A DNA stretch of 64,000 nucleotides from Acidovorax sp. NCPPB 3576. GTDB lineage: Bacteria; Pseudomonadota; Gammaproteobacteria; Burkholderiales; Burkholderiaceae_C. Where the stretch lies: NCBI RefSeq assembly GCF_028473605.1, contig NZ_CP097267.1, forward strand, positions 624,501 to 688,500. The letters run 5' to 3'. The notes beneath the pieces are model-generated. The model was not told the origin of the DNA and did not search any database. It saw only the letters and a list, made by a program, of their open reading frames with translations. The position numbers and the translations under genes are program-made. How positions within the stretch are numbered: position 1 is the first letter of the stretch; the number at the start of each line of letters is the position of its first letter. This document shows, one piece after another, positions 1 to 64,000 of this stretch.

Positions 1-1
1 C

Positions 2-1960
2 GTGGGCACGGGCGTCAAGCTCACCCGCGAGCAGCGCAAGGTGTTCGACGACTCGGTGCAGGACGACAAGGAAAAGGGCCGCGAGCAGACCTTCGCCGAG
101 CCCGAAGCCGAGGACGTGGCCGACGTCGCCTGTCCCACCTGCCAGGGCAGCCGGCTGAACGCCACGGCACGCGCCGTGCGCTTCGGCGAGAACGCTGCCG
201 CCGGCCGCGCGGGAGTGGGCATCGCCGATATCGCTGCGCTGTCGGTCACCGACATCCGCCAGTGGATCGAGGCGCTGCAGCAGGGTGCGGCCTTGAGCCG
301 GCGCGAGACCGACATCGCGCGCGACCTGATCCCCGAGATCCAGAGCCGGCTCGAATTCCTGGAAGAGGTGGGCCTGGGCTACCTCACGCTGGACCGGGGC
401 GCGCCCACGCTGTCGGGCGGCGAGGCGCAGCGCATCCGCCTGGCGGCGCAGCTGGGCAGCAACCTGCAGGGCGTGTGCTACGTGCTGGACGAGCCCACCA
501 TCGGCCTGCACGCGCGCGACAACCAGATCCTGCTGAACGCGCTGCACAAGCTGGGCGACAAGGGCAACACGCTGGTGGTGGTGGAGCACGACGAGGACAC
601 CATCCGCCGCGCCGACCACATCATCGACATCGGCCCGAGCGCTGGCAAGCGCGGCGGGCGGCTGGTGGCGCAGGGCAGCGTGGCCGACGTGCAGGCCGCC
701 GAGGACTCGCAGACCGGCCGCTACCTGCTGCATGCCATGCGGCACCCGCTGCAGGCCCGGCGCCCGGTGGTGCCGCCCGTGCACATCGTCCGTTCGGACG
801 CTACTATTTTAATAGCTACAACGGCAGATAGTACTAGGGCGCAAGGCCAAAAAGAGCCCGAAACCGCCCAGCCGGAGCACTGGCTGACCGTGCGCGGCGC
901 CCATCTGCACAACCTGCAGCGCGTGACGGCCAGCGTGCCGCTCAACCGCCTGGTGGCCGTGACCGGCGTGAGCGGCTCGGGCAAATCGACCCTGGCGCGC
1001 GACGTGCTGCTGGCCAACGTGCAGGCCTGGGTGCAGCAGCGCTCTACCAAGGCCGGGCGCGACGCGATGGACGCCGGCAAGGCGCCGCCCCTCGTGGGCT
1101 GCAGCGGCCTGTCGGGCTTCGAGACGGTGGACCGCGTGCTGGAAGTGGACCAGACCCCCATCGGCAAGACGCCGCGCAGCTGCCCCGCCACGTACATCGG
1201 CTTCTGGGACACCATCCGCAAGCTGTTCGCCGAAACGCTGGAGGCCAAGGCGCGCGGCTACGCGGCCGGCCGGTTCAGCTTCAACACCGGCGAAGGGCGC
1301 TGCCCGGGCTGCGAAGGCCAGGGCATCCGCACCATCGCCATGAGCTTCCTGCCCGACGTGAAGGTGCCCTGCGAGACCTGCCACGGCGCGCGCTTCAACC
1401 CCGAGACGCTGGCCGTCACTTGGCGCGGCAAGAGCATCGGCGACGTGCTGCAGATGGAGGTGGACGAGGCGGTGGAGTTCTTCGCCAGCATGCCCAGCAT
1501 CGCGCACCCGCTGCAACTGCTGAAAGACGTGGGCCTGGGCTACCTCACGCTGGGCCAGCCCAGCCCCACGCTGTCGGGCGGCGAGGCGCAGCGCATCAAG
1601 CTGGTGACCGAGCTGACCAAGGTGCGCGACGAGGTCGGCCGCCGCGGCCAGAAGGCGCCGCACACCCTCTACGTGCTGGACGAGCCCACCGTGGGCCTGC
1701 ACATGGCCGACGTGCACAAGCTCATCCAGGTGCTGCACCGGCTGGTGGACGGCGGGCACAGCGTGGTCGTCATCGAGCACGACCTGGACGTGATCGCCGA
1801 AGCCGACTGGATTCTCGACCTGGGGCCGGAGGGCGGCCGGGAAGGGGGCCGAATCGTCGCGGCGGCGGCGCCGGAAGACGTGGTGCGGCTCGGCACGCAC
1901 ACCGGCAAGGCCCTGGGGCCGGTGCTGGCGCGGGGACAGGGGGCTGGTGACTTGAGGTGA
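2..1960 (+). CDS. uvrA: UvrA excinuclease ATPase, C-terminal part (5' end outside window)
   Basis: Damage-recognition ATPase of nucleotide excision repair (UvrABC), cytoplasmic and DNA-bound. The frame is open at the left edge, so only the last 652 residues are present. In order: a CPTCQGSRLN zinc-type motif (about residue 44), first ABC signature LSGGEAQR (about 137), Walker B YVLDEPTIGL (about 160), second Walker A GVSGSGKS (about 321), second zinc module CPGCEGQG...CETCHGARFN, second LSGGEAQR and YVLDEPTVGLH. This is the normal UvrA order. Residues about 265-290, between the halves, are low-complexity and coincide with an intergenic-type repeat read in frame. The RSCPATY wording might indicate a UvrA paralogue; the missing N-terminus prevents a decision. 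Confidence 0.93.
   Translation: MGTGVKLTREQRKVFDDSVQDDKEKGREQTFAEPEAEDVADVACPTCQGSRLNATARAVRFGENAAAGRAGVGIADIAALSVTDIRQWIEALQQGAALSRRETDIARDLIPEIQSRLEFLEEVGLGYLTLDRGAPTLSGGEAQRIRLAAQLGSNLQGVCYVLDEPTIGLHARDNQILLNALHKLGDKGNTLVVVEHDEDTIRRADHIIDIGPSAGKRGGRLVAQGSVADVQAAEDSQTGRYLLHAMRHPLQARRPVVPPVHIVRSDATILIATTADSTRAQGQKEPETAQPEHWLTVRGAHLHNLQRVTASVPLNRLVAVTGVSGSGKSTLARDVLLANVQAWVQQRSTKAGRDAMDAGKAPPLVGCSGLSGFETVDRVLEVDQTPIGKTPRSCPATYIGFWDTIRKLFAETLEAKARGYAAGRFSFNTGEGRCPGCEGQGIRTIAMSFLPDVKVPCETCHGARFNPETLAVTWRGKSIGDVLQMEVDEAVEFFASMPSIAHPLQLLKDVGLGYLTLGQPSPTLSGGEAQRIKLVTELTKVRDEVGRRGQKAPHTLYVLDEPTVGLHMADVHKLIQVLHRLVDGGHSVVVIEHDLDVIAEADWILDLGPEGGREGGRIVAAAAPEDVVRLGTHTGKALGPVLARGQGAGDLR
797..863. repeat. 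Intergenic-type hairpin repeat embedded in uvrA
   Basis: The segment contains GCTACTATTTTAATAGC (GCTA...TAGC hairpin) followed by AGTACTAGGGCGC and a purine-rich tail. It resembles, loosely, the elements at 28204, 30853 and 59224. Here it is read through in frame inside uvrA and encodes a poorly conserved-looking linker (SDATILIATTADSTRAQG). Family membership is judged by eye. Confidence 0.5.
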
Positions 1961-2025
1961 AGTCCCCATGGTTCTCGCCGTGCATTCAGAGGTGCGCCAA
2001 GCCGATGCACGTTGCCCGAACGCCT

Positions 2026-3075
2026 TCAATTCATGGGCGTGTGCTGCAGCGTGGGGATGACTTGGGTGCCGAAAAGCCGGAAGGAATTTTCGAAAGAAAC
2101 CCGGTTTTCTCGGTTACCCGCAAAGAATCCGACGATGTTGGCGGCACCTGTCAGCCTTGCTTGTTCAACGATTTGTTCGATCACTTCGACCGGGGTGCCC
2201 GCGATGATGTCGTCCGTCAGGATGGATGGAATCTGCGTTTGCGCCGCTTGGGCATGTTCCCTTGCCTCCGAAGCACTCTGGGCGACGAAGATGCAGCGGC
2301 GGACAGCCAATTGCTCAGGGTTGCAGGGCTTGCCCTTCGCGGCCCACACACTCCGATAGTTGTCGAAGAGTTCCTTGATCTGCGGCGTCGCCAAGAAGCC
2401 GGTGCATGCCTTGTATCCCCGTTTCGCTACCTCTTGCGCCGAAGTATTGCTGCGGATGGTGGCCCATACCGGCGGTCCGGGCCGCTGGAGCGGCCTGGGC
2501 AGCACGGGCAGTTGGTCGAACGACCAATATTGGCCATGGTGAGACAACGTGGGATGGTTCCATGCCTTGTCCAGAATTTCCAGCGCTTCGTTGAACATGG
2601 GTGTGATGTCCTCCTGAGCAATGCCGACCGCCTGCGCTTCCTGGGGGTTGGAGCCACGGGCAACGCCTACTTCCAGCCTTCCCCCGCTCAGATGGTCCAA
2701 CATTGCCACCTCTTCCAAAAAGCGCCATGGATGCCATAGGGGCAGGACCCAGCCCAACACGCCGATGCGCAAATTTTGTGTTCTGACTGCGAGTGCGGCG
2801 GCGAGGATGCCAGGACAGGGGGAAATCCGGGCGCCGCTGAAATGGTGTTCGCTGAAAAATATGCCATGAAAGCCAAGATGTTCGGCTTCGGTCCACAGTT
2901 TGAGGCGCCACGCGAACTCTTCTTGAAATGCGTCGCGGCAATGGGTGGCCGCAGAGGGATCGGCGGATGTATTGAGCTGTTCGAAGATCCAGGGTTTTAT
3001 GGTGGTTTTAAGATATCTGCATGAAGTTGAGGTTTTTTCGGAGGGCCGTTCAGACGTGGAAAGTGAGTCGTACAT
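2026..3075 (-). CDS. Luciferase-like (LLM class) flavin-dependent monooxygenase
   Basis: Bacterial-luciferase-like TIM-barrel monooxygenase of about 349 aa, close to the usual family length of 340-370. Family features seen: SEHHF (about residue 75), a LRIGVLGWVLPLWHP strand, the DHLSGGRLEVGVARG segment, and a C-terminal GTPVEVIEQI stretch. Such enzymes use FMNH2 and O2 on alkyl or sulfonate substrates; the substrate cannot be told. The only in-frame ATG (3075) lies about 28 residues before the conserved KPWIFEQL start and lacks a clear ribosome site, so the N-terminus is doubtful. The gene is convergent with uvrA and borders an AT-rich patch. Confidence 0.85.
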   Translation of the reverse strand: MYDSLSTSERPSEKTSTSCRYLKTTIKPWIFEQLNTSADPSAATHCRDAFQEEFAWRLKLWTEAEHLGFHGIFFSEHHFSGARISPCPGILAAALAVRTQNLRIGVLGWVLPLWHPWRFLEEVAMLDHLSGGRLEVGVARGSNPQEAQAVGIAQEDITPMFNEALEILDKAWNHPTLSHHGQYWSFDQLPVLPRPLQRPGPPVWATIRSNTSAQEVAKRGYKACTGFLATPQIKELFDNYRSVWAAKGKPCNPEQLAVRRCIFVAQSASEAREHAQAAQTQIPSILTDDIIAGTPVEVIEQIVEQARLTGAANIVGFFAGNRENRVSFENSFRLFGTQVIPTLQHTPMN

Positions 3076-3128
3076 TCTTAAAAAAGTCGGGAGGTAAGCG
3101 TATGGAATGATTGCGAAAAGGAAACGGA

Positions 3129-3177
3129 AGCGCTCTCACTCGCAATCGCGTTGATCATTTCCTTATAAACCTGCGGC
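3129..3177 (-). pseudogene. Remnant of the 3' end of a paralogue of the 4132-5121 gene
   Basis: Positions 3141-3170 match 4159-4188 at 28 of 30 bases. Read on the minus strand the scrap encodes VYKEMINAIASE, aligning with VYEEMINAIARE at the C-terminus of the 329-aa gene upstream. Outside this stretch the similarity stops and the frame runs on to a stop at 3078. A duplicated gene deleted down to its 3' tip explains this best. Confidence 0.6.
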
Positions 3178-3204
3178 TAATCGCGCTCCCTTGGAAGATT
3201 TGGA

Positions 3205-3573
3205 TCAATCTGCATGTGGTTCTTCAATTTTCTTAGCGTCCCACCGTTTTAATTCAACGGCTTTGGCGAGCATTCCCAATGTGAGTGGAACTTTTATCAC
3301 CTCTTTTTTTAGCTTCGCTCGAAAGCCAGGAAAGGGCAGTAGCAGCATTTTGAAGGGATTCAAACCTTCTCCATTAAAGTATCTTTGGAAATCGAATGCC
3401 TCGTAATCTACTTCGAATTTATCAAAGAACTTCTCCATGAAATCTACTGCGTCATCTCCCGTGATTTGCAGATCGTCCTCAATTGTTGTGAGTTGATTTA
3501 GGATTTTGCTCGGAAAAACGCCGGATTCTCTTCTTGCGAAATCCTCTAATTCTGCAACAAGATTTCTTTTCAT
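3205..3573 (-). CDS. DUF1493 family protein
   Basis: A 122-aa acidic protein with the pattern seen in DUF1493 proteins: DDLQITGDDAVDFMEKFF, then FEVDYEAFDFQRYFNGEG, then a basic C-terminal half. Function is unknown. Family members often sit beside a small membrane protein in accessory loci, as here. The start ATG (3573) overlaps the stop of the upstream frame as TAATG, suggesting translational coupling. Base composition is clearly AT-richer than the flanking chromosome, suggesting acquisition. It might be an immunity or accessory protein of a toxin locus; no toxin was recognised. Confidence 0.7.
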   Translation of the reverse strand: MKRNLVAELEDFARRESGVFPSKILNQLTTIEDDLQITGDDAVDFMEKFFDKFEVDYEAFDFQRYFNGEGLNPFKMLLLPFPGFRAKLKKEVIKVPLTLGMLAKAVELKRWDAKKIEEPHAD

Positions 3574-4005
3574 TAGAAAACCCTATCCTCTTCTTTTGCA
3601 ATTGCATTGTAGGCGCGCAAAGATTCAGTGGAGATTCTGTAGGCGTCATAAGCCAGCATAAAAACCCCAATCACTGGGATTGATCGTCCTACAAATGTAC
3701 CTATATTTTTAACGAACAGCACCTTTAACTGGAGCATGCTCTTCCAAGTGATTGTTGGAAGGATTTTGTATTTCAGTTCAAAAGGAAGAGCTCTTCTTGA
3801 TACAACAGAAGCAATAGATGTTCCTTTGGTAGCGCCACCAAATTTCCCCCGAGTAGGAAGCATAGGGTAACCTGCAATAATTGCTCCCAATACCGTAACG
3901 TCTTCTACGCCGAAGTGTCGTGCTGCGGTGTCTACAAAAGACTAGAAAGAATAGTTCCTGAGGTTCCAGTTGTTCATGAATGCCAAAAGTATAAATGTTG
4001 CTCAA
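3573..4005 (-). pseudogene. Small membrane protein gene interrupted by a one-base frameshift
   Basis: The downstream frame encodes LGAIIAGYPMLPTRGKFGG, ATKGTSIAS, a hydrophobic segment (FVGRSIPVIGVFMLAYDAYR) and ends EDRVF. It matches my recollection of small membrane proteins that accompany DUF1493 genes. This frame has no ATG, and a TAG stop precedes SFVDTAARHFG. In another frame just upstream, a TTG (4005) with GGAGG five bases before it encodes SNIYTFGIHEQLEPQELFF. Removing one T from the run at 3936-3939 (AAAA on the plus strand) joins them as ...LVFVDTAARHFG..., giving about 143 aa. Either a real inactivating indel or a sequencing error. Confidence 0.65.
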
Positions 4006-4131
4006 TCTAACCTCCGTTGTTATGGACGGTTTTTTCACATCTAAAAATTAGCGCTACTCAGCACCATATCAAATGCTGGTAGAGGAATTTCTAAGAGTTT
4101 TCAGTTGATCTATACGATCACTTGATTCATT

Positions 4132-5121
4132 TCAAAGAAATGAGGATACATTCTCGCGCGCAATCGCGTTGATCATTTCTTCATAAACTTTTATCACTTT
4201 TTCGTAAGCACCAGGCTTCTCTTTCAACATGCTTTTTACGTAGTCCATCCTGCTGTCTGAACATTCGACGCCAGAAGCGCAGCGGCTGGCTACGTCAAAT
4301 TCGGTCGAATTGCAATTCAAGCCCAAGCCACAGGGAAGAAGGTATATGGCAAGGCCCACATCGGTATCAGAGGCGAGTGGGTAAAAATGATCGTTGAATT
4401 TGTATCCGCGTGCTCCTGTATCGGGGTCAACCTGCAGCGCTATGCGCGGACCTATATCTTCGATAACCATGGGGTCTTGGGTTGCAAGCAGTTGGGTCAA
4501 TGCTGATTTTCGATTTTGTCGTTGCTCTTCCTTATTGTTTCCGGGGCTGTTGATCTTTTCTAGGAAATTTCTTTCCGCGAGAAGCAAGGGATCTTTCTTT
4601 TGCACGCCCTCTGATTTGACTTCGGCGATTCTACTGTCAGATAATTCACTCGCTAGGAAGTTTGCGCACTGGGCGCGCAAAATATCGGCCGATTTGGAGA
4701 TGGAAGTGTAATCTGAATTGTTTTTATTAGCGCTGTAGGGCGTTTGTACTTGCTTGAAATATTTTCCGTCTGCAGTAACGCTTTTACATTGAGATAAGGC
4801 GTGGGCTGCGTAATAAGTACCACCCAATTCCGGATGTTGCATTGCGTATATCACGAATGCACGAAGATCTTTTGAATCGTTATATCGATTTAAAATCTGA
4901 GAGGATAAAGCCGCCTTTTTCGATGGACTTTCGGGCAACTTCTGCCAAGATTCGTTAACGTTCACCACAATTTCCGAATGCGAACTTGCACGTTCATGTG
5001 CGCTGTTTACTTTGTAAGCGGGCGTGGATTCTGGGACTGCATTGGTGACCTTTAAAGTGACAGCCACTGCAATGATCCCTATCACTGAAATTGCGGCAAG
5101 CCTTTTCATATTTTTGTGCAT
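4132..5121 (-). CDS. Unknown anchored or secreted protein, 329 aa
   Basis: Not recognised. Residues about 6-27 (RLAAISVIGIIAVAVTLKV) form one hydrophobic segment with a basic flank, so it is a signal anchor or signal peptide and the rest is periplasmic. The C-terminal region carries four cysteines in two closely spaced pairs (LPCGLGLNC and RCASGVEC), suggesting disulfides. The start at 5121 has GAGGG about ten bases upstream. It lies 6 bp after the secreted 182-aa gene, probably in one operon. Composition is AT-rich, and a scrap of a paralogue lies at 3129-3177. Confidence 0.75.
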   Translation of the reverse strand: MHKNMKRLAAISVIGIIAVAVTLKVTNAVPESTPAYKVNSAHERASSHSEIVVNVNESWQKLPESPSKKAALSSQILNRYNDSKDLRAFVIYAMQHPELGGTYYAAHALSQCKSVTADGKYFKQVQTPYSANKNNSDYTSISKSADILRAQCANFLASELSDSRIAEVKSEGVQKKDPLLLAERNFLEKINSPGNNKEEQRQNRKSALTQLLATQDPMVIEDIGPRIALQVDPDTGARGYKFNDHFYPLASDTDVGLAIYLLPCGLGLNCNSTEFDVASRCASGVECSDSRMDYVKSMLKEKPGAYEKVIKVYEEMINAIARENVSSFL

Positions 5122-5127
5122 ACTTTG

Positions 5128-5676
5128 TCATCCCTCATTGCATTTGCGGTGGCTCGGCTTATTGGTATTGATCGAGTCGGGGAATGGAGTGTCTATCAGC
5201 TTGATTGATGAATATTTGTAGCCCGGATTAATGGCCCAGGTTTCTCTACTGCCGTCCGCGTAAGAAACGGTAAATCCGTTGTAGGTAACGCCATTCATTG
5301 AAATTTTGAAATCCCTGGCAAAATCTCGGTAAGAGTCTATCGTTCCAAGGTTTGTCATGTAATTGAACACCTCTTGGGCCGCAAGCCAGCGATTGGTCAC
5401 GTCCGAGTTCCTTGTCGTGCTTTTAGCGCCTGAACTGACCCGCGCCACACAGACGCTGGTCCCGCTTTCAATGGCTGACATCTGCGCCATGATGTCAATG
5501 CTGTCACCCAAAACAACCGTTCCATAAAAGCCTGGGCCGCCGAAAAACCCTGTAAGGGGATCTGGACTCGCTATCACGGTTACATCCGGTAGAACCGGTT
5601 CGTCAGTGAGTCCAGCGGACGAATGCGTCAGCCCGAAAAAAGCAATGAACGGATGGCATAGGTATTTGATTTTCAT
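5128..5676 (-). CDS. Unknown secreted protein, 182 aa
   Basis: Not recognised. The N-terminus MKIKYLCHPFIAFFGLTHSS reads as a signal peptide with cleavage near SAG. The mature part is glycine-rich at the start (GFFGGPGFYG), with isolated cysteines near residues 77 and 180. A strong ribosome site (AGGGAGGAAA directly before ATG) supports the start. A candidate promoter lies at 5724-5752, so this is probably the first gene of the AT-rich minus-strand operon 5676-3205. Confidence 0.75.
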   Translation of the reverse strand: MKIKYLCHPFIAFFGLTHSSAGLTDEPVLPDVTVIASPDPLTGFFGGPGFYGTVVLGDSIDIMAQMSAIESGTSVCVARVSSGAKSTTRNSDVTNRWLAAQEVFNYMTNLGTIDSYRDFARDFKISMNGVTYNGFTVSYADGSRETWAINPGYKYSSIKLIDTPFPDSINTNKPSHRKCNEG

Positions 5677-5723
5677 TTTCCTCCCTTGTTAAATCGGTCG
5701 TTATCGACTTTCCGAAGGGCGGA

Positions 5724-5752
5724 ATTATTTGTATTGCTGCGATTCTCGTCAA
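5724..5752 (-). promoter_or_regulatory. Candidate sigma-70 promoter of the AT-rich operon
   Basis: On the minus strand, TTGACG (5752-5747) and AATAAT (5729-5724) are separated by 17 bases. Each hexamer is one mismatch from consensus, and the pair lies about 50 bases upstream of the 5676 start codon. No upstream operator was seen. Confidence 0.5.
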
Positions 5753-5954
5753 TCGCTATTGTGTAACAGCCTAGTACGTAACATCGCTGGCATGTCGCAG
5801 CCCTGGCATAGCGTCCATCAAAGGATTGATATCCACGGCCCCCTCGTAGAAGGCCGTGACGCTCCACGATTTGCGCACAAACGCTCGATAGACGGTCAAG
5901 GTTGGGTGTTCAGACTGCGCTGCAGATGAAACCCCCTCCTGGAGCCTTTCCGAC

Positions 5955-7331
5955 ATGAGCCAAGACAACGCCCAACTGCTGGCCGACGAAGCAAAGTACT
6001 GCTCGTTCGGCGACACCGTCCACTACGTCAACCCGCCCAAGATCTTCGACGGCTGCGAGGGCAGCTACATGTACGACGCGCAGGGCACGCCCTACCTCGA
6101 CCTGCAGATGTGGTATTCGGCCGTGAACTTCGGCTACAAGAACAAGCGGCTGGAAGAGGTCATGATCCGCCAGCTGCAGACCCTGCCGCAGGTGGCCAGC
6201 CAGTACCTGCACCCCACGAAGATCGAGCTGGCGAAGTTCATCGCCCAGGACGCCGAAGCCAAGTGGGGCAACGCGGGCCGCGTGCATTTCAACGTGGGCG
6301 GCGCGCAGGCCATCGAGGATTCGCTCAAGGTGGTGCGCAACGCCACCGGCGGCAAGAGCCTGATGTTCGCCTTCGAGGGCGGCTACCACGGCCGCACGCT
6401 GGGCGCCTCCAGCATCACCTCCAGCTACCGCTACCGCCGCCGCTTCGGCCACTTCGGCGACCGTGCGCAGTTCCTGCCGTTTCCGTACCCGTTCCGCCGC
6501 CCCAAGGGCATGACGGCCGAGGAATATTCGGAGTCGCTGGTCAAGGAGTTCGCCCGCAAGTTCGAGAACGAATACCACGCCGTGTGGGACCCCAAGACGC
6601 GCCAGTGCGAATACGCGGCCTTCTACATCGAGCCCATCCAGGGCACGGGCGGCTACGTGGTGCCGCCGGCCAATTTCTTCAAGGGCCTCAAGAAGGTGCT
6701 GGACGACCACGGCGTGCTGCTGGTGGTGGACGAGATCCAGATGGGTTTCTGGCGCACCGGCAAGCTGTGGTCGGTCGAGAACTTCGGCGTCAAACCCGAT
6801 GTGCTGGTGTTCGCCAAGGCGCTGACCAATGGCCTGAACGCGCTGTCCGGCCTGTGGGCGCGCGAGGAACTGATCAACCCCACGATCTTCCCGCCGGGCT
6901 CGACGCACTCCACCTTCGCCTCCAACCCGCTGGGCACGGCGCTCGGCCTGGAGGTGATGAAGATGACGCACGAGATGGATTTCGGCGCCCAGGTGCGCGA
7001 CAGCGGCGCCTACTTCCTGGAAGGCCTCAAGGACCTGCAAAAGCGCCACAAGGAGATCGGCGACGTGGACGGCCTGGGGCTGGCGCTGCGGGCCGAGATC
7101 TGCACCGAAGACGGCTTCACGCCCAACCGCGCGCTGCTGGACAAGATGGTGGACATCGGCCTGGAGGGCAACCTGGAATACCAGGGCCAGAAGCGCGGCC
7201 TGGTGCTGGACGTGGGCGGCTACTACAAGAACGTCATCACGCTGGCGCCGTCGCTGATGATCACGCGCCCCGAGATCGACGAGGCCCTGGTGCTGCTGGA
7301 GCAGCTTCTCACACGCGCCAAGCGCAGCTGA
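5955..7331 (+). CDS. Class-III PLP-dependent aminotransferase
   Basis: Fold-type I, class-III (omega) aminotransferase of 458 aa, near the family norm of 430-460. Motifs: GGAQAIEDSLKVVR, FEGGYHGRTLGA (PLP phosphate and ring contacts), EPIQGTGGY, VVDEIQMGFWRTG, and the PLP lysine K288 in VFAKALTNG. It transfers an amino group between an omega-amino or amino acid substrate and a keto acid; the substrate is not predictable. The start has GGAG about ten bases upstream. The stop overlaps the next gene (TGATG), so it heads a three-gene unit with the GNAT and arginase-like genes, suggesting metabolism of an amine or guanidino compound. Confidence 0.9.
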   Translation: MSQDNAQLLADEAKYCSFGDTVHYVNPPKIFDGCEGSYMYDAQGTPYLDLQMWYSAVNFGYKNKRLEEVMIRQLQTLPQVASQYLHPTKIELAKFIAQDAEAKWGNAGRVHFNVGGAQAIEDSLKVVRNATGGKSLMFAFEGGYHGRTLGASSITSSYRYRRRFGHFGDRAQFLPFPYPFRRPKGMTAEEYSESLVKEFARKFENEYHAVWDPKTRQCEYAAFYIEPIQGTGGYVVPPANFFKGLKKVLDDHGVLLVVDEIQMGFWRTGKLWSVENFGVKPDVLVFAKALTNGLNALSGLWAREELINPTIFPPGSTHSTFASNPLGTALGLEVMKMTHEMDFGAQVRDSGAYFLEGLKDLQKRHKEIGDVDGLGLALRAEICTEDGFTPNRALLDKMVDIGLEGNLEYQGQKRGLVLDVGGYYKNVITLAPSLMITRPEIDEALVLLEQLLTRAKRS

Positions 7332-8398
7332 TGCCCTGGCGCAACCCGCTCGAGCCGCAGGCGCTGGCCGGGCATTTCGCCGCGCACCCGCCGCAGGGCT
7401 TCACGGTGCTGCAGGGCCTGCCGGTGCCGGCCTTCGTGGCGCCGCTGGACCTGCTCACCACGGCGGACGATGCGCTCAAGGCCCGGGTGCGGGCGCTGCC
7501 GCTGTTCGCGCGCTGGTCCCGCTGGCTGCGGGTGGCCACGGGGTTCGTGGGCACCACGGTGACCGAATACGCGCCGCTGCCCGCGGATGGCACCGCGCCC
7601 GAGGCCCTGGCGCAGGCCGTGCGCGCGGGGCCGGGGCGGCGCTTCGCGCTGGCGATCATCAAGGACCTGCCGCAGCAGTCGCCCCTGCTGTCCGATGCCG
7701 ACAACGCCTACGCGGCCGCCCTGGCGCACGCTTGCGAGCGCCAGGGCTTCGTGCTGGTCGAGGGGCAGGCGCTGGCCTACGTGCCCATCGACTTCGCGAG
7801 CATCGACGACTACCTGGGCCGCCTGTCCGCCAGCCGGCGCCAGAACCTGCGCCGCAAGCTGCGCAGCCGCGCGGGGCTGTCGGTGCGCCGCATCGCCACG
7901 GGCGAGGCCTTTGCCGACGACGCGGTGGTGGATGCCTACTACGCGCTGTACGAAGCCGTTTATGCGCAGAGCGAGGTGCACTTCGACCGGCTCACGCGCA
8001 ACTTCTTCGCCGCCGTGCTGCGCGATGCGTCCAGCGGCGGCGTCGCCTTCGAGTACCGCCACGCCGGCACCGGCGAGCTGCTGGGCTGGAACCTGTGCTA
8101 CGTGCACGGCGGCCGCCTGGTGGACAAGTACATCGGGCTGGCCTACCCGGCCGCGCGCGAGGCCAACCTGTATTTCGTGAGCTGGATGGAAAACCTCGAG
8201 TACGCGTTGGCGCAGGGGCTCACGCACTATGTCGCCGGCTGGACCGACCCCGAGGTCAAGCGCAGCCTGGGCGCGCGCTTCACCTTCACCCGCCACGCGG
8301 TGTACGTGCGCCAGCCGGTGCTGCGCGCGCTGGCGCGGCGATTCGCCGGGCGCTTCGAGAGCGACCGGCAGTGGCGCGACCGGGCGGAGGCCGCATGA
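7331..8398 (+). CDS. GNAT-family (FemAB/COG3146-like) acyltransferase
   Basis: About 355 aa. The C-terminal two thirds resemble the double-GNAT 'peptidogalycan biosynthesis'-type proteins: YLGRLSASRRQNLRRKLR, then a core of LLGWNLCYVHGGRLVDKYIG, and TDPEVKRSLGARF near the C-terminus. It presumably transfers an acyl or aminoacyl group, acceptor unknown. The ATG lies inside the TGATG overlap with the aminotransferase stop, and its own stop overlaps the next start as ATGA, implying coupled translation of all three genes. Confidence 0.75.
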   Translation: MPWRNPLEPQALAGHFAAHPPQGFTVLQGLPVPAFVAPLDLLTTADDALKARVRALPLFARWSRWLRVATGFVGTTVTEYAPLPADGTAPEALAQAVRAGPGRRFALAIIKDLPQQSPLLSDADNAYAAALAHACERQGFVLVEGQALAYVPIDFASIDDYLGRLSASRRQNLRRKLRSRAGLSVRRIATGEAFADDAVVDAYYALYEAVYAQSEVHFDRLTRNFFAAVLRDASSGGVAFEYRHAGTGELLGWNLCYVHGGRLVDKYIGLAYPAAREANLYFVSWMENLEYALAQGLTHYVAGWTDPEVKRSLGARFTFTRHAVYVRQPVLRALARRFAGRFESDRQWRDRAEAA

Positions 8399-9306
8399 GG
8401 CCGGCTGCCTGGCCGCCCATCGTGCTGGACCTCGACGGTGCCGTCGGGGCGCTGCCGGACGAGCGGCGCATCGATCTGGCGCAGGACTGGCACGAGGCGC
8501 TGCGGTTCGGCTGCGGCCTGGCCCGCATCCGGGCCTTCGGCGGCCTGCTCGATGCCCGGCTGCCGGCCTTCGGCCACCACGGCCCCGTGTTCATGGGCAG
8601 CGGCGATTTCCACCACCTGAGCTGGCCGCTGATCGCCCGCTGCATCGCCGCGCGCGCGCACACCGCCGCGCGGCCCCTGCGCGTGGTGGTGCTGGACAAC
8701 CACCCGGACAACATGCGCTTTCCGTTCGGGGTGCACTGCGGCTCGTGGGTGCGCCGCGTGGCGATGCTGCCGCAGGTGTCGCACGTGCACGTGGTCGGCA
8801 TCACCTCGGGCGACATCGGCGTGCGCCACGCGTGGGAGAACTACCTCGCGCCGCTGCAGGCCGGCCGGCTCACCTACTGGAGCGTGGGCGTGGACACGCG
8901 CTGGGCGCGCTGGCTGGGCCTGCAGGCGCGGTTTCGCAGCCTGCCCGATGCCGATGCACTGGCCGCCACCATGTTCCGCGTGCTGTCGGCCCACCGCCAG
9001 CCCACGTACCTCAGCATCGACAAGGATGTGTTCTCGCCTTCGGTGGTGCGCACCAACTGGGACCAGGGCGTGCTGGGCTCGCACCACGGCGCGGCCTTGA
9101 TCTCCGCGCTGCGCGGGCAACTGGCGGGCAGCGATGTGACGGGCGAGGTGTCGGTTTACCGTTACCGAACGGCATGGAAGCGATGGCTCAGTGCGGGCGA
9201 CGGCCAGCAGACGGCGCAGGCCGATGCCGCGCTGCCGCAGTGGCAGGCGCAACAGGTGGCATTCAACCGTGTGCTGCTGGGGCAGCTGGAGATGGCGGCC
9301 GACTGA
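8395..9306 (+). CDS. Arginase/agmatinase-like (ureohydrolase superfamily) protein
   Basis: 303 aa. It carries ureohydrolase-like metal motifs in order: GSGDFHHLS (about residue 70), VVLDNHPDN (about 101) and LSIDKDVF (about 208), corresponding to the canonical GGDHS, DAHxD and SxDxD sites. The first two differ from canonical, so the activity may be unusual (C-N hydrolysis on something other than arginine or agmatine). The start overlaps the GNAT stop (ATGA). The gene is convergent, 15 bp apart, with the DegT aminotransferase of the opposite operon. Confidence 0.72.
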   Translation: MRPAAWPPIVLDLDGAVGALPDERRIDLAQDWHEALRFGCGLARIRAFGGLLDARLPAFGHHGPVFMGSGDFHHLSWPLIARCIAARAHTAARPLRVVVLDNHPDNMRFPFGVHCGSWVRRVAMLPQVSHVHVVGITSGDIGVRHAWENYLAPLQAGRLTYWSVGVDTRWARWLGLQARFRSLPDADALAATMFRVLSAHRQPTYLSIDKDVFSPSVVRTNWDQGVLGSHHGAALISALRGQLAGSDVTGEVSVYRYRTAWKRWLSAGDGQQTAQADAALPQWQAQQVAFNRVLLGQLEMAAD

Positions 9307-9321
9307 AAGTGCAATGGTGGT

Positions 9322-10548
9322 TTATGCCTGGGCGGCCCGCTCCAGCGTGGCGCAGACCTGATCGAAGCCCGCATCGTCCAGCCAGGGGCTGTTGCTGATG
9401 GACAGCACCCGCGCCGCGAAGCTGCGGGCGTGGGGCAGTTCCGCCGCCCCGCCCTCCGCCGAGACCAGGTGGGCATAGCGCCCGTAGTCGGGCAGCACCT
9501 GCACGAAGGGCACGCTCACGCCCAGCCCCGCGCCCCACAGGGCCGCCAGCGCGGTCTCGCGCGCAGCGGCATGGGGCAGCAGCACCAGCAAGGTCGGCCA
9601 GGTGCCTTGCGCGCCGCTGGCGGCCGCGCTGTCGTCCAGCACCCGCAGCCCCGCCATGCCACGCAGCCGCGCCACCCGCGGCGCCGCACGTGCCTGCGCC
9701 GCCGCCAGCCAATCGGGCAGGCGTTCCAGCGCGCGCACCCCCACGGCTTGCCGCCAGCGGCCCACGCGGTGCAGCGGAATGCGCGGCGAAAAATCGTCTC
9801 CCGCAGCGCCCACGCGGTCACCCCGCGCCAGCGCCCGGCGCAGCGGCGCGCCGTAGGCCAGGGGCAGGGTGGCCGGGCGGTAGAGCGCGGCATACGCCAG
9901 CAACTCGGCGCTGCGGCGCAGTTCCCACAAGGCATGGCGCGGCACGATGCGGCGGCTGGCGCGCACGCACGCGGCCCGCAGCACCGTGTCGGCCACGACG
10001 AGTGCGCCGCCTTCGAAAAGCGTCAGCCCCTTGCCGACGGCCAGGCTGAAAAAAGCGATGTCGCTTCCGGTCCCCACGCTCGCGCCGGCCACACGCGCGC
10101 CGAGGGCCTGTGCGGCGTCTTCGATGACCCATGCGCCGGCGGCCCGGGCCAGGTTGCGCACGCTGGCCGTGTCCACCACCCGGCCCGCCAGGTGCGTGGG
10201 CAGCACCGCCAGCGTGCGGTGGCCGCACAGCGGGTCGAGCTCCGCCAGGTCCAGGTCGAGCGATTCGGGGCCCAGGTCGCACAGCCGCAGCTTGAGGCCG
10301 CAGTGCGCCACTGCCAGTGCCACCAGCGGGCAGGTATAGGCCGGCACCACGACTTCGTCGCGGTCGGGCGCCAGCGTGCGCAACGCCGTGAGGGCGACCA
10401 CCAGCGCCGCCGTGCCGGAGCATTCCACCTGCACGGCAGGCACGCCCAGAAAGCGCGCGAGCGCGCCGCCCAGGTCGGCATCGCCGCATGGCAGCAGATC
10501 GGCCCATCGCAGCGGCAGGCCCGCGGTGGGCGGCGCCTCACGCGCCAT
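9322..10548 (-). CDS. DegT/DnrJ/EryC1-family PLP aminotransferase
   Basis: 408 aa. Features: an ECSGTAALVVALTAL segment binding PLP phosphate, VVPAYTCP, VIEDAAQALGA (Asp contacting the PLP ring nitrogen) and a catalytic-lysine region AVGKGLTLFEGGALVV. The family transaminates sugars or cyclitols for surface glycans and natural products. ATG at 10548 fits the conserved start; longer upstream frames overlap the transporter gene. Last gene of the operon running from 17210, overlapping the EamA gene by 11 bp. Confidence 0.82.
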   Translation of the reverse strand: MAREAPPTAGLPLRWADLLPCGDADLGGALARFLGVPAVQVECSGTAALVVALTALRTLAPDRDEVVVPAYTCPLVALAVAHCGLKLRLCDLGPESLDLDLAELDPLCGHRTLAVLPTHLAGRVVDTASVRNLARAAGAWVIEDAAQALGARVAGASVGTGSDIAFFSLAVGKGLTLFEGGALVVADTVLRAACVRASRRIVPRHALWELRRSAELLAYAALYRPATLPLAYGAPLRRALARGDRVGAAGDDFSPRIPLHRVGRWRQAVGVRALERLPDWLAAAQARAAPRVARLRGMAGLRVLDDSAAASGAQGTWPTLLVLLPHAAARETALAALWGAGLGVSVPFVQVLPDYGRYAHLVSAEGGAAELPHARSFAARVLSISNSPWLDDAGFDQVCATLERAAQA

Positions 10549-10942
10549 CGTGCGCCAGCGCCGGCCCGGGCTCGGCATCGGCCTCGCTGCGCGCCAGGCA
10601 GGCGATGCCGCCCAGGATGAGCGCGGCCCCTGCCACCTGCGGCCAGCCGATGGGCTCGTTGAACCACACGGCCGAGATCGCCAGCACCGAGACGACTTCC
10701 AGGTGCGACGCGGCGAACGCCGGGCCGATGGGGGCATGCTCCAGCAGTGTCATCCAGGTGAAGAACGCCCCCAGGTAGCCCACGAAGGCCCCGTAGATCC
10801 ACGGGTGCCCGAAGACCCGCACCAGCCAGCCGGCGGACAGCTCCAGCGGCAGGGCGTGTTCGCCCGCGAGCTTGAAGCTGATCTGCGCCAGCGTGTCGAA
10901 CGCCACCAGCGCGAGGAAGCCGATTGCGTAGAAGCGCTTCAT
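10538..10942 (-). CDS. Half-size EamA/DMT transporter subunit A
   Basis: 134 aa with four predicted membrane helices and a central WMTLLEHAPIGPAFAASHL segment typical of one EamA (drug/metabolite) half. Single-half proteins work as dimers, as in EmrE or the ArnE/ArnF flippase. It is adjacent to, and overlaps (ATGA), a second half-size gene, so a heterodimeric inner-membrane transporter or flippase is likely. Substrate unknown. Confidence 0.75.
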   Translation of the reverse strand: MKRFYAIGFLALVAFDTLAQISFKLAGEHALPLELSAGWLVRVFGHPWIYGAFVGYLGAFFTWMTLLEHAPIGPAFAASHLEVVSVLAISAVWFNEPIGWPQVAGAALILGGIACLARSEADAEPGPALAHDGA

Positions 10943-11328
10943 CCGTGCAGCCCCACGACGGCCACGCCGGCCGACACCAGCAGGATGCCAGCCACGCGCA
11001 TGCGCGAGAGCTTCTCGCGGAACAGGAACCGGCCAGCCACCATGACGGCCACGATGTTGATGGAGCCCAGCAGCACGCCGTCCGACAGCGGCACGAGCGA
11101 GAGAAACGCCAGCCACACCAGGAACTCGGCCACGTAGCAGCCCACGCCGATCCACAGCCACGGCCGGCGTGCCATGAAGGCCCAGCGGGCCAGGCCGCTG
11201 CCGGCGCGCGGGTCGGCCGTTGCCGCTGCCTTGAAGGCCAGTTGCCCGCCCGTGTCCACTAGCATGTTCAGCGCCCAGAGCGCCGCCACCAGCGGCGTGA
11301 TGCCAGCCCCGGCCCCACCCGGGTTCAC
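10939..11328 (-). CDS. Half-size EamA/DMT transporter subunit B
   Basis: 129 aa, four hydrophobic segments (PLVAALWALNML, WLWIGVGCYVAEFLVWL, GVLLGSINIVAVMVAG, GILLVSAGVAVVGL). It starts with GTG at 11328, inside a GTGA overlap with the hydrolase stop, and ends in an ATGA overlap with its partner. The SINIVAVMVAGRFLFREKL segment matches the last half of an EamA repeat. Together with 10538-10942 it probably forms a two-subunit exporter or flippase. Confidence 0.75.
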   Translation of the reverse strand: MNPGGAGAGITPLVAALWALNMLVDTGGQLAFKAAATADPRAGSGLARWAFMARRPWLWIGVGCYVAEFLVWLAFLSLVPLSDGVLLGSINIVAVMVAGRFLFREKLSRMRVAGILLVSAGVAVVGLHG

Positions 11329-12233
11329 GGCGTGCCTCCGCGGGCGATGTGCTCCGCGAACGCGACGGTGCGCGCCACGACGGCGCGGCGCTCCCGGTCG
11401 ATGGTGATCATGTGGTAGCTGTCGTCCAGCAGCACCAGTTCCACCGGCGCGTACCGCACGCCCTGCACGATGGCCTGGGCGTTGCCGGCCGAGGCGATGT
11501 CGTCGTGGCGCGCATGCAGCACGAGGCAGGGCGAGCGCACGGCATCCAGGCGACGGCGCACGTGGGCCGCCAGTGCGCGCATTTCGATCACCGACCACCA
11601 GGGATTGCCTGGCAGGCCGGCGGCGGCGCTGTCGCCGGAGTTCATCTGGGCCACCACGCGCTCGCGCAGCGCCGCGTCCTTGATGCCGTAGGGCGGCTGC
11701 TCCATGAAGACCCGGTGCCGCCCGATGCCGAGCGCGCGAAACAGCGGCAGCAGGAACGACAGCCGCGTGTACGCGGGCATGCTCCAGCCGTCGTAGCGGA
11801 AGGTGGGCGACAGCGCCACCACGCCGGCCACCTGCGCCGGGCGATCGGCGGCCAGCGCCAGCGCCAGCACGGCGCCCATCGACAGGCCGCACGCCACGAG
11901 CCGGCCGCCGGTCACCAGCGCCAGCCGGTCGGCACCCCGCTGCACGCTGGCGTGCCAGTCCTGCCAGCGCGTGGCGACCAGGTCTTCCTGCGTGCCGCAG
12001 TGGCCGGCCAGCTGCACGGCCAGCACGGTGAAGCCGGCGCGGTGCAGGCCCTTGGCCAGCAGGCGCATTTCGTTGGGCGTGCCGGTCAGCCCGTGGATCA
12101 GCAGCACGCCGGTGCCGGCGTTCGGGCCGTGCCCGCGCAGCAGGTATTCGTGCTGCGTCCCAGGAACGTCGGGGCGGGCCGCAGCGTCGCCCAGGGGGAG
12201 GGCGGTTTCGCGGGACATCACGGCGGCGTTCAT
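11325..12233 (-). CDS. Alpha/beta hydrolase (carboxylesterase/monoacylglycerol lipase-like)
   Basis: 302 aa, cytoplasmic. Oxyanion HG motif VLLIHGLTGTP (about 43-53), nucleophile elbow GLSMG (Ser about 118), acid in HARHDD (about 243) and the catalytic His in DSYHMITID (about 274). This is a complete Est30-like triad. ATG at 12233 overlaps the HAD stop (ATGA). In this operon it may remove an acyl or ester group from the compound handled by the exporter; inference only. Confidence 0.82.
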   Translation of the reverse strand: MNAAVMSRETALPLGDAAARPDVPGTQHEYLLRGHGPNAGTGVLLIHGLTGTPNEMRLLAKGLHRAGFTVLAVQLAGHCGTQEDLVATRWQDWHASVQRGADRLALVTGGRLVACGLSMGAVLALALAADRPAQVAGVVALSPTFRYDGWSMPAYTRLSFLLPLFRALGIGRHRVFMEQPPYGIKDAALRERVVAQMNSGDSAAAGLPGNPWWSVIEMRALAAHVRRRLDAVRSPCLVLHARHDDIASAGNAQAIVQGVRYAPVELVLLDDSYHMITIDRERRAVVARTVAFAEHIARGGTP

Positions 12234-12961
12234 GCCGCCAGTTCCAGCGCCACGGGCTGCGGCAGCAGGGCCAGCGCCTGCGAAAAATCGGTGAACGCCG
12301 CATGGGCGATGCGGTTGTCCACGCAGTGCTGGATGAGCTTGTACTTGGCCAGCACGAAATCGGCTTGGCCGGACACGCAGAAGTCCGAGGTGCTGTCGCC
12401 CACGTACAGCACGCGGCCATGCCGCTCGCGCTGCTCGGCCAGGCGTTCGCATTTGCAGTTGCCGCTGGCGCGCGTGCACGCGGCGCTGGCCCATGGCGAC
12501 TGCAGCTGCCAGCTGCGCGGGCCGGTCTGCACCAGCCGGTTGGCGATCACCGGCAGGTCGCCCAGGCCATGGCGTTCCAGCACGGCATGGATGGCGTAGT
12601 CGATGCCATCGCTCACCACCTGCACCGGCATGCCCCGCTCGCGGGCTGCGCGCACGAAGGCACCGAAGTGCGGGTCCACCGCGATGGTGGCCAGGTGCGC
12701 GTCCAGTTCGGCGCGGTCCATGTCGAGCAGGGCCACCTGGCCCTTCATGCATTCGCGCGAGCCGATCTCGCCGCGCTCCCAGGCGGTCTCCAGCGCCTCC
12801 CAGCCGTCGCGGCCGAAGCGCTGCAGCAGGGAGTCGGTCACGTCTTCGGTGCTGATGGTGCCGTCGAAATCGCATTGCACCATCCAGCCCGAATCGGTGG
12901 CGGGGTGGGTGGCATGGCGTGCATCGACCAGGGCGATGCGGTGGGTTTGGGCGTCATTCAT
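12230..12961 (-). CDS. HAD-IB/MtnX-like phosphatase
   Basis: 243 aa. HAD motif I QCDFDGTIS (nucleophile Asp about 30), motif II VVSDG (about 115), motif III/IV GDSTSDFC (about 193). The pattern fits the MtnX-like HAD-IB subgroup (phosphoserine phosphatase relatives). A short Cys-bearing insert (ACTRASGNCKCERL) lies between motifs II and III. Its start overlaps the adaptor stop by eight bases. Substrate unknown; probably a small phosphomonoester of the local pathway. Confidence 0.78.
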   Translation of the reverse strand: MNDAQTHRIALVDARHATHPATDSGWMVQCDFDGTISTEDVTDSLLQRFGRDGWEALETAWERGEIGSRECMKGQVALLDMDRAELDAHLATIAVDPHFGAFVRAARERGMPVQVVSDGIDYAIHAVLERHGLGDLPVIANRLVQTGPRSWQLQSPWASAACTRASGNCKCERLAEQRERHGRVLYVGDSTSDFCVSGQADFVLAKYKLIQHCVDNRIAHAAFTDFSQALALLPQPVALELAA

Positions 12962-13880
12962 GGAAGCTCACTCTCACGTTCTGTCCGACCCGCGCGGTGG
13001 GCGCCTGATCGAACTCCAACACACATTCGACGATGCGCACCGGGCCGCGCTGGGCGTCGTCCTGCAGCCGGCCGGTGCCCAGCACGGGGCTGATGCGCAC
13101 CACATGCGCCGGTGGCAGCGCTGCGGGGGCGATGTCGCCGTCGGTGGTCACGGTGGCCCGCTGGCCCACGTGCACCTGGGCGGCGTAGCTTTCGTTCAGT
13201 TCGGCCCGCACCACGAGCGCCCGGTGCGGCAGCAGCACGATGGCGGCTGCGCCGTTGGGCGCCAGCGGCGCGCGCTGGCCGGCCTGGGTGCCCACGCGCA
13301 CCACGGTTCCATCCTCGGGCGCATGCAGCTCCAGCCGGGCGCGCTGCGCCTGCACCTGGGCCAGGCGGCTGCGGGCCACCTCGGCCTCGGCCTGCGAGAC
13401 GGCGAGATCGGCTTCGGCATCGCGCACGGCCTGCAGGGCTTCGTCGGCGCGCTGGGGTTCTGCGGCGCCTGCGGCCACGGCCTCGGACAGCCGCGCGGCG
13501 GTGCGGCGCAGGGCCGGCAGGCGCTGGGCGCGCGCCTGGTGGCGGGCCTGGGCCAGGTGCAGCTCGGACTGGGCGACGGCGGCCTCGGTGCCTGCGGCAT
13601 CGCCCGCCAGGCGCAGCAGCAGCTGGCCGCGCTGCACGGCCTGCCCTTCCTGCACGGCGACGGCCTGGACCAGCCCCTCCTGCGCGGGCGACAGTTCGAG
13701 CAGGCCGCCCGGCACTTCGATCTTGCCGCGCGCAACGGCCACCTGGGCGGGGGACGGCGGCTCGGCCGCAACGGCCGAGGGCAGGGGCTTTTCGTTGCAG
13801 GCGACCAGCAGCATGGCCGCGGCAAGCATCGCAGGCAGGAGGCCGAGCAATGACGGAGGGGAAAGGGGCAGGCGGGTCAT
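12954..13880 (-). CDS. HlyD/MFP-family periplasmic adaptor lipoprotein
   Basis: 308 aa. Signal sequence with lipobox LLVAC (Cys about 28), then a lipoyl/barrel-sandwich half-motif, a long Ala/Glu/Arg-rich helical hairpin (about 75-185), the second lipoyl half (LHAPEDGTVVRVG) and beta-barrel domains. It links the inner-membrane ABC permease to the outer-membrane factor. The start overlaps the ATPase stop (ATGA). The chosen ATG at 13880 gives the lipoprotein signal directly. Confidence 0.85.
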   Translation of the reverse strand: MTRLPLSPPSLLGLLPAMLAAAMLLVACNEKPLPSAVAAEPPSPAQVAVARGKIEVPGGLLELSPAQEGLVQAVAVQEGQAVQRGQLLLRLAGDAAGTEAAVAQSELHLAQARHQARAQRLPALRRTAARLSEAVAAGAAEPQRADEALQAVRDAEADLAVSQAEAEVARSRLAQVQAQRARLELHAPEDGTVVRVGTQAGQRAPLAPNGAAAIVLLPHRALVVRAELNESYAAQVHVGQRATVTTDGDIAPAALPPAHVVRISPVLGTGRLQDDAQRGPVRIVECVLEFDQAPTARVGQNVRVSFHE

Positions 13881-14626
13881 GGGGTTTTCGTGGTCGGGGG
13901 CGCTTCGGGCTGGCGCCAGTCGCTGCGGATGGCGCCGTCCTCCATGCCCAGCACCCGGTCGGCATGGCGCACCAGTCGGGGGTCGTGGCTCACGCACAGC
14001 ACCGTGGTGCCGTGCGCATGCGCGATGCGGTGCAGGATGTTGATCACGCGCTGGCCGCTGTCGGCATCCAGGGCACTGGTGGGCTCGTCGGCGAACAGCA
14101 GTTGCGGCTCCTTGGCGATGGCCCGCGCGATGGCCACGCGCTGCTTTTCGCCGCCCGACAACTGCGCGGGCCGCATGTTGGCGCGGTGCGACAGGTCCAC
14201 CTCGTCCAGGGCGCGGCGGGCGCGCTTTTCGCTCTCGCGGTCGCTCATCCCCAGGTAGCCCAGCGGCAACTGCACCTGCTCCAGCGCCGTCAGCGCGGGA
14301 AACAGGTTGAAGCCCTGGAAGACGAAGCCCGTGTGGTGCAGCCTAAAACGCTCCAGGGCGCGCACGCTGAGCGCGCCCAGGTTTTCGCCCAGCGCGATGG
14401 CATTGCCCGCATCCGCCCGCTGCAGGCCGGACAGCAGCGACAGCAGCGTGCTTTTGCCGCAGCCGGAGGGGCCCGAGATGAGCGTGAGTTCGGCCGGGTA
14501 GATGGACAGCGTGAGGCCTTCGATCACCTGCACCTGCACCACCCCCGACACGAAGGACTTGTGCACCTTCACGGCCTGCAGGCTGGGCGTGAGGCGGTGT
14601 GCTTGGGTGGCGGTGTTGCCGTTCAT
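13877..14626 (-). CDS. ABC transporter ATP-binding protein (LolD/MacB type)
   Basis: 249 aa. Walker A GPSGCGKST (about 52), Q-loop FVFQGFNLF, signature LSGGEKQRVAIARA, Walker B LLFADEPTSALD and the H-switch SHD. It energises the FtsX-type permease encoded next. It overlaps both neighbours (ATGA at each end), so subunits are likely made in step. The family works in extrusion rather than uptake. Confidence 0.9.
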   Translation of the reverse strand: MNGNTATQAHRLTPSLQAVKVHKSFVSGVVQVQVIEGLTLSIYPAELTLISGPSGCGKSTLLSLLSGLQRADAGNAIALGENLGALSVRALERFRLHHTGFVFQGFNLFPALTALEQVQLPLGYLGMSDRESEKRARRALDEVDLSHRANMRPAQLSGGEKQRVAIARAIAKEPQLLFADEPTSALDADSGQRVINILHRIAHAHGTTVLCVSHDPRLVRHADRVLGMEDGAIRSDWRQPEAPPTTKTP

Positions 14627-15759
14627 CGCAGGAGCAGGGCCGGATCGGCCCGCAGCAGGCCACGGATGGCGAAGAAGCCCGAGAACAGCGCGACGATCCC
14701 CACCAGCACGGCGCAGGCGGCCGCCACGCGGGGCGTCATGGCGACCGGCACGCCATAGGCGGCGGCCACGCCCAGCAGCGCCGCGCTGGTGGCCCCGGCG
14801 ACCAGCAGGCCCAGCCCGCCGATCCAGCAGGCCTGCTCGATCACGAGCCGGCTCAAAGCGCCGCGGCTGGCGCCCAGGGCGTTGAGCACGGCGTATTCAC
14901 GCGCCGTGCCGGCCACCACGCCCATGAGCGACTGGCTGGTGACCACGGTGCCGACGAGGCACACGACGATCACCATGAACAGCACGGCCACGCCGGCGCC
15001 GGTGTCGAACATCCAGTACAGCTGCGACCGGCGGGAGAACTGCCGGGCCGTCCACACCTCGAACGGGCCGAAGCCCGGGCCGCCGTGCGACAGCCGCGCC
15101 TGGGCGGCCGAGGCCTCTGCCGGGCTGCGGGTGCGTGCCACCACATAGGTGCTGCCAGGCGCGGCTTCGGCACCGGCGATCTCGCGTGCGGTGTCCAGCG
15201 AGGCGAGCACGTTCACGCCGCCCAGGCCGCGCAGGCCGTCCACGGCGGCGGCCACGCGCACCGGGTGGCTGTTGATCCACGCGGTCTGGCCGACCTGCAC
15301 GCCCAGCGTGTCCAGGTCGGATCGGTCCACGATCACTGCGCCGGGCTCGCGCAGCGCATCGCGCTGCCACGGGGCGATCAGGCGCGCGAACAGCATGCCG
15401 TCGGGCGCGCTGCGGATGCCCGAGACATAGACCGAGATGCCGCCCGCGCCCGCCTGGGCGCTGCGCCAGTCGCCATCGACCCAGAGGTAGGGCTCGACAG
15501 CGGCCACGGCCGGGTCCATGCGCATCCGGCTTTCCACGTCGCGGCCGATGGCTCGGCCGAAGTTCACGCTCTGCGTGCCCGGGTATCCGGCCCAGAGGTC
15601 GGCCGTCGAGGCCCGCACATAGACGGCGGCGCTGCCGAAGATGCCCAGCACCAGCGCGGCCTGCACCATCAGCAGCAGGCCCGAGAACCCCACGGCGAAC
15701 ACCGCCGGCACGAACCGGCGCCATTCGTGCACCAGGGTCTTGCGGGCCAGTGGAATCAT
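14623..15759 (-). CDS. FtsX/MacB-type ABC permease
   Basis: 378 aa. One N-terminal helix (VPAVFAVGFSGLLLMVQAAL), a large periplasmic domain (about 45-245), then three C-terminal helices with the FtsX-domain pattern (GVAVLFMVIVVCLVGTVV, YAVLNALGAS coupling motif, WIGGLGLLVAGATSAALLG). With the ATPase, adaptor and OMF it makes a MacAB-TolC-like tripartite exporter. ATG at 15759 overlaps the OMF stop. Confidence 0.87.
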   Translation of the reverse strand: MIPLARKTLVHEWRRFVPAVFAVGFSGLLLMVQAALVLGIFGSAAVYVRASTADLWAGYPGTQSVNFGRAIGRDVESRMRMDPAVAAVEPYLWVDGDWRSAQAGAGGISVYVSGIRSAPDGMLFARLIAPWQRDALREPGAVIVDRSDLDTLGVQVGQTAWINSHPVRVAAAVDGLRGLGGVNVLASLDTAREIAGAEAAPGSTYVVARTRSPAEASAAQARLSHGGPGFGPFEVWTARQFSRRSQLYWMFDTGAGVAVLFMVIVVCLVGTVVTSQSLMGVVAGTAREYAVLNALGASRGALSRLVIEQACWIGGLGLLVAGATSAALLGVAAAYGVPVAMTPRVAAACAVLVGIVALFSGFFAIRGLLRADPALLLR

Positions 15760-17210
15760 GGCCGGGCCCCTGCGATGCGGGCGGTCGTGGTGAGCGCAGG
15801 GGCCGCCTCGGCCGTGCCCTCGGGCGGCGGCAGCGGCGCGCCGCCCAGGGCTTTGTAGAGCGCAACGAAGGCGAGGGCGCGGGCGTCCTGTGCCGTGCGC
15901 CATTCCGCGGCGGCTTGCAGTTCGGCGCGGCGCTGCGGCAGGCTGTCGTATTCGCTGGCCAGCCCGAGGCGGATCTGCGTCTGCCCGGCGGCGGCCCGCT
16001 CGCGCAGCAGGCCACGGGCCTGGTCGAGCGCGTCGGCGCGGGCCTGCTGGGCAGCCATTGCCGCCAGCGCGCCTTCGGCCTCGGCCACGCCGTTGTTCAC
16101 CGCCTTCCGGTAGCCGATGAGTGCGGCGTTCATGGCTTCCTGCCGGGCCTGCACCTGCATGTTCCGGCGGCCCCAGTCGAACAGCGGAATGTCGATGACG
16201 GGCCCCAGGGCCGGTGCGTTTTCGCTGCGCGTGCGGAAATGCTGGGTGATGTTGTACGAGTACAGCAGCGAGCCCATGAGCGCGATGCGCGGGTACAGCT
16301 CGGAGCGCGCCAGCCCCAGTGCGGCGGCAGCCTTGTTCACCTCGGCTTCGGCGGCATGCACATCCGGGCGCGTGCGCAGCAGATCGGCAGGCAGTTCGGC
16401 CAGTGCGAACGGCGCCAGCGTGGGTTCGGGGTTGCCCGGCGCCGTGGCGCTCCAGGCGGGATCGGGGACGGAGCGGCCCAGCAGCACGGCCAGGGCCTGG
16501 GCGGCGCGGGCGCTGGCTTCCTTCAGTGCGGCCTGAGCGGCGCGGGCCTGCGCCGCACGCACGCGGGCCTGAGCGATTTCATCCGCCGGGCCCAGGCGGG
16601 TGCGCAAGCGCACCTCGGCCAAGGCGGCGCTGCGGTCGTCGAGGGCGGCCATCTGCGCCAGCGATTGCGTCTGGCGGCCGGCGGCACGCAGATCGAGGTA
16701 GTTGCGCACCACGTCGGACACGACCGCCACGCGGATGCCCTGGGCATCGGCCCCGGCCGCGTCCAGTTCGGCTTCGCCGGCCCGGCGCGTGCTTTCGCCT
16801 GCGCCGAACAGGCCCAGCTCCCAGACCATGTCCAGGCTGGCGTGAAAATAAGTGTCGGTGGCTGAAATGTCCTGCAGCGACCGGGCGCTGGCACCCAGCG
16901 ACGGCCGGAACTGCAGGGCCGCGCGGCCCGATTGCAACCGCGCCTCGCGCAGCCGGCTGGCGGCCTGCGCCAGGTCGAGGTTGGTGGCGAGCGCCTCCTG
17001 AACGAGGGCGTCCAGCGCCGGGTCGTTGAATGCCTTCCACCAGGAGCGCAGATCGGCCGGGGCCGCACCCGCCGGCGCCGGTTGGGTCCATGCCGGCGGC
17101 ACCGGGGCGGTGCCCTGCAACGAGGGCGCATCGGCGCCGCCCAGCGCGCTGCACCCGGCCATCAGGACGGACAGCGCGGCGCAGGACAGAATGCGAAAGG
17201 GGCGTTTCAC
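15756..17210 (-). CDS. NodT-family outer-membrane efflux lipoprotein (OMF)
   Basis: 484 aa, GTG start. Lipobox LMAGC, then two TolC-like OMF repeats: WWKAFNDPALDALVQEAL, LRTRPDVHAAEAEV at mid-protein, and LYPRIALMGSLLYSYN in the second half. It forms the outer-membrane channel of the tripartite exporter encoded downstream and is the first gene of the operon 17210-9322, which is divergent from the two-component genes at 17431. Confidence 0.88.
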   Translation of the reverse strand: MKRPFRILSCAALSVLMAGCSALGGADAPSLQGTAPVPPAWTQPAPAGAAPADLRSWWKAFNDPALDALVQEALATNLDLAQAASRLREARLQSGRAALQFRPSLGASARSLQDISATDTYFHASLDMVWELGLFGAGESTRRAGEAELDAAGADAQGIRVAVVSDVVRNYLDLRAAGRQTQSLAQMAALDDRSAALAEVRLRTRLGPADEIAQARVRAAQARAAQAALKEASARAAQALAVLLGRSVPDPAWSATAPGNPEPTLAPFALAELPADLLRTRPDVHAAEAEVNKAAAALGLARSELYPRIALMGSLLYSYNITQHFRTRSENAPALGPVIDIPLFDWGRRNMQVQARQEAMNAALIGYRKAVNNGVAEAEGALAAMAAQQARADALDQARGLLRERAAAGQTQIRLGLASEYDSLPQRRAELQAAAEWRTAQDARALAFVALYKALGGAPLPPPEGTAEAAPALTTTARIAGARP

Positions 17211-17430
17211 GCGGGCAGGGCTTCGAAGAGGGGGGCGGGGGAGTCGCCCGGGGCGGGGCTTTCTGCGGGCATTGGGCTCGCCAAAATTCGCGCAGCCGTG
17301 AATACCGTGTGGAGAAAACGTGGAGACGCGCCCGGCCCGGCGCCGCGGATGCCGGATGGATAATTGCCCGGCGATGTGCCGCCCTCGGGCCCTCCCCGGG
17401 CCCCGCGCCGTCGCCTTAGCCACTGCTGCC

Positions 17431-18162
17431 ATGAACAGTCCTGCCCCTCTGCCCGGTCCGCTTGTCCTTGTGGTCGAGGACGAGCCCGGGATCGCCAGCA
17501 TCCTCACGGCCTATCTGCAGCGCGACGGCCTGCGGGCGCAGCAGGCGGGCAACGGGCTCGACGCCCTGCGGCTGTTTCGCCAGTTGCGTCCCGACATGGT
17601 GCTGCTGGACATCCACCTGCCCGGCATGGACGGCCTGGACGTGCTGCGTGCCATCCGCGAAGAGAGGCAGACGCCGGTCATCATGGTCACCGCGCTGGCC
17701 GACGACATCGACAAGCTGCTCGGCTTGCGTCTGGGAGCCGACGACTACGTGGTCAAGCCCTTCAGCCCGCCCGAGGTGGTGGCCCGTGTGCGTGCCGTGC
17801 TGCGCCGCACGCGGTCGCAGGAGGCGCCCAGCACCACGCCGATCCGCGTGGGCCGGATCGAGATCGACCAGCAGGCCCACGCCGCCCTGGCCTATGGGGA
17901 GGATGGCCGCGCGGTGCCGCTGCCGCTCACGCTGACCGAATTCAGGCTGCTTGCCTGCCTGGCGGCGCAGCCCAAGCGCTGCTTCTCGCGCGGCCACCTC
18001 ATCGAGCATTGCCTGCCCGAGAGCGACGCGCTCGACCGGGTGATCGACTCCCACCTGTCCAAGCTGCGGCGCAAGCTGCAGCAGGCCGGGCAGGGCGAGC
18101 TGATCGAGACGGTGCGCGGCATCGGCTATCGCCTGTGGCCCGGCGAGTCCGCCGAAGGCTGA
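17431..18162 (+). CDS. OmpR/PhoB-family response regulator
   Basis: 243 aa. Receiver domain with acidic pocket VVEDEPG, phosphoacceptor D60 in LLDIHLPGMDG, the TALADD switch Thr and K109-type VVKPF. The C-terminal winged helix carries LTLTEFRLLACLA and HLSKLRRKL...RGIGYRLW. It is 16 bp upstream of its sensor kinase. Divergence from the efflux operon suggests it controls that operon; inference from position. Confidence 0.92.
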   Translation: MNSPAPLPGPLVLVVEDEPGIASILTAYLQRDGLRAQQAGNGLDALRLFRQLRPDMVLLDIHLPGMDGLDVLRAIREERQTPVIMVTALADDIDKLLGLRLGADDYVVKPFSPPEVVARVRAVLRRTRSQEAPSTTPIRVGRIEIDQQAHAALAYGEDGRAVPLPLTLTEFRLLACLAAQPKRCFSRGHLIEHCLPESDALDRVIDSHLSKLRRKLQQAGQGELIETVRGIGYRLWPGESAEG

Positions 18163-18178
18163 CCCAGGCCGCCACGCC

Positions 18179-19348
18179 ATGCAAGGCTCCATCCTCGATC
18201 GCATCTGGGTCCGCTTCGGGCTGTACATCGCCGGGACGCTGCTCGCCACCATGGGCCTGCTGGCGGCCAGCGTGGTCGTGTTCTCCGAAGTGCAGTACCG
18301 CGACTTCTACCGCAGCCTGCCGGCCAGCGTGCAGCACGAGCTGGACGAACTCAACGACCACGACCAGGAGGACAGCCCCCAGGCGATGGCGATCTACGGG
18401 CAGTACTGGCGCGGCGACCTGCTGTTCGGCGAGAAGTGGTCGCTGGTCGTCGGGCTGGTGGTGTGCCTGCCTTTCGGGCTCGCGGTGGGGTTCTGGGTGT
18501 CGCGTCTCGTCACGCAGCCCGTGGCCTCCATGGCCGAAGCGGCCACGCGCGTGGCGATGGGCGACTTCACCGTGCGGGCGCAGCCGGGCCGCTACAAGGG
18601 CGAGATGGCCGAGATGGTGGGCCACTTCAACCAGATGACCGATGCGCTGGAGGACATGGCGCGCGAGCGCCGCGCCACGGCCGCCTCCATCTCCCACGAG
18701 CTGCGCACGCCGCTGACCGTGCTGCGCGCGCGCCTGCACGCGATCTGCGACGGCGTGATCGAGGCCGATGCCGCCGAGTCGCGTGCACTACTTGAACAGG
18801 TGGAATACCTCGGTCGCCTGGTCGGCGACCTGCACACCCTGTCGATGGCCGAGGCGGGCCAGCTATCGCTCAAGATGGCGCCGCAGGACCTGGCGGAACT
18901 GGTGCGCGAAGCGCTGGCCAGCCACGCCAGCCGCATCGCCGAACACGGCGTGGCGCTCGACTTGCAGGTACCGCAGGCCCCACGCGCGGCGCTGGTGAAT
19001 GCCGACCCCGACCGCCTGCGGCAGGTGCTGTTCAATCTGGTGGAGAACGCGCTGCGCCACGCGGGCGACGGCGGCTGGCTGGGCGTGGCGGTCGAGGCAA
19101 CGGCCACGGGTGTCGCACTGCGCGTGAGCGATGCCGGGGCCGGCCTGCCGCCCGAGATGCTCGCGCGGCCGTTTCGCCGCTTTCCGCACGCGCCCGGACA
19201 CGGGGGAGAGGGGTCGGGACTGGGCCTGTCCATCGTCCATGCCCTGGTGGTCCGTCAGGGCGGCACGGTGGAGGTGGACAACCGCCCGGAAGGGGGCTCG
19301 TGCTTCACCGTGCGGTTTCCGGCCGTGGCGCCCCATGCGATGGCTTGA
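18179..19348 (+). CDS. Sensor histidine kinase (BaeS-like)
   Basis: 389 aa. Two membrane helices (about 12-38 and 85-110) flank a short periplasmic loop, followed by HAMP, the HisKA H-box ISHELRTPLT (H173), N-box NLVENALRHA, DAGAGLPP and GSGLGLSIV. It is paired with the regulator at 17431. The short sensor loop of about 45 residues favours detection of membrane or envelope stress rather than a bulky ligand. Confidence 0.9.
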   Translation: MQGSILDRIWVRFGLYIAGTLLATMGLLAASVVVFSEVQYRDFYRSLPASVQHELDELNDHDQEDSPQAMAIYGQYWRGDLLFGEKWSLVVGLVVCLPFGLAVGFWVSRLVTQPVASMAEAATRVAMGDFTVRAQPGRYKGEMAEMVGHFNQMTDALEDMARERRATAASISHELRTPLTVLRARLHAICDGVIEADAAESRALLEQVEYLGRLVGDLHTLSMAEAGQLSLKMAPQDLAELVREALASHASRIAEHGVALDLQVPQAPRAALVNADPDRLRQVLFNLVENALRHAGDGGWLGVAVEATATGVALRVSDAGAGLPPEMLARPFRRFPHAPGHGGEGSGLGLSIVHALVVRQGGTVEVDNRPEGGSCFTVRFPAVAPHAMA

Positions 19349-19531
19349 GGGAGCCGCTACTGCCAGCGAGCCGCCCAGCGGACCGAAGACGTCCGGGAGT
19401 CTGTCCTACGGACCCCGCTGCCAATGGCCCACAGCCCGGGCCGGACGCCATTTATAGGATCGGGGCTTGTTGCAAGGACGGGGCATGCCACCCGATCCTT
19501 CGGCTTCCCATTTACCGATCCTGTCCGACCC

Positions 19532-20032
19532 ATGAACGCTTTCCTCAAGACCTTTTCCGCTGCCGCCTGCACCGCCTTGCTGCTCACCGCCTGTGGCGGT
19601 GGCAATGACGACGATCCCACACCGAGCGACCAGCCCGGCGTGCTCACGGTGAGCAATGCCACGGTCTCGGGCCTGAACGGTGTTTACGGCGACGGCACCA
19701 TCAACCTGACCGACGTGGAAAAGAAGAACCCCGTCGGTTCTTCGCCCGAAGTCTGCAGTTTCCGCTTCGACGGCGCCAAGAAGGTCGGCTCCAGCGACCA
19801 GGCCTCGGGCGACGTGCGCTACCAGCCCAATGCAGGCAGCCTGTACATCGCCTTCCTCACGTTCTCCCAGCGCGAATTCAGCGCCACCGACTGGAGCGAT
19901 ACCACCGTGTCGCGCGACGCCAACCAGGTGCGCCTCCTGAGCAAGACGCTCACGGCCACCGATGGCACGGGCGACCGAATCACCGTCTCGGGCATCGTGC
20001 CCATGCGCGGCAACCGGCCTTCCGGCTGCTGA
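19532..20032 (+). CDS. Small lipoprotein of unknown function
   Basis: 166 aa. Signal peptide with lipobox LLTAC (Cys about 21) followed by [15 protein letters not shown], a flexible acidic linker. The body ([20 protein letters not shown] onward) is beta-rich with a C-terminal cysteine near the end. No family recognised. Two hairpins follow within 80 bp. Confidence 0.75.
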
Positions 20033-20059
20033 CCAGAACACCCCCAGGCAACCCCCTCG

Positions 20060-20113
20060 CCCCAATGATTTGGGGTTTACCCTGTCCATCCTTCCGGGTG
20101 GGCAGGGTTTTTT
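20060..20113 (+). terminator. Tandem hairpins ending in a T-run (intrinsic terminator)
   Basis: A short perfect hairpin CCCCAA-TGAT-TTGGGG (20060-20075) is followed by a ten-pair stem (20079-20088 with 20099-20108, one G-U pair) directly before six Ts (20108-20113). It ends the lipoprotein transcript just before pyrC. Confidence 0.8.
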
Positions 20114-20144
20114 CATGGCCCGGTGCGATGGGACAATGGCGGCC

Positions 20145-21194
20145 ATGACCGCTGCCCACTCCCCCGACACCCTCACGATCACCCGCCCGGACGACTGGCA
20201 CCTGCACGTGCGCGACGGCGAAGCGCTGCGCACCGTGGTGCCGCACACCGCGGCCCAGTTCGGGCGCGCGATCATCATGCCCAACCTGCGCCCGCCCGTG
20301 ACCACGGCGGCCCTGGCCACGGCGTACAAGGCGCGCATCCAGGCGGCCGTGCCGCCCGGCGTCGCCTTCGAGCCGCTGATGACGCTGTACCTCACCGACA
20401 ACCTGGCGCCCGAAGAGATCGAGCGGGCCAAGGCGGCGGGCGTGGTCGCGCTCAAGCTCTACCCCGCCGGCGCCACCACCAACAGCGATGCCGGCGTGAC
20501 CGATCTGCGCAAGACCTACCCCACGCTGGAGGCCATGCAGAAGGCCGGCCTGCTGCTGCTGGTGCACGGCGAGGTGACCAGCAGCGACATCGACCTGTTC
20601 GACCGCGAGGCCGTGTTCATCGAGCAGCAGCTCATTCCGCTGCGCCGCGACTTTCCGGAACTGAAGATCGTCTTCGAGCACATCACCACCCGGGACGCGG
20701 CGCAATACGTGCAGCAGGCCGACCGTTTCACCGCGGCGACCATCACCGCGCACCACCTGCTCTACAACCGCAACGCGATCTTCACCGGCGGCATCCGCCC
20801 CCACTACTACTGCTTGCCCGTGCTCAAGCGCGAAACGCACCGCGTGGCGCTGGTGGAGGCGGCCACCAGCGGAAGCGACAAATTCTTTCTGGGCACCGAC
20901 AGCGCGCCGCACCCGGCCCATCTGAAGGAGCACGCCAGCGGCTGCGCCGGCTGCTACACCGCCCATGCTGCGATCGAGATGTATGCCGAGGCGTTCGACC
21001 ACGCGGGCGCGCTCGACCGGCTCGAAGGCTTCGCCAGCTTCCACGGCCCGGCGTTCTACGGCCTGCCGCGCAACCAGGGCACGATCACCCTGCGCCGCGA
21101 ATCGTGGACGCCGCCGGACAGCTTCGCCTTCGGCGAGGCCGAACTCAAGCCGCTGCGCTCGGGCGAGTCGCTGCCGTGGCGGGTGGTGGGGTGA
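20145..21194 (+). CDS. pyrC: Dihydroorotase
   Basis: Third step of de novo pyrimidine synthesis (carbamoyl-aspartate to dihydroorotate), cytoplasmic zinc enzyme. 349 aa, as for class II PyrC. Metal His pair in WHLHVRDG (H19, H21), substrate Arg in MPNLRPPV, carboxylated Lys K104 in [13 protein letters not shown], ligands in LLVHGEV and EHITT, Asp in GTDSAPH. An in-frame ATG three codons earlier (20136) is also possible. Confidence 0.96.
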
Positions 21195-21264
21195 ACGCCA
21201 CCGCACGCCCGGCGTGCCTGCTGGCCGTGACGGCCGTGTCCATACATCTTCAGCGAGGCCATCC

Positions 21265-22164
21265 ATGACCGCTTTCTTCATCGATGCCGACAACCTGTGC
21301 GCGCCCGCCTGGGTGGAGGAAGCCTTTCGCACGCTGGAGCAGCACGAGGGCAGTGTGTCCCTGCGCCGTGCATACGGCAGTGCCGACAAGCTCAAGGGCC
21401 TGGGGGAGGTGCTGCGCACCCGCATGATCCGGCCCTACATGAACCTGTCGCTGACCAAGAACACGACGGACGTGGCCCTGGCGGTCGATGTGATGGAGCT
21501 GTCCTATGCGCCGTCGCGCCCGTCCACCATCGCGATCGGCTCGGGCGATGCCGACTTCGTGCCGCTGGTGCTGCGGCTGCGCGAGCGCGGGTTCCGGGTG
21601 GTGTGCCTTTCCGACCGCGGCAAGATGGCGCCCGAGGCCGTCAATGCCTACGACCAGGTGTTCCTGGTGGGGCAGGAGGGCGAGCCCGTCACTGAGGCCC
21701 CCTCCGCCATGCCGGTGACCGCACCACCGGCCCCCCGCAGCCCCGCGGCCAAGAAAGCGCCCGCGCGCAAGGCCACGCCCCGCAAGGCCGCAGCGCCCAA
21801 GCCGGCGGCGCCGCCTGCGCCCGCCAAGAAGGCGCCTGCCAAGAAAGCCGCGGCCAAGAAGGTGGCATCCACCTCTACCGCTACCTCCGCTTCTGTCTCA
21901 GCGACCGGAGCGGCAGGTCGCGCCAGGGCGGGTTCGGCGGGCTCCGGCGAGGCCGTCAGCGTCCGGCACATCCTGGACCACGCCCCCGCCCTGAAGGCCG
22001 GGCAGTGGCAGCCCCTGGGCGACATCGTGAAGCTGCTGCATGACGCCAAGCTGCTGGGCAAGAACACGGCATCCACCAAGCTGTTCAAGAAATTTCCCGA
22101 CCAGTTCGAGCTGAAGCCCCAGACGCAGCCCAACGCCGTTCGCTACCTGCCTGCGGCCCGCTGA
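21265..22164 (+). CDS. NYN-domain nuclease-like protein with OST-HTH/LOTUS-like C-terminus
   Basis: 299 aa. The N-terminal NYN (PIN-like) domain has the acidic residues FIDADN (about 5-9), TKNTTDVALAVD (about 70) and IGSGDADFVPL (about 93), the expected metal site of an RNase. Then a lysine/alanine/proline-rich linker (about 150-230, KKAPAKKAAAKK type) like histone H1 tails, and a C-terminal domain (about 240-299, HILDHAPALKAGQWQPLGDI) of OST-HTH type. It probably acts on RNA in the cytoplasm; targets unknown. Confidence 0.82.
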   Translation: MTAFFIDADNLCAPAWVEEAFRTLEQHEGSVSLRRAYGSADKLKGLGEVLRTRMIRPYMNLSLTKNTTDVALAVDVMELSYAPSRPSTIAIGSGDADFVPLVLRLRERGFRVVCLSDRGKMAPEAVNAYDQVFLVGQEGEPVTEAPSAMPVTAPPAPRSPAAKKAPARKATPRKAAAPKPAAPPAPAKKAPAKKAAAKKVASTSTATSASVSATGAAGRARAGSAGSGEAVSVRHILDHAPALKAGQWQPLGDIVKLLHDAKLLGKNTASTKLFKKFPDQFELKPQTQPNAVRYLPAAR

Positions 22165-22168
22165 ATCC

Positions 22169-22906
22169 GTGGACGCGGGTGCTCGCGGCACGGCGCCGCC
22201 CTGGCTGCAGCCGTTCGAGGGCACGGGTCCCGCGGTCCGTGCGGCGTGGCGGGCCGGCATTTCCTTGCCGGACGCGCTGAACCGAATGCCAGGGGCCGCC
22301 CGGCGGTTCGTTCCGCAATCGGCGCTGCCGGCGGGCCGGGCCTACGAGCCATTCATCTTCGACACCGGCACTGTCCCCACGCGCGACAACCTGCACGACT
22401 TCTTCAACGGCCTGGTCTGGCTGCGCTATCCGCAAGCCAAGCGCCGGCTGAACGCGCTGCAGGCCCAGGCCATGGCAGCGACGGGCGTGGGTGCGGTGCG
22501 CGGGCCGCTGCGCGACGCGATCACGCTCTTCGACGAAAACGGCGCGGTGCTGTTCGCCCCCGCGCCGCTGTGGCAGGCGCTGGCGGCGCGCGACTGGCGG
22601 CGGTTGTTCGTCGATCTGCGGCCACTGTGGCAGCACGCGCAACTGATGCTGTTCGGCCATGCGCTGCTGGAAAAACTCGAATCACCGAGAAAACCGATCA
22701 CGGCGCACGTCTATCAACCGCTGATTGCTATCGAATCGGTAGCGGATGTGGATGCCTGGCTGGCCGGCGCGCTTGATGCGGCGCATTTGGCCGCCAAGCC
22801 CTTCCTGCCGCTGCCGGTGCTGGGCGTGCCCGGCTGGTGGCCCGAGAACGAGAACTTTTGCTTCTATGATGACTCCCTCGTATTCCGCAGCGCGCGCCCC
22901 GCATAA
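22169..22906 (+). CDS. DUF3025 domain-containing protein
   Basis: 245 aa. The DUF3025 hallmark region TVPTRDNLHDFFNGLVWLRYPQAKRRLNALQA (about 68-100, interrupted here for length) is followed by ALFDENGA-type ITLFDENGAVLF and a C-terminal WWPENENFCFYDD. Function unknown. GTG start four bases after the preceding stop. A GCTATCGAATCGGTAGC-like hairpin near 22727 may be a repeat trace inside the frame. Confidence 0.82.
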   Translation: MDAGARGTAPPWLQPFEGTGPAVRAAWRAGISLPDALNRMPGAARRFVPQSALPAGRAYEPFIFDTGTVPTRDNLHDFFNGLVWLRYPQAKRRLNALQAQAMAATGVGAVRGPLRDAITLFDENGAVLFAPAPLWQALAARDWRRLFVDLRPLWQHAQLMLFGHALLEKLESPRKPITAHVYQPLIAIESVADVDAWLAGALDAAHLAAKPFLPLPVLGVPGWWPENENFCFYDDSLVFRSARPA

Positions 22907-22979
22907 CAAACCACACCAGGGCCATCGCAACGCTGCAAGCACGGCTTGAACGCCTGCGCATCACCCCCACTTTCCGGTT

Positions 22980-23008
22980 TGTGACAGCGCGTTCCTGCCG
23001 CTGTCACA
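22980..23008. promoter_or_regulatory. Ten-base inverted repeat upstream of htpX
   Basis: GTGACAGCG and CGCTGTCAC (22981-22989 and 22999-23007) are perfect inverted arms around a nine-base centre, with one more pair outside. It ends about 32 bases before the htpX ATG. It has no T-run, so it reads better as an operator or mRNA hairpin than a terminator. Confidence 0.45.
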
Positions 23009-23039
23009 CCCCCCGTATCCCTTCGTGGAGAACCCTTCG

Positions 23040-23912
23040 ATGAAACGAATCGCGCTTTTCTTGTTGACCAACGTCGCCGTCGTGGTGGTGCTGGGCATCG
23101 TCGCCAGCCTGCTGGGCGTCAACCGCTTCCTGACCGCCAACGGCCTGAACCTGGGGGCGCTGCTGGGCTTTGCCTTCATCATGGGCTTCGGCGGCGCCAT
23201 CATCTCGCTGCTGATCAGCAAGCCCGTCGCCAAGTGGAGCGCGGGCGTGCAGATCATCGACGGCACCGGATCGGCCGATGAGGCCTGGATCGTCGAGACC
23301 GTGCGCAAGTTCGCCGACAAGGCCGGCATCGGCATGCCCGAGGTCGGCATCTTCCCCGGCGACCCCAACGCATTCGCCACCGGCGCCTTTAAGAACAACG
23401 CGCTCGTGGCCGTGTCCACCGGACTGCTGCAAGGCATGACGCGCGAAGAGGTCGAGGCCGTGATCGGCCATGAGGTGGCCCACATCGCCAACGGCGACAT
23501 GGTGACCATGACGCTGATCCAGGGCGTGATGAACACCTTCGTGGTGTTCCTTTCCCGCGTGATTGGCTATGCGGTGGACAGCTTCCTGCGCAAGAACGAC
23601 GAAAACAGCTCCGGCCCCGGCATCGGCTACTACGTCACGACCATCGTGCTCGACATCCTGCTGGGCTTCCTCGCGTCGATGATCGTGGCCTGGTTCAGCC
23701 GCCAGCGCGAGTTCCGGGCCGATGCCGGAGCGGCGCAGCTGATGGGCCGCAAGCAGCCCATGATCAATGCGCTGGCCCGCCTGGGCGGCGCGCACCCGGC
23801 CGAGCTGCCCAAGAACATGGCCGCCCTGGGCATCGCCGGCGGCATCGGCAAGCTGTTCAGCACCCACCCGCCGATCGAAGAGCGCATTGCCGCGCTGCAA
23901 ACGAACGCCTGA
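23040..23912 (+). CDS. htpX: HtpX zinc metalloprotease (membrane protein quality control)
   Basis: 290 aa, the usual HtpX length. Two N-terminal membrane helices ([40 protein letters not shown]), zinc motif HEVAH (144-148), two further hydrophobic segments and the third ligand region [14 protein letters not shown]48B endopeptidase of the inner membrane that clears misfolded membrane proteins with FtsH. The ATG at 23040 has GGAG upstream. A strong terminator follows. Confidence 0.96.
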
Positions 23913-23961
23913 GGGGTGAAGCGACCCGGCAGGCGGCCATTTCAGGCAACCTGCCCACCAA

Positions 23962-23995
23962 AGAGCGGCCGGAGCGATCCGGCCGCTCTTTTTTT
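23962..23995 (+). terminator. Intrinsic terminator after htpX
   Basis: A perfect 12-pair GC-rich stem (AGAGCGGCCGGA / TCCGGCCGCTCT, 23962-23973 with 23978-23989) with a four-base loop runs straight into seven Ts. Confidence 0.93.
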
Positions 23996-24111
23996 GCGCT
24001 TGTATCAAGTTGTCAGAACCGGTGCCGATACTTACCATGGACCTCCCCATGCGCTTGGTGGACCGCCGGCCGCCCGATCGTGCCCGCGCTCCGCCCTCAC
24101 CGGTATCTGAC

Positions 24112-25686
24112 ATGACACTGCACAACGCCCGCCTCTCCCTGCGCCTTGCCCTGGCTTTCGGGGTCATCTGCCTGGTCATGTCCCTCGCTGCCGCGGTGGG
24201 CATCTGGCGGCTCATGGAGTTGCAGGACATCGCCGACGGCCTGGGCGGCCCCGCGGCCGAGCGCGCCCTGCTGGCGCGTGAGCTGCATGCCATCGTCGTG
24301 CTGAGTTCCTCGCGCGCCGAAACGTTGCTGGAAATCGACAACCCCGCCTACGCCGCGCGCATCGACGCCGACCGCAAGGCCACTTCCGCCCGCTCCACCG
24401 AGGTGCGCAAGCGGCTCGAAGAACTCGCGGTGGACAGCGAATCCAAGCGCATCTTCGATGCCATCGACGCGGCGGGCAACGCCTTCCGGGGGGCGCGCGA
24501 CGATCTGGTCAAGCGGCGCAAGGCCGGGGAAACCCTGCCGCCCGATGCGGTGGGCAAGCTGCTGCGCCCCGCGGCCGACCGCTACGCCGCGGCGGTGAAC
24601 GACATGGCCGACTACCAGCGCAAACAGGTCGAGGAAGACCGCGCCGCCGCCGCCGCCAGCGAACGCCAGGGCATCGCGCTGCTGGTGGGCGGGTCGGTGC
24701 TGGGGCTGCTGCTGGCGCTGGTGTGCGCGGTGGCGCTGTCGCGCTCCATCCTGCGGCCGCTGTCGCATGCGTCCACTGTGGCGGACCGCATCGCCGAGGG
24801 CGACCTGACTTCCACCGTGCCGGCCATCGGCGCCGGCAACCGCGACGAGGTGCGGGCCATGCTGGCACGCCTGGATGGCATGCAGGCCCGCCTGGCCGGC
24901 CTGGTGGTCGGAATGCGGCAGGCCAGCACCTCGGTGGCCGGCGCCAGCGCAGAGATCGCGGCCGGCAACTCGGACCTGTCGGCGCGCACCGAGCAGACCG
25001 CCTCCAACCTGGAGGAAATCGCGGCCAGCATGGAGGAGTTGCTGTCCACCGTGCGCCACAGTGCGGATTCGGCCCAGCAGGCCACCCAGCTGGCCGTGTC
25101 GGCCAGCGGCGTGGCGCGGCGCGGGCGCGATGCGGTGGAGCGCGTGGTGGGCACCATGGACGGCATCGCCCAATCGTCGCGGCGCATTGCCGACATCACG
25201 AGCGTGATCGACGGCATCGCGTTCCAGACCAACATCCTGGCGCTGAATGCCGCTGTGGAAGCGGCCCGCGCCGGCGAGCAGGGCCGGGGCTTCGCCGTGG
25301 TGGCGAGCGAAGTGCGCAGCCTCGCGCAGCGCTCGGCCACGGCCGCCAAGGAGATCGGCGGGCTCATCAACGACAGCGTGCGCCAGGTGGCCGAGGGCTC
25401 CCAGCTGGTGCATGCGGCCGGCGGCACCATGGGCGAGATCGTCGATTCGGTCCAGCAGGTGGCCACCATCATCGGCGAGATCAGCACCGCCACGCGCGAG
25501 CAGAGCACGGGCCTGGGCCAGGTCGGCGAGGCCGTGAACCAGCTCGACCAGATGACGCAGCAGAACGCCGCGCTGGTGGAGGAATCGTCCGCTGCGGCGC
25601 AGGGGCTGCGCGTGCAGGCCCAGCAACTGGCCCAACTGGTGGAGGCGTTCCGATTGCCTGCGGGCTCGGCGCTCGCGATGCGCTGA
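24112..25686 (+). CDS. Methyl-accepting chemotaxis protein
   Basis: 524 aa. First membrane helix about 12-32, a periplasmic helical-bundle sensor (about 35-180, 4HB-type with SSSRAETLLEI), second helix LLVGGSVLGLLLALVCAVAL (about 185-205), HAMP, then the cytoplasmic signalling helix with the conserved hairpin tip about residues 370-400 (FQTNILALNAAVEAARAGEQ). It reports to CheA/CheW. The ligand is not predictable. Single gene after the htpX terminator. Confidence 0.93.
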   Translation: MTLHNARLSLRLALAFGVICLVMSLAAAVGIWRLMELQDIADGLGGPAAERALLARELHAIVVLSSSRAETLLEIDNPAYAARIDADRKATSARSTEVRKRLEELAVDSESKRIFDAIDAAGNAFRGARDDLVKRRKAGETLPPDAVGKLLRPAADRYAAAVNDMADYQRKQVEEDRAAAAASERQGIALLVGGSVLGLLLALVCAVALSRSILRPLSHASTVADRIAEGDLTSTVPAIGAGNRDEVRAMLARLDGMQARLAGLVVGMRQASTSVAGASAEIAAGNSDLSARTEQTASNLEEIAASMEELLSTVRHSADSAQQATQLAVSASGVARRGRDAVERVVGTMDGIAQSSRRIADITSVIDGIAFQTNILALNAAVEAARAGEQGRGFAVVASEVRSLAQRSATAAKEIGGLINDSVRQVAEGSQLVHAAGGTMGEIVDSVQQVATIIGEISTATREQSTGLGQVGEAVNQLDQMTQQNAALVEESSAAAQGLRVQAQQLAQLVEAFRLPAGSALAMR

Positions 25687-25886
25687 TCCGCCAAGGCGCG
25701 ACGCCAGCCTTCGGACTCGCGCGGCGGCCGCGGCCGGTGCAGTCATCGATTGGGCCGCCCCTGATCGCCGATTGCGGTCCCCCAGCGAGGGGCCGGCGCT
25801 TTACCGGGGATTTACGCCGGCGCGTCAACAGGGCACGCTGGCGCAGGCGTTGAGAACGCATCAGTCACTCTCTCGGACCGGTGCCC

Positions 25887-26312
25887 ATGCCTTCTTCCCA
25901 TCCTGTCACTTCTTCTTCCAGGCCCGCTGTCGGCGGCCTGGCGGCGGCCCTGGTGGCCGCCGCTGCCTTGTCGGGCTGCGTCGTGGCCCCGCCGCCCCGC
26001 CCGGTGGTGGTCGCGCCCCGCACCGTGGTGGTGGAACCGCCGCCGGCGCGCGCTGTGCTGGTGGAGCCCGCTCCCGCCGTGGTCGTGGCACCCACCGCGC
26101 CGCCTGCGCCGTATGTCGAGACCATCACCGTCGCCCCTTCGCCGGTGCATGTGTGGGTGGGCGGATTCTGGGAGTGGGGCGGTGGCCGCTATGTCTGGCG
26201 GCCGGGCCACTGGACCACGCCGCCGCGCCAGGGCGTGGTGTGGATTCCCCACCATTGGGAACCGGGCCCCGGCGGCTGGCACATGCGGCCCGGCCACTGG
26301 GCGCCCCGCTGA
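25887..26312 (+). CDS. YXWGXW-repeat-type lipoprotein
   Basis: 141 aa. Signal peptide with lipobox ALSGC (Cys about 31), a Pro/Val-rich stretch (PPPRPVVVAPRTVVVEPPP), then Trp/Gly/His-rich repeats (VWVGGFWEWGGGRYVWRPGHW; VWIPHHWEPGPGGWHMRPGHW, each split by Pro-rich turns). Typical of betaproteobacterial outer-membrane YXWGXW lipoproteins of unknown role. A GTG two codons upstream is an alternative start. Confidence 0.83.
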   Translation: MPSSHPVTSSSRPAVGGLAAALVAAAALSGCVVAPPPRPVVVAPRTVVVEPPPARAVLVEPAPAVVVAPTAPPAPYVETITVAPSPVHVWVGGFWEWGGGRYVWRPGHWTTPPRQGVVWIPHHWEPGPGGWHMRPGHWAPR

Positions 26313-26369
26313 GGCGCCACGCCCACGCCCGGACCACGCCGGGCGCCGCGTGCAGGCGGTGGATGCGCG

Positions 26370-28085
26370 TCAGGCAAGCAGCGCGCGCGCCACGGCCTCG
26401 CCCACCTTGATGCCGTCCACCCCGGCTGAAAGAATCCCGCCCGCGTAGCTCGCGCCTTCGCCGGCCGGGTACAGGCCGGCGGTGTTCAGGCTCTGGAAGG
26501 CCTCGTTGCGCCCGATCTTGAGGGGCGACGAGGTGCGCGTTTCCACCCCGGTCAGCACCGCGTCGTGCATGTCGAAGCCCTTGATCTTCTTGCCGAAGGC
26601 CGGCAGCGCCTCGCGCAGGGCCTCGGTGGCGTAGCCGGGCAGGGCGGCATCGAGGTCGGTCAGCGTGACGCCGGGCTTGTACGACGGCTCCACGGAGCCC
26701 AGCGCCTTTGACGCGCGCCGCACCAGGAAATCGCCCACCAGCTGCGCGGGGGCGTTGTAGTTGCTGCCGCCCAGCACGTAGGCGTTCGACTCCAGCTGGC
26801 GCTGCAGCACGATGCCCGCCAGCGGGTGCGGCGTCGCGCCGGCCGCCAGCGCCTGCACGCCATAGGCGCCGCCCAGCGCGGCCTCGAACGCCGCAGGGTC
26901 GTGCGGATAGTCGTGCGGGTCGATGGCAACCACCATGCCGGCGTTGGCATTGCGCTCGTTGCGCGAATACTGGCTCATGCCGTTGGTGACCACGCGGTGA
27001 GGCTCGCTGGTGGCGGCCACCACCGTGCCGCCCGGGCACATGCAAAAGCTGTACACCGCGCGGCCATTGCCCGCGTGGTGCACCAGCTTGTAGTCGGCCG
27101 CGCCCAGCAGCGGGTGTCCGGCGTGCCGGCCCCAGCGCGCGCGGTCGATGAGCCCTTGCGGGTGTTCGATGCGAAAGCCCACCGAGAAGGGCTTGGCCTC
27201 CATGTGCACGCCGCGCTCGTACAGCATGGCGAAGGTGTCGCGCGAGCTGTGGCCCAGCGCCATCACCACGTGGTCGGCGCGCAGCGCATGCGTCTGGCCC
27301 GTGGCCTGGTCCAGCACCTGCAGGCCGCGCAGGTGGCGCTGGCCCGCCGCGTCCTGCTCGACCACCACGTCGGTCACGCGCTGCTGGAACCGCACCTCGC
27401 CGCCCAGCGCGATGATTTGCTCGCGCAGCGTCTCCACCACCTTGACGAGCTTGAACGTGCCGATGTGCGGGTGCGCCACCGAGAGGATCTCGGGCGGCGC
27501 ACCGGCCTGCACGAACTCTTCCATGACCTTGCGGCCCAGGTGGCGTGGGTCCTTGATCTGGCTGTAGAGCTTGCCGTCGCTGAACGTGCCCGCGCCGCCC
27601 TCGCCGAACTGCACGTTCGACTCCGCCTGCAGCTCGCGCCGCCGCCAAAGGCCCCAGGTGTCCTGCGTGCGCTCGCGCACCGCGCGGCCGCGCTCCAGCA
27701 CGATGGGCTTGAACCCCATCTGCGCCAGCACCAGCGCCGCGAAGATGCCGCAGGGCCCGAAGCCCACCACCACCGGCCGGTGCGCCAGCCCCGCGGGCGC
27801 CTGGCCCACGGGCCGCCAGGCCATGTCGGGCGTGGGCTGGATGTGCGGGTGCCCGGCGTGGCCCGCCAGCAGCGCGGCCTCCTGCGACGGGTCGGCCAGG
27901 GTGATGTCGATGATGTACACCGCCAGCAGCTCGGCCTTGCGCGCGTCGAAGCTGCGCTTGAAGACGTGGACGTGGGCGATGCCTTCGGGCGGCAGCGCCA
28001 GGATGCGGCAGGCGGCCGCGCGCAGCGCGGGCTCGGGCGTTTCGGCTGCGCCGAGCGGCAGCTTGATTTCGGACAGGCGGATCAT
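26370..28085 (-). CDS. NAD(P)/FAD-dependent dehydrogenase (COG2509-like)
   Basis: 571 aa. A small N-terminal domain (IRLSEIKLPL...) precedes the FAD-binding GFGPCGIFAALVLAQMG (about 105), VLERGRAVRER, GEGGAGTFSDGKLYSQI, and a C-terminal GLYPAGEGASYAGGILSA FAD contact. The architecture matches uncharacterised COG2509 dehydrogenases; substrate unknown. Convergent with the YXWGXW gene, with a repeat element 120 bp upstream. Confidence 0.85.
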   Translation of the reverse strand: MIRLSEIKLPLGAAETPEPALRAAACRILALPPEGIAHVHVFKRSFDARKAELLAVYIIDITLADPSQEAALLAGHAGHPHIQPTPDMAWRPVGQAPAGLAHRPVVVGFGPCGIFAALVLAQMGFKPIVLERGRAVRERTQDTWGLWRRRELQAESNVQFGEGGAGTFSDGKLYSQIKDPRHLGRKVMEEFVQAGAPPEILSVAHPHIGTFKLVKVVETLREQIIALGGEVRFQQRVTDVVVEQDAAGQRHLRGLQVLDQATGQTHALRADHVVMALGHSSRDTFAMLYERGVHMEAKPFSVGFRIEHPQGLIDRARWGRHAGHPLLGAADYKLVHHAGNGRAVYSFCMCPGGTVVAATSEPHRVVTNGMSQYSRNERNANAGMVVAIDPHDYPHDPAAFEAALGGAYGVQALAAGATPHPLAGIVLQRQLESNAYVLGGSNYNAPAQLVGDFLVRRASKALGSVEPSYKPGVTLTDLDAALPGYATEALREALPAFGKKIKGFDMHDAVLTGVETRTSSPLKIGRNEAFQSLNTAGLYPAGEGASYAGGILSAGVDGIKVGEAVARALLA

Positions 28086-28203
28086 GGCTTGCGGGCCCGT
28101 GTCGATCGGGCGAAGGGCAATGTCGGGGGGACCGGCATGATAAAGGAGGCCTGCGACGCCGGGCGGGCAGTGCGCAGCCACCCCGGGCAAGCCACCAAGA
28201 CGA

Positions 28204-28270
28204 TCGCTATTAAATTAATAGCGGTATGCCCTAGTGTCGATTGCGCTGGAGGCCTTTTTGGCTTGTATTG
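28204..28270. repeat. Comamonadaceae-type intergenic repeat, copy 1
   Basis: Hairpin GCTATTAAATTAATAGC (28206-28222), then TATGCCCTAGTG, then TTGCGCTGGAGGCC and a T-rich GGCTTG tail. Same block order as at 30853, 59224 and 62028. It lies between divergent or unrelated genes and may act as a terminator or RNA-stability element. Confidence 0.75.
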
Positions 28271-28334
28271 CTGCCGTGCCTTCCAATGGCCTGCCAGACC
28301 GTGACATCCCGGCAACCGAGCCGCCTGGCGACGG

Positions 28335-29135
28335 TCAATGCATCGGCCGGCCGAGCCGTTGGCTGGCCCTGGATATCGCGTAATTCACAAGGCAGTAAAG
28401 CGCCGCGACCACCAGATAGACGGGCACCAGCGAGTGGTAGTTGGCGATGAGCACCTTGGCGTTCTGCATGAGTTCGCCATAGGTGACGACGTAGCCGAAG
28501 GTGGTGTCCTTGACCACGATGACCAGTTGCGCGACCAGCGCCGGGACGATGTAGCGCAGCGCCTGGGGAAAGACGACGACAGTAAAAACCTGGGCCTCGG
28601 TCAGCCCCAGGCTTCGCGCCGCATCGGTCTGGCCGCGGGGAACGGCGAGCACGCCCGCGCGGTACACCTCGGCCACGACGGCGGCGGTGCTCAGGCCAAT
28701 GGGCAGGGTCAGCATCCAGTAGGTGCTCAGCTTGATCCCGGCCGACGGCAGCACCAGAAAACACACATAGATGAGCAGCAGCGTCGGCGTGCCACGCAGG
28801 AACTCGATGACCGCGGTACTGGGCCAGCGCACGAGCCGCGACCTTGCCCGGCGGCCCACCATCAGCACCAGCCCGAGGGTCAGCGCGATGACGGCGGCCA
28901 TGGCCGCCGAAGCCAGCGTGCCGAGCAGGCCTTTTGCCAGGAAGGCCCAGGTCGTGGGCCAGGCGAAGAATTTCCAGAACCGGGCGTCGAACTGCCCCGC
29001 GGAGTGGAACCGGAACGCGACCGCCGCCGCCAGCAGGAGCAGCAGGGCCGCTGCGGCCACGCTCGCCGCCCGCGCCACGGCCCGGGCCTGGGGGCTTGGC
29101 GCGCCGAACAGAATGTCTTCCAGCGGCCGGCTCAT
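28335..29135 (-). CDS. Polar amino acid ABC transporter permease (HisM/GltK type)
   Basis: 266 aa. An N-terminal helix (AAALLLLLAAAVAF), then the HisMQ-type permease domain with the EAA-like loop AARSLGLTEAQVFTVVVFPQALR contacting the ATPase (conserved G and P). It overlaps the upstream permease stop by four bases. It works with 29132-29794 as a heterodimeric channel and the binding protein 29801-30703. No ATPase gene is adjacent. Confidence 0.88.
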   Translation of the reverse strand: MSRPLEDILFGAPSPQARAVARAASVAAAALLLLLAAAVAFRFHSAGQFDARFWKFFAWPTTWAFLAKGLLGTLASAAMAAVIALTLGLVLMVGRRARSRLVRWPSTAVIEFLRGTPTLLLIYVCFLVLPSAGIKLSTYWMLTLPIGLSTAAVVAEVYRAGVLAVPRGQTDAARSLGLTEAQVFTVVVFPQALRYIVPALVAQLVIVVKDTTFGYVVTYGELMQNAKVLIANYHSLVPVYLVVAALYCLVNYAISRASQRLGRPMH

Positions 29136-29794
29136 CGCAGGATTCGCACCTTCTTTTCCAGGGCGGCGCCAGCCCAGGCGATGAGCAATCCGGTCGCCAC
29201 GTACATCGCGGCGGCCACCGCGAATGCGGCCATGCCGGCCGCGGAATCGTTGGCGATTTTCGACACGAGCGTGGTGAGTTCCCGGCCCGGAAACGGCACC
29301 TGCGACGCCAACGAGGTGGACAGCATCAGCGCGATGAGCAGCGAGGTCATCGGCTGCACCACCGCGCGCAGCGCCTGCGGCAACACCACCGCCGTGATGA
29401 CGCGCACCGGCCGCATGCCCAGGCTGAGTGCCGCCTCCGCCTGGCCGCCGGCGACGGTGTTGATGCCCGTGCGCAGGTAGTCCGCCGTGAAGGCGGAACA
29501 CACCAGCGCCAGCGTCAGGATCACGGCGGGCTCATAGTCGATCAGCACGTTGAGGTCGGGCAGCGCGAACACGATGAAGATCAGCAGCGCGACGCTGGGA
29601 ATGTTGCGGAAGATCTCGACGTACCCGGTCAGGGCGAAGCGCAGCGGCGGCAGCGGCAGGAGCCGAAGCACCGTGACGAGCATGCCCAGCAAGAAGCCGG
29701 GCACGAACGACAGGACCGTGAGCTTCCAGGTCAGAAAAAGGGCCTGCCCGAAGGCAGGCCCATGGTCGGCCAGGAGCCTGGAAACCTCGCCCAT
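29132..29794 (-). CDS. Polar amino acid ABC transporter permease (HisQ/GltJ type)
   Basis: 220 aa, five predicted helices. FRNIPSVALLIFIVFALP and the EAA loop AALSLGMRPVRVITAVVLPQALR are typical. The start ATG follows the substrate-binding gene by six bases; ends in an ATGA overlap with the second permease. Its sequence differs from its partner, so a heterodimer is expected. Confidence 0.88.
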   Translation of the reverse strand: MGEVSRLLADHGPAFGQALFLTWKLTVLSFVPGFLLGMLVTVLRLLPLPPLRFALTGYVEIFRNIPSVALLIFIVFALPDLNVLIDYEPAVILTLALVCSAFTADYLRTGINTVAGGQAEAALSLGMRPVRVITAVVLPQALRAVVQPMTSLLIALMLSTSLASQVPFPGRELTTLVSKIANDSAAGMAAFAVAAAMYVATGLLIAWAGAALEKKVRILR

Positions 29795-29800
29795 CGTCGA

Positions 29801-30703
29801 TCAGGGGAGGGCGGGCGGCGTCGGCACGGCGGTGCTGCCGGTGCGCTGGCCGATGGAAATGGTCCAGAGCTTGGCCCAGGTGCCGTCGGCTTCGATCTTT
29901 TTCAGGAAGGCATTGATGAAGGCCACGCCGTCCGAGCCCTTGGCGAGGCCGATGCCGTAGGGGTCCTGCGCACCGAAGGGCGTGCCCGCCAGCTTCGCGT
30001 CGCCGGTGCCCAGGCTCAGGGCGTTGAGCAGCAGCGTGTGGTCGGTCACGTAGGCATCCACGCGTCCCTGGCGCAGTGAGTCGAGGGCTTCCTGGTGCGT
30101 CTGGAACTCCTGCACGGTGGCCTTGGGGGCGAATTGCGCCAGGATCGCGGGCCCCGTGGAGCCCGCCTGCGTGGCGGTCTTCTTGCCGGCCAGATCGTTG
30201 TACGACTGGATCGTCTTGTTGTTCGCCTTGACCAGCACCCCGGCCTGCGAGGTGTAGTAGGGCCCTGCGAACGCAATCTTCTCGGCACGCGCGGGGGTGA
30301 TGGAGTAGGTGGCGAGCACCATGTCCACCTGATCGTTGATGAGCACCTGCTCGCGCGTGGACGAGTTCACCTGCGTGAACTGCACCTTGGCCGCATCGCC
30401 CAGGATGTAGCGCGTCAGAAGCTGAGCCACGCCTGCGTCGAAGCCGCGCATCTTGCCGTCCTTCTCGTTGAGCAGCGAGAAAAGATTCGAGGTCTGCGTG
30501 CCGCCCAGGCGCAGGGTGCCGGCCTGCTTGATCTTGCTGGCCCAGGTGCTCGATGCGATGGTCGCCGCGTCGGCGACGGGGCCCTGCGCCACCAGCGCGT
30601 CGAACGCCGCTGCATTGATGGGCGTGCCCTGTGCGAAAAGCGACCCACTGGTGACGATTGTCAGCGCCACCACGGTGGATTTCAGAAGGGATTTGATCGG
30701 CAT
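29801..30703 (-). CDS. Periplasmic amino acid-binding protein (SBP family 3)
   Basis: 300 aa, signal peptide ending SLFAQG. The mature protein has the family-3 pattern: AGTLRLGGTQTSNLF near the N-terminus, MRGFDAGVAQLLTRYILG, LATYSITPARAEKIAFAGPYY, GKKTATQAGSTG, QGRVDAYVTDH. AGAGGA precedes ATG 30703, favouring it over the upstream in-frame ATG. First gene of the importer operon. Confidence 0.9.
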   Translation of the reverse strand: MPIKSLLKSTVVALTIVTSGSLFAQGTPINAAAFDALVAQGPVADAATIASSTWASKIKQAGTLRLGGTQTSNLFSLLNEKDGKMRGFDAGVAQLLTRYILGDAAKVQFTQVNSSTREQVLINDQVDMVLATYSITPARAEKIAFAGPYYTSQAGVLVKANNKTIQSYNDLAGKKTATQAGSTGPAILAQFAPKATVQEFQTHQEALDSLRQGRVDAYVTDHTLLLNALSLGTGDAKLAGTPFGAQDPYGIGLAKGSDGVAFINAFLKKIEADGTWAKLWTISIGQRTGSTAVPTPPALP

Positions 30704-30852
30704 GCGGTCCTCTTGAATGGTGTGTTGCATCCGTCGATGTATAGCACGTATGGAATGCGCGAGCGGGCTCCGGTCCGTCTTCGCACCGGTTCGCCTGACG
30801 GGTTGAAACGCCAGTGCAGCCGGTCAAGAAAGGACGTGCGGCATCCATCGAT

Positions 30853-30916
30853 TTGCTATCTAATTGGTAGCAATATGCCTTAGTGTTTATTGCGCTGGAG
30901 CCTTTTTTGATGCTTG
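30853..30916. repeat. Comamonadaceae-type intergenic repeat, copy 2
   Basis: TTGCTATCTAATTGGTAGCAA hairpin (split here: TTGCTATC / TTGGTAGCAA), ATATGCCTTAGTG, TTGCGCTGGAGCC and a T-rich tail. It overlaps the end of the ybhN-like gene and supplies its stop and last residues (ASKKAPAQ). Confidence 0.75.
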
Positions 30917-32008
30917 GTCTTCGCAGTGGCCGCGGCGGCAGCGCCCAAGCCGGCGCCTGCCGAGCAATTCCACCCCGCCGAACGCCAGCGCAGCCAGTCC
31001 CAGGGGCAGGAAGAAGTACAGCGTGCGGTATGCCAGCACCGAGGCCAGCGCCTGCGGCGCGGGCAGGTAGGCGGACAGCACCGCCACGCCCACGGCCTCC
31101 AGCACGCCCAGCCCGGCGGGGATGCGCGAGATGAGCCCGGCCACCGCGCCCAGCAGCACCGTCGCCAGCGCGGCCGCGTAGGGCGCGCGCTGCCCGGTCA
31201 GCACCCACAGCGCCGCGCCCATCACCATCCAGTTGGCGGCCGACAGCGCCACCTGCAGCATGCCCACGGGCCAGCGCGGCATGGCGATGCGGTGCCCGCG
31301 CAGGTGCACGGGCCGGCCGTGGCGCAGTGCGCAGGCGGCCACATGGAGCAGGCTCATCGCCGTGAGGGCGGCGCCGATCCAGCGCAGGTGCTGCGGCCCG
31401 ACGTGCCAGCCCTCGGGCAGTGGTGGCGACCACTGCCAGAACACCAGGCCCGCCAGGAAGAAATAGCCCAGCCAGTTGGTCAGGATGCTCATCCCGATCA
31501 CCTGCCCGATGGCCCCCACCGACACGCCCTGCCGGGAGTAAAGGCGGTAGCGCACCGTCACCCCGCCGATGATCGACCCCAGATTCAGCGTGAACGGATA
31601 GGCGATGAGCGTGATGCCGACCGACCGCCCGGCCGACAGCCCGTGCCGTGTGTAGTAGCGTCCGAACAGATCGAAGGTGCTGTAGATCAGGTGGCTGGCC
31701 AGCGCCAGCGTGCCGCCCAGCAGCAGCACGGGCACCGGCAGGGCGAGGAACGAAGCCCAGACCGCGGGCCAGTCCACCGTGCGCGCCTGGCGCACCAGCA
31801 GCGAGACGACGAACAGCACGAAGGCCCCGCTGGCGATCGTCACGCCCCAGGGCCACCAGCGATGGGCGGTCAGGCGCCTCCACCGGGTGCTGGGGCGTGC
31901 CTTGCGGGCGGCACCCTGCCCAGCGCGGTCCGCATGGCCCTCGGGTGCTGGCGGGGCGGTCTCTTGGCCGGGCGCGGCGTGGTCCGGGGAGGGAGCCGCT
32001 CCTGCCAT
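30887..32008 (-). CDS. ybhN: YbhN-like / lysylphosphatidylglycerol synthase-type membrane protein
   Basis: 373 aa. A 50-residue Pro/Ala/Arg-rich cytoplasmic leader is followed by about eight hydrophobic helices with the UPF0104/LPG-synthase TM pattern (LASHLIYSTFDLFGRYYTRH; LNLGSIIGGVTVRYRLYSR; ISRIPAGLGVLEAVGVAV). In E. coli the same trio ybhP-clsB-ybhN forms an operon, supporting the assignment. Possibly involved in phospholipid handling at the inner membrane. The last residues are encoded by the repeat at 30853. Confidence 0.82.
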   Translation of the reverse strand: MAGAAPSPDHAAPGQETAPPAPEGHADRAGQGAARKARPSTRWRRLTAHRWWPWGVTIASGAFVLFVVSLLVRQARTVDWPAVWASFLALPVPVLLLGGTLALASHLIYSTFDLFGRYYTRHGLSAGRSVGITLIAYPFTLNLGSIIGGVTVRYRLYSRQGVSVGAIGQVIGMSILTNWLGYFFLAGLVFWQWSPPLPEGWHVGPQHLRWIGAALTAMSLLHVAACALRHGRPVHLRGHRIAMPRWPVGMLQVALSAANWMVMGAALWVLTGQRAPYAAALATVLLGAVAGLISRIPAGLGVLEAVGVAVLSAYLPAPQALASVLAYRTLYFFLPLGLAALAFGGVELLGRRRLGRCRRGHCEDQASKKAPAQ

Positions 32009-32011
32009 GGC

Positions 32012-33256
32012 TCAGGTGGCCGAAGGCCGGCGGCTGGTGTCGGGCGCAGAGGCGTCCGCAGCGGCACCGACCAGGGAGATTTCAGGCTCGTGGCGCGGCA
32101 GCCAGCCGGCCCAGGAGGGAAACCAGCGCATGACGTGGAACAGGAAATAGCTGCGCAGCAAACGCAGCCCGTCCCAGCGCGAGGGCGGCGTGGCCTCGAC
32201 CTGGCGGCAACTGTGCTGCATCAGGTGGTCGAGCCGCTCGTAGAGCGTCGCGTTGAAGTCCTTGTCGCGGATCACCACATTCGCCTCCAGGTTGAGCGAC
32301 AGGCTCAATGGGTCGAGGTTGCTGGAGCCGACGGTGGACCATTCGCCGTCCACCAGCGCGACCTTGCCGTGCAGCGGCCGGTCGCAGTATTCGTAGATGC
32401 GCACGCCGGCGCGCAGCAGGTGGTCGTAGAGCATGCTGGCCGCCGTGCGCACGATGGGCATGTCGGGCTGGCCCTGCAGGATGAGCCGCACGTCCACCCC
32501 CCGGCGCGCCGCGCGGCGCATCTCGCGAATGAATCGGTAGCCGGGAAAGAAGTAGGCGTTGGCGATCACCACGCGCTCGCGCGCCGCGCGCAGGGCCACG
32601 CGGTAGTGGCGCTCGATGTCGTTGGTGTGGTTGTGGTTGTCGCGCGTGACGAAGATGGCGTCCGCCGTGCCGGCGCGCGGCAGTTCCGGGACCGCGTTTG
32701 ACTCCTGGCGGCGGCGCCGCCGCGGCTTGGGCGGCGGCATGACGGCATCGCGCGCGAAGCGCAGCATGTGGGCGACGATGGGCCCGCGCACCTCGACCGA
32801 ATAGTCCTGCTTGGCCTCGGGCCCGTAGTCGGCCACGTGGTCGGCGGAATAGTTGATGCCGCCGATGAAGCCGATCTCGCCGTCCACCACCACGATCTTG
32901 CGGTGCATGCGCCGCAGCACGTTCAGCCGCTGCCCGAACAGGCGGCGGCCCGGGTCGAAGATGCGAAACCGCACGCCAGCGTTCACCAGTTCGCCGATGA
33001 AATCTTCCGGCAGGTCGGGCGAGCCGAAGCCGTCCACCAGCACGTGCACCTCGGCGCCGTTGCGCGCGGCCTGCAGCAGCGCGGCATGCAGCTCGCGGCC
33101 GATCTTGTCGTCGAAGAGGATGAAGGTTTCCAGGATCACCTCGCGCCGCGCCTGCGCAATGGCCTCGAACACGCGGGGAAAGAACCCCTCGCCGTTCTCC
33201 AGCAGCGTGAAGTGGTTGCCGGGCACCCAGCGGGACGGGCGGGGGCGCTGCATCAC
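32012..33256 (-). CDS. clsB: Cardiolipin synthase B
   Basis: 414 aa. Phospholipase D superfamily with two HKD motifs: HRKIVVVDGEIGFIGG (H118) and HGKVALVDGEWSTVGSSNLD. It joins phosphatidylglycerol with a second phospholipid to make cardiolipin at the inner membrane. An Arg-rich insert (PKPRRRRRQE) lies between the halves. The ATG-ATG start overlaps the ybhP-like stop; it is followed after three bases by ybhN. Confidence 0.92.
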   Translation of the reverse strand: MMQRPRPSRWVPGNHFTLLENGEGFFPRVFEAIAQARREVILETFILFDDKIGRELHAALLQAARNGAEVHVLVDGFGSPDLPEDFIGELVNAGVRFRIFDPGRRLFGQRLNVLRRMHRKIVVVDGEIGFIGGINYSADHVADYGPEAKQDYSVEVRGPIVAHMLRFARDAVMPPPKPRRRRRQESNAVPELPRAGTADAIFVTRDNHNHTNDIERHYRVALRAARERVVIANAYFFPGYRFIREMRRAARRGVDVRLILQGQPDMPIVRTAASMLYDHLLRAGVRIYEYCDRPLHGKVALVDGEWSTVGSSNLDPLSLSLNLEANVVIRDKDFNATLYERLDHLMQHSCRQVEATPPSRWDGLRLLRSYFLFHVMRWFPSWAGWLPRHEPEISLVGAAADASAPDTSRRPSAT

Positions 33257-34017
33257 AGCGAAATCTCCGCGGCCAGGGGCGCGTGGTCCGACAGCTTGTG
33301 CCAGGGCTTGCGCGGCAGCACCACGGGGGCGTGCACCGAGGCGTTGCGCACGTAGATGCGGTCCAGCGCCAGCAGCGGCATCGATGCCGGGAAGGTGCGC
33401 ACCGCCTTGCCGCGCGCATGCATGAACACTTCATGCAGGCCCGCGCCTTCGCGCAGCACATCGTGCGCACGGCCGCGCCAGTCGTTGAAGTCGCCTGCCA
33501 CCACCACCGGGTCTTCGGCCGGGAACGTGGCCACCAGTTCGCACACGCGCTTGAGCTGGCGCTGGCGGTGTGCCTCCTGCAGGCCCAGGTGCACGCAGAT
33601 GGCATGCACCTGCCGGGGGTGGCCCGGGGGCTGCAGCACGCAGTGCAGCATGCCGCGCCGCTCGGGGCCGCTCACGGAGATGTCGTGGTTTTCGTAGTGG
33701 ACGATGGGGAACTTGGACAGCAGCGCGTTGCCGTGGTGGCCGTTGTCGTACACCGCATTGCGGCCGTAGGCGTATTGCCCCCAGATGGTGTCGGCCAGGA
33801 ATTCGTAGTGCGGCTCCTGCGGAAAATTGGCCACGCGCCCGGCGTGCCGCTGGTGGGTGCCCAGCACTTCCTGCAGGAAGACCAGGTCGGCCGACACGCC
33901 GCGAACGGCTTCGCGCAGTTCGTGCAGCATGAAGCGGCGGTTGAAGGTGGTGAAGCCCTTGTGCACGTTCACGGTGAGCACCTTGAAGGCAACGGGAGAG
34001 GCGGTGGATGGTTCCAT
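33253..34017 (-). CDS. ybhP: Endonuclease/exonuclease/phosphatase-family protein (YbhP-like)
   Basis: 254 aa, EEP fold. VLTVNVHKGF (Asn/His metal region), VFLQEVLG (Glu), VHLGLQEAHRQ, VVVAGDFNDWRG (Asp/Asn) and a C-terminal LSDHAPLAAEI (Asp-His pair) give a full catalytic set. No signal peptide seen. First gene of the ybhP-clsB-ybhN operon. Substrate unknown; a phosphodiester of a nucleotide or lipid headgroup is possible. Confidence 0.85.
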   Translation of the reverse strand: MEPSTASPVAFKVLTVNVHKGFTTFNRRFMLHELREAVRGVSADLVFLQEVLGTHQRHAGRVANFPQEPHYEFLADTIWGQYAYGRNAVYDNGHHGNALLSKFPIVHYENHDISVSGPERRGMLHCVLQPPGHPRQVHAICVHLGLQEAHRQRQLKRVCELVATFPAEDPVVVAGDFNDWRGRAHDVLREGAGLHEVFMHARGKAVRTFPASMPLLALDRIYVRNASVHAPVVLPRKPWHKLSDHAPLAAEISL

Positions 34018-34309
34018 GGGGCAATCAATGAACGCGGGGGAGGGAGCGAGAACCGGTCCGAAAAGCCCGGTGGAAGGCTGGGCCCCGCATGGGCTTTGAT
34101 TGTTTCGATGGCAGTCCGGCTGGGCTGTAGGACGGCTGGCCGAACACTTGTGACCCGATGGCGGCGCAAGCGCAGAGTGCGTCCTGCAGGGCGTTCGCAG
34201 GGGCTGCGGCCCAAAGCTCGCCCGCACCTGAGAAACCGCGCCATGGCGATCCGGTGGCAAAGCGCGCGCTACCCCAAGGGACAGGGCAGCGCGCAGCCCA
34301 GAATCCGCT

Positions 34310-35227
34310 TCAAGAGGGCAGGAAGCCTTCGACCGACAGGTAGCGCTCGCCCGTGTCGTAGTTAAAGCCCAGCACCTTGGCGCCGGCGGGCAGCTCGGGC
34401 AGCTTCTGTGCGATGGCGGCCAGCGTGGCCCCGGAGGAAATGCCCACCAGCAGGCCTTCCTCGCGCGCGGCGCGGCGGGCGTATTCGCGGGCGGGCTCGG
34501 CATCGACCTGGATCACGCCGTCGAGCAGGCTGGTGTCGAGGTTCTTGGGCACGAAGCCCGCACCGATGCCCTGGATCGGGTGCGGCGCCGGCTGGCCGCC
34601 GGAGATCACGGGCGAGGCGACGGGCTCCACCGCGAAAATCTTGAGCGCTGGAAACTTCGCCTTCAGCACGCGGCCCACGCCCGTGAGGTGGCCGCCCGTG
34701 CCCACGCCGGTGATCAGCGCGTCCAGGCCATCGGGAAAGTCCGCCAGCACTTCCTGCGCCGTGGTGCGCACATGCACGTCGATGTTGGCGGGGTTCTCGA
34801 ACTGCTGCGGCACCCAGGCGCCGGGGGTCTGCGCGCGCAGTTCCTCGGCGCGGGCGATGGCGCCCTTCATGCCCTTTTCGCGCGGGGTGAGGTCGAACTG
34901 CGCACCGTAGGCGAGCATGAGGCGGCGGCGCTCGATGCTCATGCTGTCGGGCATCACCAGGATGAGCCGGTAGCCCTTCACGGCCGCCACCAGGGCCAGG
35001 CCGATGCCCGTGTTGCCCGACGTGGGCTCGATGATCGTGCCGCCGGGCTGCAGCGCGCCGGTGCGTTCCGCGTCTTCCACCATCGACAGGGCGATGCGGT
35101 CCTTGATCGAACCGCCGGGGTTGCTGCGCTCGGACTTCACCCACACGTTGGCGCCCGCGCCGAACAGGCGGTTGATACGCACATGGGGCGTGTTGCCGAT
35201 GGTTTGCAGGATGTTCTCGACTTTCAT
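34310..35227 (-). CDS. cysK: Cysteine synthase (O-acetylserine sulfhydrylase)
   Basis: 305 aa, PLP fold-type II. PLP lysine in [10 protein letters not shown] (K about 42), substrate loop PTSGNTG (about 69), [11 protein letters not shown] phosphate clamp, GISSGAT. It converts O-acetylserine and sulfide to cysteine. CysK and CysM are hard to separate here. ATG 35227 is the first Met before the conserved [11 protein letters not shown]. Monocistronic by position. Confidence 0.9.
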
Positions 35228-35305
35228 GGCGTCTCCAGGTTGGACAGGGTATGGGACAGGCAAAAAAACATTTTGGCCCATGCCTACGACACTCCGCGCA
35301 TATGG

Positions 35306-36361
35306 TTATGCCGGCGATGCGGCTTTCTCGATGTCGATGCGCGTGGCACCCGGGCACGGTGCCATGGCGATGCGCACCGGCAGGCACTGCGCGATGACCT
35401 GCGCATTCGTGCTGGCATGCGGGGTGATCGCCTCGGCCGTGTAGCTGGCATTCTTGCCGCTGCGCCAGACGGCGAGGGCCAGCGGCAGCATCCACTGGTC
35501 CGCCAGGTGCGGGCCGACGGCGCCCCGGCTGCGCTCGAAAGAACGCACCTCGCCGGCCAGCTGGCGCGCCACCTGTTCGGCCGGCATGCCGCGCTCGCCC
35601 AGCGCGCAGAACACCTCGGTCACCTCGGCATGCTCCAGCACCGCCAGCAGGGCGTTGCCCGGGCCTTCGTTCTGCCGCGCGGGCGGAATGCGCCAGGGGT
35701 CGTCGCCATCGCTCCAATCCAGTTGCTGGCGCAGCGCCGCCAGCTCGCGCACTGCGATGCCGCGGGCCAGCCCCGGCACCAGGGCCTCGGCCCAGGCGCT
35801 GCGGCGCGCGCCGCGGTCCAGCAGGTCGAACGGCGCCAGCGGGCCGGCCGCGGGCGTGATGGCCGCGTGCACCTCGCCGCCGCCCGCGGGATAGAAGCCC
35901 CGGCGCCGCAGCGTGAGGTCCAGTCCCACGCCCAGGCGCCGCACCATCGGCGCGAAGGCCCGCTGCACAAAGTCGAACGGGGGCGCCATGGGGTTGTGCG
36001 TGCCGCCCGACAGCTGCACCCGGCTGGGTGCGCCAGCCAGCATCAGCGCGGGCAGCACGGTCTGCAGCACCAGCAGGCAGCTACCTGCTCCGGCAATCGA
36101 GAAGGCGTAGTCGCCCGCCTGCACTGGGCCGGGCGTGAACTGCAGCGCCTGCGATCCCAGTTCCGCCCCTTGCGCCTGTCCGCCGCAGACCTGCACCGCC
36201 GCCTGCACGCAGGCCAGGTGCTGGCGCATCAGTCCCGGCTTGGGCCGGCCCGCGCGGATGCGGTCGATGCGCAGCGGCCGGCCGGTCACCATGGACAGCG
36301 CCAGGCCGGTGCGCAGGATCTGCCCGCCGCCTTCGCCGTGGGAGCCGTCGAGGGTCAGCAT
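35306..36361 (-). CDS. rtcA: RNA 3'-terminal phosphate cyclase
   Basis: 351 aa, full length. Converts RNA 3'-phosphate to 2',3'-cyclic phosphate via a covalent AMP-His enzyme. Seen: GEGGGQILRTGLALS near the N-terminus, RAGRPKPGLMRQHL, and the adenylylated-His motif GPHLADQWMLPLAL (about residue 310). Last gene of the sigma-54 operon starting at rsr; overlaps the nucleotidyltransferase stop by seven bases. Confidence 0.95.
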   Translation of the reverse strand: MLTLDGSHGEGGGQILRTGLALSMVTGRPLRIDRIRAGRPKPGLMRQHLACVQAAVQVCGGQAQGAELGSQALQFTPGPVQAGDYAFSIAGAGSCLLVLQTVLPALMLAGAPSRVQLSGGTHNPMAPPFDFVQRAFAPMVRRLGVGLDLTLRRRGFYPAGGGEVHAAITPAAGPLAPFDLLDRGARRSAWAEALVPGLARGIAVRELAALRQQLDWSDGDDPWRIPPARQNEGPGNALLAVLEHAEVTEVFCALGERGMPAEQVARQLAGEVRSFERSRGAVGPHLADQWMLPLALAVWRSGKNASYTAEAITPHASTNAQVIAQCLPVRIAMAPCPGATRIDIEKAASPA

Positions 36362-37218
36362 GGCGCGGGCCTTTCGGCGCCGCCATGGGCAGGATCGAAG
36401 CGCAGCACCGTGTCGTGCAGCAGGGCGTCCAGCCCGGCATGCCCGGCAATGGGCAGGGCCTGCACCGGCTGCGCCGCATTGGCGGCCAGTTCGGCCTCGA
36501 TGAATGCGTGCACGCCCGGCCAGCGCGGGCTGGTGGCGGACTCGTTCGCGCGCATCTTCACCGCCAGCAGGGCGTTGATCTCTTCGATGAGCGCTGCGTC
36601 GCGTTGCGCATCCAGCGTGTGCTGGGCCAGCTCGGCAAAGCGCATGGGCGGCACGCCGGGGCGCGTGCGGATCCATCGCGCCGCCAGCAGCGGGCGCAAC
36701 ACGTACAGGTATTTCTTGTAGCGCACGACGTCGGCCTGCAGGTGCTCGCGGAAGTTCTTCTTGGCCATGGAGGCGTAGTGGTGCCACGCCTTGGCATTGG
36801 AGAACACCCGTGCCGCCAGGGCGCGCACCTGGGCCATCGTGTCTGCCGCCTCGCGGTACACGATGGGCGAGCGCAGCCACTCCAGCAGCGTGGGGTTCGA
36901 TTCGCGCATCAGCCCGAGCGCCTTGCGCAGGTCCCAGCCGTTGATGTCCAGATCGCCGCTGATCGGCACCTCGATCACATCGCGCCCTGGCGATACCGTG
37001 AGGTACCAGGGCAGCCGGTTCACGTACAGAAAACGCACGTCGTAGTCGCTGTCGGGCGATGCGAAGCCCCAGCCCCGGCTGCCCGATTCGCAGGCGAACA
37101 GGATGGTGACGTGATGTTGCGCCTCGATATCGCGCAGCGCATCCATGATCTGCGCGCGCATGGCTGGCTCGATGGGGTGGGCGGAACGAAGCAGTTCCTG
37201 GGGTTCTATCTTTTGCAT
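36355..37218 (-). CDS. Pol-beta superfamily nucleotidyltransferase (COG3541-like)
   Basis: 287 aa. The nucleotidyltransferase core is visible as FACESGSRGWGFASPDSDYDVRFLY (about 42-66, written here as ESGSRGWGF then SDYDVR), giving the GS...DxD metal site. A helical C-terminal domain follows. It may add or remove a nucleotide on RNA, or on a protein. Placement between rtcB and rtcA, overlapping rtcA, argues for a role in RNA-end processing. Confidence 0.82.
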   Translation of the reverse strand: MQKIEPQELLRSAHPIEPAMRAQIMDALRDIEAQHHVTILFACESGSRGWGFASPDSDYDVRFLYVNRLPWYLTVSPGRDVIEVPISGDLDINGWDLRKALGLMRESNPTLLEWLRSPIVYREAADTMAQVRALAARVFSNAKAWHHYASMAKKNFREHLQADVVRYKKYLYVLRPLLAARWIRTRPGVPPMRFAELAQHTLDAQRDAALIEEINALLAVKMRANESATSPRWPGVHAFIEAELAANAAQPVQALPIAGHAGLDALLHDTVLRFDPAHGGAERPAPC

Positions 37219-37320
37219 AAAAAATGCCTTCTGCGCACGTTCCCCGTGCTTTGGCAGCTATCAAATGGTTGTTGCCATGGTGGGCGGTCGCCTGGTGCAC
37301 GCCAGAGTTTGGCGCGTGCG

Positions 37321-38538
37321 CTATCCCTTCACGCACACCACCTGCTTGAGCGTGTACACCACCTCCACCAGGTCTTCCTGCGCGGCCATCACGGCGTCGA
37401 TGTCCTTGTAGGCCATCGGGATCTCGTCGATCACATCGGCGTCCTTGCGGCATTCCACCCCTTCGGTGGCGGCGATCTGGTCGGCAATGGTGTAGAGCTT
37501 CTTGGCCTTGGTGCGGCTCATCTTGCGGCCCGCGCCGTGGCTGCAGCTCATGAAGCTCTCGGGGTTGCCCTTGCCGCGCACGATGAAGCTCTTGGCGCCC
37601 ATGCTGCCGGGAATGATGCCCAGCTCGCCCGCCTTGGCGCTCACCGCGCCCTTGCGGGTGATGAGCACGTCTTCGCCGAAATGCGTCTCGCGGCTCACGT
37701 AGTTGTGGTGGCAGTTCACCGCCTCGACATGGGCCTCGAAGGGCTTGGCGATCACCTGGCGGGCGGCCGCGATCACGCGCTGCATCATCACCTCGCGGTT
37801 GGCCCGCGCGAACTTCTGCGCCCAGCCCACGGCGCGCACGTAGTCGCCGAAATACCGGGCGCCTTCCTCGAAATACGCCAGGTCCTGGTCGGGCAGGTTG
37901 CGCTGGTGCAGCTCGGCATCCTTCTTGGCCAGCTCGATGAAGTGCGTGCCGATGGCGTTGCCCACCCCGCGCGAGCCCGAATGCAGCATGAACCACACGC
38001 CACCGTGTTCGTCCAGGCACACCTCGATGAAGTGGTTGCCGGTGCCCAGCGTTCCCAGGTGCTTGTGGTGGTTGGTGCTGGCAAAGCGCGGGTAGTCCTC
38101 GCAGATCGCGTCGAACTCGCCCTTCAGGGCGGCCCAGGCCGCATCGCTCTCATCGGGCGGCGTTTCCCACGAGCCCTTGTCGCGGCCCATGCGGCGCGGG
38201 TTGCTGCCGTGCGGCACGGCCTTTTCGATCGCAGAGCGCAGCGGGCCCAGGTTGTCGGGCAGGTCGTTGGCGTGCAGCGTGGTCTTGCACGCCATCATTC
38301 CGCAGCCGATGTCCACGCCCACGGCGGCCGGGATGATGGCCTTGAAGGTGGGGATCACCGATCCCACCGTGGCGCCGATGCCGTAGTGCACATCGGGCAT
38401 GGCGGCCACGTGCTTGAACACGATGGGCAGGCGGGCCGCGTTTTCCAGTTGCTTCTGGGCTTCGTCTTCCACGGGGACGCCCTGGGTCCACATCTTGATG
38501 GGGACGCCGTTTTCCACATTGCGTTGCAGGTAGGTCAT
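37321..38538 (-). CDS. rtcB: RNA-splicing ligase RtcB
   Basis: 405 aa, GTP/Mn-dependent RNA ligase joining 2',3'-cyclic phosphate or 3'-phosphate to 5'-OH ends. Motifs: AAVGVDIGCGMMA (Cys metal ligand), LGTGNHFIEV, HSGSRGVGN, CHHNYVSRETHFGED, GSMGAKSFIVRGKGN and the guanylylated His in SCSHGAGRKMSR (about 320). It shares the operon with rsr, the Y RNAs and rtcA. Confidence 0.96.
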   Translation of the reverse strand: MTYLQRNVENGVPIKMWTQGVPVEDEAQKQLENAARLPIVFKHVAAMPDVHYGIGATVGSVIPTFKAIIPAAVGVDIGCGMMACKTTLHANDLPDNLGPLRSAIEKAVPHGSNPRRMGRDKGSWETPPDESDAAWAALKGEFDAICEDYPRFASTNHHKHLGTLGTGNHFIEVCLDEHGGVWFMLHSGSRGVGNAIGTHFIELAKKDAELHQRNLPDQDLAYFEEGARYFGDYVRAVGWAQKFARANREVMMQRVIAAARQVIAKPFEAHVEAVNCHHNYVSRETHFGEDVLITRKGAVSAKAGELGIIPGSMGAKSFIVRGKGNPESFMSCSHGAGRKMSRTKAKKLYTIADQIAATEGVECRKDADVIDEIPMAYKDIDAVMAAQEDLVEVVYTLKQVVCVKG

Positions 38539-38591
38539 TTGGTTTTCCTTCTTGTGTTGTCGTCTGTTCGTTGTCGATGTGCGGGTGGCAG

Positions 38592-39401
38592 CTATTCGCT
38601 GATCACGTCGAATACCGCTTCGAGAATCTGTCGCGGGCCCATGTGCGATCCGCAGCCACATGGCTGGGGGCCTTCCAGAGCCTGCGCATCGATGGCCAGG
38701 ATCTTCCGGGAAAAGCGCTGGCGGTGGCCTGCATCGAGCAGCCAGTCCTTCATCGTGGTCTGGAACTCCGGCCGGTCTTCGGAAAATGCGTTCTGAATCC
38801 GCTGCTTGCCCCAGAAATCCCAGTAGCTGCCGTCGGCGTAGTGCAGCACGGCACTCGCACGATCGTCTTGCAGCCAGTGGGCGAGCAGCGGTGCGATGGC
38901 GATGCCTCCGATGTGGAACATCAGCAGGATGTCGAATGCGTTGGCGCCATGGAACGGGCTGGGCTCCTGCGCACTGCGGCCCAGCCCTTCGCGAAAGAAC
39001 GCCAGTGCGAACGCATCCACGGCAGCGCGCTCGGGGCGAGACAGCGCATCGGCAGGGCAGCGGCCCAGACGGTCCAGGTACAGCTCGGTCGAGTGGTGCA
39101 GCTCTTCGCCCTGGGCCAGCAGTTCCAGCATGCGCGGAAGAAGGTACAGCATCTCTTCCGCCGGCTGCTCGCTGCTCTTGGCAGAGCTGTTGTATTCGTA
39201 GAAATGGCGGGCCGTTATTTCGCGCAGGGGCAGGCGCCGCATCTCGCGTTCCATGGCCTCGTCCATGCAGCAGCCCGTGCACACGTCCAGCATCTGCGTT
39301 GGCGGGCCATGGCGCTGGAAGGCGGCATAGGCGGCATCCACTGCCTCGCGCAGGGCGGACGGCAGCGTGGCGGCCTGCGCTGCGGGGGCATTCGGTTTCA
39401 T
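38592..39401 (-). CDS. Unknown protein of the RNA-repair operon, 269 aa
   Basis: Not recognised. Two cysteine motifs stand out: CTGCCM near residue 41 and CGCGSH near 250, both able to bind a metal. Between them the chain looks helical, with ELLAQGEELHHSTEL and FDILLMFHIGGIAIAPLLAHWL. No signal peptide. Located between the Y-RNA array and rtcB, 53 bp upstream of rtcB, in the same transcription direction, so probably induced together by RtcR. Confidence 0.75.
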   Translation of the reverse strand: MKPNAPAAQAATLPSALREAVDAAYAAFQRHGPPTQMLDVCTGCCMDEAMEREMRRLPLREITARHFYEYNSSAKSSEQPAEEMLYLLPRMLELLAQGEELHHSTELYLDRLGRCPADALSRPERAAVDAFALAFFREGLGRSAQEPSPFHGANAFDILLMFHIGGIAIAPLLAHWLQDDRASAVLHYADGSYWDFWGKQRIQNAFSEDRPEFQTTMKDWLLDAGHRQRFSRKILAIDAQALEGPQPCGCGSHMGPRQILEAVFDVISE

Positions 39402-39461
39402 CGTGTTCTTTCCTGTTCGGTTCATCGTGGGGCGCTGCCCTGCAGGGCGCATTCAAAAAAT

Positions 39462-39588
39462 GAGGTGACAAGGGGTGGCGGGTTTGTGCAATTGAGCTAC
39501 CTGCCGAAGCAGGCCGGGGGTCGAACCCGGAACCTTCAGGACCCGAGGGCCCCGACGCTCTACCTGTAAACCCGCCTGCATTCACCTC
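39462..39588 (-). ncRNA. Y-RNA-like RNA 4 (circularly permuted tRNA mimic)
   Basis: Outer helix GAGGTGA/TCACCTC (39588-39582 with 39468-39462), conserved internal loop ATGCA opposite CCTTG, inner helix GGCGGGTTT/AAACCCGCC. Inside, in order: D-arm 3' half GGTAGAGC (39564-39557), hairpin CGGGGCC-CTCG-GGTCCTG where an anticodon arm would be, T-arm CCGGG-TTCGACC-CCCGG (39530-39514), acceptor-like CCTGC-TTCG-GCAGG, then D-arm 5' half TAGCTCAATTG. A tRNA opened in the D-loop with its acceptor ends joined by a UUCG loop gives this order. Six Ts follow at 39460-39455. Matches the known YrlA class of bacterial Y RNAs. Confidence 0.85.
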
Positions 39589-39602
39589 GCAAACAAAAAA
39601 AA

Positions 39603-39721
39603 GCAGCGACAAGGATCGACGAAACGTCGTGCTCTACCACTGAGCTACGGCCTTTCGACCGGCGGGATTCGAACCCGCGACCACGAGAGTCATAGTCTGT
39701 AGTTCCGTCCGCATTCGCTGC
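39603..39721 (-). ncRNA. Y-RNA-like RNA 3 (tRNA-mimicking YrlA type)
   Basis: Outer helix GCAGCGA/TCGCTGC (39721-39715 with 39609-39603), 5' loop GCGAATGCGG and 3' loop TCCTTGTCGC as in its neighbours. Module: perfect T-arm GCGGG-TTCGAAT-CCCGC (39678-39662), acceptor-like GGTC-GAAA-GGCC (39660-39649), complete D-arm GCTC-AGTGGTA-GAGC (39645-39631), then CGACG-TTT-CGTCG instead of an anticodon arm. T-arm before D-arm is the permuted order known for YrlA RNAs. Eight Ts follow directly (39602-39595). Confidence 0.87.
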
Positions 39722-39729
39722 AAAAAACA

Positions 39730-39824
39730 GTGCGACAAAGGTGGCAAGACATGGACCACGCCGCGGTGCGGCGCTGGGATTCGAACCCCGGTCCCTCCAG
39801 ATGTAGTCCTGCCTGCATTCGCAC
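39730..39824 (-). ncRNA. Y-RNA-like RNA 2 (partial tRNA mimic)
   Basis: Outer helix GTGCGA/TCGCAC (39824-39819 with 39735-39730); loops GAATGCAGG and CCTTTGTCGC conserved; inner helix GGCAGG/CTTGCC. The module keeps a T-arm with TTCGAAT loop (39785-39779, one mismatch in the stem) enclosed by ACAT/ATGT and GGACC/GGTCC pairings, plus a CGCCGC-ACC-GCGGCG hairpin. No D-arm is visible. A T-run (39727-39722) follows and abuts RNA 3. Confidence 0.78.
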
Positions 39825-39846
39825 ATTCATTCATCGATGCCATTCC

Positions 39847-39905
39847 CGTTCGGCGACAAACCGGCGGTGCGACCGGGATGTAGTCACACCTGCATTCGCC
39901 GAACG
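39847..39905 (-). ncRNA. Y-RNA-like RNA 1 (minimal hairpin form)
   Basis: Perfect ten-pair outer helix CGTTCGGCGA/TCGCCGAACG (39905-39896 with 39856-39847), the same loop ATGCA opposite TTTG, then an eight-pair inner helix GGTGTGAC/GTCGCACC closed by TACATCCCG. There is no tRNA-like module. It is the unit nearest rsr, 47 bp beyond its stop. No T-run follows, so it may be released by processing. Confidence 0.75.
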
Positions 39906-39952
39906 ACAACGGTCATTCATCATTCATTCCCGGGGCGGGTGCCGTGAATTGG

Positions 39953-41506
39953 TCAGATCGGGGTTTCCTCGATCACGCCGACCCAGTGCTCCGCGCCCAT
40001 ACCCCCCGCGGCGTACACCGCCAGCAGCTTGAACACTTCGTCGCTGAAGCCGCCGATGTTCAGCACATCGGGCTGCTCCTGCACCTGCGTCGTTGCGCAG
40101 GGCTGGATGTCGATGCACACCAGCCGGGCCGCCGGGTTGCGCTGCTTGAAAGCAGCCCACTCCTGCATCGTCGCGGTCCCCCGGCCCCGTGCACGGTCGG
40201 CCCACGATTCGTTGTCGGACACCAGCACCACCAGATCGGCCTGCGCCTTCTCGCGGTTCAGCAAAGCCAGCGGTGCGCTGCACGACGTTCCGCCGCCTCC
40301 CACCGCGGCCAGCTTGGCCGCATTGGTCATGACCGAATCGCGGGGATTCAGTGGCAGCGGTACTACCTTCGTTTCGAAGGGCAGCACACGCGCATCCGCA
40401 TTGCGGCGCAGCACGGCGGCGGCCACCAGGGCGGCCACGTCGATGCACCGCACCGCGGAAGTCGCCGAGCCCCGGTGGCCCGTCACGGGCGAACCCATGG
40501 AGCCCGACACGTCGGGGCACACCACCACGCGGCCTTCGAACTGCGGCACATTGGCCAGCGCGAGCTCCATCGCATCCTGCAGCGCTTCCTTCACCACAAG
40601 CGGCACGTCGGCGCCGCAGGCGGTGTACGCGGCCATCAACTGGTACGGCAGCACACGGGCCTTGGCCACGGCCTGCGGGTCACGCAGCTTGGCGGCCACG
40701 GCATCTGCCAGGCCTGGCAGCGCGAACACGCCATGCCGGGCAAAGGTGTTCAGGTTCTGGCGCACCATCTGCCACGAGCCGCGCTGCGCGATCGCGGCCC
40801 AGGCGGCTGCGTCCAGCTCCAGCGCGGTCAGCATCTGGAACGGCACGTCGGGCACGGGCTGCGTGCGGTCTTGCTTGAAGCGCTCGAAGGCCTGCGTCAG
40901 TGGGGGCAATGCCTCCTGCGCATAAGGGCGGCCGATCAGCCAGGCGAACCACGCGGCGCGCCAGGCTTCGGCGGGCTTCGGGTGCACCATCTTCACCACG
41001 TCGGCCAGCGATGGCGTGTTGCCCACGGCGGCGTTCAGCAGTTGCGCCTCGGTGGCGTCGAGCAGCCATTGCTGCACCAGTTTTTTCGGACGCGTGCCGA
41101 GCGATTTGCGGCCCACTGCGCCGGAGCGCAGCATCTGCACGAAATTGCGCAGCATCTTGCCGTTGTCGATCACGCGGCCGAACACCTGGGCCAGCACGGA
41201 AACGTCGCGCACCGCCAGCGTGGCCGCCAGCAGGGCCGGCATGTCTTTCATGGAGCCGGCACGGCGCGCATACAGGGCCGTCTTCGCCACGAACACCGGA
41301 TCGACTTCACGGGCCAGTGCCTGAACGGCGTCGAGCTGGTCTTGCGCCTGGGCGTAGAAGGTGCTGTGGAGGCAGCCGGTGGCAGCCAGCTGCGCCAGTT
41401 GGTGCTTGGGCGACAGGGCGTAAGCCGCGCCACCGGCCAGGTTGCGCACAGTGGCAGCGGGGAGCAGGGTGCCGCGCAGCGTCTGGAAGAGCGGGTTGTT
41501 GGCCAT
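39953..41506 (-). CDS. rsr: Ro60-like TROVE/vWA RNA-binding protein (Rsr)
   Basis: 517 aa. An N-terminal TROVE HEAT-repeat ring (about 1-320) is followed by a von Willebrand A domain with MIDAS motif DVSGSMG (332-338) and GGGGTSCSAPL. Ro proteins bind misfolded RNA ends in the ring and Y RNAs on its outside, and direct exonucleases such as PNPase. The ATG at 41506 has GGAGC upstream and lies about 50 bases after the expected sigma-54 start point; a start at 41560 would lie upstream of that. The four Y-RNA-like units follow it. Confidence 0.95.
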   Translation of the reverse strand: MANNPLFQTLRGTLLPAATVRNLAGGAAYALSPKHQLAQLAATGCLHSTFYAQAQDQLDAVQALAREVDPVFVAKTALYARRAGSMKDMPALLAATLAVRDVSVLAQVFGRVIDNGKMLRNFVQMLRSGAVGRKSLGTRPKKLVQQWLLDATEAQLLNAAVGNTPSLADVVKMVHPKPAEAWRAAWFAWLIGRPYAQEALPPLTQAFERFKQDRTQPVPDVPFQMLTALELDAAAWAAIAQRGSWQMVRQNLNTFARHGVFALPGLADAVAAKLRDPQAVAKARVLPYQLMAAYTACGADVPLVVKEALQDAMELALANVPQFEGRVVVCPDVSGSMGSPVTGHRGSATSAVRCIDVAALVAAAVLRRNADARVLPFETKVVPLPLNPRDSVMTNAAKLAAVGGGGTSCSAPLALLNREKAQADLVVLVSDNESWADRARGRGTATMQEWAAFKQRNPAARLVCIDIQPCATTQVQEQPDVLNIGGFSDEVFKLLAVYAAGGMGAEHWVGVIEETPI

Positions 41507-41566
41507 GTGTTTTTGCTCCGTTCGGTTGTTCTTGGTTCGGTTGTATTTGTGACTTGCCATACCTAC

Positions 41567-41584
41567 TGCAACGGATGTGCCAAC
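41567..41584 (-). promoter_or_regulatory. Sigma-54 promoter of the rsr-Y RNA-rtcBA operon
   Basis: On the minus strand TTGGCAC-ATCCG-TTGCA matches the -24/-12 consensus (TGGCAC, five bases, TTGC). Transcription would start near 41555, about 50 bases before the rsr ATG. The adjacent divergent gene encodes RtcR, the sigma-54 activator known to control rtc operons. Activator sites probably lie in 41585-41720; no clear palindrome was identified. Confidence 0.9.
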
Positions 41585-41720
41585 TTGGGTGTTGCGTTGG
41601 TGTTGGTTTTGCTAATTCATTGATTTAATTGGATTTTTTGGTGTTGTCTCCGTTTTTCAGGATGCAGGCTGAGGCGTAGAATGCTTCTATTTTTATAAAT
41701 TGAGCTAGTTTTTTATCTGA

Positions 41721-43343
41721 ATGATGAAGAAGCAAAACGTGGTGATCGGCTTTCTGGGTACCCAGCTCGACTCGGGCAAGGGGGCGGGGCGCTGGGAGAA
41801 ATGGCGCCCGACGCTTTCGCTGGTGCAGCACGACGATGTGGTCGTCGCGCGGATGGAGTTGTTCTATACCCCGCCCCACCGTGAACTGGCCGAGCGGGTG
41901 CGCACCGACATAAACGCGGCTTCACCCGAAACCACGGTGGCGCTGGTGCCCCTCGACATTGCCGACCCCTGGGACTTCGGCGAGGTCTATGCCAAGCTCT
42001 TCGACTGGACGCAGGGCTACGCTTTCGACACCGAGCGCGAGGAGTACTGGACGCACATCACCACCGGCACGCACGTGGCGCAGATCTGCCTGTTCCTTCT
42101 GGTGGAGTCGCGGCGCATTCCCGGCGTGCTCGCCCAGACGTCGCCCCCGAAGCGCCAGCAGGCGGGAGATCCCGGCAGCTACGCGCTGATCGACCTGGAC
42201 CTGTCACGCTACGACGTGATCGCCCAGCGCTTTGGCGCCGAGCAGCGCGATGCGGTGGACTTTCTCAAGAGCGGCATCGCCACGCGCAATACCCGTTTCA
42301 ATGCGCTGATCGAAGAGGTGGAGCGGGTGGCGGTGCGATCGCGCGCACCCATCCTCTTCACCGGTCCGACTGGCGCGGGCAAGTCGCATCTGGCGCGGCG
42401 CATGTTTGAACTGAAGAAAGCCCGCCACCAGGTGGAGGGCGAATTCGTGGATGTGAACTGCGCCACGCTGCAGGGCGACGGCGCGGCGTCCACGCTGTTC
42501 GGGCACAAGAAGGGCGCCTTCACCGGCGCGGCAGCGGACCGGGCGGGCTTGCTGCGCACGGCCCACAAGGGCGTGCTGTTTCTCGACGAGATCGGCGAAC
42601 TGGGCGTGGACGAGCAGGCCATGCTGCTCAAGGCCGTGGAGGAAAAGCGCTTCTATCCCATGGGCAGCGACCGCGAGGTGGCCAGCGATTTCGAGCTGAT
42701 CGCCGGCACCAACCGCGACCTGCGGGCCGAGGTGGCGGCCGGGCGTTTTCGCGAAGACCTGTACGCGCGCATCAACCTGTGGAGCTACCAGTTGCCGGGC
42801 CTGGCCCAGCGGCCCGAGGACATCGAGCCCAATGTGGACCACCTGCTGGCGCGATGCGGCGTGGAGCTGGGCCGCACGGTGCGTCTGTCGGCCGAGGCGC
42901 GGGCGGTGTACCTGCGCTATGCGCAGTCTCCCGAGGCGCTGTGGAGCGGCAACTTCCGCGACCTGTCGGCCAGCGCCACCCGCCTGGCCACGTTGGCCGA
43001 GGGCGGGCGCATCGGTCTGCCCCTGGTGGAGGCGGAAATCGCGCGCCTGCAGTGGCTGTGGCAACCTCTCGGTCCGGCAGACCGCGGCCAGGATGGCGAT
43101 GCGGTGGACCTGGCCGCACTGCTGGGCGAGCCGCAGGTGCAGTCCATGGACCTTTTCGACCAGTTGCAGCTAGCGGCCGTGCTGCGTGTGTGCCGCGGGG
43201 CGCGCACGCTGTCGGATGCAGGGCGGCAGCTGTTCCAGGCGTCGCGCTCGCAGCGCGCGGTCGTCAACGATGCGGACCGCCTGCGCAAATACCTGGCGCG
43301 ATTCGGTCTGGACTGGGAGCAGGCCCGCAGCGGTGGACGATAA
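41721..43343 (+). CDS. rtcR: RtcR, sigma-54-dependent activator of the RNA-repair operon
   Basis: 540 aa (or 539 from the second ATG). N-terminal CARF-type regulatory domain (about 1-180: VVIGFLGTQLD, ITTGTHVAQICLFLLVESR), AAA+ domain with Walker A GPTGAGKS (about 213), sigma-54 contact loop GAFTGA (265-270), Walker B VLFLDEIGEL, and a C-terminal Fis-like helix (ASVNDADRLRKYLARFGL-type end). In E. coli RtcR is activated by RNA ends with 2',3'-cyclic phosphate or tRNA fragments sensed by CARF. Divergent from rsr. Confidence 0.95.
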   Translation: MMKKQNVVIGFLGTQLDSGKGAGRWEKWRPTLSLVQHDDVVVARMELFYTPPHRELAERVRTDINAASPETTVALVPLDIADPWDFGEVYAKLFDWTQGYAFDTEREEYWTHITTGTHVAQICLFLLVESRRIPGVLAQTSPPKRQQAGDPGSYALIDLDLSRYDVIAQRFGAEQRDAVDFLKSGIATRNTRFNALIEEVERVAVRSRAPILFTGPTGAGKSHLARRMFELKKARHQVEGEFVDVNCATLQGDGAASTLFGHKKGAFTGAAADRAGLLRTAHKGVLFLDEIGELGVDEQAMLLKAVEEKRFYPMGSDREVASDFELIAGTNRDLRAEVAAGRFREDLYARINLWSYQLPGLAQRPEDIEPNVDHLLARCGVELGRTVRLSAEARAVYLRYAQSPEALWSGNFRDLSASATRLATLAEGGRIGLPLVEAEIARLQWLWQPLGPADRGQDGDAVDLAALLGEPQVQSMDLFDQLQLAAVLRVCRGARTLSDAGRQLFQASRSQRAVVNDADRLRKYLARFGLDWEQARSGGR

Positions 43344-43351
43344 TCGCCCCC

Positions 43352-43791
43352 GTGAAGCGCGCCAGACCGCCGCTGGTGCAATCTGGGAAACCAGGCACTG
43401 GAGGAACGTCCGGACTGCACAGGACAGCGTAGCAGCTAACGGCTGCCCACCGTGAGGTGAGGATCAGAGCAACAGAGACGAGTCTTAGCAGGCACAAGCC
43501 ACCGAAGGTGTTCTATCGGTCACCCGCGCAAGCGGGTACGGCTGGCGCAAGCCAGACGGTTTGCGGCGAAAGCCGCAAAGACCATAGCCGCCCGAAGCGG
43601 GCAGCGCCTGCTTCGGGTGAAACGGGCAATCTCTACGCGCAGCAATACCAAGTAGGCCAGCGTTGATGTGGTTCCGCAGAGCTGGCGGGTAGGTAGCATC
43701 GAGCCGTGGTGGCGACACCCGGCCCAGAGTAATGGCGGTCACGCCGCGGGCAACCGCGGTGCACAGAATCCGGCTTATCGGCGCGCTTCAC
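43352..43791 (+). ncRNA. rnpB: RNase P RNA (class A)
   Basis: Catalytic RNA that trims tRNA 5' leaders. The P1 helix is formed by GTGAAGCGCGCC (43352-43363) and GGCGCGCTTCAC (43780-43791). Core motifs seen: GAGGAACGTCCGGACTGCAC with ACAGGACAGC (CR-I region), CAGAGCAACAGAGA-type CR-II/III, GGTAGGTAGCATCGAG, and near the 3' end AGAGTAATGGCGGTCACG with ACAGAATCCGGCTTATCGG (CR-V). Length of about 440 nt is usual. It starts nine bases after the rtcR stop. Confidence 0.95.
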
Positions 43792-44455
43792 ACTTTGAAT
43801 TCCATTCCGATCCCTTGGCCCGGCAGGCGCTGAGGCGAATCGGCGCCATCCCCGCGTGGGTCTGGCCGCACCTTGAACGCCTTGGCATGAATGCCCTTTT
43901 TCATAGGGGCCCGCTCTGCCGCAGGACCGGGCGCTGCTTTGGGTTCGGCCACGCGCGTTTCTCTTCCCGCGATTTCTCTCTTTGAAATCGGCGCCTTCGC
44001 TTTGGCTCCCTTTGCAGGCGCCACAGGCCTTCCGTGTTTTTCTTCCCCTCGTCGCTCAGCGCAGGCACTGAGTTCGCGCCCGCCGCGCCGTTTCTCTGCC
44101 TTCAGTTCATCCGGCATGCGCCTCTGGCCGGCTTTCAGAACGCTTCAGAAGTCTTAAGGGAGATCGGCCGGGTTTTCATGCCGTGCTGCATTCAATCCCA
44201 CCAGAATATTCACAGGCGCTGGTAGCCACTCATGCCGTGGATTAACAGTGCCATGCATTTTCAATTCGAAGGAAATGATGGCGCGTGTTGTCTTCCATGT
44301 GCGTGACGGTCCCTCATTGGCGAATGCCTGCCGATGTGGCCCTGCGGCTCTGCAGCGCTGTTGCGAGGGCATGGCCAGTGGCGTACGGCATACCGAGGGG
44401 CAACCGATTTTCAAATGGCCTTCGAATCGATTTTCTTTCCTCAAAGGATATAGAC
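43792..44455. other. Intergenic region without a supported gene
   Basis: No convincing coding sequence in 664 bp. Frames on either strand (for example 43788-44117 minus, Lys/Ala/Pro-rich) lack a recognisable domain and a good ribosome site. The last 300 bp become AT-richer and presumably hold the promoter of the gene cluster starting at 44456; no clear -35/-10 pair was found. Confidence 0.5.
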
Positions 44456-45094
44456 ATGAGCAGTGATCCATTCACCCAGATACTCAATGAAATTCTGCAG
44501 GGCCTTGTCACGCAATTGAATGGTGAAATCGGATCCGCCATCCGGGGCGCCGGCTACGACCCTTATCCCAATGTCGCCTCGGGCTCTGCCAGCATCGGGG
44601 TGGGCACCGCTTCTTATTCCATCTCCAATCTCACGGGCATTTCCTCGCTGCAAATCCAGGACATGGTGGTCGGAAATGTCACCGCGTCCGGCGCCAATCT
44701 TTCCGGCACGGTGAATTTCCATGCGGTCCTGAACAGTTCCTTGAGTGCGCAGGCCAGCGGAAGCGTGAAAGTGCTGTTCTTCGATCCAGGCATCTCCGGC
44801 AATGTCCGGATCGACAACCCCAGCATCTCGGGTACGGCGCAGTTCCAGGCGGGCACGTCCGGCGGCAAGCTGTGCCTCAACCAGCTGTCGGGCATGAATG
44901 CCAGCTTCAACTACGGCAACGCTTCGGTCTGGATCGATGGCCTGGGGCCGCTCAACTACCTGTTGCAGCCGGTGGAGAACCTGATCCTGGACGCCGCCAA
45001 GGGCGCCATCAGCGGACTGATCTCGTCGCAGATCAACAGCATCGTCGGCCAGGAGCTGAACCAGGCACTGCCCCAGTGCGTGCCCTTTCCATGA
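44456..45094 (+). CDS. Unknown beta-rich protein (TULIP-like guess), cluster gene 1
   Basis: 212 aa, not recognised. An N-terminal amphipathic helix (FTQILNEILQGLVTQLNGEI) is followed by alternating beta-strand sequence rich in Ser/Gly/Asn (SISNLTGISSLQIQDMVVG; GLGPLNYLLQ) and a C-terminal amphipathic helix (LISSQINSIVGQELNQAL). This layout resembles tubular lipid-binding (TULIP/takeout-like) proteins. No signal peptide. AAAGGA precedes the ATG. Stop overlaps the protease start (ATGA). Confidence 0.72.
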   Translation: MSSDPFTQILNEILQGLVTQLNGEIGSAIRGAGYDPYPNVASGSASIGVGTASYSISNLTGISSLQIQDMVVGNVTASGANLSGTVNFHAVLNSSLSAQASGSVKVLFFDPGISGNVRIDNPSISGTAQFQAGTSGGKLCLNQLSGMNASFNYGNASVWIDGLGPLNYLLQPVENLILDAAKGAISGLISSQINSIVGQELNQALPQCVPFP

Positions 45095-45720
45095 GGGTGA
45101 GGATCGAGCCGCTGGCCCGCACGACGCAGCGCATCGGTCCCCTTTTTCCCGCTTTCGAGGAGGTCCTGGGGAGTGCAGGGCAGGCGCTGAACTTGCCGCT
45201 GGAGCCGCAGCAGCGCACCAATTGGTGCTGGGCTGCGGTGACCTGCGCGATTGCCGCCCATTACGGCGACACCTCGTGGCGGCAGGACACGCTGGCCTGG
45301 CGCATTCTCGCGGCGGACGACGTGCTTCCCCATAGCCCGCCGCCAGCGGGACTGCTCTCGGAGCCACGCTACGACCAGCAGGCCGCGATGGAGCGCACCC
45401 TGCGCTACGTGAACTGCCTGGCCGGCTGGAGCAGTGGGCGGCCGCCGTTTCGCCGCCTGATGCGCGAATTGGACGATGGCCGGCCGGTCGCGGTGGCGAT
45501 CCGCTGGCATGCGGGGCCACAGCACTACGTGCTGGTGGACGGCTACTGCCGCACGCAGCGCACGGTCTCGGTCGCCGACCCCCAGTGCGGCCGCGCCACG
45601 GTCGATTTCGATGATTTTCCGTTGCACTACCGCCATGGCGGCGAGTGGATGGAAACCTACTGGACACGCAACCCCCGTTCGGCAAGCCCGACACGCAAAG
45701 GAGAGGTGGAATATGAGTAG
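45091..45720 (+). CDS. Papain-like cysteine protease (AvrRpt2/C70-like), cluster gene 2
   Basis: 209 aa. A complete papain-type triad is visible: Cys46 in QQRTNWCWAAV, His145 in GPQHYVLVDGY and Asp163 in SVADPQCG, with the family's GRPVAVAIRW strand before the His. This matches the C70/AvrRpt2-like papain fold of about 180-200 aa. No signal peptide or transmembrane segment. Translationally coupled to gene 1 and overlapping gene 3 by eight bases, so it probably acts on a cluster partner or on a shared target. Confidence 0.8.
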   Translation: MRVRIEPLARTTQRIGPLFPAFEEVLGSAGQALNLPLEPQQRTNWCWAAVTCAIAAHYGDTSWRQDTLAWRILAADDVLPHSPPPAGLLSEPRYDQQAAMERTLRYVNCLAGWSSGRPPFRRLMRELDDGRPVAVAIRWHAGPQHYVLVDGYCRTQRTVSVADPQCGRATVDFDDFPLHYRHGGEWMETYWTRNPRSASPTRKGEVEYE

Positions 45721-46636
45721 CTACGACGTCGCGCTGGTGCTGGATGCCGGCACCCTCAACCAGGGCATGACCCAGCTGTATGCCAATGCCCAGGCCAAGC
45801 AGAAGCTGTTTCAGGGCGTTCAGGATGTGGGACAGATGGGCATCACCACCGTCAACTGGAGCATCGATGCCGCACCCCAGTTCGTGCTGGCGCCCCCCAC
45901 CACCACGCAGTGGAACGATCCGAACACCTTCGTGCCGTCGGGCGAGACGAAGCCGCCGGCACCGACCGACCAGATGTTCCAGGTGCAGCTGGCGTCCGTG
46001 TCCACCACGTTCAACATGCAGAGCGGGCCGCCGTCCCCGCTGAAGTTCTCGTTCACCCTGTTTGCGCAGGTGACCGTGTCCGACAACCAGATCCAGCTGG
46101 GATCGGTGGCGGTGCTGCCGATCAATCCGAGCGGCGCCACGGAGTTCATGCTCCAGGTGATCTGCGGAATCATCTACACCAAGGTGCAGGCCCTGCTGCA
46201 GGGCTACAAGATTCCGCCCAGCATCCCGGTGGAAGGGCAGAGCTTCACCCCGCCGGTCATGACCGTCACGGGCTCGCACCTGGTGCTGGCGAGCAACCTG
46301 GTGGCCAACGGCACGCCGGACATCAGCGGCGTGCAGTGGCCGCAGCAGGCGCTGGGCGTGCTCGTCGGCCGCAACCTGCTGTCCGCGATGGTGGCCCAGT
46401 ACAGCAGCGCCATCGTGCAGAAGATGGACGACGCCCAGGTCAATCAGAGCGACAGCAACTGGACGGGGAGCTACTCGCTCAATGGCGGCATCAGCAACGC
46501 CTCCATCAAGGTGGCTTCGACGCTGCCCAACATCGATATCACCGCCACCTTCGCGGCCACCGCCTCGGTGGGCGTTTCATGGTGGCTGGTGCCAGCCGCC
46601 TGCGCCCTGGAAGCCGCCTCGAACCTGCTGCCCTGA
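45713..46636 (+). CDS. Unknown beta-rich protein (P47/TULIP-like guess), cluster gene 3
   Basis: 307 aa, not recognised with certainty. It opens SSYDVALVLDAGTLNQGMTQLY, followed by WSIDAAPQFVLAPP, a strand-rich centre and an amphipathic helix around QQALGVLVGRNLLSAMVAQY. The opening and layout recall the P47/OrfX TULIP proteins, an impression from memory only. Strong ribosome site AAAGGAGAGG before ATG. No signal peptide. The end overlaps nothing; 13 bp to gene 4. Confidence 0.7.
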   Translation: MSSYDVALVLDAGTLNQGMTQLYANAQAKQKLFQGVQDVGQMGITTVNWSIDAAPQFVLAPPTTTQWNDPNTFVPSGETKPPAPTDQMFQVQLASVSTTFNMQSGPPSPLKFSFTLFAQVTVSDNQIQLGSVAVLPINPSGATEFMLQVICGIIYTKVQALLQGYKIPPSIPVEGQSFTPPVMTVTGSHLVLASNLVANGTPDISGVQWPQQALGVLVGRNLLSAMVAQYSSAIVQKMDDAQVNQSDSNWTGSYSLNGGISNASIKVASTLPNIDITATFAATASVGVSWWLVPAACALEAASNLLP

Positions 46637-46649
46637 TTGGAGCCACACC

Positions 46650-47048
46650 ATGGTTGACTTTGCCAAAGCCGATTTCGCCACCGACCCCACACCCCTCACG
46701 TTCACCGTCGCCCCCGTGGTGTCCGGCTCGAACACCGTTCAGCTGCAACTGCAGCCGCTGCCCCAATTCACGATCACCTACACCGCGGATGGCAGCGGGT
46801 GGGAGAAGTTCAATGCGGGACTGCTCAAGCACGTGGCGACCACCATCATCGGCGTCGCCACACCCTTCATCACCAGCACCATCCAGAGCAAGGGGCAGGC
46901 CTATCTGAACGAAAAAGCCTCGTTCCCGGTGCCGCCCATCCCCATCACGTTCGACGGCATCAGCCTGAGCCTGACCGCTTCGAACCTGAATATTTCCACC
47001 GCGGATGCGGACCACGTGCTGGTCACGGCCACCGTCAATGTTTCCTGA
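46650..47048 (+). CDS. Unknown small beta-rich protein, cluster gene 4
   Basis: 132 aa, not recognised. Thr/Val/Pro-rich strands (PLTFTVAPVVSGSNTVQLQL; GISLSLTASNLNISTADAD) surround one helix (FNAGLLKHVATTIIGVATPF). It is similar in texture to genes 1 and 3, without cysteines. No export signal. Lies 13 bp after gene 3. Confidence 0.68.
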   Translation: MVDFAKADFATDPTPLTFTVAPVVSGSNTVQLQLQPLPQFTITYTADGSGWEKFNAGLLKHVATTIIGVATPFITSTIQSKGQAYLNEKASFPVPPIPITFDGISLSLTASNLNISTADADHVLVTATVNVS

Positions 47049-47099
47049 CCCGCCGTCCCTGCCCATCGGACCCGGTCACATCGTACGAGGAGAATTTTC

Positions 47100-48473
47100 A
47101 TGAGCGCTGGAATGCAAGCTTTTCAAGACGGCTGGAAGAATCAGCCCGCCGCCACCCTGAACGCCGCCTTGCCCCGCAGGATCGGCCTCGGCGACATCCC
47201 GACGTTGCCGCTGGCACGCTCGCTCGACATGCCCGCGCAGGCCGGCTTTGCGCGCGGCTCGCTGGGCATCGACCTGTCGGGCATGCAGCTGGCGCTGGCC
47301 GGCGACGGGCCGCTCGCGGTCGAGTGCAGCAGCGATGCGCAAGGCCGCTGCGTGCTGGCGGTGCGGCTGCAGGACGTCGCGCTGCAAGGCCTGCACACCC
47401 TGAACGGCACGCAGATCTGGGAGACCGACCTGGACGGCGCCGGCACGGCATTGCCGATGGGGACCCGCCGGCGCGGGGGAAGCGGTGACGACAACCTGCA
47501 CCCCACCTGGGTCCAGACCGCCAACGAACAACGCGGGAAGCTGCAGAACCTGCCTGGCAGCAACGGGCCAACCCTGCTGACCACCTATTCCAACCACCGT
47601 GCGGCCTTCAACGACGTGTTCACCGACCCGCTGGCGTATGCCTTCCAGATGGGTTGGGGCACGCCGGCCATCTCGGGCATGGCGGACGACACCAACAAGG
47701 CGCTGACCCAGGGCGGGGTCGTCAACGATCCCACCAAGCAATACGGTGCAACAACCTACAACGGCAATGCCCAGACCCAGCAGCTGGCCTTGCTGACCAC
47801 GCTGACGGCCATGGCCACGAACGCCGATTCCAACCATCCGACCGATGCCACCAACCCCTACAACCAGGCCGCCGCCGCCACGCTGACCTTCGGTACGAGC
47901 ATCACGCAGAACACAGCCGTGACCCAGATCACCGATGTGCCCCCGCAGACCAAGGACGGCGTCTATGACCTGGTGCAGGGCGGCTCGCCGGCAGCGCCGC
48001 ATTCGGTGGACGACGTGCACAACTTCCTCAACGGCAGCCCCATCGGCGGCCGCGACGCGCAGGGCAACACCTGGACCCGGTCGCTGAGCGAGGACGAGCG
48101 CGTCTTCGTGCGCAAGCTGCAGGCGGACATCGCGGAGCACGCCGCACGGCTGGCCGCGAGAAAGCCGGTGGCCCTGGTGAAGGGGGCGCTGCATGCAAGC
48201 TTGGCCTGCCATGTGTACCTGCAGTTCGGCGCGCAAGGCGCTGAAGGTGCGCCCGCGCTGATCGACGGACGTGTCGAGCTGGACGGGTTCGACCTGCACT
48301 TCGACGACGCCGCATGGAATGCCGCGCTGGGCGACGGCCCGGCGCAGACCGCGCGCGATGCCCTGTCCGAGGCGCGTTTCATCAAGAGCCTGCTGCATGA
48401 CCGCATCGCCGATGCGCTGGAGCGCGCGCTGGTCCAGCCGCTGGCCCAGGCGCTGCTGGATTCGCAGCCGTGA
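47100..48473 (+). CDS. Unknown protein, cluster gene 5
   Basis: 457 aa, not recognised. The first 120 residues are strand-rich (GSLGIDLSGMQLALAGDG). The centre is Asn/Thr/Gln-rich and low in charge (about 190-290). The last 150 residues look helical (ERVFVRKLQADIAEHAARLAARK; SLLHDRIADALERALVQPLA). GAGGAG precedes ATG. Ends in a GTGA overlap with the polyprenyl synthase gene, indicating coupled translation. Confidence 0.72.
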   Translation: MSAGMQAFQDGWKNQPAATLNAALPRRIGLGDIPTLPLARSLDMPAQAGFARGSLGIDLSGMQLALAGDGPLAVECSSDAQGRCVLAVRLQDVALQGLHTLNGTQIWETDLDGAGTALPMGTRRRGGSGDDNLHPTWVQTANEQRGKLQNLPGSNGPTLLTTYSNHRAAFNDVFTDPLAYAFQMGWGTPAISGMADDTNKALTQGGVVNDPTKQYGATTYNGNAQTQQLALLTTLTAMATNADSNHPTDATNPYNQAAAATLTFGTSITQNTAVTQITDVPPQTKDGVYDLVQGGSPAAPHSVDDVHNFLNGSPIGGRDAQGNTWTRSLSEDERVFVRKLQADIAEHAARLAARKPVALVKGALHASLACHVYLQFGAQGAEGAPALIDGRVELDGFDLHFDDAAWNAALGDGPAQTARDALSEARFIKSLLHDRIADALERALVQPLAQALLDSQP

Positions 48474-49492
48474 GGATTGCCGCCGCATCGCCGGACCCGG
48501 TCGACGACATCCTGCAGGGGCTGATGGCGGCGGAGATGCAGGGTTTCGAGCGGGAGCTGGCCAATGCGCTGCAACCGCAGCAGGGCTATCTGACCGACGC
48601 GGAAATGTCGCTCTACCGCGGGGGCAAGAAACTGCGCCCGCTGATGCTGCTGCTGACCGCGCGCCTGTTCCGGCCCGAGGGCGAATTGCCGAACAAGGTG
48701 CTGCGCGCCTCCGCATCGCTGGAGATGCTGCACGTGGCGAGCCTGATCCACGACGACATCATCGATCACGCCTCGCTGCGGCGGGGCCATGCCAGCGTCA
48801 ATGCCGCCCGCGGCACCGAGATGGCGATCATGATCGGCGACATGCAGTTCCTGCAGGCCGTGCGCTGCTTCGTCGATGCGATCGAGGACGAGAACGACAT
48901 GCAGCTCGTGAAATGGGTGCTGGACTCGGCGTTCGACATCTGCCGCGGCGAGATCGACGAGATGACCACGCAGCCCTATTGGCATCCGGATTCGCTGATG
49001 AGCCGGTATCTCACCACGGTCGACCGCAAGACCGCCGTGCTGTTCGGCCTGGCCTGCGAATCCGGCGCCGCACTCATGCGGGCACGCACCTCGGAGCTGC
49101 GTCGCCTCGGCTCCTTCGGGCGCTACATGGGCCGCGCGTTCCAGATGATGGACGACATCTTCGACCTCGCGCATTCCGATGCGCAAGCCGGCAAGTGCCG
49201 GGGCATCGACCTGCATCAGCGGCGCATCACCCTGCCCATCATCCATGCGATGAAGCTGTTCGGCGACGCGCACCCCATGGTGCTCTATCTGCGCGACACG
49301 CAGACCCCGCCGCCGGAGCAGATCAACGCCTGGGTCGATGAGATTCGACGATCCGACGCCTTCGCGCTGGCCTACGCCCAGGCGCGGGACACCGCACTGC
49401 AGGCGGTGCAGTACCTGCAGAACCTGCCCGCCGGCCCGCATCTGCGGGCATTGCACGACATCACCATGCATGTCGTGAACCGACCTTACTGA
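48470..49492 (+). CDS. Polyprenyl diphosphate synthase (IspB-like), cluster gene 6
   Basis: 340 aa, trans-prenyltransferase. GGKKLRPLMLLL, first Asp-rich motif HDDIID (about 95-100), RRGHASVN, second motif MMDDIFDLA (about 228) and TLPIIHAM. The residue five before the first motif is Ala (VASLIHDD), as in long-chain (C40-C50) synthases. The usual Lys before TLP is Arg. It condenses isopentenyl diphosphate units onto an allylic primer. A copy inside an accessory cluster is unusual. GTG start overlapping gene 5. Confidence 0.88.
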   Translation: MRIAAASPDPVDDILQGLMAAEMQGFERELANALQPQQGYLTDAEMSLYRGGKKLRPLMLLLTARLFRPEGELPNKVLRASASLEMLHVASLIHDDIIDHASLRRGHASVNAARGTEMAIMIGDMQFLQAVRCFVDAIEDENDMQLVKWVLDSAFDICRGEIDEMTTQPYWHPDSLMSRYLTTVDRKTAVLFGLACESGAALMRARTSELRRLGSFGRYMGRAFQMMDDIFDLAHSDAQAGKCRGIDLHQRRITLPIIHAMKLFGDAHPMVLYLRDTQTPPPEQINAWVDEIRRSDAFALAYAQARDTALQAVQYLQNLPAGPHLRALHDITMHVVNRPY

Positions 49493-49523
49493 TTGACCGC
49501 CAATTTTTCGAGAGGATGACGCC

Positions 49524-51401
49524 ATGGGCTTGCAGCTATTCCATTTCGTGTACGACACGCTGATGCAGAAGGCCAACGACAACACGCCTGGCAACAGCCT
49601 GTTCCTGCCGGTCGCGCTGTCCGGCATGAAGGGTTCGGACGGCCAGTTGTATCTGCCGCTGGAGGGCACCGACTGGAACCTGGACAACATCGGCGGCGCG
49701 CAGGACATCTCGGCCGACATGGCCACGTCCTGGTTCCAGGCCCTGTTTCCGCTGCTCATCAAGCTGAGCCAGCAGGCGAATCCCACGCCACCCGTCACTC
49801 AGCAGATGGTCGATGACGCCAAGGCCGCCGTGACCTACATCACCTCGCAGCGTTTGAACGTGGTGCCTTATTCCGGCCTCGGGCCGGACCTGGATGTGAG
49901 CCGCATCGAGATCCAGGGCCTGGCGAACATCCAGGTCAGCGGCGAGCCGCCGGTGGTCACCACCAGCAACGCCGGCTATACCGCGGACATCACGCTGAAT
50001 CTCAATGCCTATGCCTCCACGGGGCTGGCCTGGAACCAGCCGCTGGCGCTGGCAGGGCCTGCACAGGGAACGGACGCCACCACCAGTCCACCGACGCCTT
50101 TCAAAGGACTGGCGTTCACGCTCAAGCAATGCCTGTGCTTCGTGGACCAGAAAGGCAACATCGTCCCCCCGCCGCCGACGCTGGGGCTCACGCCATCGCC
50201 CGGACACGCGAACGGCTTCGACTGCCTGGCCACGGGCATCGCGCTGCTGAAGTTGTCCAACGCCAAGGTGGTGGCGAGCACGACCGTGAGCGTTGCAAGC
50301 CCCGTTGCGGCGCTGCAGATCGCACTGGACAAGATCCAGCTCGTCGCGATGCAGGGCGCCACGCCCACATTCACGCTGCAGAACCTGCAGTACCAGAGCA
50401 TCTCGCCCGTGCCCTTTCCCGCCTATATCAACACCAGCGTCTTCTATGCGCCCTGGAGCCAGTTCTTCAAGCAGGTGCTGTCCACGGGCGACGCGGCCCA
50501 GTTGCTGAGCGGCCAGGTCAATGGCGCGCTGATGGACCAGGGCAACCGCGGCCAGGTCGCGCAGCTGCTCAACCAGCAATTGAAGAATGCCTTCGACGAA
50601 ATTTTCGGCAGTACCCAGGTGGCGGGCAGCACCGTGGACACCGATGCGAACGCGGTGGACAAATACCTGTTCGACCGGGCACGCGGTGCGCTGAACGACT
50701 CTGGCAGCTACGTCTATCTGCCGACCCTGGTGCTGGGTTCGACATCGCCGGTGCTGGAGCCCTACACCGCCATCAACCTGAGCATTCCCGGTCCGTTCAA
50801 GACGCAGGTCATGGGGGTGAACATCGCGCTGTCGGGCATCGTGCTCCAGAGCCTGGCCATCACGGGCCTGTCGAATCTGGTCGCGCCGCCCGACAACATC
50901 GTCTTCGGCACCAACCAGCAAGCCAGCGCCACGCTGCTGCTGGGCACCATGAACCCCGGGCCGACCGTGAACGTGAAGGGCAGCCCCCGCAAGGTGCCCT
51001 CGCCACCGGCCACCGCCAGCACCCCCTTCACCCTGAACGTGCAGGTGAACCAGAACGCGCCGATCCCGCTGGGCGGCACATTGAACCTCAGCCTGCAGAA
51101 CAACAGCAACACGCTGGGCATCCAGACCACGCTGAACGCATCGGGCGACACGCCGGACGACCTGGAGCTGACCTACAGCCAGATCCTGCTGGTGGCCGGC
51201 GACAAGGACGTGGTGCTGACCGTCACGCTGCCGGACGACGAAGCGGCTTACGCGATGTTCATCAATGCGTTCCTGAGCCAGTCCCAATTGATCGAGCAGG
51301 TGGTGTCCGCCCTGAACGGGTACATCGCGGACAACCTGCAGCAGATCAGCGATGCGGCGACCCAATTCGCCCGCTCCGCCTTGAAGAACCTGGGGCAGTG
51401 A
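49524..51401 (+). CDS. Large unknown beta-rich protein, two similar halves, cluster gene 7
   Basis: 625 aa, not recognised. Two units of similar layout: strands with a GL-type turn (VSRIEIQGLANIQVSG; LQSLAITGLSNLVAPP), then an amphipathic helix (LLSGQVNGALMDQGNRGQVA; QLIEQVVSALNGYIADNLQQ). This could be a tandem of lipid-binding modules. Two cysteines close together (KQCLCFVD). No signal peptide. Starts 31 bp after gene 6 with GAGAGGA-type ribosome site. Confidence 0.7.
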   Translation: MGLQLFHFVYDTLMQKANDNTPGNSLFLPVALSGMKGSDGQLYLPLEGTDWNLDNIGGAQDISADMATSWFQALFPLLIKLSQQANPTPPVTQQMVDDAKAAVTYITSQRLNVVPYSGLGPDLDVSRIEIQGLANIQVSGEPPVVTTSNAGYTADITLNLNAYASTGLAWNQPLALAGPAQGTDATTSPPTPFKGLAFTLKQCLCFVDQKGNIVPPPPTLGLTPSPGHANGFDCLATGIALLKLSNAKVVASTTVSVASPVAALQIALDKIQLVAMQGATPTFTLQNLQYQSISPVPFPAYINTSVFYAPWSQFFKQVLSTGDAAQLLSGQVNGALMDQGNRGQVAQLLNQQLKNAFDEIFGSTQVAGSTVDTDANAVDKYLFDRARGALNDSGSYVYLPTLVLGSTSPVLEPYTAINLSIPGPFKTQVMGVNIALSGIVLQSLAITGLSNLVAPPDNIVFGTNQQASATLLLGTMNPGPTVNVKGSPRKVPSPPATASTPFTLNVQVNQNAPIPLGGTLNLSLQNNSNTLGIQTTLNASGDTPDDLELTYSQILLVAGDKDVVLTVTLPDDEAAYAMFINAFLSQSQLIEQVVSALNGYIADNLQQISDAATQFARSALKNLGQ

Positions 51402-51405
51402 AGCC

Positions 51406-53967
51406 ATGAGCAACGACATCTACGCCACCCTCCAGGGGGCACTGCAGACCGATGCGGGCAAGAAGGTGCTGCAACTGGCCCAAAGCCAGTTTCCCGGGCC
51501 CATCCAGACGGCGCTGGGCTACTACCTGAACGGCATCACGCTGCAGCTCGGCCCATCCGCCAGCCTGTCGGTCGATCCGTCCACGAAGCAACTGCAGCTA
51601 CAGGCGCAGCTCGACGGCGCCGACCTCGATCTGCAGGCCACCCCGAGCGGCGCGACGCTGACGCTCACCAGCCAGCAATACACCGATGCGCAGGTGGTGC
51701 TGACGTTCAGCCGACTCGACAGCGGCGTGCAGATGACGCTGGACGCCACCATGGGCGCCAGCCTGCAGTGGCCGCTGCAGAACCTGTGGCCTGCGGAACT
51801 TGCCTGGACTCCGGCCAACCAGATCGCGTTCTCCGAGGGCCAGTTGAAGCTGAGCTACGCGTCGGGCCCGTCCATCCAGTTCAACGGGCAAGGCGGGCTG
51901 CTTTACTCCAACCAACCCTTCTTGAACGCCGCGCTCAGCGTGCAGCGCACGGACCAGGGCGCAGGCGTCATGTTCGGCGCGGTGGTCCAGCAGTGGTCGC
52001 CGGGGTTGCTGTGGCAGCCCCTGTCGGCGCTGACCTTCAACGACAGCGGGGTGGTCGTCTCCACCATCGCGGGCCAGTCCGGCAGCCTGGCGTCGCTGGG
52101 CCTGCTGAGTGCGGACGCGGTGCCTGCGATCGCGGCCGATTTCGACATCGCGCCCGGCTTCGTTCTGTTTTCGTCGCTGCAACTCACCGACTCCCTGCAG
52201 GCGATCGCCAACTTCATGGGCGACGTTTCGCAGTTGGCCTTGTTCGCCACCTATGCCAAGGACAGTGGGGACAAGACGCTCAAGGCGGTCCTCAAGAACA
52301 CGTTCAGTGCCAAGGGCAACGGCGTGTTCGAGTTCGACGGCTTCACGCTCGACTGGGAAGACCCGGGCCAGGGCAGCAGCAGCGTGAACGCCACGGCCTC
52401 CGGCCTCTTTCGGCCCGACGCCGGCACCGAGATCACGCTCGATCTCACGGGCAGCATCGTTCCCTCGCAAGGCGATTTGAGCGTCACCCTGTCTTTGCAG
52501 AACTGGAACCAGCCTTTCGGTTTGCAAACCGTGAACATCGTGGAGCTGCAGGGCACGGTGACGGTGGGCGCGGAGGCCGCCGGCGTGACGCTGAGCGCGG
52601 GAGGCGACCTGAAGCTGCAGAACCCCAATGCGCCGCAGTACGCGTTCGATGTGGGTTTCGAAGTGGAGGTGGTGGATTTCGAAGTGCCCAACGGCATCGC
52701 GGTCTGGACGCAGGCCGACCAGCAGCCGATGCAGCTGTCCAACGTGTTCAACGCCGCTTTCGCGCTCGATTTTTCCCCGCAGACGCTGGACAACGACCAC
52801 CAGCCCGAGATCGCCGACGTGGTGCGCTTTCTCGACGAGATCATCAGCATCAAGCAGTTCACCTTCTGGTTCGTGGAGGGCGCGCAGTTGCAGAAGATCG
52901 GCGACCGCGGCCCCTTCCCGGCGGGCTTCGGGCTGCAAGCCGAGTTCGGCCTGCTGGGCCAGGACGATGTGCAGGTGACCGCCACGCTGGCCGAATCGGC
53001 CGATGCCAAGGCCGGCTTTTCCGGCTACATCCTGGTGCAAAAGGCGATTGCCTGGGGCAGTGTCTTCGCGCTGTCCGGCTGGGACCCCACGACCAGCAAG
53101 CCGAACGGCCAGGGTCCGATGCTGGCGATCGCCGCAACGCCGGATGGCATCGTGGTGCCGCAGATCAACGGCGGCAACCCGGTGCGCTTTTATTCGTCGC
53201 TGTACCTGAAGTTCCTGGACGTGGTGGAAGACCACCTCTATGCGCTCGCCACCACCGACAACCAGTTCCAGCTGGACTATGCGGTGCAGAACGGCCAGCC
53301 GACGGGCGGCTGCGGCGCGTGGGCGGGCGACAGCATCACGTTCATGCTCAATCCGCAGGCCAAGCAACTCAGCGCTTCGTTCGGCTTCAACTTCGGCTGG
53401 CATGACATCGAGTGGGACGGCATCACCCTGTGGGGCGTGACGCTGGTGCCGAAAATCCAGTTGCCGAATTTCAGCGTGGCGGCGGGCCTGGGCTTTTCCG
53501 CCTCGATGGAGGCCCTGGTGGTGACTGGCTATTTCGATTTCAGCCTGTTCGGGCTCGACCTCCACCTGGGCGATCAGGCCAGCCCCTACACGCTGCTGAA
53601 TGTGAACGTGGCCGGCGTCATCGCCCAGCTCAAGGATGTGGCGGGCCATCTGCTCACCGCGCTGAAGCAGGAGGCTTCGGCCCTGATCCAGGCGGTGCTG
53701 TCCGGCCTGGACCGCTTCGTGGGCTGGGTCAAGGACCAGTGGCGCAATTTCGTCAACGGCCTGCAACTGGTCGGCCAGATCCTGCAGGACCAGTTCAAGC
53801 AACTGGGCAAGGACCTCGCCACGCTGCTGCAGAGCCTGGGCGCGCTCGCGGCCGAAGTGCAGCAGGCCATGGTCGCCCTGGGCTATGAACTGGAGAAGGT
53901 CGTGGACTGGCTCGGCGATCTGTTCGGCTGCCCGATCAACAAAGCGTCGAGTGCGTTGCCCAGCTAA
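51406..53967 (+). CDS. Very large unknown beta-rich protein, cluster gene 8
   Basis: 853 aa, not recognised. Residues about 40-730 are almost continuous beta-strand sequence (for example LQLQAQLDGADLDLQATPSG; TVTVGAEAAGVTLSAGGDLK), many with alternating polarity, such as a long groove or solenoid. The C-terminal 120 residues are amphipathic helix (LLTALKQEASALIQAVLSGL; DQFKQLGKDLATLLQSLGAL). No signal peptide; two cysteines in GGCGAW and FGCP. Four bases after gene 7. Last gene of the cluster. Confidence 0.7.
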   Translation: MSNDIYATLQGALQTDAGKKVLQLAQSQFPGPIQTALGYYLNGITLQLGPSASLSVDPSTKQLQLQAQLDGADLDLQATPSGATLTLTSQQYTDAQVVLTFSRLDSGVQMTLDATMGASLQWPLQNLWPAELAWTPANQIAFSEGQLKLSYASGPSIQFNGQGGLLYSNQPFLNAALSVQRTDQGAGVMFGAVVQQWSPGLLWQPLSALTFNDSGVVVSTIAGQSGSLASLGLLSADAVPAIAADFDIAPGFVLFSSLQLTDSLQAIANFMGDVSQLALFATYAKDSGDKTLKAVLKNTFSAKGNGVFEFDGFTLDWEDPGQGSSSVNATASGLFRPDAGTEITLDLTGSIVPSQGDLSVTLSLQNWNQPFGLQTVNIVELQGTVTVGAEAAGVTLSAGGDLKLQNPNAPQYAFDVGFEVEVVDFEVPNGIAVWTQADQQPMQLSNVFNAAFALDFSPQTLDNDHQPEIADVVRFLDEIISIKQFTFWFVEGAQLQKIGDRGPFPAGFGLQAEFGLLGQDDVQVTATLAESADAKAGFSGYILVQKAIAWGSVFALSGWDPTTSKPNGQGPMLAIAATPDGIVVPQINGGNPVRFYSSLYLKFLDVVEDHLYALATTDNQFQLDYAVQNGQPTGGCGAWAGDSITFMLNPQAKQLSASFGFNFGWHDIEWDGITLWGVTLVPKIQLPNFSVAAGLGFSASMEALVVTGYFDFSLFGLDLHLGDQASPYTLLNVNVAGVIAQLKDVAGHLLTALKQEASALIQAVLSGLDRFVGWVKDQWRNFVNGLQLVGQILQDQFKQLGKDLATLLQSLGALAAEVQQAMVALGYELEKVVDWLGDLFGCPINKASSALPS

Positions 53968-53976
53968 CTGAACAGC

Positions 53977-55185
53977 TCAACGCGCACAGTGCGGCGCCCG
54001 GCCTTCGCGCAGTTCGGTCGCCCGCTGCACGGTGCCCGGGTGGCTGTTCAGCAGCGACAGCAGGCCCTCGCCGCCGGGCTCGATGCTTGGCGAGCGTTTC
54101 GGCGGATCACTCTGGCCCTTGTCCTCCGATGGCTTGCCGGGGTGTTTCTTGTCCTCGTCGTGCGCAATGGCCAGCAGCAGGTCGGCCATGGGCGCGGTGG
54201 GCAGGTGGGCCTGGCCCATGAGCGCGATGGCGTAGCAGTCGGCTTCGCGTTCGTGGTCGCGGCTGTAGGCCAGGCCGGTGAGCAGCGCGCCGCCGGTGGA
54301 CAGCAGGCCCGACACATCCCCCAGCGCCAGCCCCAGGCCGATGTTGAGCACGCCTTGCTCGACCACGGTGCGGGTGGTGTGGCGGTGCACGACATGGCCG
54401 ATTTCGTGCGCGAGCACGCCGACCAGCGCGTCGTCGCTCAGGCCGTTCTTCGCGGCCGCCTGGGCCAGTCCGTCGGTCATGACCACACGCCCGCCGGGCA
54501 GCGCGAAGGCATTGGCGCCCATGCCCTGGCGGAACTCCAACTGCAGGCGCGGCGCGTAGCCGCTGTAGCGCGGCGGCAGGGTGCGCGCCTGCGCCGCCAG
54601 CGCATCGAAGCGCTCGCGCAGCTGGGCCTGGCGGGCGGTGGGCAGGGTGCTGGCTTTCAGCGTGCCTTGGTCCATCTGCTGCATGGCGCGGTCCGCCAAT
54701 GCGGCCTCCCAGGCGATCGGCACGTGGCGCGTGAGCTGCGTGGCGGCCCAGGGCGTGCCGTAGCGGTAGAACAGCACCAGCGCCAGCACCGAGGCCAGCA
54801 CGGTGGCGGCCAGCACGGTCCAGCGGGTCTGCATGCGTTGCGCGATGCCCGGGCGGTGGCCGGCCGCGTGCATGGCGGCCTGCCAGGCGCTGACCGCCTC
54901 GATCTCCAGGCTGCCGTGGTCGCGCAGGTCCACCACGATGCGTTGGGGCAGTCGGTCCGCGCTCCAGGATTCGGGCCAATCGACCTCGCGAAAGCCGAAC
55001 GCGCGGGGCGTGGCACCGGGGGCCAGGGGATGCAGCGTGAGCGTGGGCCCCCGCGCGCCGGCCGACAGTCCCACCAGCGCCGGCTGGCCTTTGCTGCTCA
55101 GCCCGTCGTACCAGCGTGCGGGCACCAGGGCCGGCGCGCCCGCGTCAGGGGAGGGAGCCGCCGGGTGCGCGGAAGGGTCGGCCAT
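53977..55185 (-). CDS. M48-family metallopeptidase with N-terminal DUF7092-like region
   Basis: 402 aa. An N-terminal beta-rich domain (PARWYDGLSSKGQPALVGLS), one membrane helix (TVLAATVLASVLALVLFYRY, about 133), then the peptidase domain with zinc motif HEIGH (about 260), SRDHEREADCYAIALM (third ligand Glu) and a C-terminal LLSLLNSHPGTVQRATELR. Resembles M48 family proteases paired with YjgN-type genes, as here (DUF898 gene 28 bp upstream). Probably handles envelope proteins. Confidence 0.87.
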   Translation of the reverse strand: MADPSAHPAAPSPDAGAPALVPARWYDGLSSKGQPALVGLSAGARGPTLTLHPLAPGATPRAFGFREVDWPESWSADRLPQRIVVDLRDHGSLEIEAVSAWQAAMHAAGHRPGIAQRMQTRWTVLAATVLASVLALVLFYRYGTPWAATQLTRHVPIAWEAALADRAMQQMDQGTLKASTLPTARQAQLRERFDALAAQARTLPPRYSGYAPRLQLEFRQGMGANAFALPGGRVVMTDGLAQAAAKNGLSDDALVGVLAHEIGHVVHRHTTRTVVEQGVLNIGLGLALGDVSGLLSTGGALLTGLAYSRDHEREADCYAIALMGQAHLPTAPMADLLLAIAHDEDKKHPGKPSEDKGQSDPPKRSPSIEPGGEGLLSLLNSHPGTVQRATELREGRAPHCAR

Positions 55186-55213
55186 GCGGGCGCGGTGCGG
55201 CAAGGGAAAAGCG

Positions 55214-56455
55214 TCAGCCGATCAGGTCGAGGCCGGCCGCGTCGGCCAGTGCGTCACCCACGCCGCCCTGCTGCTGGCGCACGAGCTGGCCGGCCACCTG
55301 GTCCACGCCGCCCTTGATGTGCAGGGTGACCGATTCGAGCTTCATGCGGTATTCGCTCACGCGGGCGAACGGGCGGTAGAACCCGAGCGTGACCACGGTG
55401 AGCAGAATGTTCTTGAGCCGCAGCGCCACGTAGCGGCCCGCGCGCAGGTCGCACTTGAAGCGGGCCATGTGGCTCACGCCGATGTTGTTCCACATGAGCT
55501 GGAACATGCGGGCTTCGCGAAATGCGCGCGCGGGTGCCGAGGCCAGCAGGAACACGACGAAGAACAGGATGAAGCCCAGCACGATGAACACGAACAGCCA
55601 CAGCCCCATGCGCTGCGTGGAACTGGCCAGCAGCGCCCACGAGCCCTTCAGCGCCGCGGCGATGACGGCGCCCAGCACGGCCGACGACAGGAGAAACACC
55701 AGCACGGTGGCGACCCAGACCTTGACGAAGTCCACGTACTCCGGCTTCCAGCGGCCGGGCTCGGCGCCGATCTGCGAGCGCAGCACGAGCAGGCTGCGGT
55801 AGTTGTATTCGAGCCGGATGAAGCACAGCACGATGAGCACCAGGCCGAGTGCCAGCAGGCCCCACATGGGCGCCGTCACCTTGGGCAGCTTGCGGCCGCT
55901 GGCCTGCAGTTGCGCCTCGGGCGACAGCGCTTGCAGCCCGAAGAACACTGCCATGGCCACCAGCGCGATGGCGAACACGGGCCAACTGGCCTTGTAAACC
56001 TCACGCCAGTTGGCGGTGAACTGCAGGCGCAGCCCCTTCCATCGCGTGTTGGCCAGGCGAAAGCGCATGGCGCTGCCCCAGATGAGCGGGGCGAGGAGGG
56101 CGCCGCCGATCAGGAACAGGCCCACGGTGGCGTCCTGGCCCGTGCGCACGGCGATCTGGTAAGCGGCGGTGAGGCCCAGCAGCACGACGAAGCCGAAGAC
56201 CATGCGGCGCTGCTGCGCGGTGAATTCGAGGGGGCTGCCGGCCACCAGGGTGTGGCCGTAGAAGTATTGCGCGGTGCGCCGCCGTGCCCACGGCGTGTAC
56301 AGGCCGAGCGTGAGGATGCCCAGCAGCACGTTCACGATCCACACCCGGAAGTATTCGCCGCCGCTGCCGGTGAAGACCAGGCCGTGCGGTTCGATGCCGT
56401 GCGATGTGAAGGAAGAAGACACCCGGCTGTCGCCGGGCGGGGTGGTCATGTCCAT
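55214..56455 (-). CDS. YjgN/DUF898 multi-span membrane protein
   Basis: 413 aa. About eight hydrophobic helices with the DUF898 signatures: GSGGEYFRVWIVNVLLGILT, LGLYTPWARRRTAQYFYGHT and their second-half counterparts KNILLTVVTLGFYRPFARVS. The duplicated motif marks two DUF898 repeats. Function unknown. First gene of a pair with the M48 peptidase. GGAG lies ten bases before the ATG at 56455; a second in-frame ATG follows two codons later. Confidence 0.85.
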   Translation of the reverse strand: MDMTTPPGDSRVSSSFTSHGIEPHGLVFTGSGGEYFRVWIVNVLLGILTLGLYTPWARRRTAQYFYGHTLVAGSPLEFTAQQRRMVFGFVVLLGLTAAYQIAVRTGQDATVGLFLIGGALLAPLIWGSAMRFRLANTRWKGLRLQFTANWREVYKASWPVFAIALVAMAVFFGLQALSPEAQLQASGRKLPKVTAPMWGLLALGLVLIVLCFIRLEYNYRSLLVLRSQIGAEPGRWKPEYVDFVKVWVATVLVFLLSSAVLGAVIAAALKGSWALLASSTQRMGLWLFVFIVLGFILFFVVFLLASAPARAFREARMFQLMWNNIGVSHMARFKCDLRAGRYVALRLKNILLTVVTLGFYRPFARVSEYRMKLESVTLHIKGGVDQVAGQLVRQQQGGVGDALADAAGLDLIG

Positions 56456-56549
56456 GGGCTGCGCTCCTCAGTGCCGCGGAGTGTAGCTCAGCCCTTTTGC
56501 GCCGGGTGGCCTGTCCATCGGGCTGTAGCGCAATACCAACTTGCGGTGG

Positions 56550-56570
56550 CAGCTATTGTTTTTGTAGCGA
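56550..56570. repeat. Possible degenerate copy of the GCTA-hairpin repeat
   Basis: GCTATTGTTTTTGTAGC (56552-56568) resembles the hairpin of the repeats at 28204 and 59224 but lacks their TATGCC block. It lies in the gap between the pseudouridine synthase-like gene and the DUF898 gene. Confidence 0.35.
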
Positions 56571-56630
56571 TTTTTTGCGGCAGGCCGTGTCGCGGACCGT
56601 GCCGCCGTTCGCGCGGCGAAGCCGCCGCCG

Positions 56631-57470
56631 TCAGAACTTTTCCCAGGGCTGCAGGTAGCGCCACTGGCCCTCGGGCACCTTGGCCAGCGGTACGCGGCCG
56701 ATGCGGATGCGTTTGATGGCCACGACCGACAGGCCCACGGCCTCGCACATGGCCGGGATCTGCCCGGGGCGGATGCCCTTGAGCGCAAAGCGCAGGCGCG
56801 TCTCGTTTTGCCAGCTCACCTTGATGGGCGGCAGCGGGCGGCCGTTGAAGCTCAGGCCGTGGCAGAGCTTCTTCAGGCCGCTGTCCGACAGCGTGCCCTG
56901 CACCTCGACGATGCATTCCTGCTCCAGCGATTCGATGTCCTCGGCCAGCTTGCGGGCGATGCGCGCATCCTGCGTGTACACGACCAGGCCGCTCGCGGGC
57001 GTGGGCAGCGGGGTGAAGCATTCGAGCGACCGGAAGTGCCGCTGCAGCACCCGCGTGCCGCTGGCGTCGTCGGCCGTGTGCGAGGCGGGGCCGAGCAGGG
57101 TGAGCGCCGAGGGCTCGCCCTGGCTGCGGCTGCCGTGGCTGCCATGGACCTCTTGGTTCCTTTGGCCTTTGGGGCCGCCCTGGCCTGGCTGCGCCGCGCC
57201 GCCGGGGCCCGGCGGGGCGCCCAGGCCCGCCTCGTAGCCCACGGGCTTGTGCAGCAGCAGCGTCACCGGGGTCAGCTCCATCAGGTTGGCGTCCTTGTCC
57301 ATGGCCACCGTCTGGTGCGGCGAGACGCGCGCGCCGGGTGCCTCGACCACGCGGCCGTCCACGCTGACCCAGCCGCCCTCGATGTATTGCTCGGCCGTGC
57401 TGCGCGAGCAGCCCAGTTGTTCGGCCACGCGTTTGGCGAGGCGGATGTGTTCACGGGTGGGATCAGACAT
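56631..57470 (-). CDS. RsuA/RluF-like pseudouridine synthase homologue lacking the catalytic Asp
   Basis: 279 aa. N-terminal S4 RNA-binding domain (RLAKRVAEQLGCSRSTAEQY...VSVDGRVV), then the synthase fold: LLLHKPVGYEAG, FTPLPTPASGLVVYTQD, LSFNGRPLPPIKVSW, and the C-terminal IRPGQIPAMCEAVGLSVVAIKRIRIG. Family enzymes carry GRLDxxSxGL at the active site; here the corresponding stretch is PLPTPASGL, with Pro at the Asp position. A Gly/Pro/Gln-rich insert (about 83-125) follows the first motif. It may bind rRNA without isomerising uridine. Overlaps the next gene upstream by eight bases. Confidence 0.82.
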   Translation of the reverse strand: MSDPTREHIRLAKRVAEQLGCSRSTAEQYIEGGWVSVDGRVVEAPGARVSPHQTVAMDKDANLMELTPVTLLLHKPVGYEAGLGAPPGPGGAAQPGQGGPKGQRNQEVHGSHGSRSQGEPSALTLLGPASHTADDASGTRVLQRHFRSLECFTPLPTPASGLVVYTQDARIARKLAEDIESLEQECIVEVQGTLSDSGLKKLCHGLSFNGRPLPPIKVSWQNETRLRFALKGIRPGQIPAMCEAVGLSVVAIKRIRIGRVPLAKVPEGQWRYLQPWEKF

Positions 57471-59154
57471 GGCCGGTTTCCAGGAAAAGGTTCAGTGCGC
57501 GGATGCGCTCGACATGGGCCAGCAGCGAGCGCTGGGCCACCGGCCACATGCGCTCGGGCACATCGCCGTAGGCGTGGCGCACCCAGTCGTCCGGGCTGCC
57601 ATCGGGAAAGGCCTGCATGGCGGCCAGCACCTTGGCCTCGCGCGCCAGGCGGTGGGCCTTGAGGCCGGTGATGGCGCCGCGCGCATCGCCCAGCACGTAG
57701 CCGTGCGCGGGCAGGATGAACTGCACGCCATGCCGCTCGCACAGCGCATCGAGCCGGTCGAGCGAATCGAGGTAGTCGGCCATGTTGCCGTCCGGCGGGT
57801 CCACCACCGTGGTGCTGCCGTTCAGGATGTGGTCGCCGCTGAAAAGCAGGCCGTCTTCGACCAGCAGCAGGCACAGGTGGTTGGCCGCGTGGCCGGGGGT
57901 GTGCACCACCTCCAGTGTGTGCGTCGCGCCCTCGGGCGACGGGCCGGCCAGCACCAGCCGCTCGCCATGCGCCAGCGCGCGCTCGGGCACGAAGTGGCTG
58001 GCCGCGCGCGCCGTGGGCGCCGACGGCAGGCCCAGGATGGGTGGCGCCGCGCGGCCATGGGCGGCCACCCGGGCCTGCAGCGGCAGTGCGCCGGGGGAAT
58101 GGTCGGGGTGCGAATGCGTGCACACGATCATGCGGATGTCGCCGCCGGCCGCACGCCACAGGCGTTCCAGGTGCTCGGCATCCTGCGGGCCGGGATCGAT
58201 GGCGATGAACCCCGTGACCGGATCGCCCACCAGGTAGCTGTTGGTGCCCGGGCCGGTCATCACGCCGGGATTGGGCGCGGTGAGCCGCTGCACGTTGCGC
58301 AGCAGCGGCACCGGGTGGTCGCTCTGCCAGTCGAGCGGGTGAACGATCTGGCCGTCGGGGCACACCAGCGCCAGTTCGCCGAAGGGCGGCTCGTGTTCCA
58401 TGTGGCGCGACTCCCGGCCCGCCAGCAGGCCGGCGCGCGGGCAGCTGGTCCACAGCGGCGCCTCGTGCGCCACGGCGGCCAGCACGGCGTCCACGCCATC
58501 GAACCGCGCCAGACGCTCCAGCGTGCGGATGGTGGGGTAGATCATGAAGAAGCGGCCTGCGGCATGGCGCTCCAGCGCGTCGGCCGGGCGCACCCACACG
58601 GGCTCGAACTGCTCGGCCTCGTCGGCCACGGGCTCCTGGCCCTCGGGCATGCGCGCCACGAGAAAGGGCACGTCGAAGCGGCGCGGCAGATCGCGGTCGG
58701 CCGTCCAGTGGGCGAGCAGGAACACGGCATCGGCCGCCAGCCGCAGCCCGCGTGCCTGGCACTGCGCCACGAACGGCGCGTGGCGGTCCAGCGCGGCGAT
58801 GTCCGCCGCATCGGCGAAGCAGCCATCGGCACGGCGCGCCAGCAGCACGCCCAGCTCCTCGAAGCTCTCGCGGATGGCGGCGATGGCCTGCGTCACGCGC
58901 AGGTCGTTCTGCGTGGGGCGCCGGTCCGCGGCGGCGTGCGAGGCGGGAGCGGCGTCCAGCGCGTCGATGCCGCCGCCCGGAAACACGTAGGCGTCGGGCG
59001 CGAAGCTGGCGTTCGGCGAGCGGCGCGTCATCAGCACTTCGAGCCCGGCGCCGCCGCCGGCCGCCGGCACATCGCGCAGCAGCAGCACGGTGGCCGCGGC
59101 GCGCGTGGCGACCGGCTCGCGGTGGGGATGGAGTTGTTGGGAGGTGCGGGGCAT
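57463..59154 (-). CDS. NUDIX-like / metallo-beta-lactamase fusion protein
   Basis: 563 aa. N-terminal NUDIX-type domain (about 20-265): PDAYVFPGGGID and AIRESFEELGVLL fit the Nudix box G-x5-E-x7-REUxEE. C-terminal metallo-beta-lactamase domain (about 290-540): GPGTNSYLVG, zinc motif THSHPDHSPGA, VVHTPGHAANHLCLL, FSGDHILNG, LPAHGYVLG. This resembles LACTB2-like proteins. Possible roles are thioester or RNA hydrolysis plus nucleotide sanitation. ATG at 59154. A truncated second copy of its 5' part lies at 61188-61958. Confidence 0.87.
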   Translation of the reverse strand: MPRTSQQLHPHREPVATRAAATVLLLRDVPAAGGGAGLEVLMTRRSPNASFAPDAYVFPGGGIDALDAAPASHAAADRRPTQNDLRVTQAIAAIRESFEELGVLLARRADGCFADAADIAALDRHAPFVAQCQARGLRLAADAVFLLAHWTADRDLPRRFDVPFLVARMPEGQEPVADEAEQFEPVWVRPADALERHAAGRFFMIYPTIRTLERLARFDGVDAVLAAVAHEAPLWTSCPRAGLLAGRESRHMEHEPPFGELALVCPDGQIVHPLDWQSDHPVPLLRNVQRLTAPNPGVMTGPGTNSYLVGDPVTGFIAIDPGPQDAEHLERLWRAAGGDIRMIVCTHSHPDHSPGALPLQARVAAHGRAAPPILGLPSAPTARAASHFVPERALAHGERLVLAGPSPEGATHTLEVVHTPGHAANHLCLLLVEDGLLFSGDHILNGSTTVVDPPDGNMADYLDSLDRLDALCERHGVQFILPAHGYVLGDARGAITGLKAHRLAREAKVLAAMQAFPDGSPDDWVRHAYGDVPERMWPVAQRSLLAHVERIRALNLFLETGHV

Positions 59155-59223
59155 CGGGCGATTATCGGCAGTGGGCGCCGGGGCGCTGCCCGACCGCGCC
59201 CCGATGGGGGACAAGGCGGCCGA

Positions 59224-59288
59224 TTGCTATAAAAACAGTAGCATTATGCCCTAGTGAATCATGCGCTGGAGGCCGATTGGGCTTGAAC
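59224..59288. repeat. Comamonadaceae-type intergenic repeat, copy 3
   Basis: GCTATAAAAACAGTAGC hairpin, ATTATGCCCTAGTG, ATGCGCTGGAGGCC and a GGCTTG tail. It lies inside the 1176-bp direct repeat, so it reappears at 62028-62092, where it covers the monooxygenase stop codon. Confidence 0.75.
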
Positions 59289-59583
59289 CTGCCGGTGGCC
59301 GGCCGCGGCCTTGTATTCCTGCACCCAGCGCGCCAGCACGGCCGGGTCCATCACGTCCTCGATGCGCGCGAAGCCTTCGGGGGCGCGTTCTTCCACCATG
59401 TCGAGGATGGCGTCCAGGCCCTCCTGCCGGTTCAGGGCCACGATGCGGGCGGTGGCGGGGCGGCGCGCCGCCTCGTAGTCTTCCAGCGCGGCGACGGGAT
59501 CGCTGGGCTGCGTTTGCAACGCGTCGGCCAGCGCGCGGGCGTCCAGGATGGCCTGCGTCGCGCCGTTGGAGCCGATGGGGTAC
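59259..59583 (-). pseudogene. Truncated 3' fragment of the FAD monooxygenase gene
   Basis: Encodes the last 107 or so residues of the monooxygenase found intact at 62063-63340 (from YPIGSNGATQAILD to the end), lacking the FAD-binding N-terminus. Upstream the frame runs about 38 codons into the AT-rich insert without homology. It is the left-hand relic of the duplication. Confidence 0.9.
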
Positions 59584-59935
59584 GCAGCAGGTGGACTGCC
59601 ACAGGCTTCCTGTGCAGGCGATGGAGCAAATAGTCCCCCAAAAGATAGAGCCTTTCTACCACTTGTAAATCCTCTGCTCTGTGGGCTCTGTCGCATAAAA
59701 CGATTTCTTCCCGATCAGCGTTCTTTGCGAAGGAATATTGCTCGTCCATAGGAACAATATTAATTCTGCTCTCTGGTCTTTTTTCATGGGTGAAATTTAT
59801 TTTTGCAACAAAATCCCAGTCGAAAATCGTGGCTATGATAGCAGCGGCTTACGTCGCAATGCTCCGTAAACCCCCGGCATTTTGGTAATTTGTTGCCAAT
59901 TGTCGGTAATTATCAATCACAAGGGAAAGGTAAAA
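59584..59935. other. AT-rich left part of the insert, no supported gene
   Basis: 352 bp between the left repeat and the protease gene. A minus frame starting at 59749 (MDEQYSFAKNADREEIVLCD...) reads plausibly for about 55 codons but then runs out of frame into the left repeat; it may be the 5' stub of a gene cut by the insertion boundary. It lacks a clear ribosome site. The last 50 bp hold the protease ribosome site AAGGGAAAGG. Confidence 0.5.
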
Positions 59936-61186
59936 ATGACTATTAAAAAGAAAATCATGCTAATCGCTTTGGCGCTGGCAACAAACGCAGTCTATGTCAG
60001 CGCGCAAGACTTTTCTGCAGACACTTACGCCAAGCCAGAGAATTTCAACTTTACTAAAGAGCAGGCGCTTAAGGCCGCTGGTTTGGATGTGTATGTGAAC
60101 GAAGAGAATTCTAAGCAAGTTCAAGCATTGGTAAAAAATAGGCCAAAAATACAGGAAATTGCTGGAGAATTTTATGCTGGCTCGTGGATAAGATATGATG
60201 AAAATCTCAAGGCACATCAAATTTTTGCCACTACTGCCCCTATCAACAAGCTCAAAAATTCGACTTTTGATGGAGATGTCACATTCGTCCAGGTGAAATT
60301 CAGCTATAAACAACTGGAGGCGATGAAAGACAAAATCATGAGTACTTTCGCCGAGTCTGCTCAAAGCAGTAATCCGCTGGTTTTCGGAGTTGCCATTGAT
60401 GAAGAGAAAAACCGACTTCTAGTGCGGGGGCGCGAGGAAAACCACAATATCATCAACTCTCGATTGAGGTTGCTTGGTATTGACATGGATGCCATCTTGC
60501 TCGAGGATCAAAATGGCCCTATCACTCTAATGGGTTCATTGTTTGGTGGGTCAAAAATTGGTGCATCAAACGCGGATACAACAGCCATGCTCAGATGCAC
60601 CGCTGGGTTTAACGTCATCGTTGACGGTATATATCCTGGCACCATCACATCGGCGCATTGCTGGCATTACAACACCAGCTGGAATAAGGTGTACTTCGCT
60701 GATGGGGTGGGCAAGGGTGTTGAAATTGGGGAATTCTTTGCCGATGGATATCCGGATAAAATGGATGCTATTATCTTTGGGAATACTAATTTTGTTCACA
60801 CGCTGTTCAGAAAAATAATTACAACCCCTAACAATGCCGTGAGCGTAAAACCCGTAACCGGCTTGTCTCAAAATGCCAAAATATGCACTTCAGGTGGTAC
60901 CAATGGTTGGAGATGCGGCACGCAAAAACAACTCGTTTCCGAAGCCTTTGTTAATGGAGCGATTTTTAAATTCTCGGAAGCAACGTTCTGTGGCTCTGGA
61001 GGTGATTCCGGAGGGCCGGTGGTTAATGAAACTAACAATGCAATAGGCATCTACACGGGGGCGGTTGGCAACCACCCTAATGGAACATGCGGATCAGTAT
61101 TCGGAGGGGGAACCGTAAACTCGTTCTTTCAGCCGCTTACGCAGTATCTCGCACGGTACCCAAATGTGGCCATAATGTCAGAGTAA
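59936..61186 (+). CDS. Secreted S1-family serine protease with pro-region
   Basis: 416 aa. Signal peptide IMLIALALATNAVYVSAQ, an alpha-lytic-protease-like pro-region (about 25-205; FVQVKFSYKQLEAMKDKI, VFGVAIDEEKNRLLVRG), then a chymotrypsin-fold domain with His241 in TSAHCW, Asp277 in DKMDAIIFG and Ser358 in GSGGDSGGPVV, and paired cysteines. It acts outside the cytoplasm after autocatalytic removal of the pro-region. Strongly AT-rich compared with all neighbours and flanked by the 1176-bp direct repeats, so acquired horizontally. Confidence 0.9.
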   Translation: MTIKKKIMLIALALATNAVYVSAQDFSADTYAKPENFNFTKEQALKAAGLDVYVNEENSKQVQALVKNRPKIQEIAGEFYAGSWIRYDENLKAHQIFATTAPINKLKNSTFDGDVTFVQVKFSYKQLEAMKDKIMSTFAESAQSSNPLVFGVAIDEEKNRLLVRGREENHNIINSRLRLLGIDMDAILLEDQNGPITLMGSLFGGSKIGASNADTTAMLRCTAGFNVIVDGIYPGTITSAHCWHYNTSWNKVYFADGVGKGVEIGEFFADGYPDKMDAIIFGNTNFVHTLFRKIITTPNNAVSVKPVTGLSQNAKICTSGGTNGWRCGTQKQLVSEAFVNGAIFKFSEATFCGSGGDSGGPVVNETNNAIGIYTGAVGNHPNGTCGSVFGGGTVNSFFQPLTQYLARYPNVAIMSE

Positions 61187-61187
61187 A

Positions 61188-61958
61188 TTAGGCTTGAATC
61201 GAAGGCGGATTCGACTCCCGGTCCGCCAGCAGGCCGGCGCGCGGGCAGCTGGTCCACAGCGGCGCCTCGTGCGCCACGGCGGCCAGCACGGCGTCCACGC
61301 CATCGAACCGCGCCAGACGCTCCAGCGTGCGGATGGTGGGGTAGATCATGAAGAAGCGGCCTGCGGCATGGCGCTCCAGCGCGTCGGCCGGGCGCACCCA
61401 CACGGGCTCGAACTGCTCGGCCTCGTCGGCCACGGGCTCCTGGCCCTCGGGCATGCGCGCCACGAGAAAGGGCACGTCGAAGCGGCGCGGCAGATCGCGG
61501 TCGGCCGTCCAGTGGGCGAGCAGGAACACGGCATCGGCCGCCAGCCGCAGCCCGCGTGCCTGGCACTGCGCCACGAACGGCGCGTGGCGGTCCAGCGCGG
61601 CGATGTCCGCCGCATCGGCGAAGCAGCCATCGGCACGGCGCGCCAGCAGCACGCCCAGCTCCTCGAAGCTCTCGCGGATGGCGGCGATGGCCTGCGTCAC
61701 GCGCAGGTCGTTCTGCGTGGGGCGCCGGTCCGCGGCGGCGTGCGAGGCGGGAGCGGCGTCCAGCGCGTCGATGCCGCCGCCCGGAAACACGTAGGCGTCG
61801 GGCGCGAAGCTGGCGTTCGGCGAGCGGCGCGTCATCAGCACTTCGAGCCCGGCGCCGCCGCCGGCCGCCGGCACATCGCGCAGCAGCAGCACGGTGGCCG
61901 CGGCGCGCGTGGCGACCGGCTCGCGGTGGGGATGGAGTTGTTGGGAGGTGCGGGGCAT
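61188..61958 (-). pseudogene. Truncated 5' copy of the NUDIX/MBL fusion gene
   Basis: Starts exactly like the intact gene at 59154 (ATG at 61958) and matches its first roughly 249 codons, covering the NUDIX domain. It then leaves the repeat and ends after a few foreign codons (LADRESNPPSIQA), without the metallo-beta-lactamase domain. It could still make a NUDIX-only protein, as promoter and start are duplicated. Confidence 0.88.
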
Positions 61959-62387
61959 CGGGCGATTATCGGCAGTGGGCGCCGGGGCGCTGCCCGACCG
62001 CGCCCCGATGGGGGACAAGGCGGCCGATTGCTATAAAAACAGTAGCATTATGCCCTAGTGAATCATGCGCTGGAGGCCGATTGGGCTTGAACCTGCCGGT
62101 GGCCGGCCGCGGCCTTGTATTCCTGCACCCAGCGCGCCAGCACGGCCGGGTCCATCACGTCCTCGATGCGCGCGAAGCCTTCGGGGGCGCGTTCTTCCAC
62201 CATGTCGAGGATGGCGTCCAGGCCCTCCTGCCGGTTCAGGGCCACGATGCGGGCGGTGGCGGGGCGGCGCGCCGCCTCGTAGTCTTCCAGCGCGGCGACG
62301 GGATCGCTGGGCTGCGTTTGCAACGCGTCGGCCAGCGCGCGGGCGTCCAGGATGGCCTGCGTCGCGCCGTTGGAGCCGATGGGGTAC
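61212..62387. repeat. 1176-bp direct repeat, right copy
   Basis: Second copy of 58408-59583. To its right the monooxygenase gene is complete; to its left the insert ends. The intergenic repeat element is duplicated within it at 62028-62092. Confidence 0.92.
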
Positions 62388-63340
62388 ATGGGGTGCGCGG
62401 CATCGCCCAGCAGGGTGACGCGGCCGTGGCGCCAGCGGGGCAGGGGGTCGCGGTCCACCATGGGCCACTCCAGGATCTGCGTGGCCGCGCGGATCACGCC
62501 GGGCACGTCCAGCCAGTCGAAGTGCCACGCGCCGAAGGTGGGCAGCAGATCATCCACCGCGCCGGGCCGGCTCCAGTCGGCGCGGTCCGGCGCCCGGAGC
62601 CCGCCGCCGAAACCGTCCTCGCGCAGGCGGCGGTCGGCCACCCAGTTGATGAGTTGCGTGCCGTCCGGCGCGGGCGGCGCGATGGGGTAGACCACGAACT
62701 TCGCGCGGCGGTGGCCCGCCTGCACCATGGTGCGCCCGTCCAGGAACGGCCGCGCGACCGTGGTGCCGCGCCACATCATCATGCCGTTCCAGCACGGCGC
62801 GCCTTCGTCGGGATAGAACTGGCGCCGCAGCGCCGAATGGATGCCGTCCGCGCCGATCAGCAGGTCGCAGCGCAGCGCCTCGGTGCGGCCATCGGCATGG
62901 GCGATGTGGGCGGTGGCGCCGGCGTCGTCCTGCGTGCTGCCGGTGACGCGCGCGCCGCTGCGCACCTGCGCCGCGCCCAGGCGCCGCACCGCCTCGTCCC
63001 ACAGGAACATCTGCAACTGCCCGCGGTGCACGCTCAGCTGCGGATGGCTGTAGCCGGCGGCCACGCCGCGCCGGTCTTCGTAGATCGGCTGGCCGTGGCG
63101 GTTGGCGAAGACCAGCGCCGCGGTCTCCACCCCCATCGTGCGCAGCGCGGGCAGCAGCCCCAGGCCATCGAGCACCGCCACGGCGTGCGGCAGCAGGTTG
63201 ATGCCCACGCCGAGCGGCTTCAGGTGCGCGGACGCCTCGCACACGGTGATGCGGTGGCCTTGCGCCGCCAGGGCCAGCGCGGCCGTGAGGCCGCCGATGC
63301 CGCCGCCGGCGACGACGATGTGAAGCGGTGCAGAGGGCAT
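62063..63340 (-). CDS. FAD-dependent aromatic-ring-type monooxygenase
   Basis: 425 aa, class A flavoprotein monooxygenase. N-terminal Rossmann motif VVAGGGIGGLTAALALAAQG, the DG motif CDLLIGADGIHSALR (about 160) and the FAD-ribityl motif VTLLGDAAHPMYPIGSNG (about 300). Resembles salicylate or 3-hydroxybenzoate hydroxylase relatives; it uses NAD(P)H and O2 on an aromatic acid, substrate unknown. The last residues and stop come from the intergenic repeat. Divergent from a MarR regulator, which likely controls it. Confidence 0.9.
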   Translation of the reverse strand: MPSAPLHIVVAGGGIGGLTAALALAAQGHRITVCEASAHLKPLGVGINLLPHAVAVLDGLGLLPALRTMGVETAALVFANRHGQPIYEDRRGVAAGYSHPQLSVHRGQLQMFLWDEAVRRLGAAQVRSGARVTGSTQDDAGATAHIAHADGRTEALRCDLLIGADGIHSALRRQFYPDEGAPCWNGMMMWRGTTVARPFLDGRTMVQAGHRRAKFVVYPIAPPAPDGTQLINWVADRRLREDGFGGGLRAPDRADWSRPGAVDDLLPTFGAWHFDWLDVPGVIRAATQILEWPMVDRDPLPRWRHGRVTLLGDAAHPMYPIGSNGATQAILDARALADALQTQPSDPVAALEDYEAARRPATARIVALNRQEGLDAILDMVEERAPEGFARIEDVMDPAVLARWVQEYKAAAGHRQVQAQSASSA

Positions 63341-63389
63341 GGTGGGTCTCCGGGTTGTCCTGCTTGACGCCAGGCGTTGGCGCCGCCTA

Positions 63390-63408
63390 TTGTTGCGCCA
63401 TGCAACAA
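63390..63408. promoter_or_regulatory. Palindromic operator overlapping the marR start codon
   Basis: TTGTTGC-GCCAT-GCAACAA is a perfect seven-base inverted repeat with a five-base centre. It contains the ATG of the MarR gene (63400) and lies 50 bp from the monooxygenase start. Size and symmetry suit a MarR dimer. Confidence 0.6.
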
Positions 63409-63984
63409 AAAACGGCACGCGCGAAAACCCTGCCCTCCCACGCGCTGGCGAAGCCTGCGGCGCCAGCGCCGGCCCCGGATGCGCCCGAGGGCGAGTTGCG
63501 CCACCTGCCAGGCCTGGACTACGGCGTGCTCGACCAGCTCATGGGCTATGCGCTGCGGCGCGCGCAGAACGCGCTGTACCTGCACTTTCAGCGCGCCGTC
63601 GCCGCCCAGGCCGACGTGAGCCCGCAGCGGTTTGCCGCGCTCGTGCTGGTGGCGGGCAACCCGGGCCTGCGCCAGGGCGTGCTGGCCGAGGCGATGGGGC
63701 TGCACCGCAGCGGCGGCATGCGGCTGGTGGACTGGCTGCACGTCCAGGGCTGGGTGCGGCGCGCTCCCGATCCGCTGGATGGCCGCGGCTGGACCCTGCA
63801 CCCCACGCCCGCGGGCCGCGCCGCGCTGAAGCGGCTGAGCGAGTCCGTGCAGGCGCACGATGCGGCGCTGGTGCAGGCGGTGGGCGAGGGCGGCGGGCAA
63901 CTGCATCGGCTGCTGGAGCGCCTGGCAACGGCGGCCGCGGCGGCGCCAGAACCAGCACCCCTTTCCTCATCCCCGCCCCCCTGA
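63400..63984 (+). CDS. MarR-family transcriptional regulator
   Basis: 194 aa. A 40-residue Ala/Pro-rich N-terminal extension precedes the MarR core: LMGYALRRAQNALYLHF, ISPQRFAAL-like VSPQRFAALVLVAGNPGLRQGVLAEAM (helices before and within the HTH), and the wing VRRAPDPLDGRGWTLHPTPAG with the usual DxRxxxxxLT pattern altered to DGRGWTLHPT. It likely represses the divergent monooxygenase until an aromatic ligand binds, and itself through the palindrome at its start. Confidence 0.87.
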   Translation: MQQKTARAKTLPSHALAKPAAPAPAPDAPEGELRHLPGLDYGVLDQLMGYALRRAQNALYLHFQRAVAAQADVSPQRFAALVLVAGNPGLRQGVLAEAMGLHRSGGMRLVDWLHVQGWVRRAPDPLDGRGWTLHPTPAGRAALKRLSESVQAHDAALVQAVGEGGGQLHRLLERLATAAAAAPEPAPLSSSPPP

Positions 63985-64000
63985 TGGCCCCGTGGCTCCG

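Follow-up and report, generated by a model that had tools for sequence, protein, structure and literature searches.

A four-unit Y RNA array in a tRNA-repair operon of Acidovorax, with one unit resembling a circularly permuted tRNA that keeps an anticodon arm

Why should a tRNA-repair operon carry four different Y-RNA-like units, and what could the tRNA-like modules within them be for? The question is raised by a 64,000-nucleotide stretch of the genome of Acidovorax sp. NCPPB 3576 (contig NZ_CP097267.1), referred to here as the window, in which a Y RNA array lies on the minus strand between rsr and the rtcB-rlaP-rtcA genes. The protein genes around the array are the following:

41721..43343, plus strand: rtcR, the divergent activator (NF038308, 809 bits; cut-off 650)
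39953..41560, minus strand: rsr, the Ro60 orthologue (Pfam vWA_Ro60, 1.1e-17; TROVE, 2.2e-5)
38592..39401, minus strand: uncharacterised protein of 269 aa, counted from the ATG at 39401; a second in-frame ATG is at 39452
37321..38538, minus strand: rtcB (Pfam PF01139, 2.4e-127)
36355..37218, minus strand: RlaP-type nucleotidyltransferase (Pfam PF10127, 1.3e-91)
35306..36361, minus strand: rtcA (Pfam PF01137, 2.2e-76; NF003246 above cut-off)

The array starts 46 nt after the rsr stop and is followed by the genes for the uncharacterised protein, RtcB, the RlaP-type nucleotidyltransferase and RtcA. Divergence of rtcR from the rtcBA operon is the arrangement of an RtcR-controlled RNA-repair operon. 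The rsr product also matches the NF041674 Rsr model at 4.1e-22 with 78 bits, below the model cut-off of 900. By its gene content, the setting is a tRNA-repair operon of the RtcR type, presumably with a sigma-54 promoter, and the claim of an earlier note on this DNA that Y-RNA-like units lie beside rsr in such an operon is supported. The sequence TTGGCAC-ATCCG-TTGCA before rsr (41567..41583, minus strand) is presumably a sigma-54-type promoter-like element, judged by eye against the consensus; a sigma-70 scan gave no match. Since the rsr ATG at 41560 lies six bases past this element and probably ahead of the transcript start, the methionine of MANNPLFQ at 41506 is the likelier start (the segment concerned being 41506-41560, minus strand). 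The 269-aa protein between the array and rtcB has no match in Pfam or NCBIfam at E 0.001; of the 17 genomes of the genus, counting the host's own, seven contain a match to it, and three of these seven have none to rsr. An RNase P RNA (RF00010, 192 bits) lies directly after rtcR at 43354-43793 on the plus strand, so that a tRNA-processing RNA adjoins the tRNA-repair operon. RtcR is activated by binding 5′ tRNA fragments with a 2′,3′-cyclic phosphate, and tRNA cleavage in Salmonella falls in anticodon loops (PMC7790460).

Four consecutive minus-strand units spanning 39455-39905 had been claimed in the earlier note. A script that requires GAATGC, a 3′ box of the TTGTC type and an adjoining helix finds the same four, and the claimed span is right to a few bases (39462-39906). 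All of the following features are on the minus strand:

39846..39906, minus strand: unit A (U1), a mini Y RNA with outer helix and 8-bp inner hairpin, without a tRNA module
39879..39897, minus strand: shared box GAATGC-N8-YTACA of unit A
39730..39824, minus strand: unit B (U2), Y stem, T arm and acceptor-like hairpin, without a D arm, followed by a T run
39802..39820, minus strand: shared box of unit B
39603..39721, minus strand: unit C (U3), YrlA (RF02553) by score; predicted permuted tRNA with the Y stem in its anticodon stem
39698..39716, minus strand: shared box of unit C
39462..39588, minus strand: unit D (U4), predicted permuted tRNA opened in the D loop, most similar to tRNA-Trp
39565..39583, minus strand: shared box of unit D

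The units measure 61 (A), 95 (B), 119 (C) and 127 nt (D). In every unit the outer helix directly adjoins the two boxes, GAATGC at its left and TTGTC at its right. These helices are 11 bp long in unit A, with one G-U end pair, 6 bp in unit B and 7 bp in units C and D. The 3′ box is TTGTCGC in three units and TTGTCAC in the last; both forms had been described. For the shared 5′ element, GAATGC had been recognised correctly, but the YTACA common to the units eight bases further on had been overlooked. Each unit has one copy of the composite box GAATGC-N8-YTACA, all in the same orientation, and the single-contig genome of 5.41 Mb contains no others; the reversed pattern, used as a control, occurs once. 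A closed terminal stem with conserved internal-loop boxes, the mark of Rsr-bound Y RNAs, is present in the array, and the GAATGC...YTACA and TTGTC boxes are presumed to be the Rsr handle. Folding of units A, B, C and D gives z values of -4.1, -3.0, -3.4 and -3.4 against 200 dinucleotide shuffles, of which 0, 1, 1 and 0, respectively, fold as well as the unit.

The search with a YrlA covariance model that the earlier note had proposed places unit C at 72.8 bits, above the RF02553 cut-off of 69 bits. Units B and D score 41.3 and 33.6, and unit A is unlisted up to E 10. On this score, unit C is a YrlA, departing from the consensus by its anticodon arm, and units A, B and D are not. Graded tRNA mimicry had been proposed as well, and the gradation stands: unit A has none, unit B has a T arm and an acceptor-like hairpin, unit C would be a complete permuted tRNA and unit D folds as a cloverleaf. 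The D, T and acceptor arms are present in permuted order in units C and D, and unit B has no D arm. The anticodon arm of unit C rests on comparison with relatives, and that of the unit D cloverleaf is capped by a tetraloop. What had been missed is the anticodon-type loop of class C and the opening of unit D in its D loop.

To place the array among relatives, the best 80 of 111 confirmed rsr relatives were taken together with seven of the host genus (17 genomes, own included). Since the relatives were retrieved with peptides of this rsr, near relatives are favoured. L001-L003 are copies of the window, and L011 and L020 are the same loci as L006 and L007; with these left out, 85 loci remain. A strict version of the finder demands the TACA box. 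Its counts over the 85 loci are lower bounds; at L033, L067, L071 and L090 the contig ends less than 1600 bases after rsr. It finds 165 units in the 85 loci and none in a 1.49 Mb background made up of the flanks and the whole opposite strand of the same loci. The number of units per locus is 0 in 8 loci, 1 in 19, 2 in 32, 3 in 22 and 4 in 4; at least one unit is thus present in 77 of the 85, at least two in 58 and at least three in 26. Classes were assigned by pattern, 11 ‘A_long’ units being left unclassified. The order A-B-C-D is found only in the window among the 85 loci and, likewise by pattern, in L172, a locus found later by an RNA model. Ten units lie between rsr and rtcB in one relative from the same taxonomic order (L214:4168-6015, minus strand), and seven follow rsr in one more distant relative. 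At least one of the ten L214 units, judged by eye, resembles a Leu-type (class II) tRNA whose opening lies in the anticodon loop. Multi-unit arrays are common in this sample and four units are not exceptional. The expectation of the earlier note that one or two Y RNAs are usual does not, for this group, survive the 26 loci with at least three units and the further relative with ten. That several Y RNAs can occur per locus was probably known already. Work by Chen in 2014 is said to have described at least one Y RNA per species with a tRNA-like domain.

T runs of 6-8 follow units B, C and D in the window (after 39730, 39603 and 39462, minus strand), and none follows unit A. Within the Acidovorax/Variovorax group, a run of at least five T comes after 14 of 14 B units, 19 of 22 C units and 3 of 4 D units, and after none of five A units. 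These runs are what speaks for the view that the units mainly shape expression, the outer stems and T runs serving as processing or termination signals that set the Rsr:RtcB ratio. We regard this as very improbable, since a T run follows only 23 of 42 B units and 27 of 81 C units over all 85 loci, a consensus-based scan finds no terminator, although it allows short loops only, and the tRNA modules would be left unexplained.

The earlier note had named the lack of compensatory changes in the outer helices of related genomes as a result that would tell against its reading; such changes are found in all four classes. The class A alignment covers the outer and inner helices of 19 sequences including that of the window. 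In the 18 that are distinct, 99.0% of cells are paired and eight pairs are changed on both sides, a level that 0 of 500 shuffles reach, while the number of pair types shows no excess over shuffles (289 of 500). In class B (36 sequences), the outer helices and hairpins are supported by covariation, but the module-closing helix as drawn is not, with 54.5% of its cells paired. In class D (nine sequences), 97.8% of cells are paired and 15 pairs are changed on both sides.

Unit D of the window has a full cloverleaf as its minimum free energy (MFE) fold, with the D stem formed from a 5′ GAGC and a 3′ GCTC, the anticodon arm capped by CTCG and the acceptor by TTCG. When the unit is rotated, 52 of 66 positions agree with tRNA-Trp, with a score of 68, and none of 40 shuffles exceeds 54; without rotation, the score of 55 lies below the shuffle maximum of 58. 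Since the class D arm ends in tetraloops (by eye, for example, CTCG, CTTG and GAAA), the arm appears to be kept without an anticodon. Five class D units (522 nt after rsr in L030, 371 in L041, 504 in L046, 341 in L050 and 532 in L078) have by eye a Leu-type class II look, with a long variable arm, and are opened in the D loop.

Class C has a different construction. On comparison of sequences, it is a whole circularly permuted tRNA in which the Y stem interrupts the anticodon stem between nucleotides 29 and 30 and a loop connects the two acceptor ends. Since such an RNA has neither a 5′ end nor a CCA, it should not be chargeable. The anticodon-type hairpin of the window unit is:

39686..39698, minus strand: AGA-CTATGAC-TCT, with the anticodon ATG at 39691-39693

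Covariation in class C was measured in a set, A1, of 51 sequences, consisting of the window unit and 50 of 55 listed units with 17-21 nt before the T arm and a length of at most 136 nt. They were therefore picked for tRNA-like spacing; the listed units excluded are those of L024, L080, L081, L082 and L088, and L007 and L008, which were read on the other strand, did not enter the list. Across 33 pairs, 99.2% of cells are paired and 16 pairs are changed on both sides; 0 of 500 shuffles are as high, and controls with a slid register reach at most 46.0%. The consensus that RNAalifold gives, unprompted, for these 51 sequences contains a 3-bp anticodon hairpin, whose innermost pair is CG in 25, AU in 23, GC in one and unpaired in two. 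The three lower pairs of the anticodon stem are absent from that consensus. As drawn by hand they are paired in 94-100% of sequences, but they vary in two cells only, so that covariation hardly tests them.

The distance from TAC to the T arm is 20 nt in 64 of 105 class C units, which we take to correspond to tRNA nucleotides 29 to 48. Six of the 105 have fewer than 13 nt before the T arm and were excluded from the loop test, leaving 99. A stem of at least 3 bp with a 7-nt loop is present in 73 of the 99 testable units, against a mean of 5.3 and a maximum of 12 in 200 runs of shuffles; none of the other loop sizes from 3 to 11 occurs in more than 10 units. The 73 loops, 60 of which come from loci found through the Rsr protein and 13 from loci found with the RNA model, which could favour loops, have U33 in 70, a purine at 37 in 66 and a pyrimidine at 32 in 70. 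They carry 21 different anticodons, the commonest being CTT (18). The triplets show a bias not required of real anticodons: 67 of the 73 have a pyrimidine at position 35, and 41 have U at position 36.

Rotation to tRNA order is possible by rule for all but six of the 73 units. ARAGORN calls all 67 rotated modules as tRNAs with the same anticodon, but none of the 67 in native order and none of 335 shuffled modules. Because the modules were chosen for their loop and for being rotatable, this result speaks to their fit to a tRNA and not to frequency among units. In native order, no tRNA with a free acceptor end is called by ARAGORN in the window or in the 67 modules. Of the tRNAs of the host genome, tRNA-Lys(ttt) is the nearest to rotated unit C, agreeing at 55 of 65 positions with a score of 82 against a maximum of 62 in 40 shuffles; without rotation, unit C is within chance (51 versus 56).

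A class C model at E 0.001 has matches in 171 of 299 genomes of the family; a full-length match of at least 58 bits is counted in 30 of the 299, among the matches listed. At E 1e-10, 22 of 399 genomes of the order and 10 of 398 of the phylum match, two of the 22 having partial matches only (model positions 17-109). The weak matches, many of them at 17-109, resemble neighbouring ordinary tRNA genes by score and model range, and this might suggest that the units themselves are decaying tRNA genes or artefacts of tandem tRNAs. We give that view next to no credence, as the window is free of tRNAs according to ARAGORN, the order of the arms is permuted, the helices covary and the box is present in every unit. 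The permuted order and the covariation already contradict an ordinary or decayed tRNA identity.

Several results run against the class C reading. Folded alone, unit C of the window favours a structure in which the anticodon is taken up into an 8-bp hairpin; pair 30:40 has a probability of 0.001 and the anticodon hairpin is absent from the MFE fold. The anticodon pairs are present in the MFE folds of only 15 of the 51 class C sequences, so that the class C loop rests on comparison. In the 16 sequences listed, the best fold is more stable than the tRNA-like structure as drawn by about 10 to 23 kcal/mol; folding programs handle tRNA cores poorly. No 7-nt loop is found in 26 of the 99 testable units, including most of those in L082-L089 (other phyla), and some of the loops counted in L080-L083 and L088 are not tRNA-loop-like. 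The loop and its two flanking pairs are identical to those of a tRNA of the host genome in only 19 of 73 cases. Adenine occupies position 34 in 19 of the 73 anticodons, and 18 of these 19 are not ACG, the only anticodon with A34 among the tRNAs of the host genome. Real anticodons are what such a decoy, if aimed at an anticodon-specific nuclease, would be expected to copy, and these non-genomic anticodons count against that role.

Although class C is tightly held as an RNA, its anticodon is not. The rate tests used set A1, with one unit per locus for the fourfold-site pairs and for the rsr tree. In 63 overlapping pairs with at least 95% identity elsewhere, positions 34, 35 and 36 differ in 57%, 37% and 38%, U33 differs in 5%, and the other well-occupied columns differ in 3.4% on average. 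In 60 pairs of loci whose rsr fourfold sites differ by 10-20%, the anticodon differs at 54% of positions and the rest at 4.9%. Mapped onto an rsr tree of 49 taxa, the triplet has 28 changes (with 19, 15 and 14 at positions 34, 35 and 36) and U33 has one, compared with averages of 9.9 for rsr fourfold sites (95th percentile 18) and 2.8 for the other RNA columns (maximum 15); 4-25% of the fourfold sites change as often as the anticodon positions or more. On average the triplet is replaced no more slowly than synonymous sites, and its changes come in blocks. In 17 disjoint close pairs, the anticodon differs in 10, always at two or three of its three positions, where 1.5 such multi-position differences are expected at the fourfold rate (P = 8e-8). 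Between L039 and L047 there is no difference in the well-occupied columns outside the loop, yet six of the seven loop letters differ. Counted as events, anticodon change shows no excess over the synonymous rate in these pairs (10 of 17 against 7.2 expected) and is not clearly faster than synonymous sites. Block change is compatible with short segments having been exchanged with tRNA genes or other Y RNAs, and equally with selection that favours a new identity. Because event counts are not above the synonymous rate and 4-25% of fourfold sites are as variable, relaxed constraint combined with block exchange would fit too.

These rates bear on a possible but less probable explanation, in which the array is a set of adaptors whose modules tether Rsr to PNPase and to various tRNA-binding proteins, steering RNA decay, and the anticodon is a neutral leftover of the donor tRNA that can vary freely. 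An anticodon that is no faster than synonymous sites by events would be in keeping with it, as would the A34 anticodons, most of them foreign to the tRNAs of the host genome. Rsr and a Y RNA tether PNPase in Deinococcus (PMC8394870), and PNPase binding has been described for YrlA, as has its modification by DusA and TruB (PMC8394870, PMC7790460). A neutral loop is not, however, expected to hold seven nucleotides, U33 and a purine at 37 while positions 34-36 turn over, nor is a neutral anticodon expected to change in blocks. Moreover, the same arm is capped by tetraloops in class D, so that a 7-nt loop is not needed merely for holding such a fold.

The reading we prefer, with confidence somewhat short of even, is that a four-Y-RNA array stands in a tRNA-repair operon and that class C, when bound by Rsr, acts as a decoy or sensor with an inert anticodon. 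If the units are expressed and bound by Rsr, tRNA damage would switch on the operon, and the Rsr-bound class C RNA would present enzymes that handle tRNA with an inert anticodon arm, serving mainly as a decoy for anticodon-loop nucleases or as a cleavable sensor of them, while RtcB, RlaP and RtcA would mend the real tRNAs. The partners of units B and D may be enzymes that recognise the T arm and acceptor, or the tRNA core, and unit A may fill Rsr without an effector module. A suggestion close to the decoy has been made by the authors of the 2020 Salmonella study, who propose that the tRNA domain of YrlA may competitively inhibit the anticodon nuclease (PMC7790460); that study states that the roles of Ro60 and Y RNAs in the operon lay outside its scope. 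An improbable variant would make class C a sensor or buffer for the repair enzymes themselves, its anticodon loop being cut while the Y stem holds the halves, so that RtcB reseals it or the 5′ piece with its cyclic phosphate feeds RtcR. The gene cluster shared with rtcB, rlaP and rtcA and the nature of the RtcR ligand, a 5′ tRNA fragment with a cyclic phosphate (PMC7790460), favour it, but the 5′ piece from class C does not correspond to the 5′ half of a tRNA. In addition, Salmonella YrlA was not cut and its fragments went undetected under damage (PMC7790460), which counts against this variant and against the preferred reading alike, a finding that is qualified as counter-evidence by the Rfam YrlA consensus having no anticodon arm.

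Each known RNA to which the units can be compared shares only part of their features. YrlA (RF02553; rsr-yrlBA-rtcBA in Salmonella) likewise lies beside rsr and rtcBA, has a terminal stem with a tRNA-like module and is a look-alike of tRNA that is circularly permuted relative to it (PMC11472068). It is, however, described as a mimic of the D, T and acceptor arms, a substrate of DusA and TruB and a tether of PNPase (PMC8394870), and unit C needs a 13-nt insertion where the consensus has no anticodon arm. With a 7-nt-loop hairpin in most of its testable units, class C does not have the consensus form of YrlA. In the literature searched, which did not take in the primary Y RNA papers, and as far as its available text goes, no mention of an anticodon arm in a Y RNA was found. 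Compared with tRNA (RF00005), rotated class C is called as a tRNA with an anticodon in all selected modules, but class C is permuted, has no free ends or CCA, lies inside a Y stem and goes uncalled in its native order. The tRNA-like domain of tmRNA is also a partial tRNA mimic, and 18 nt of unit C match the T arm of tmRNA, but ARAGORN does not call unit C as a tmRNA and it has no free acceptor end. YrlB is not known to have a tRNA module, and unit A, with a stem and a hairpin only, is likened to it, as to other Y RNAs that lack such a module, by description and not by sequence. YrlB is the other RNA of the Salmonella operon (PMC9879122).

A wider proposal, which we hold to be doubtful, is that the Y RNAs of Burkholderiales are fast-evolving decoys: permuted tRNAs without ends, bound by Ro60, whose anticodon is swapped as a cassette between species, under selection for diverting or reporting anticodon-loop nucleases. 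Their arrays would have as many as ten members, opened variously in the anticodon stem, the D loop and possibly the anticodon loop. The class C reading yields direct tests, namely whether class C is cleaved or not and whether swapping its loop alters resistance to a nuclease. An RNA in which the anticodon loop is kept, the ends are discarded and the anticodon differs from one sister species to the next suggests that the anticodon arm is a functional surface, and classes C and D together suggest that a tRNA may be opened at more than one point while still serving as a module.
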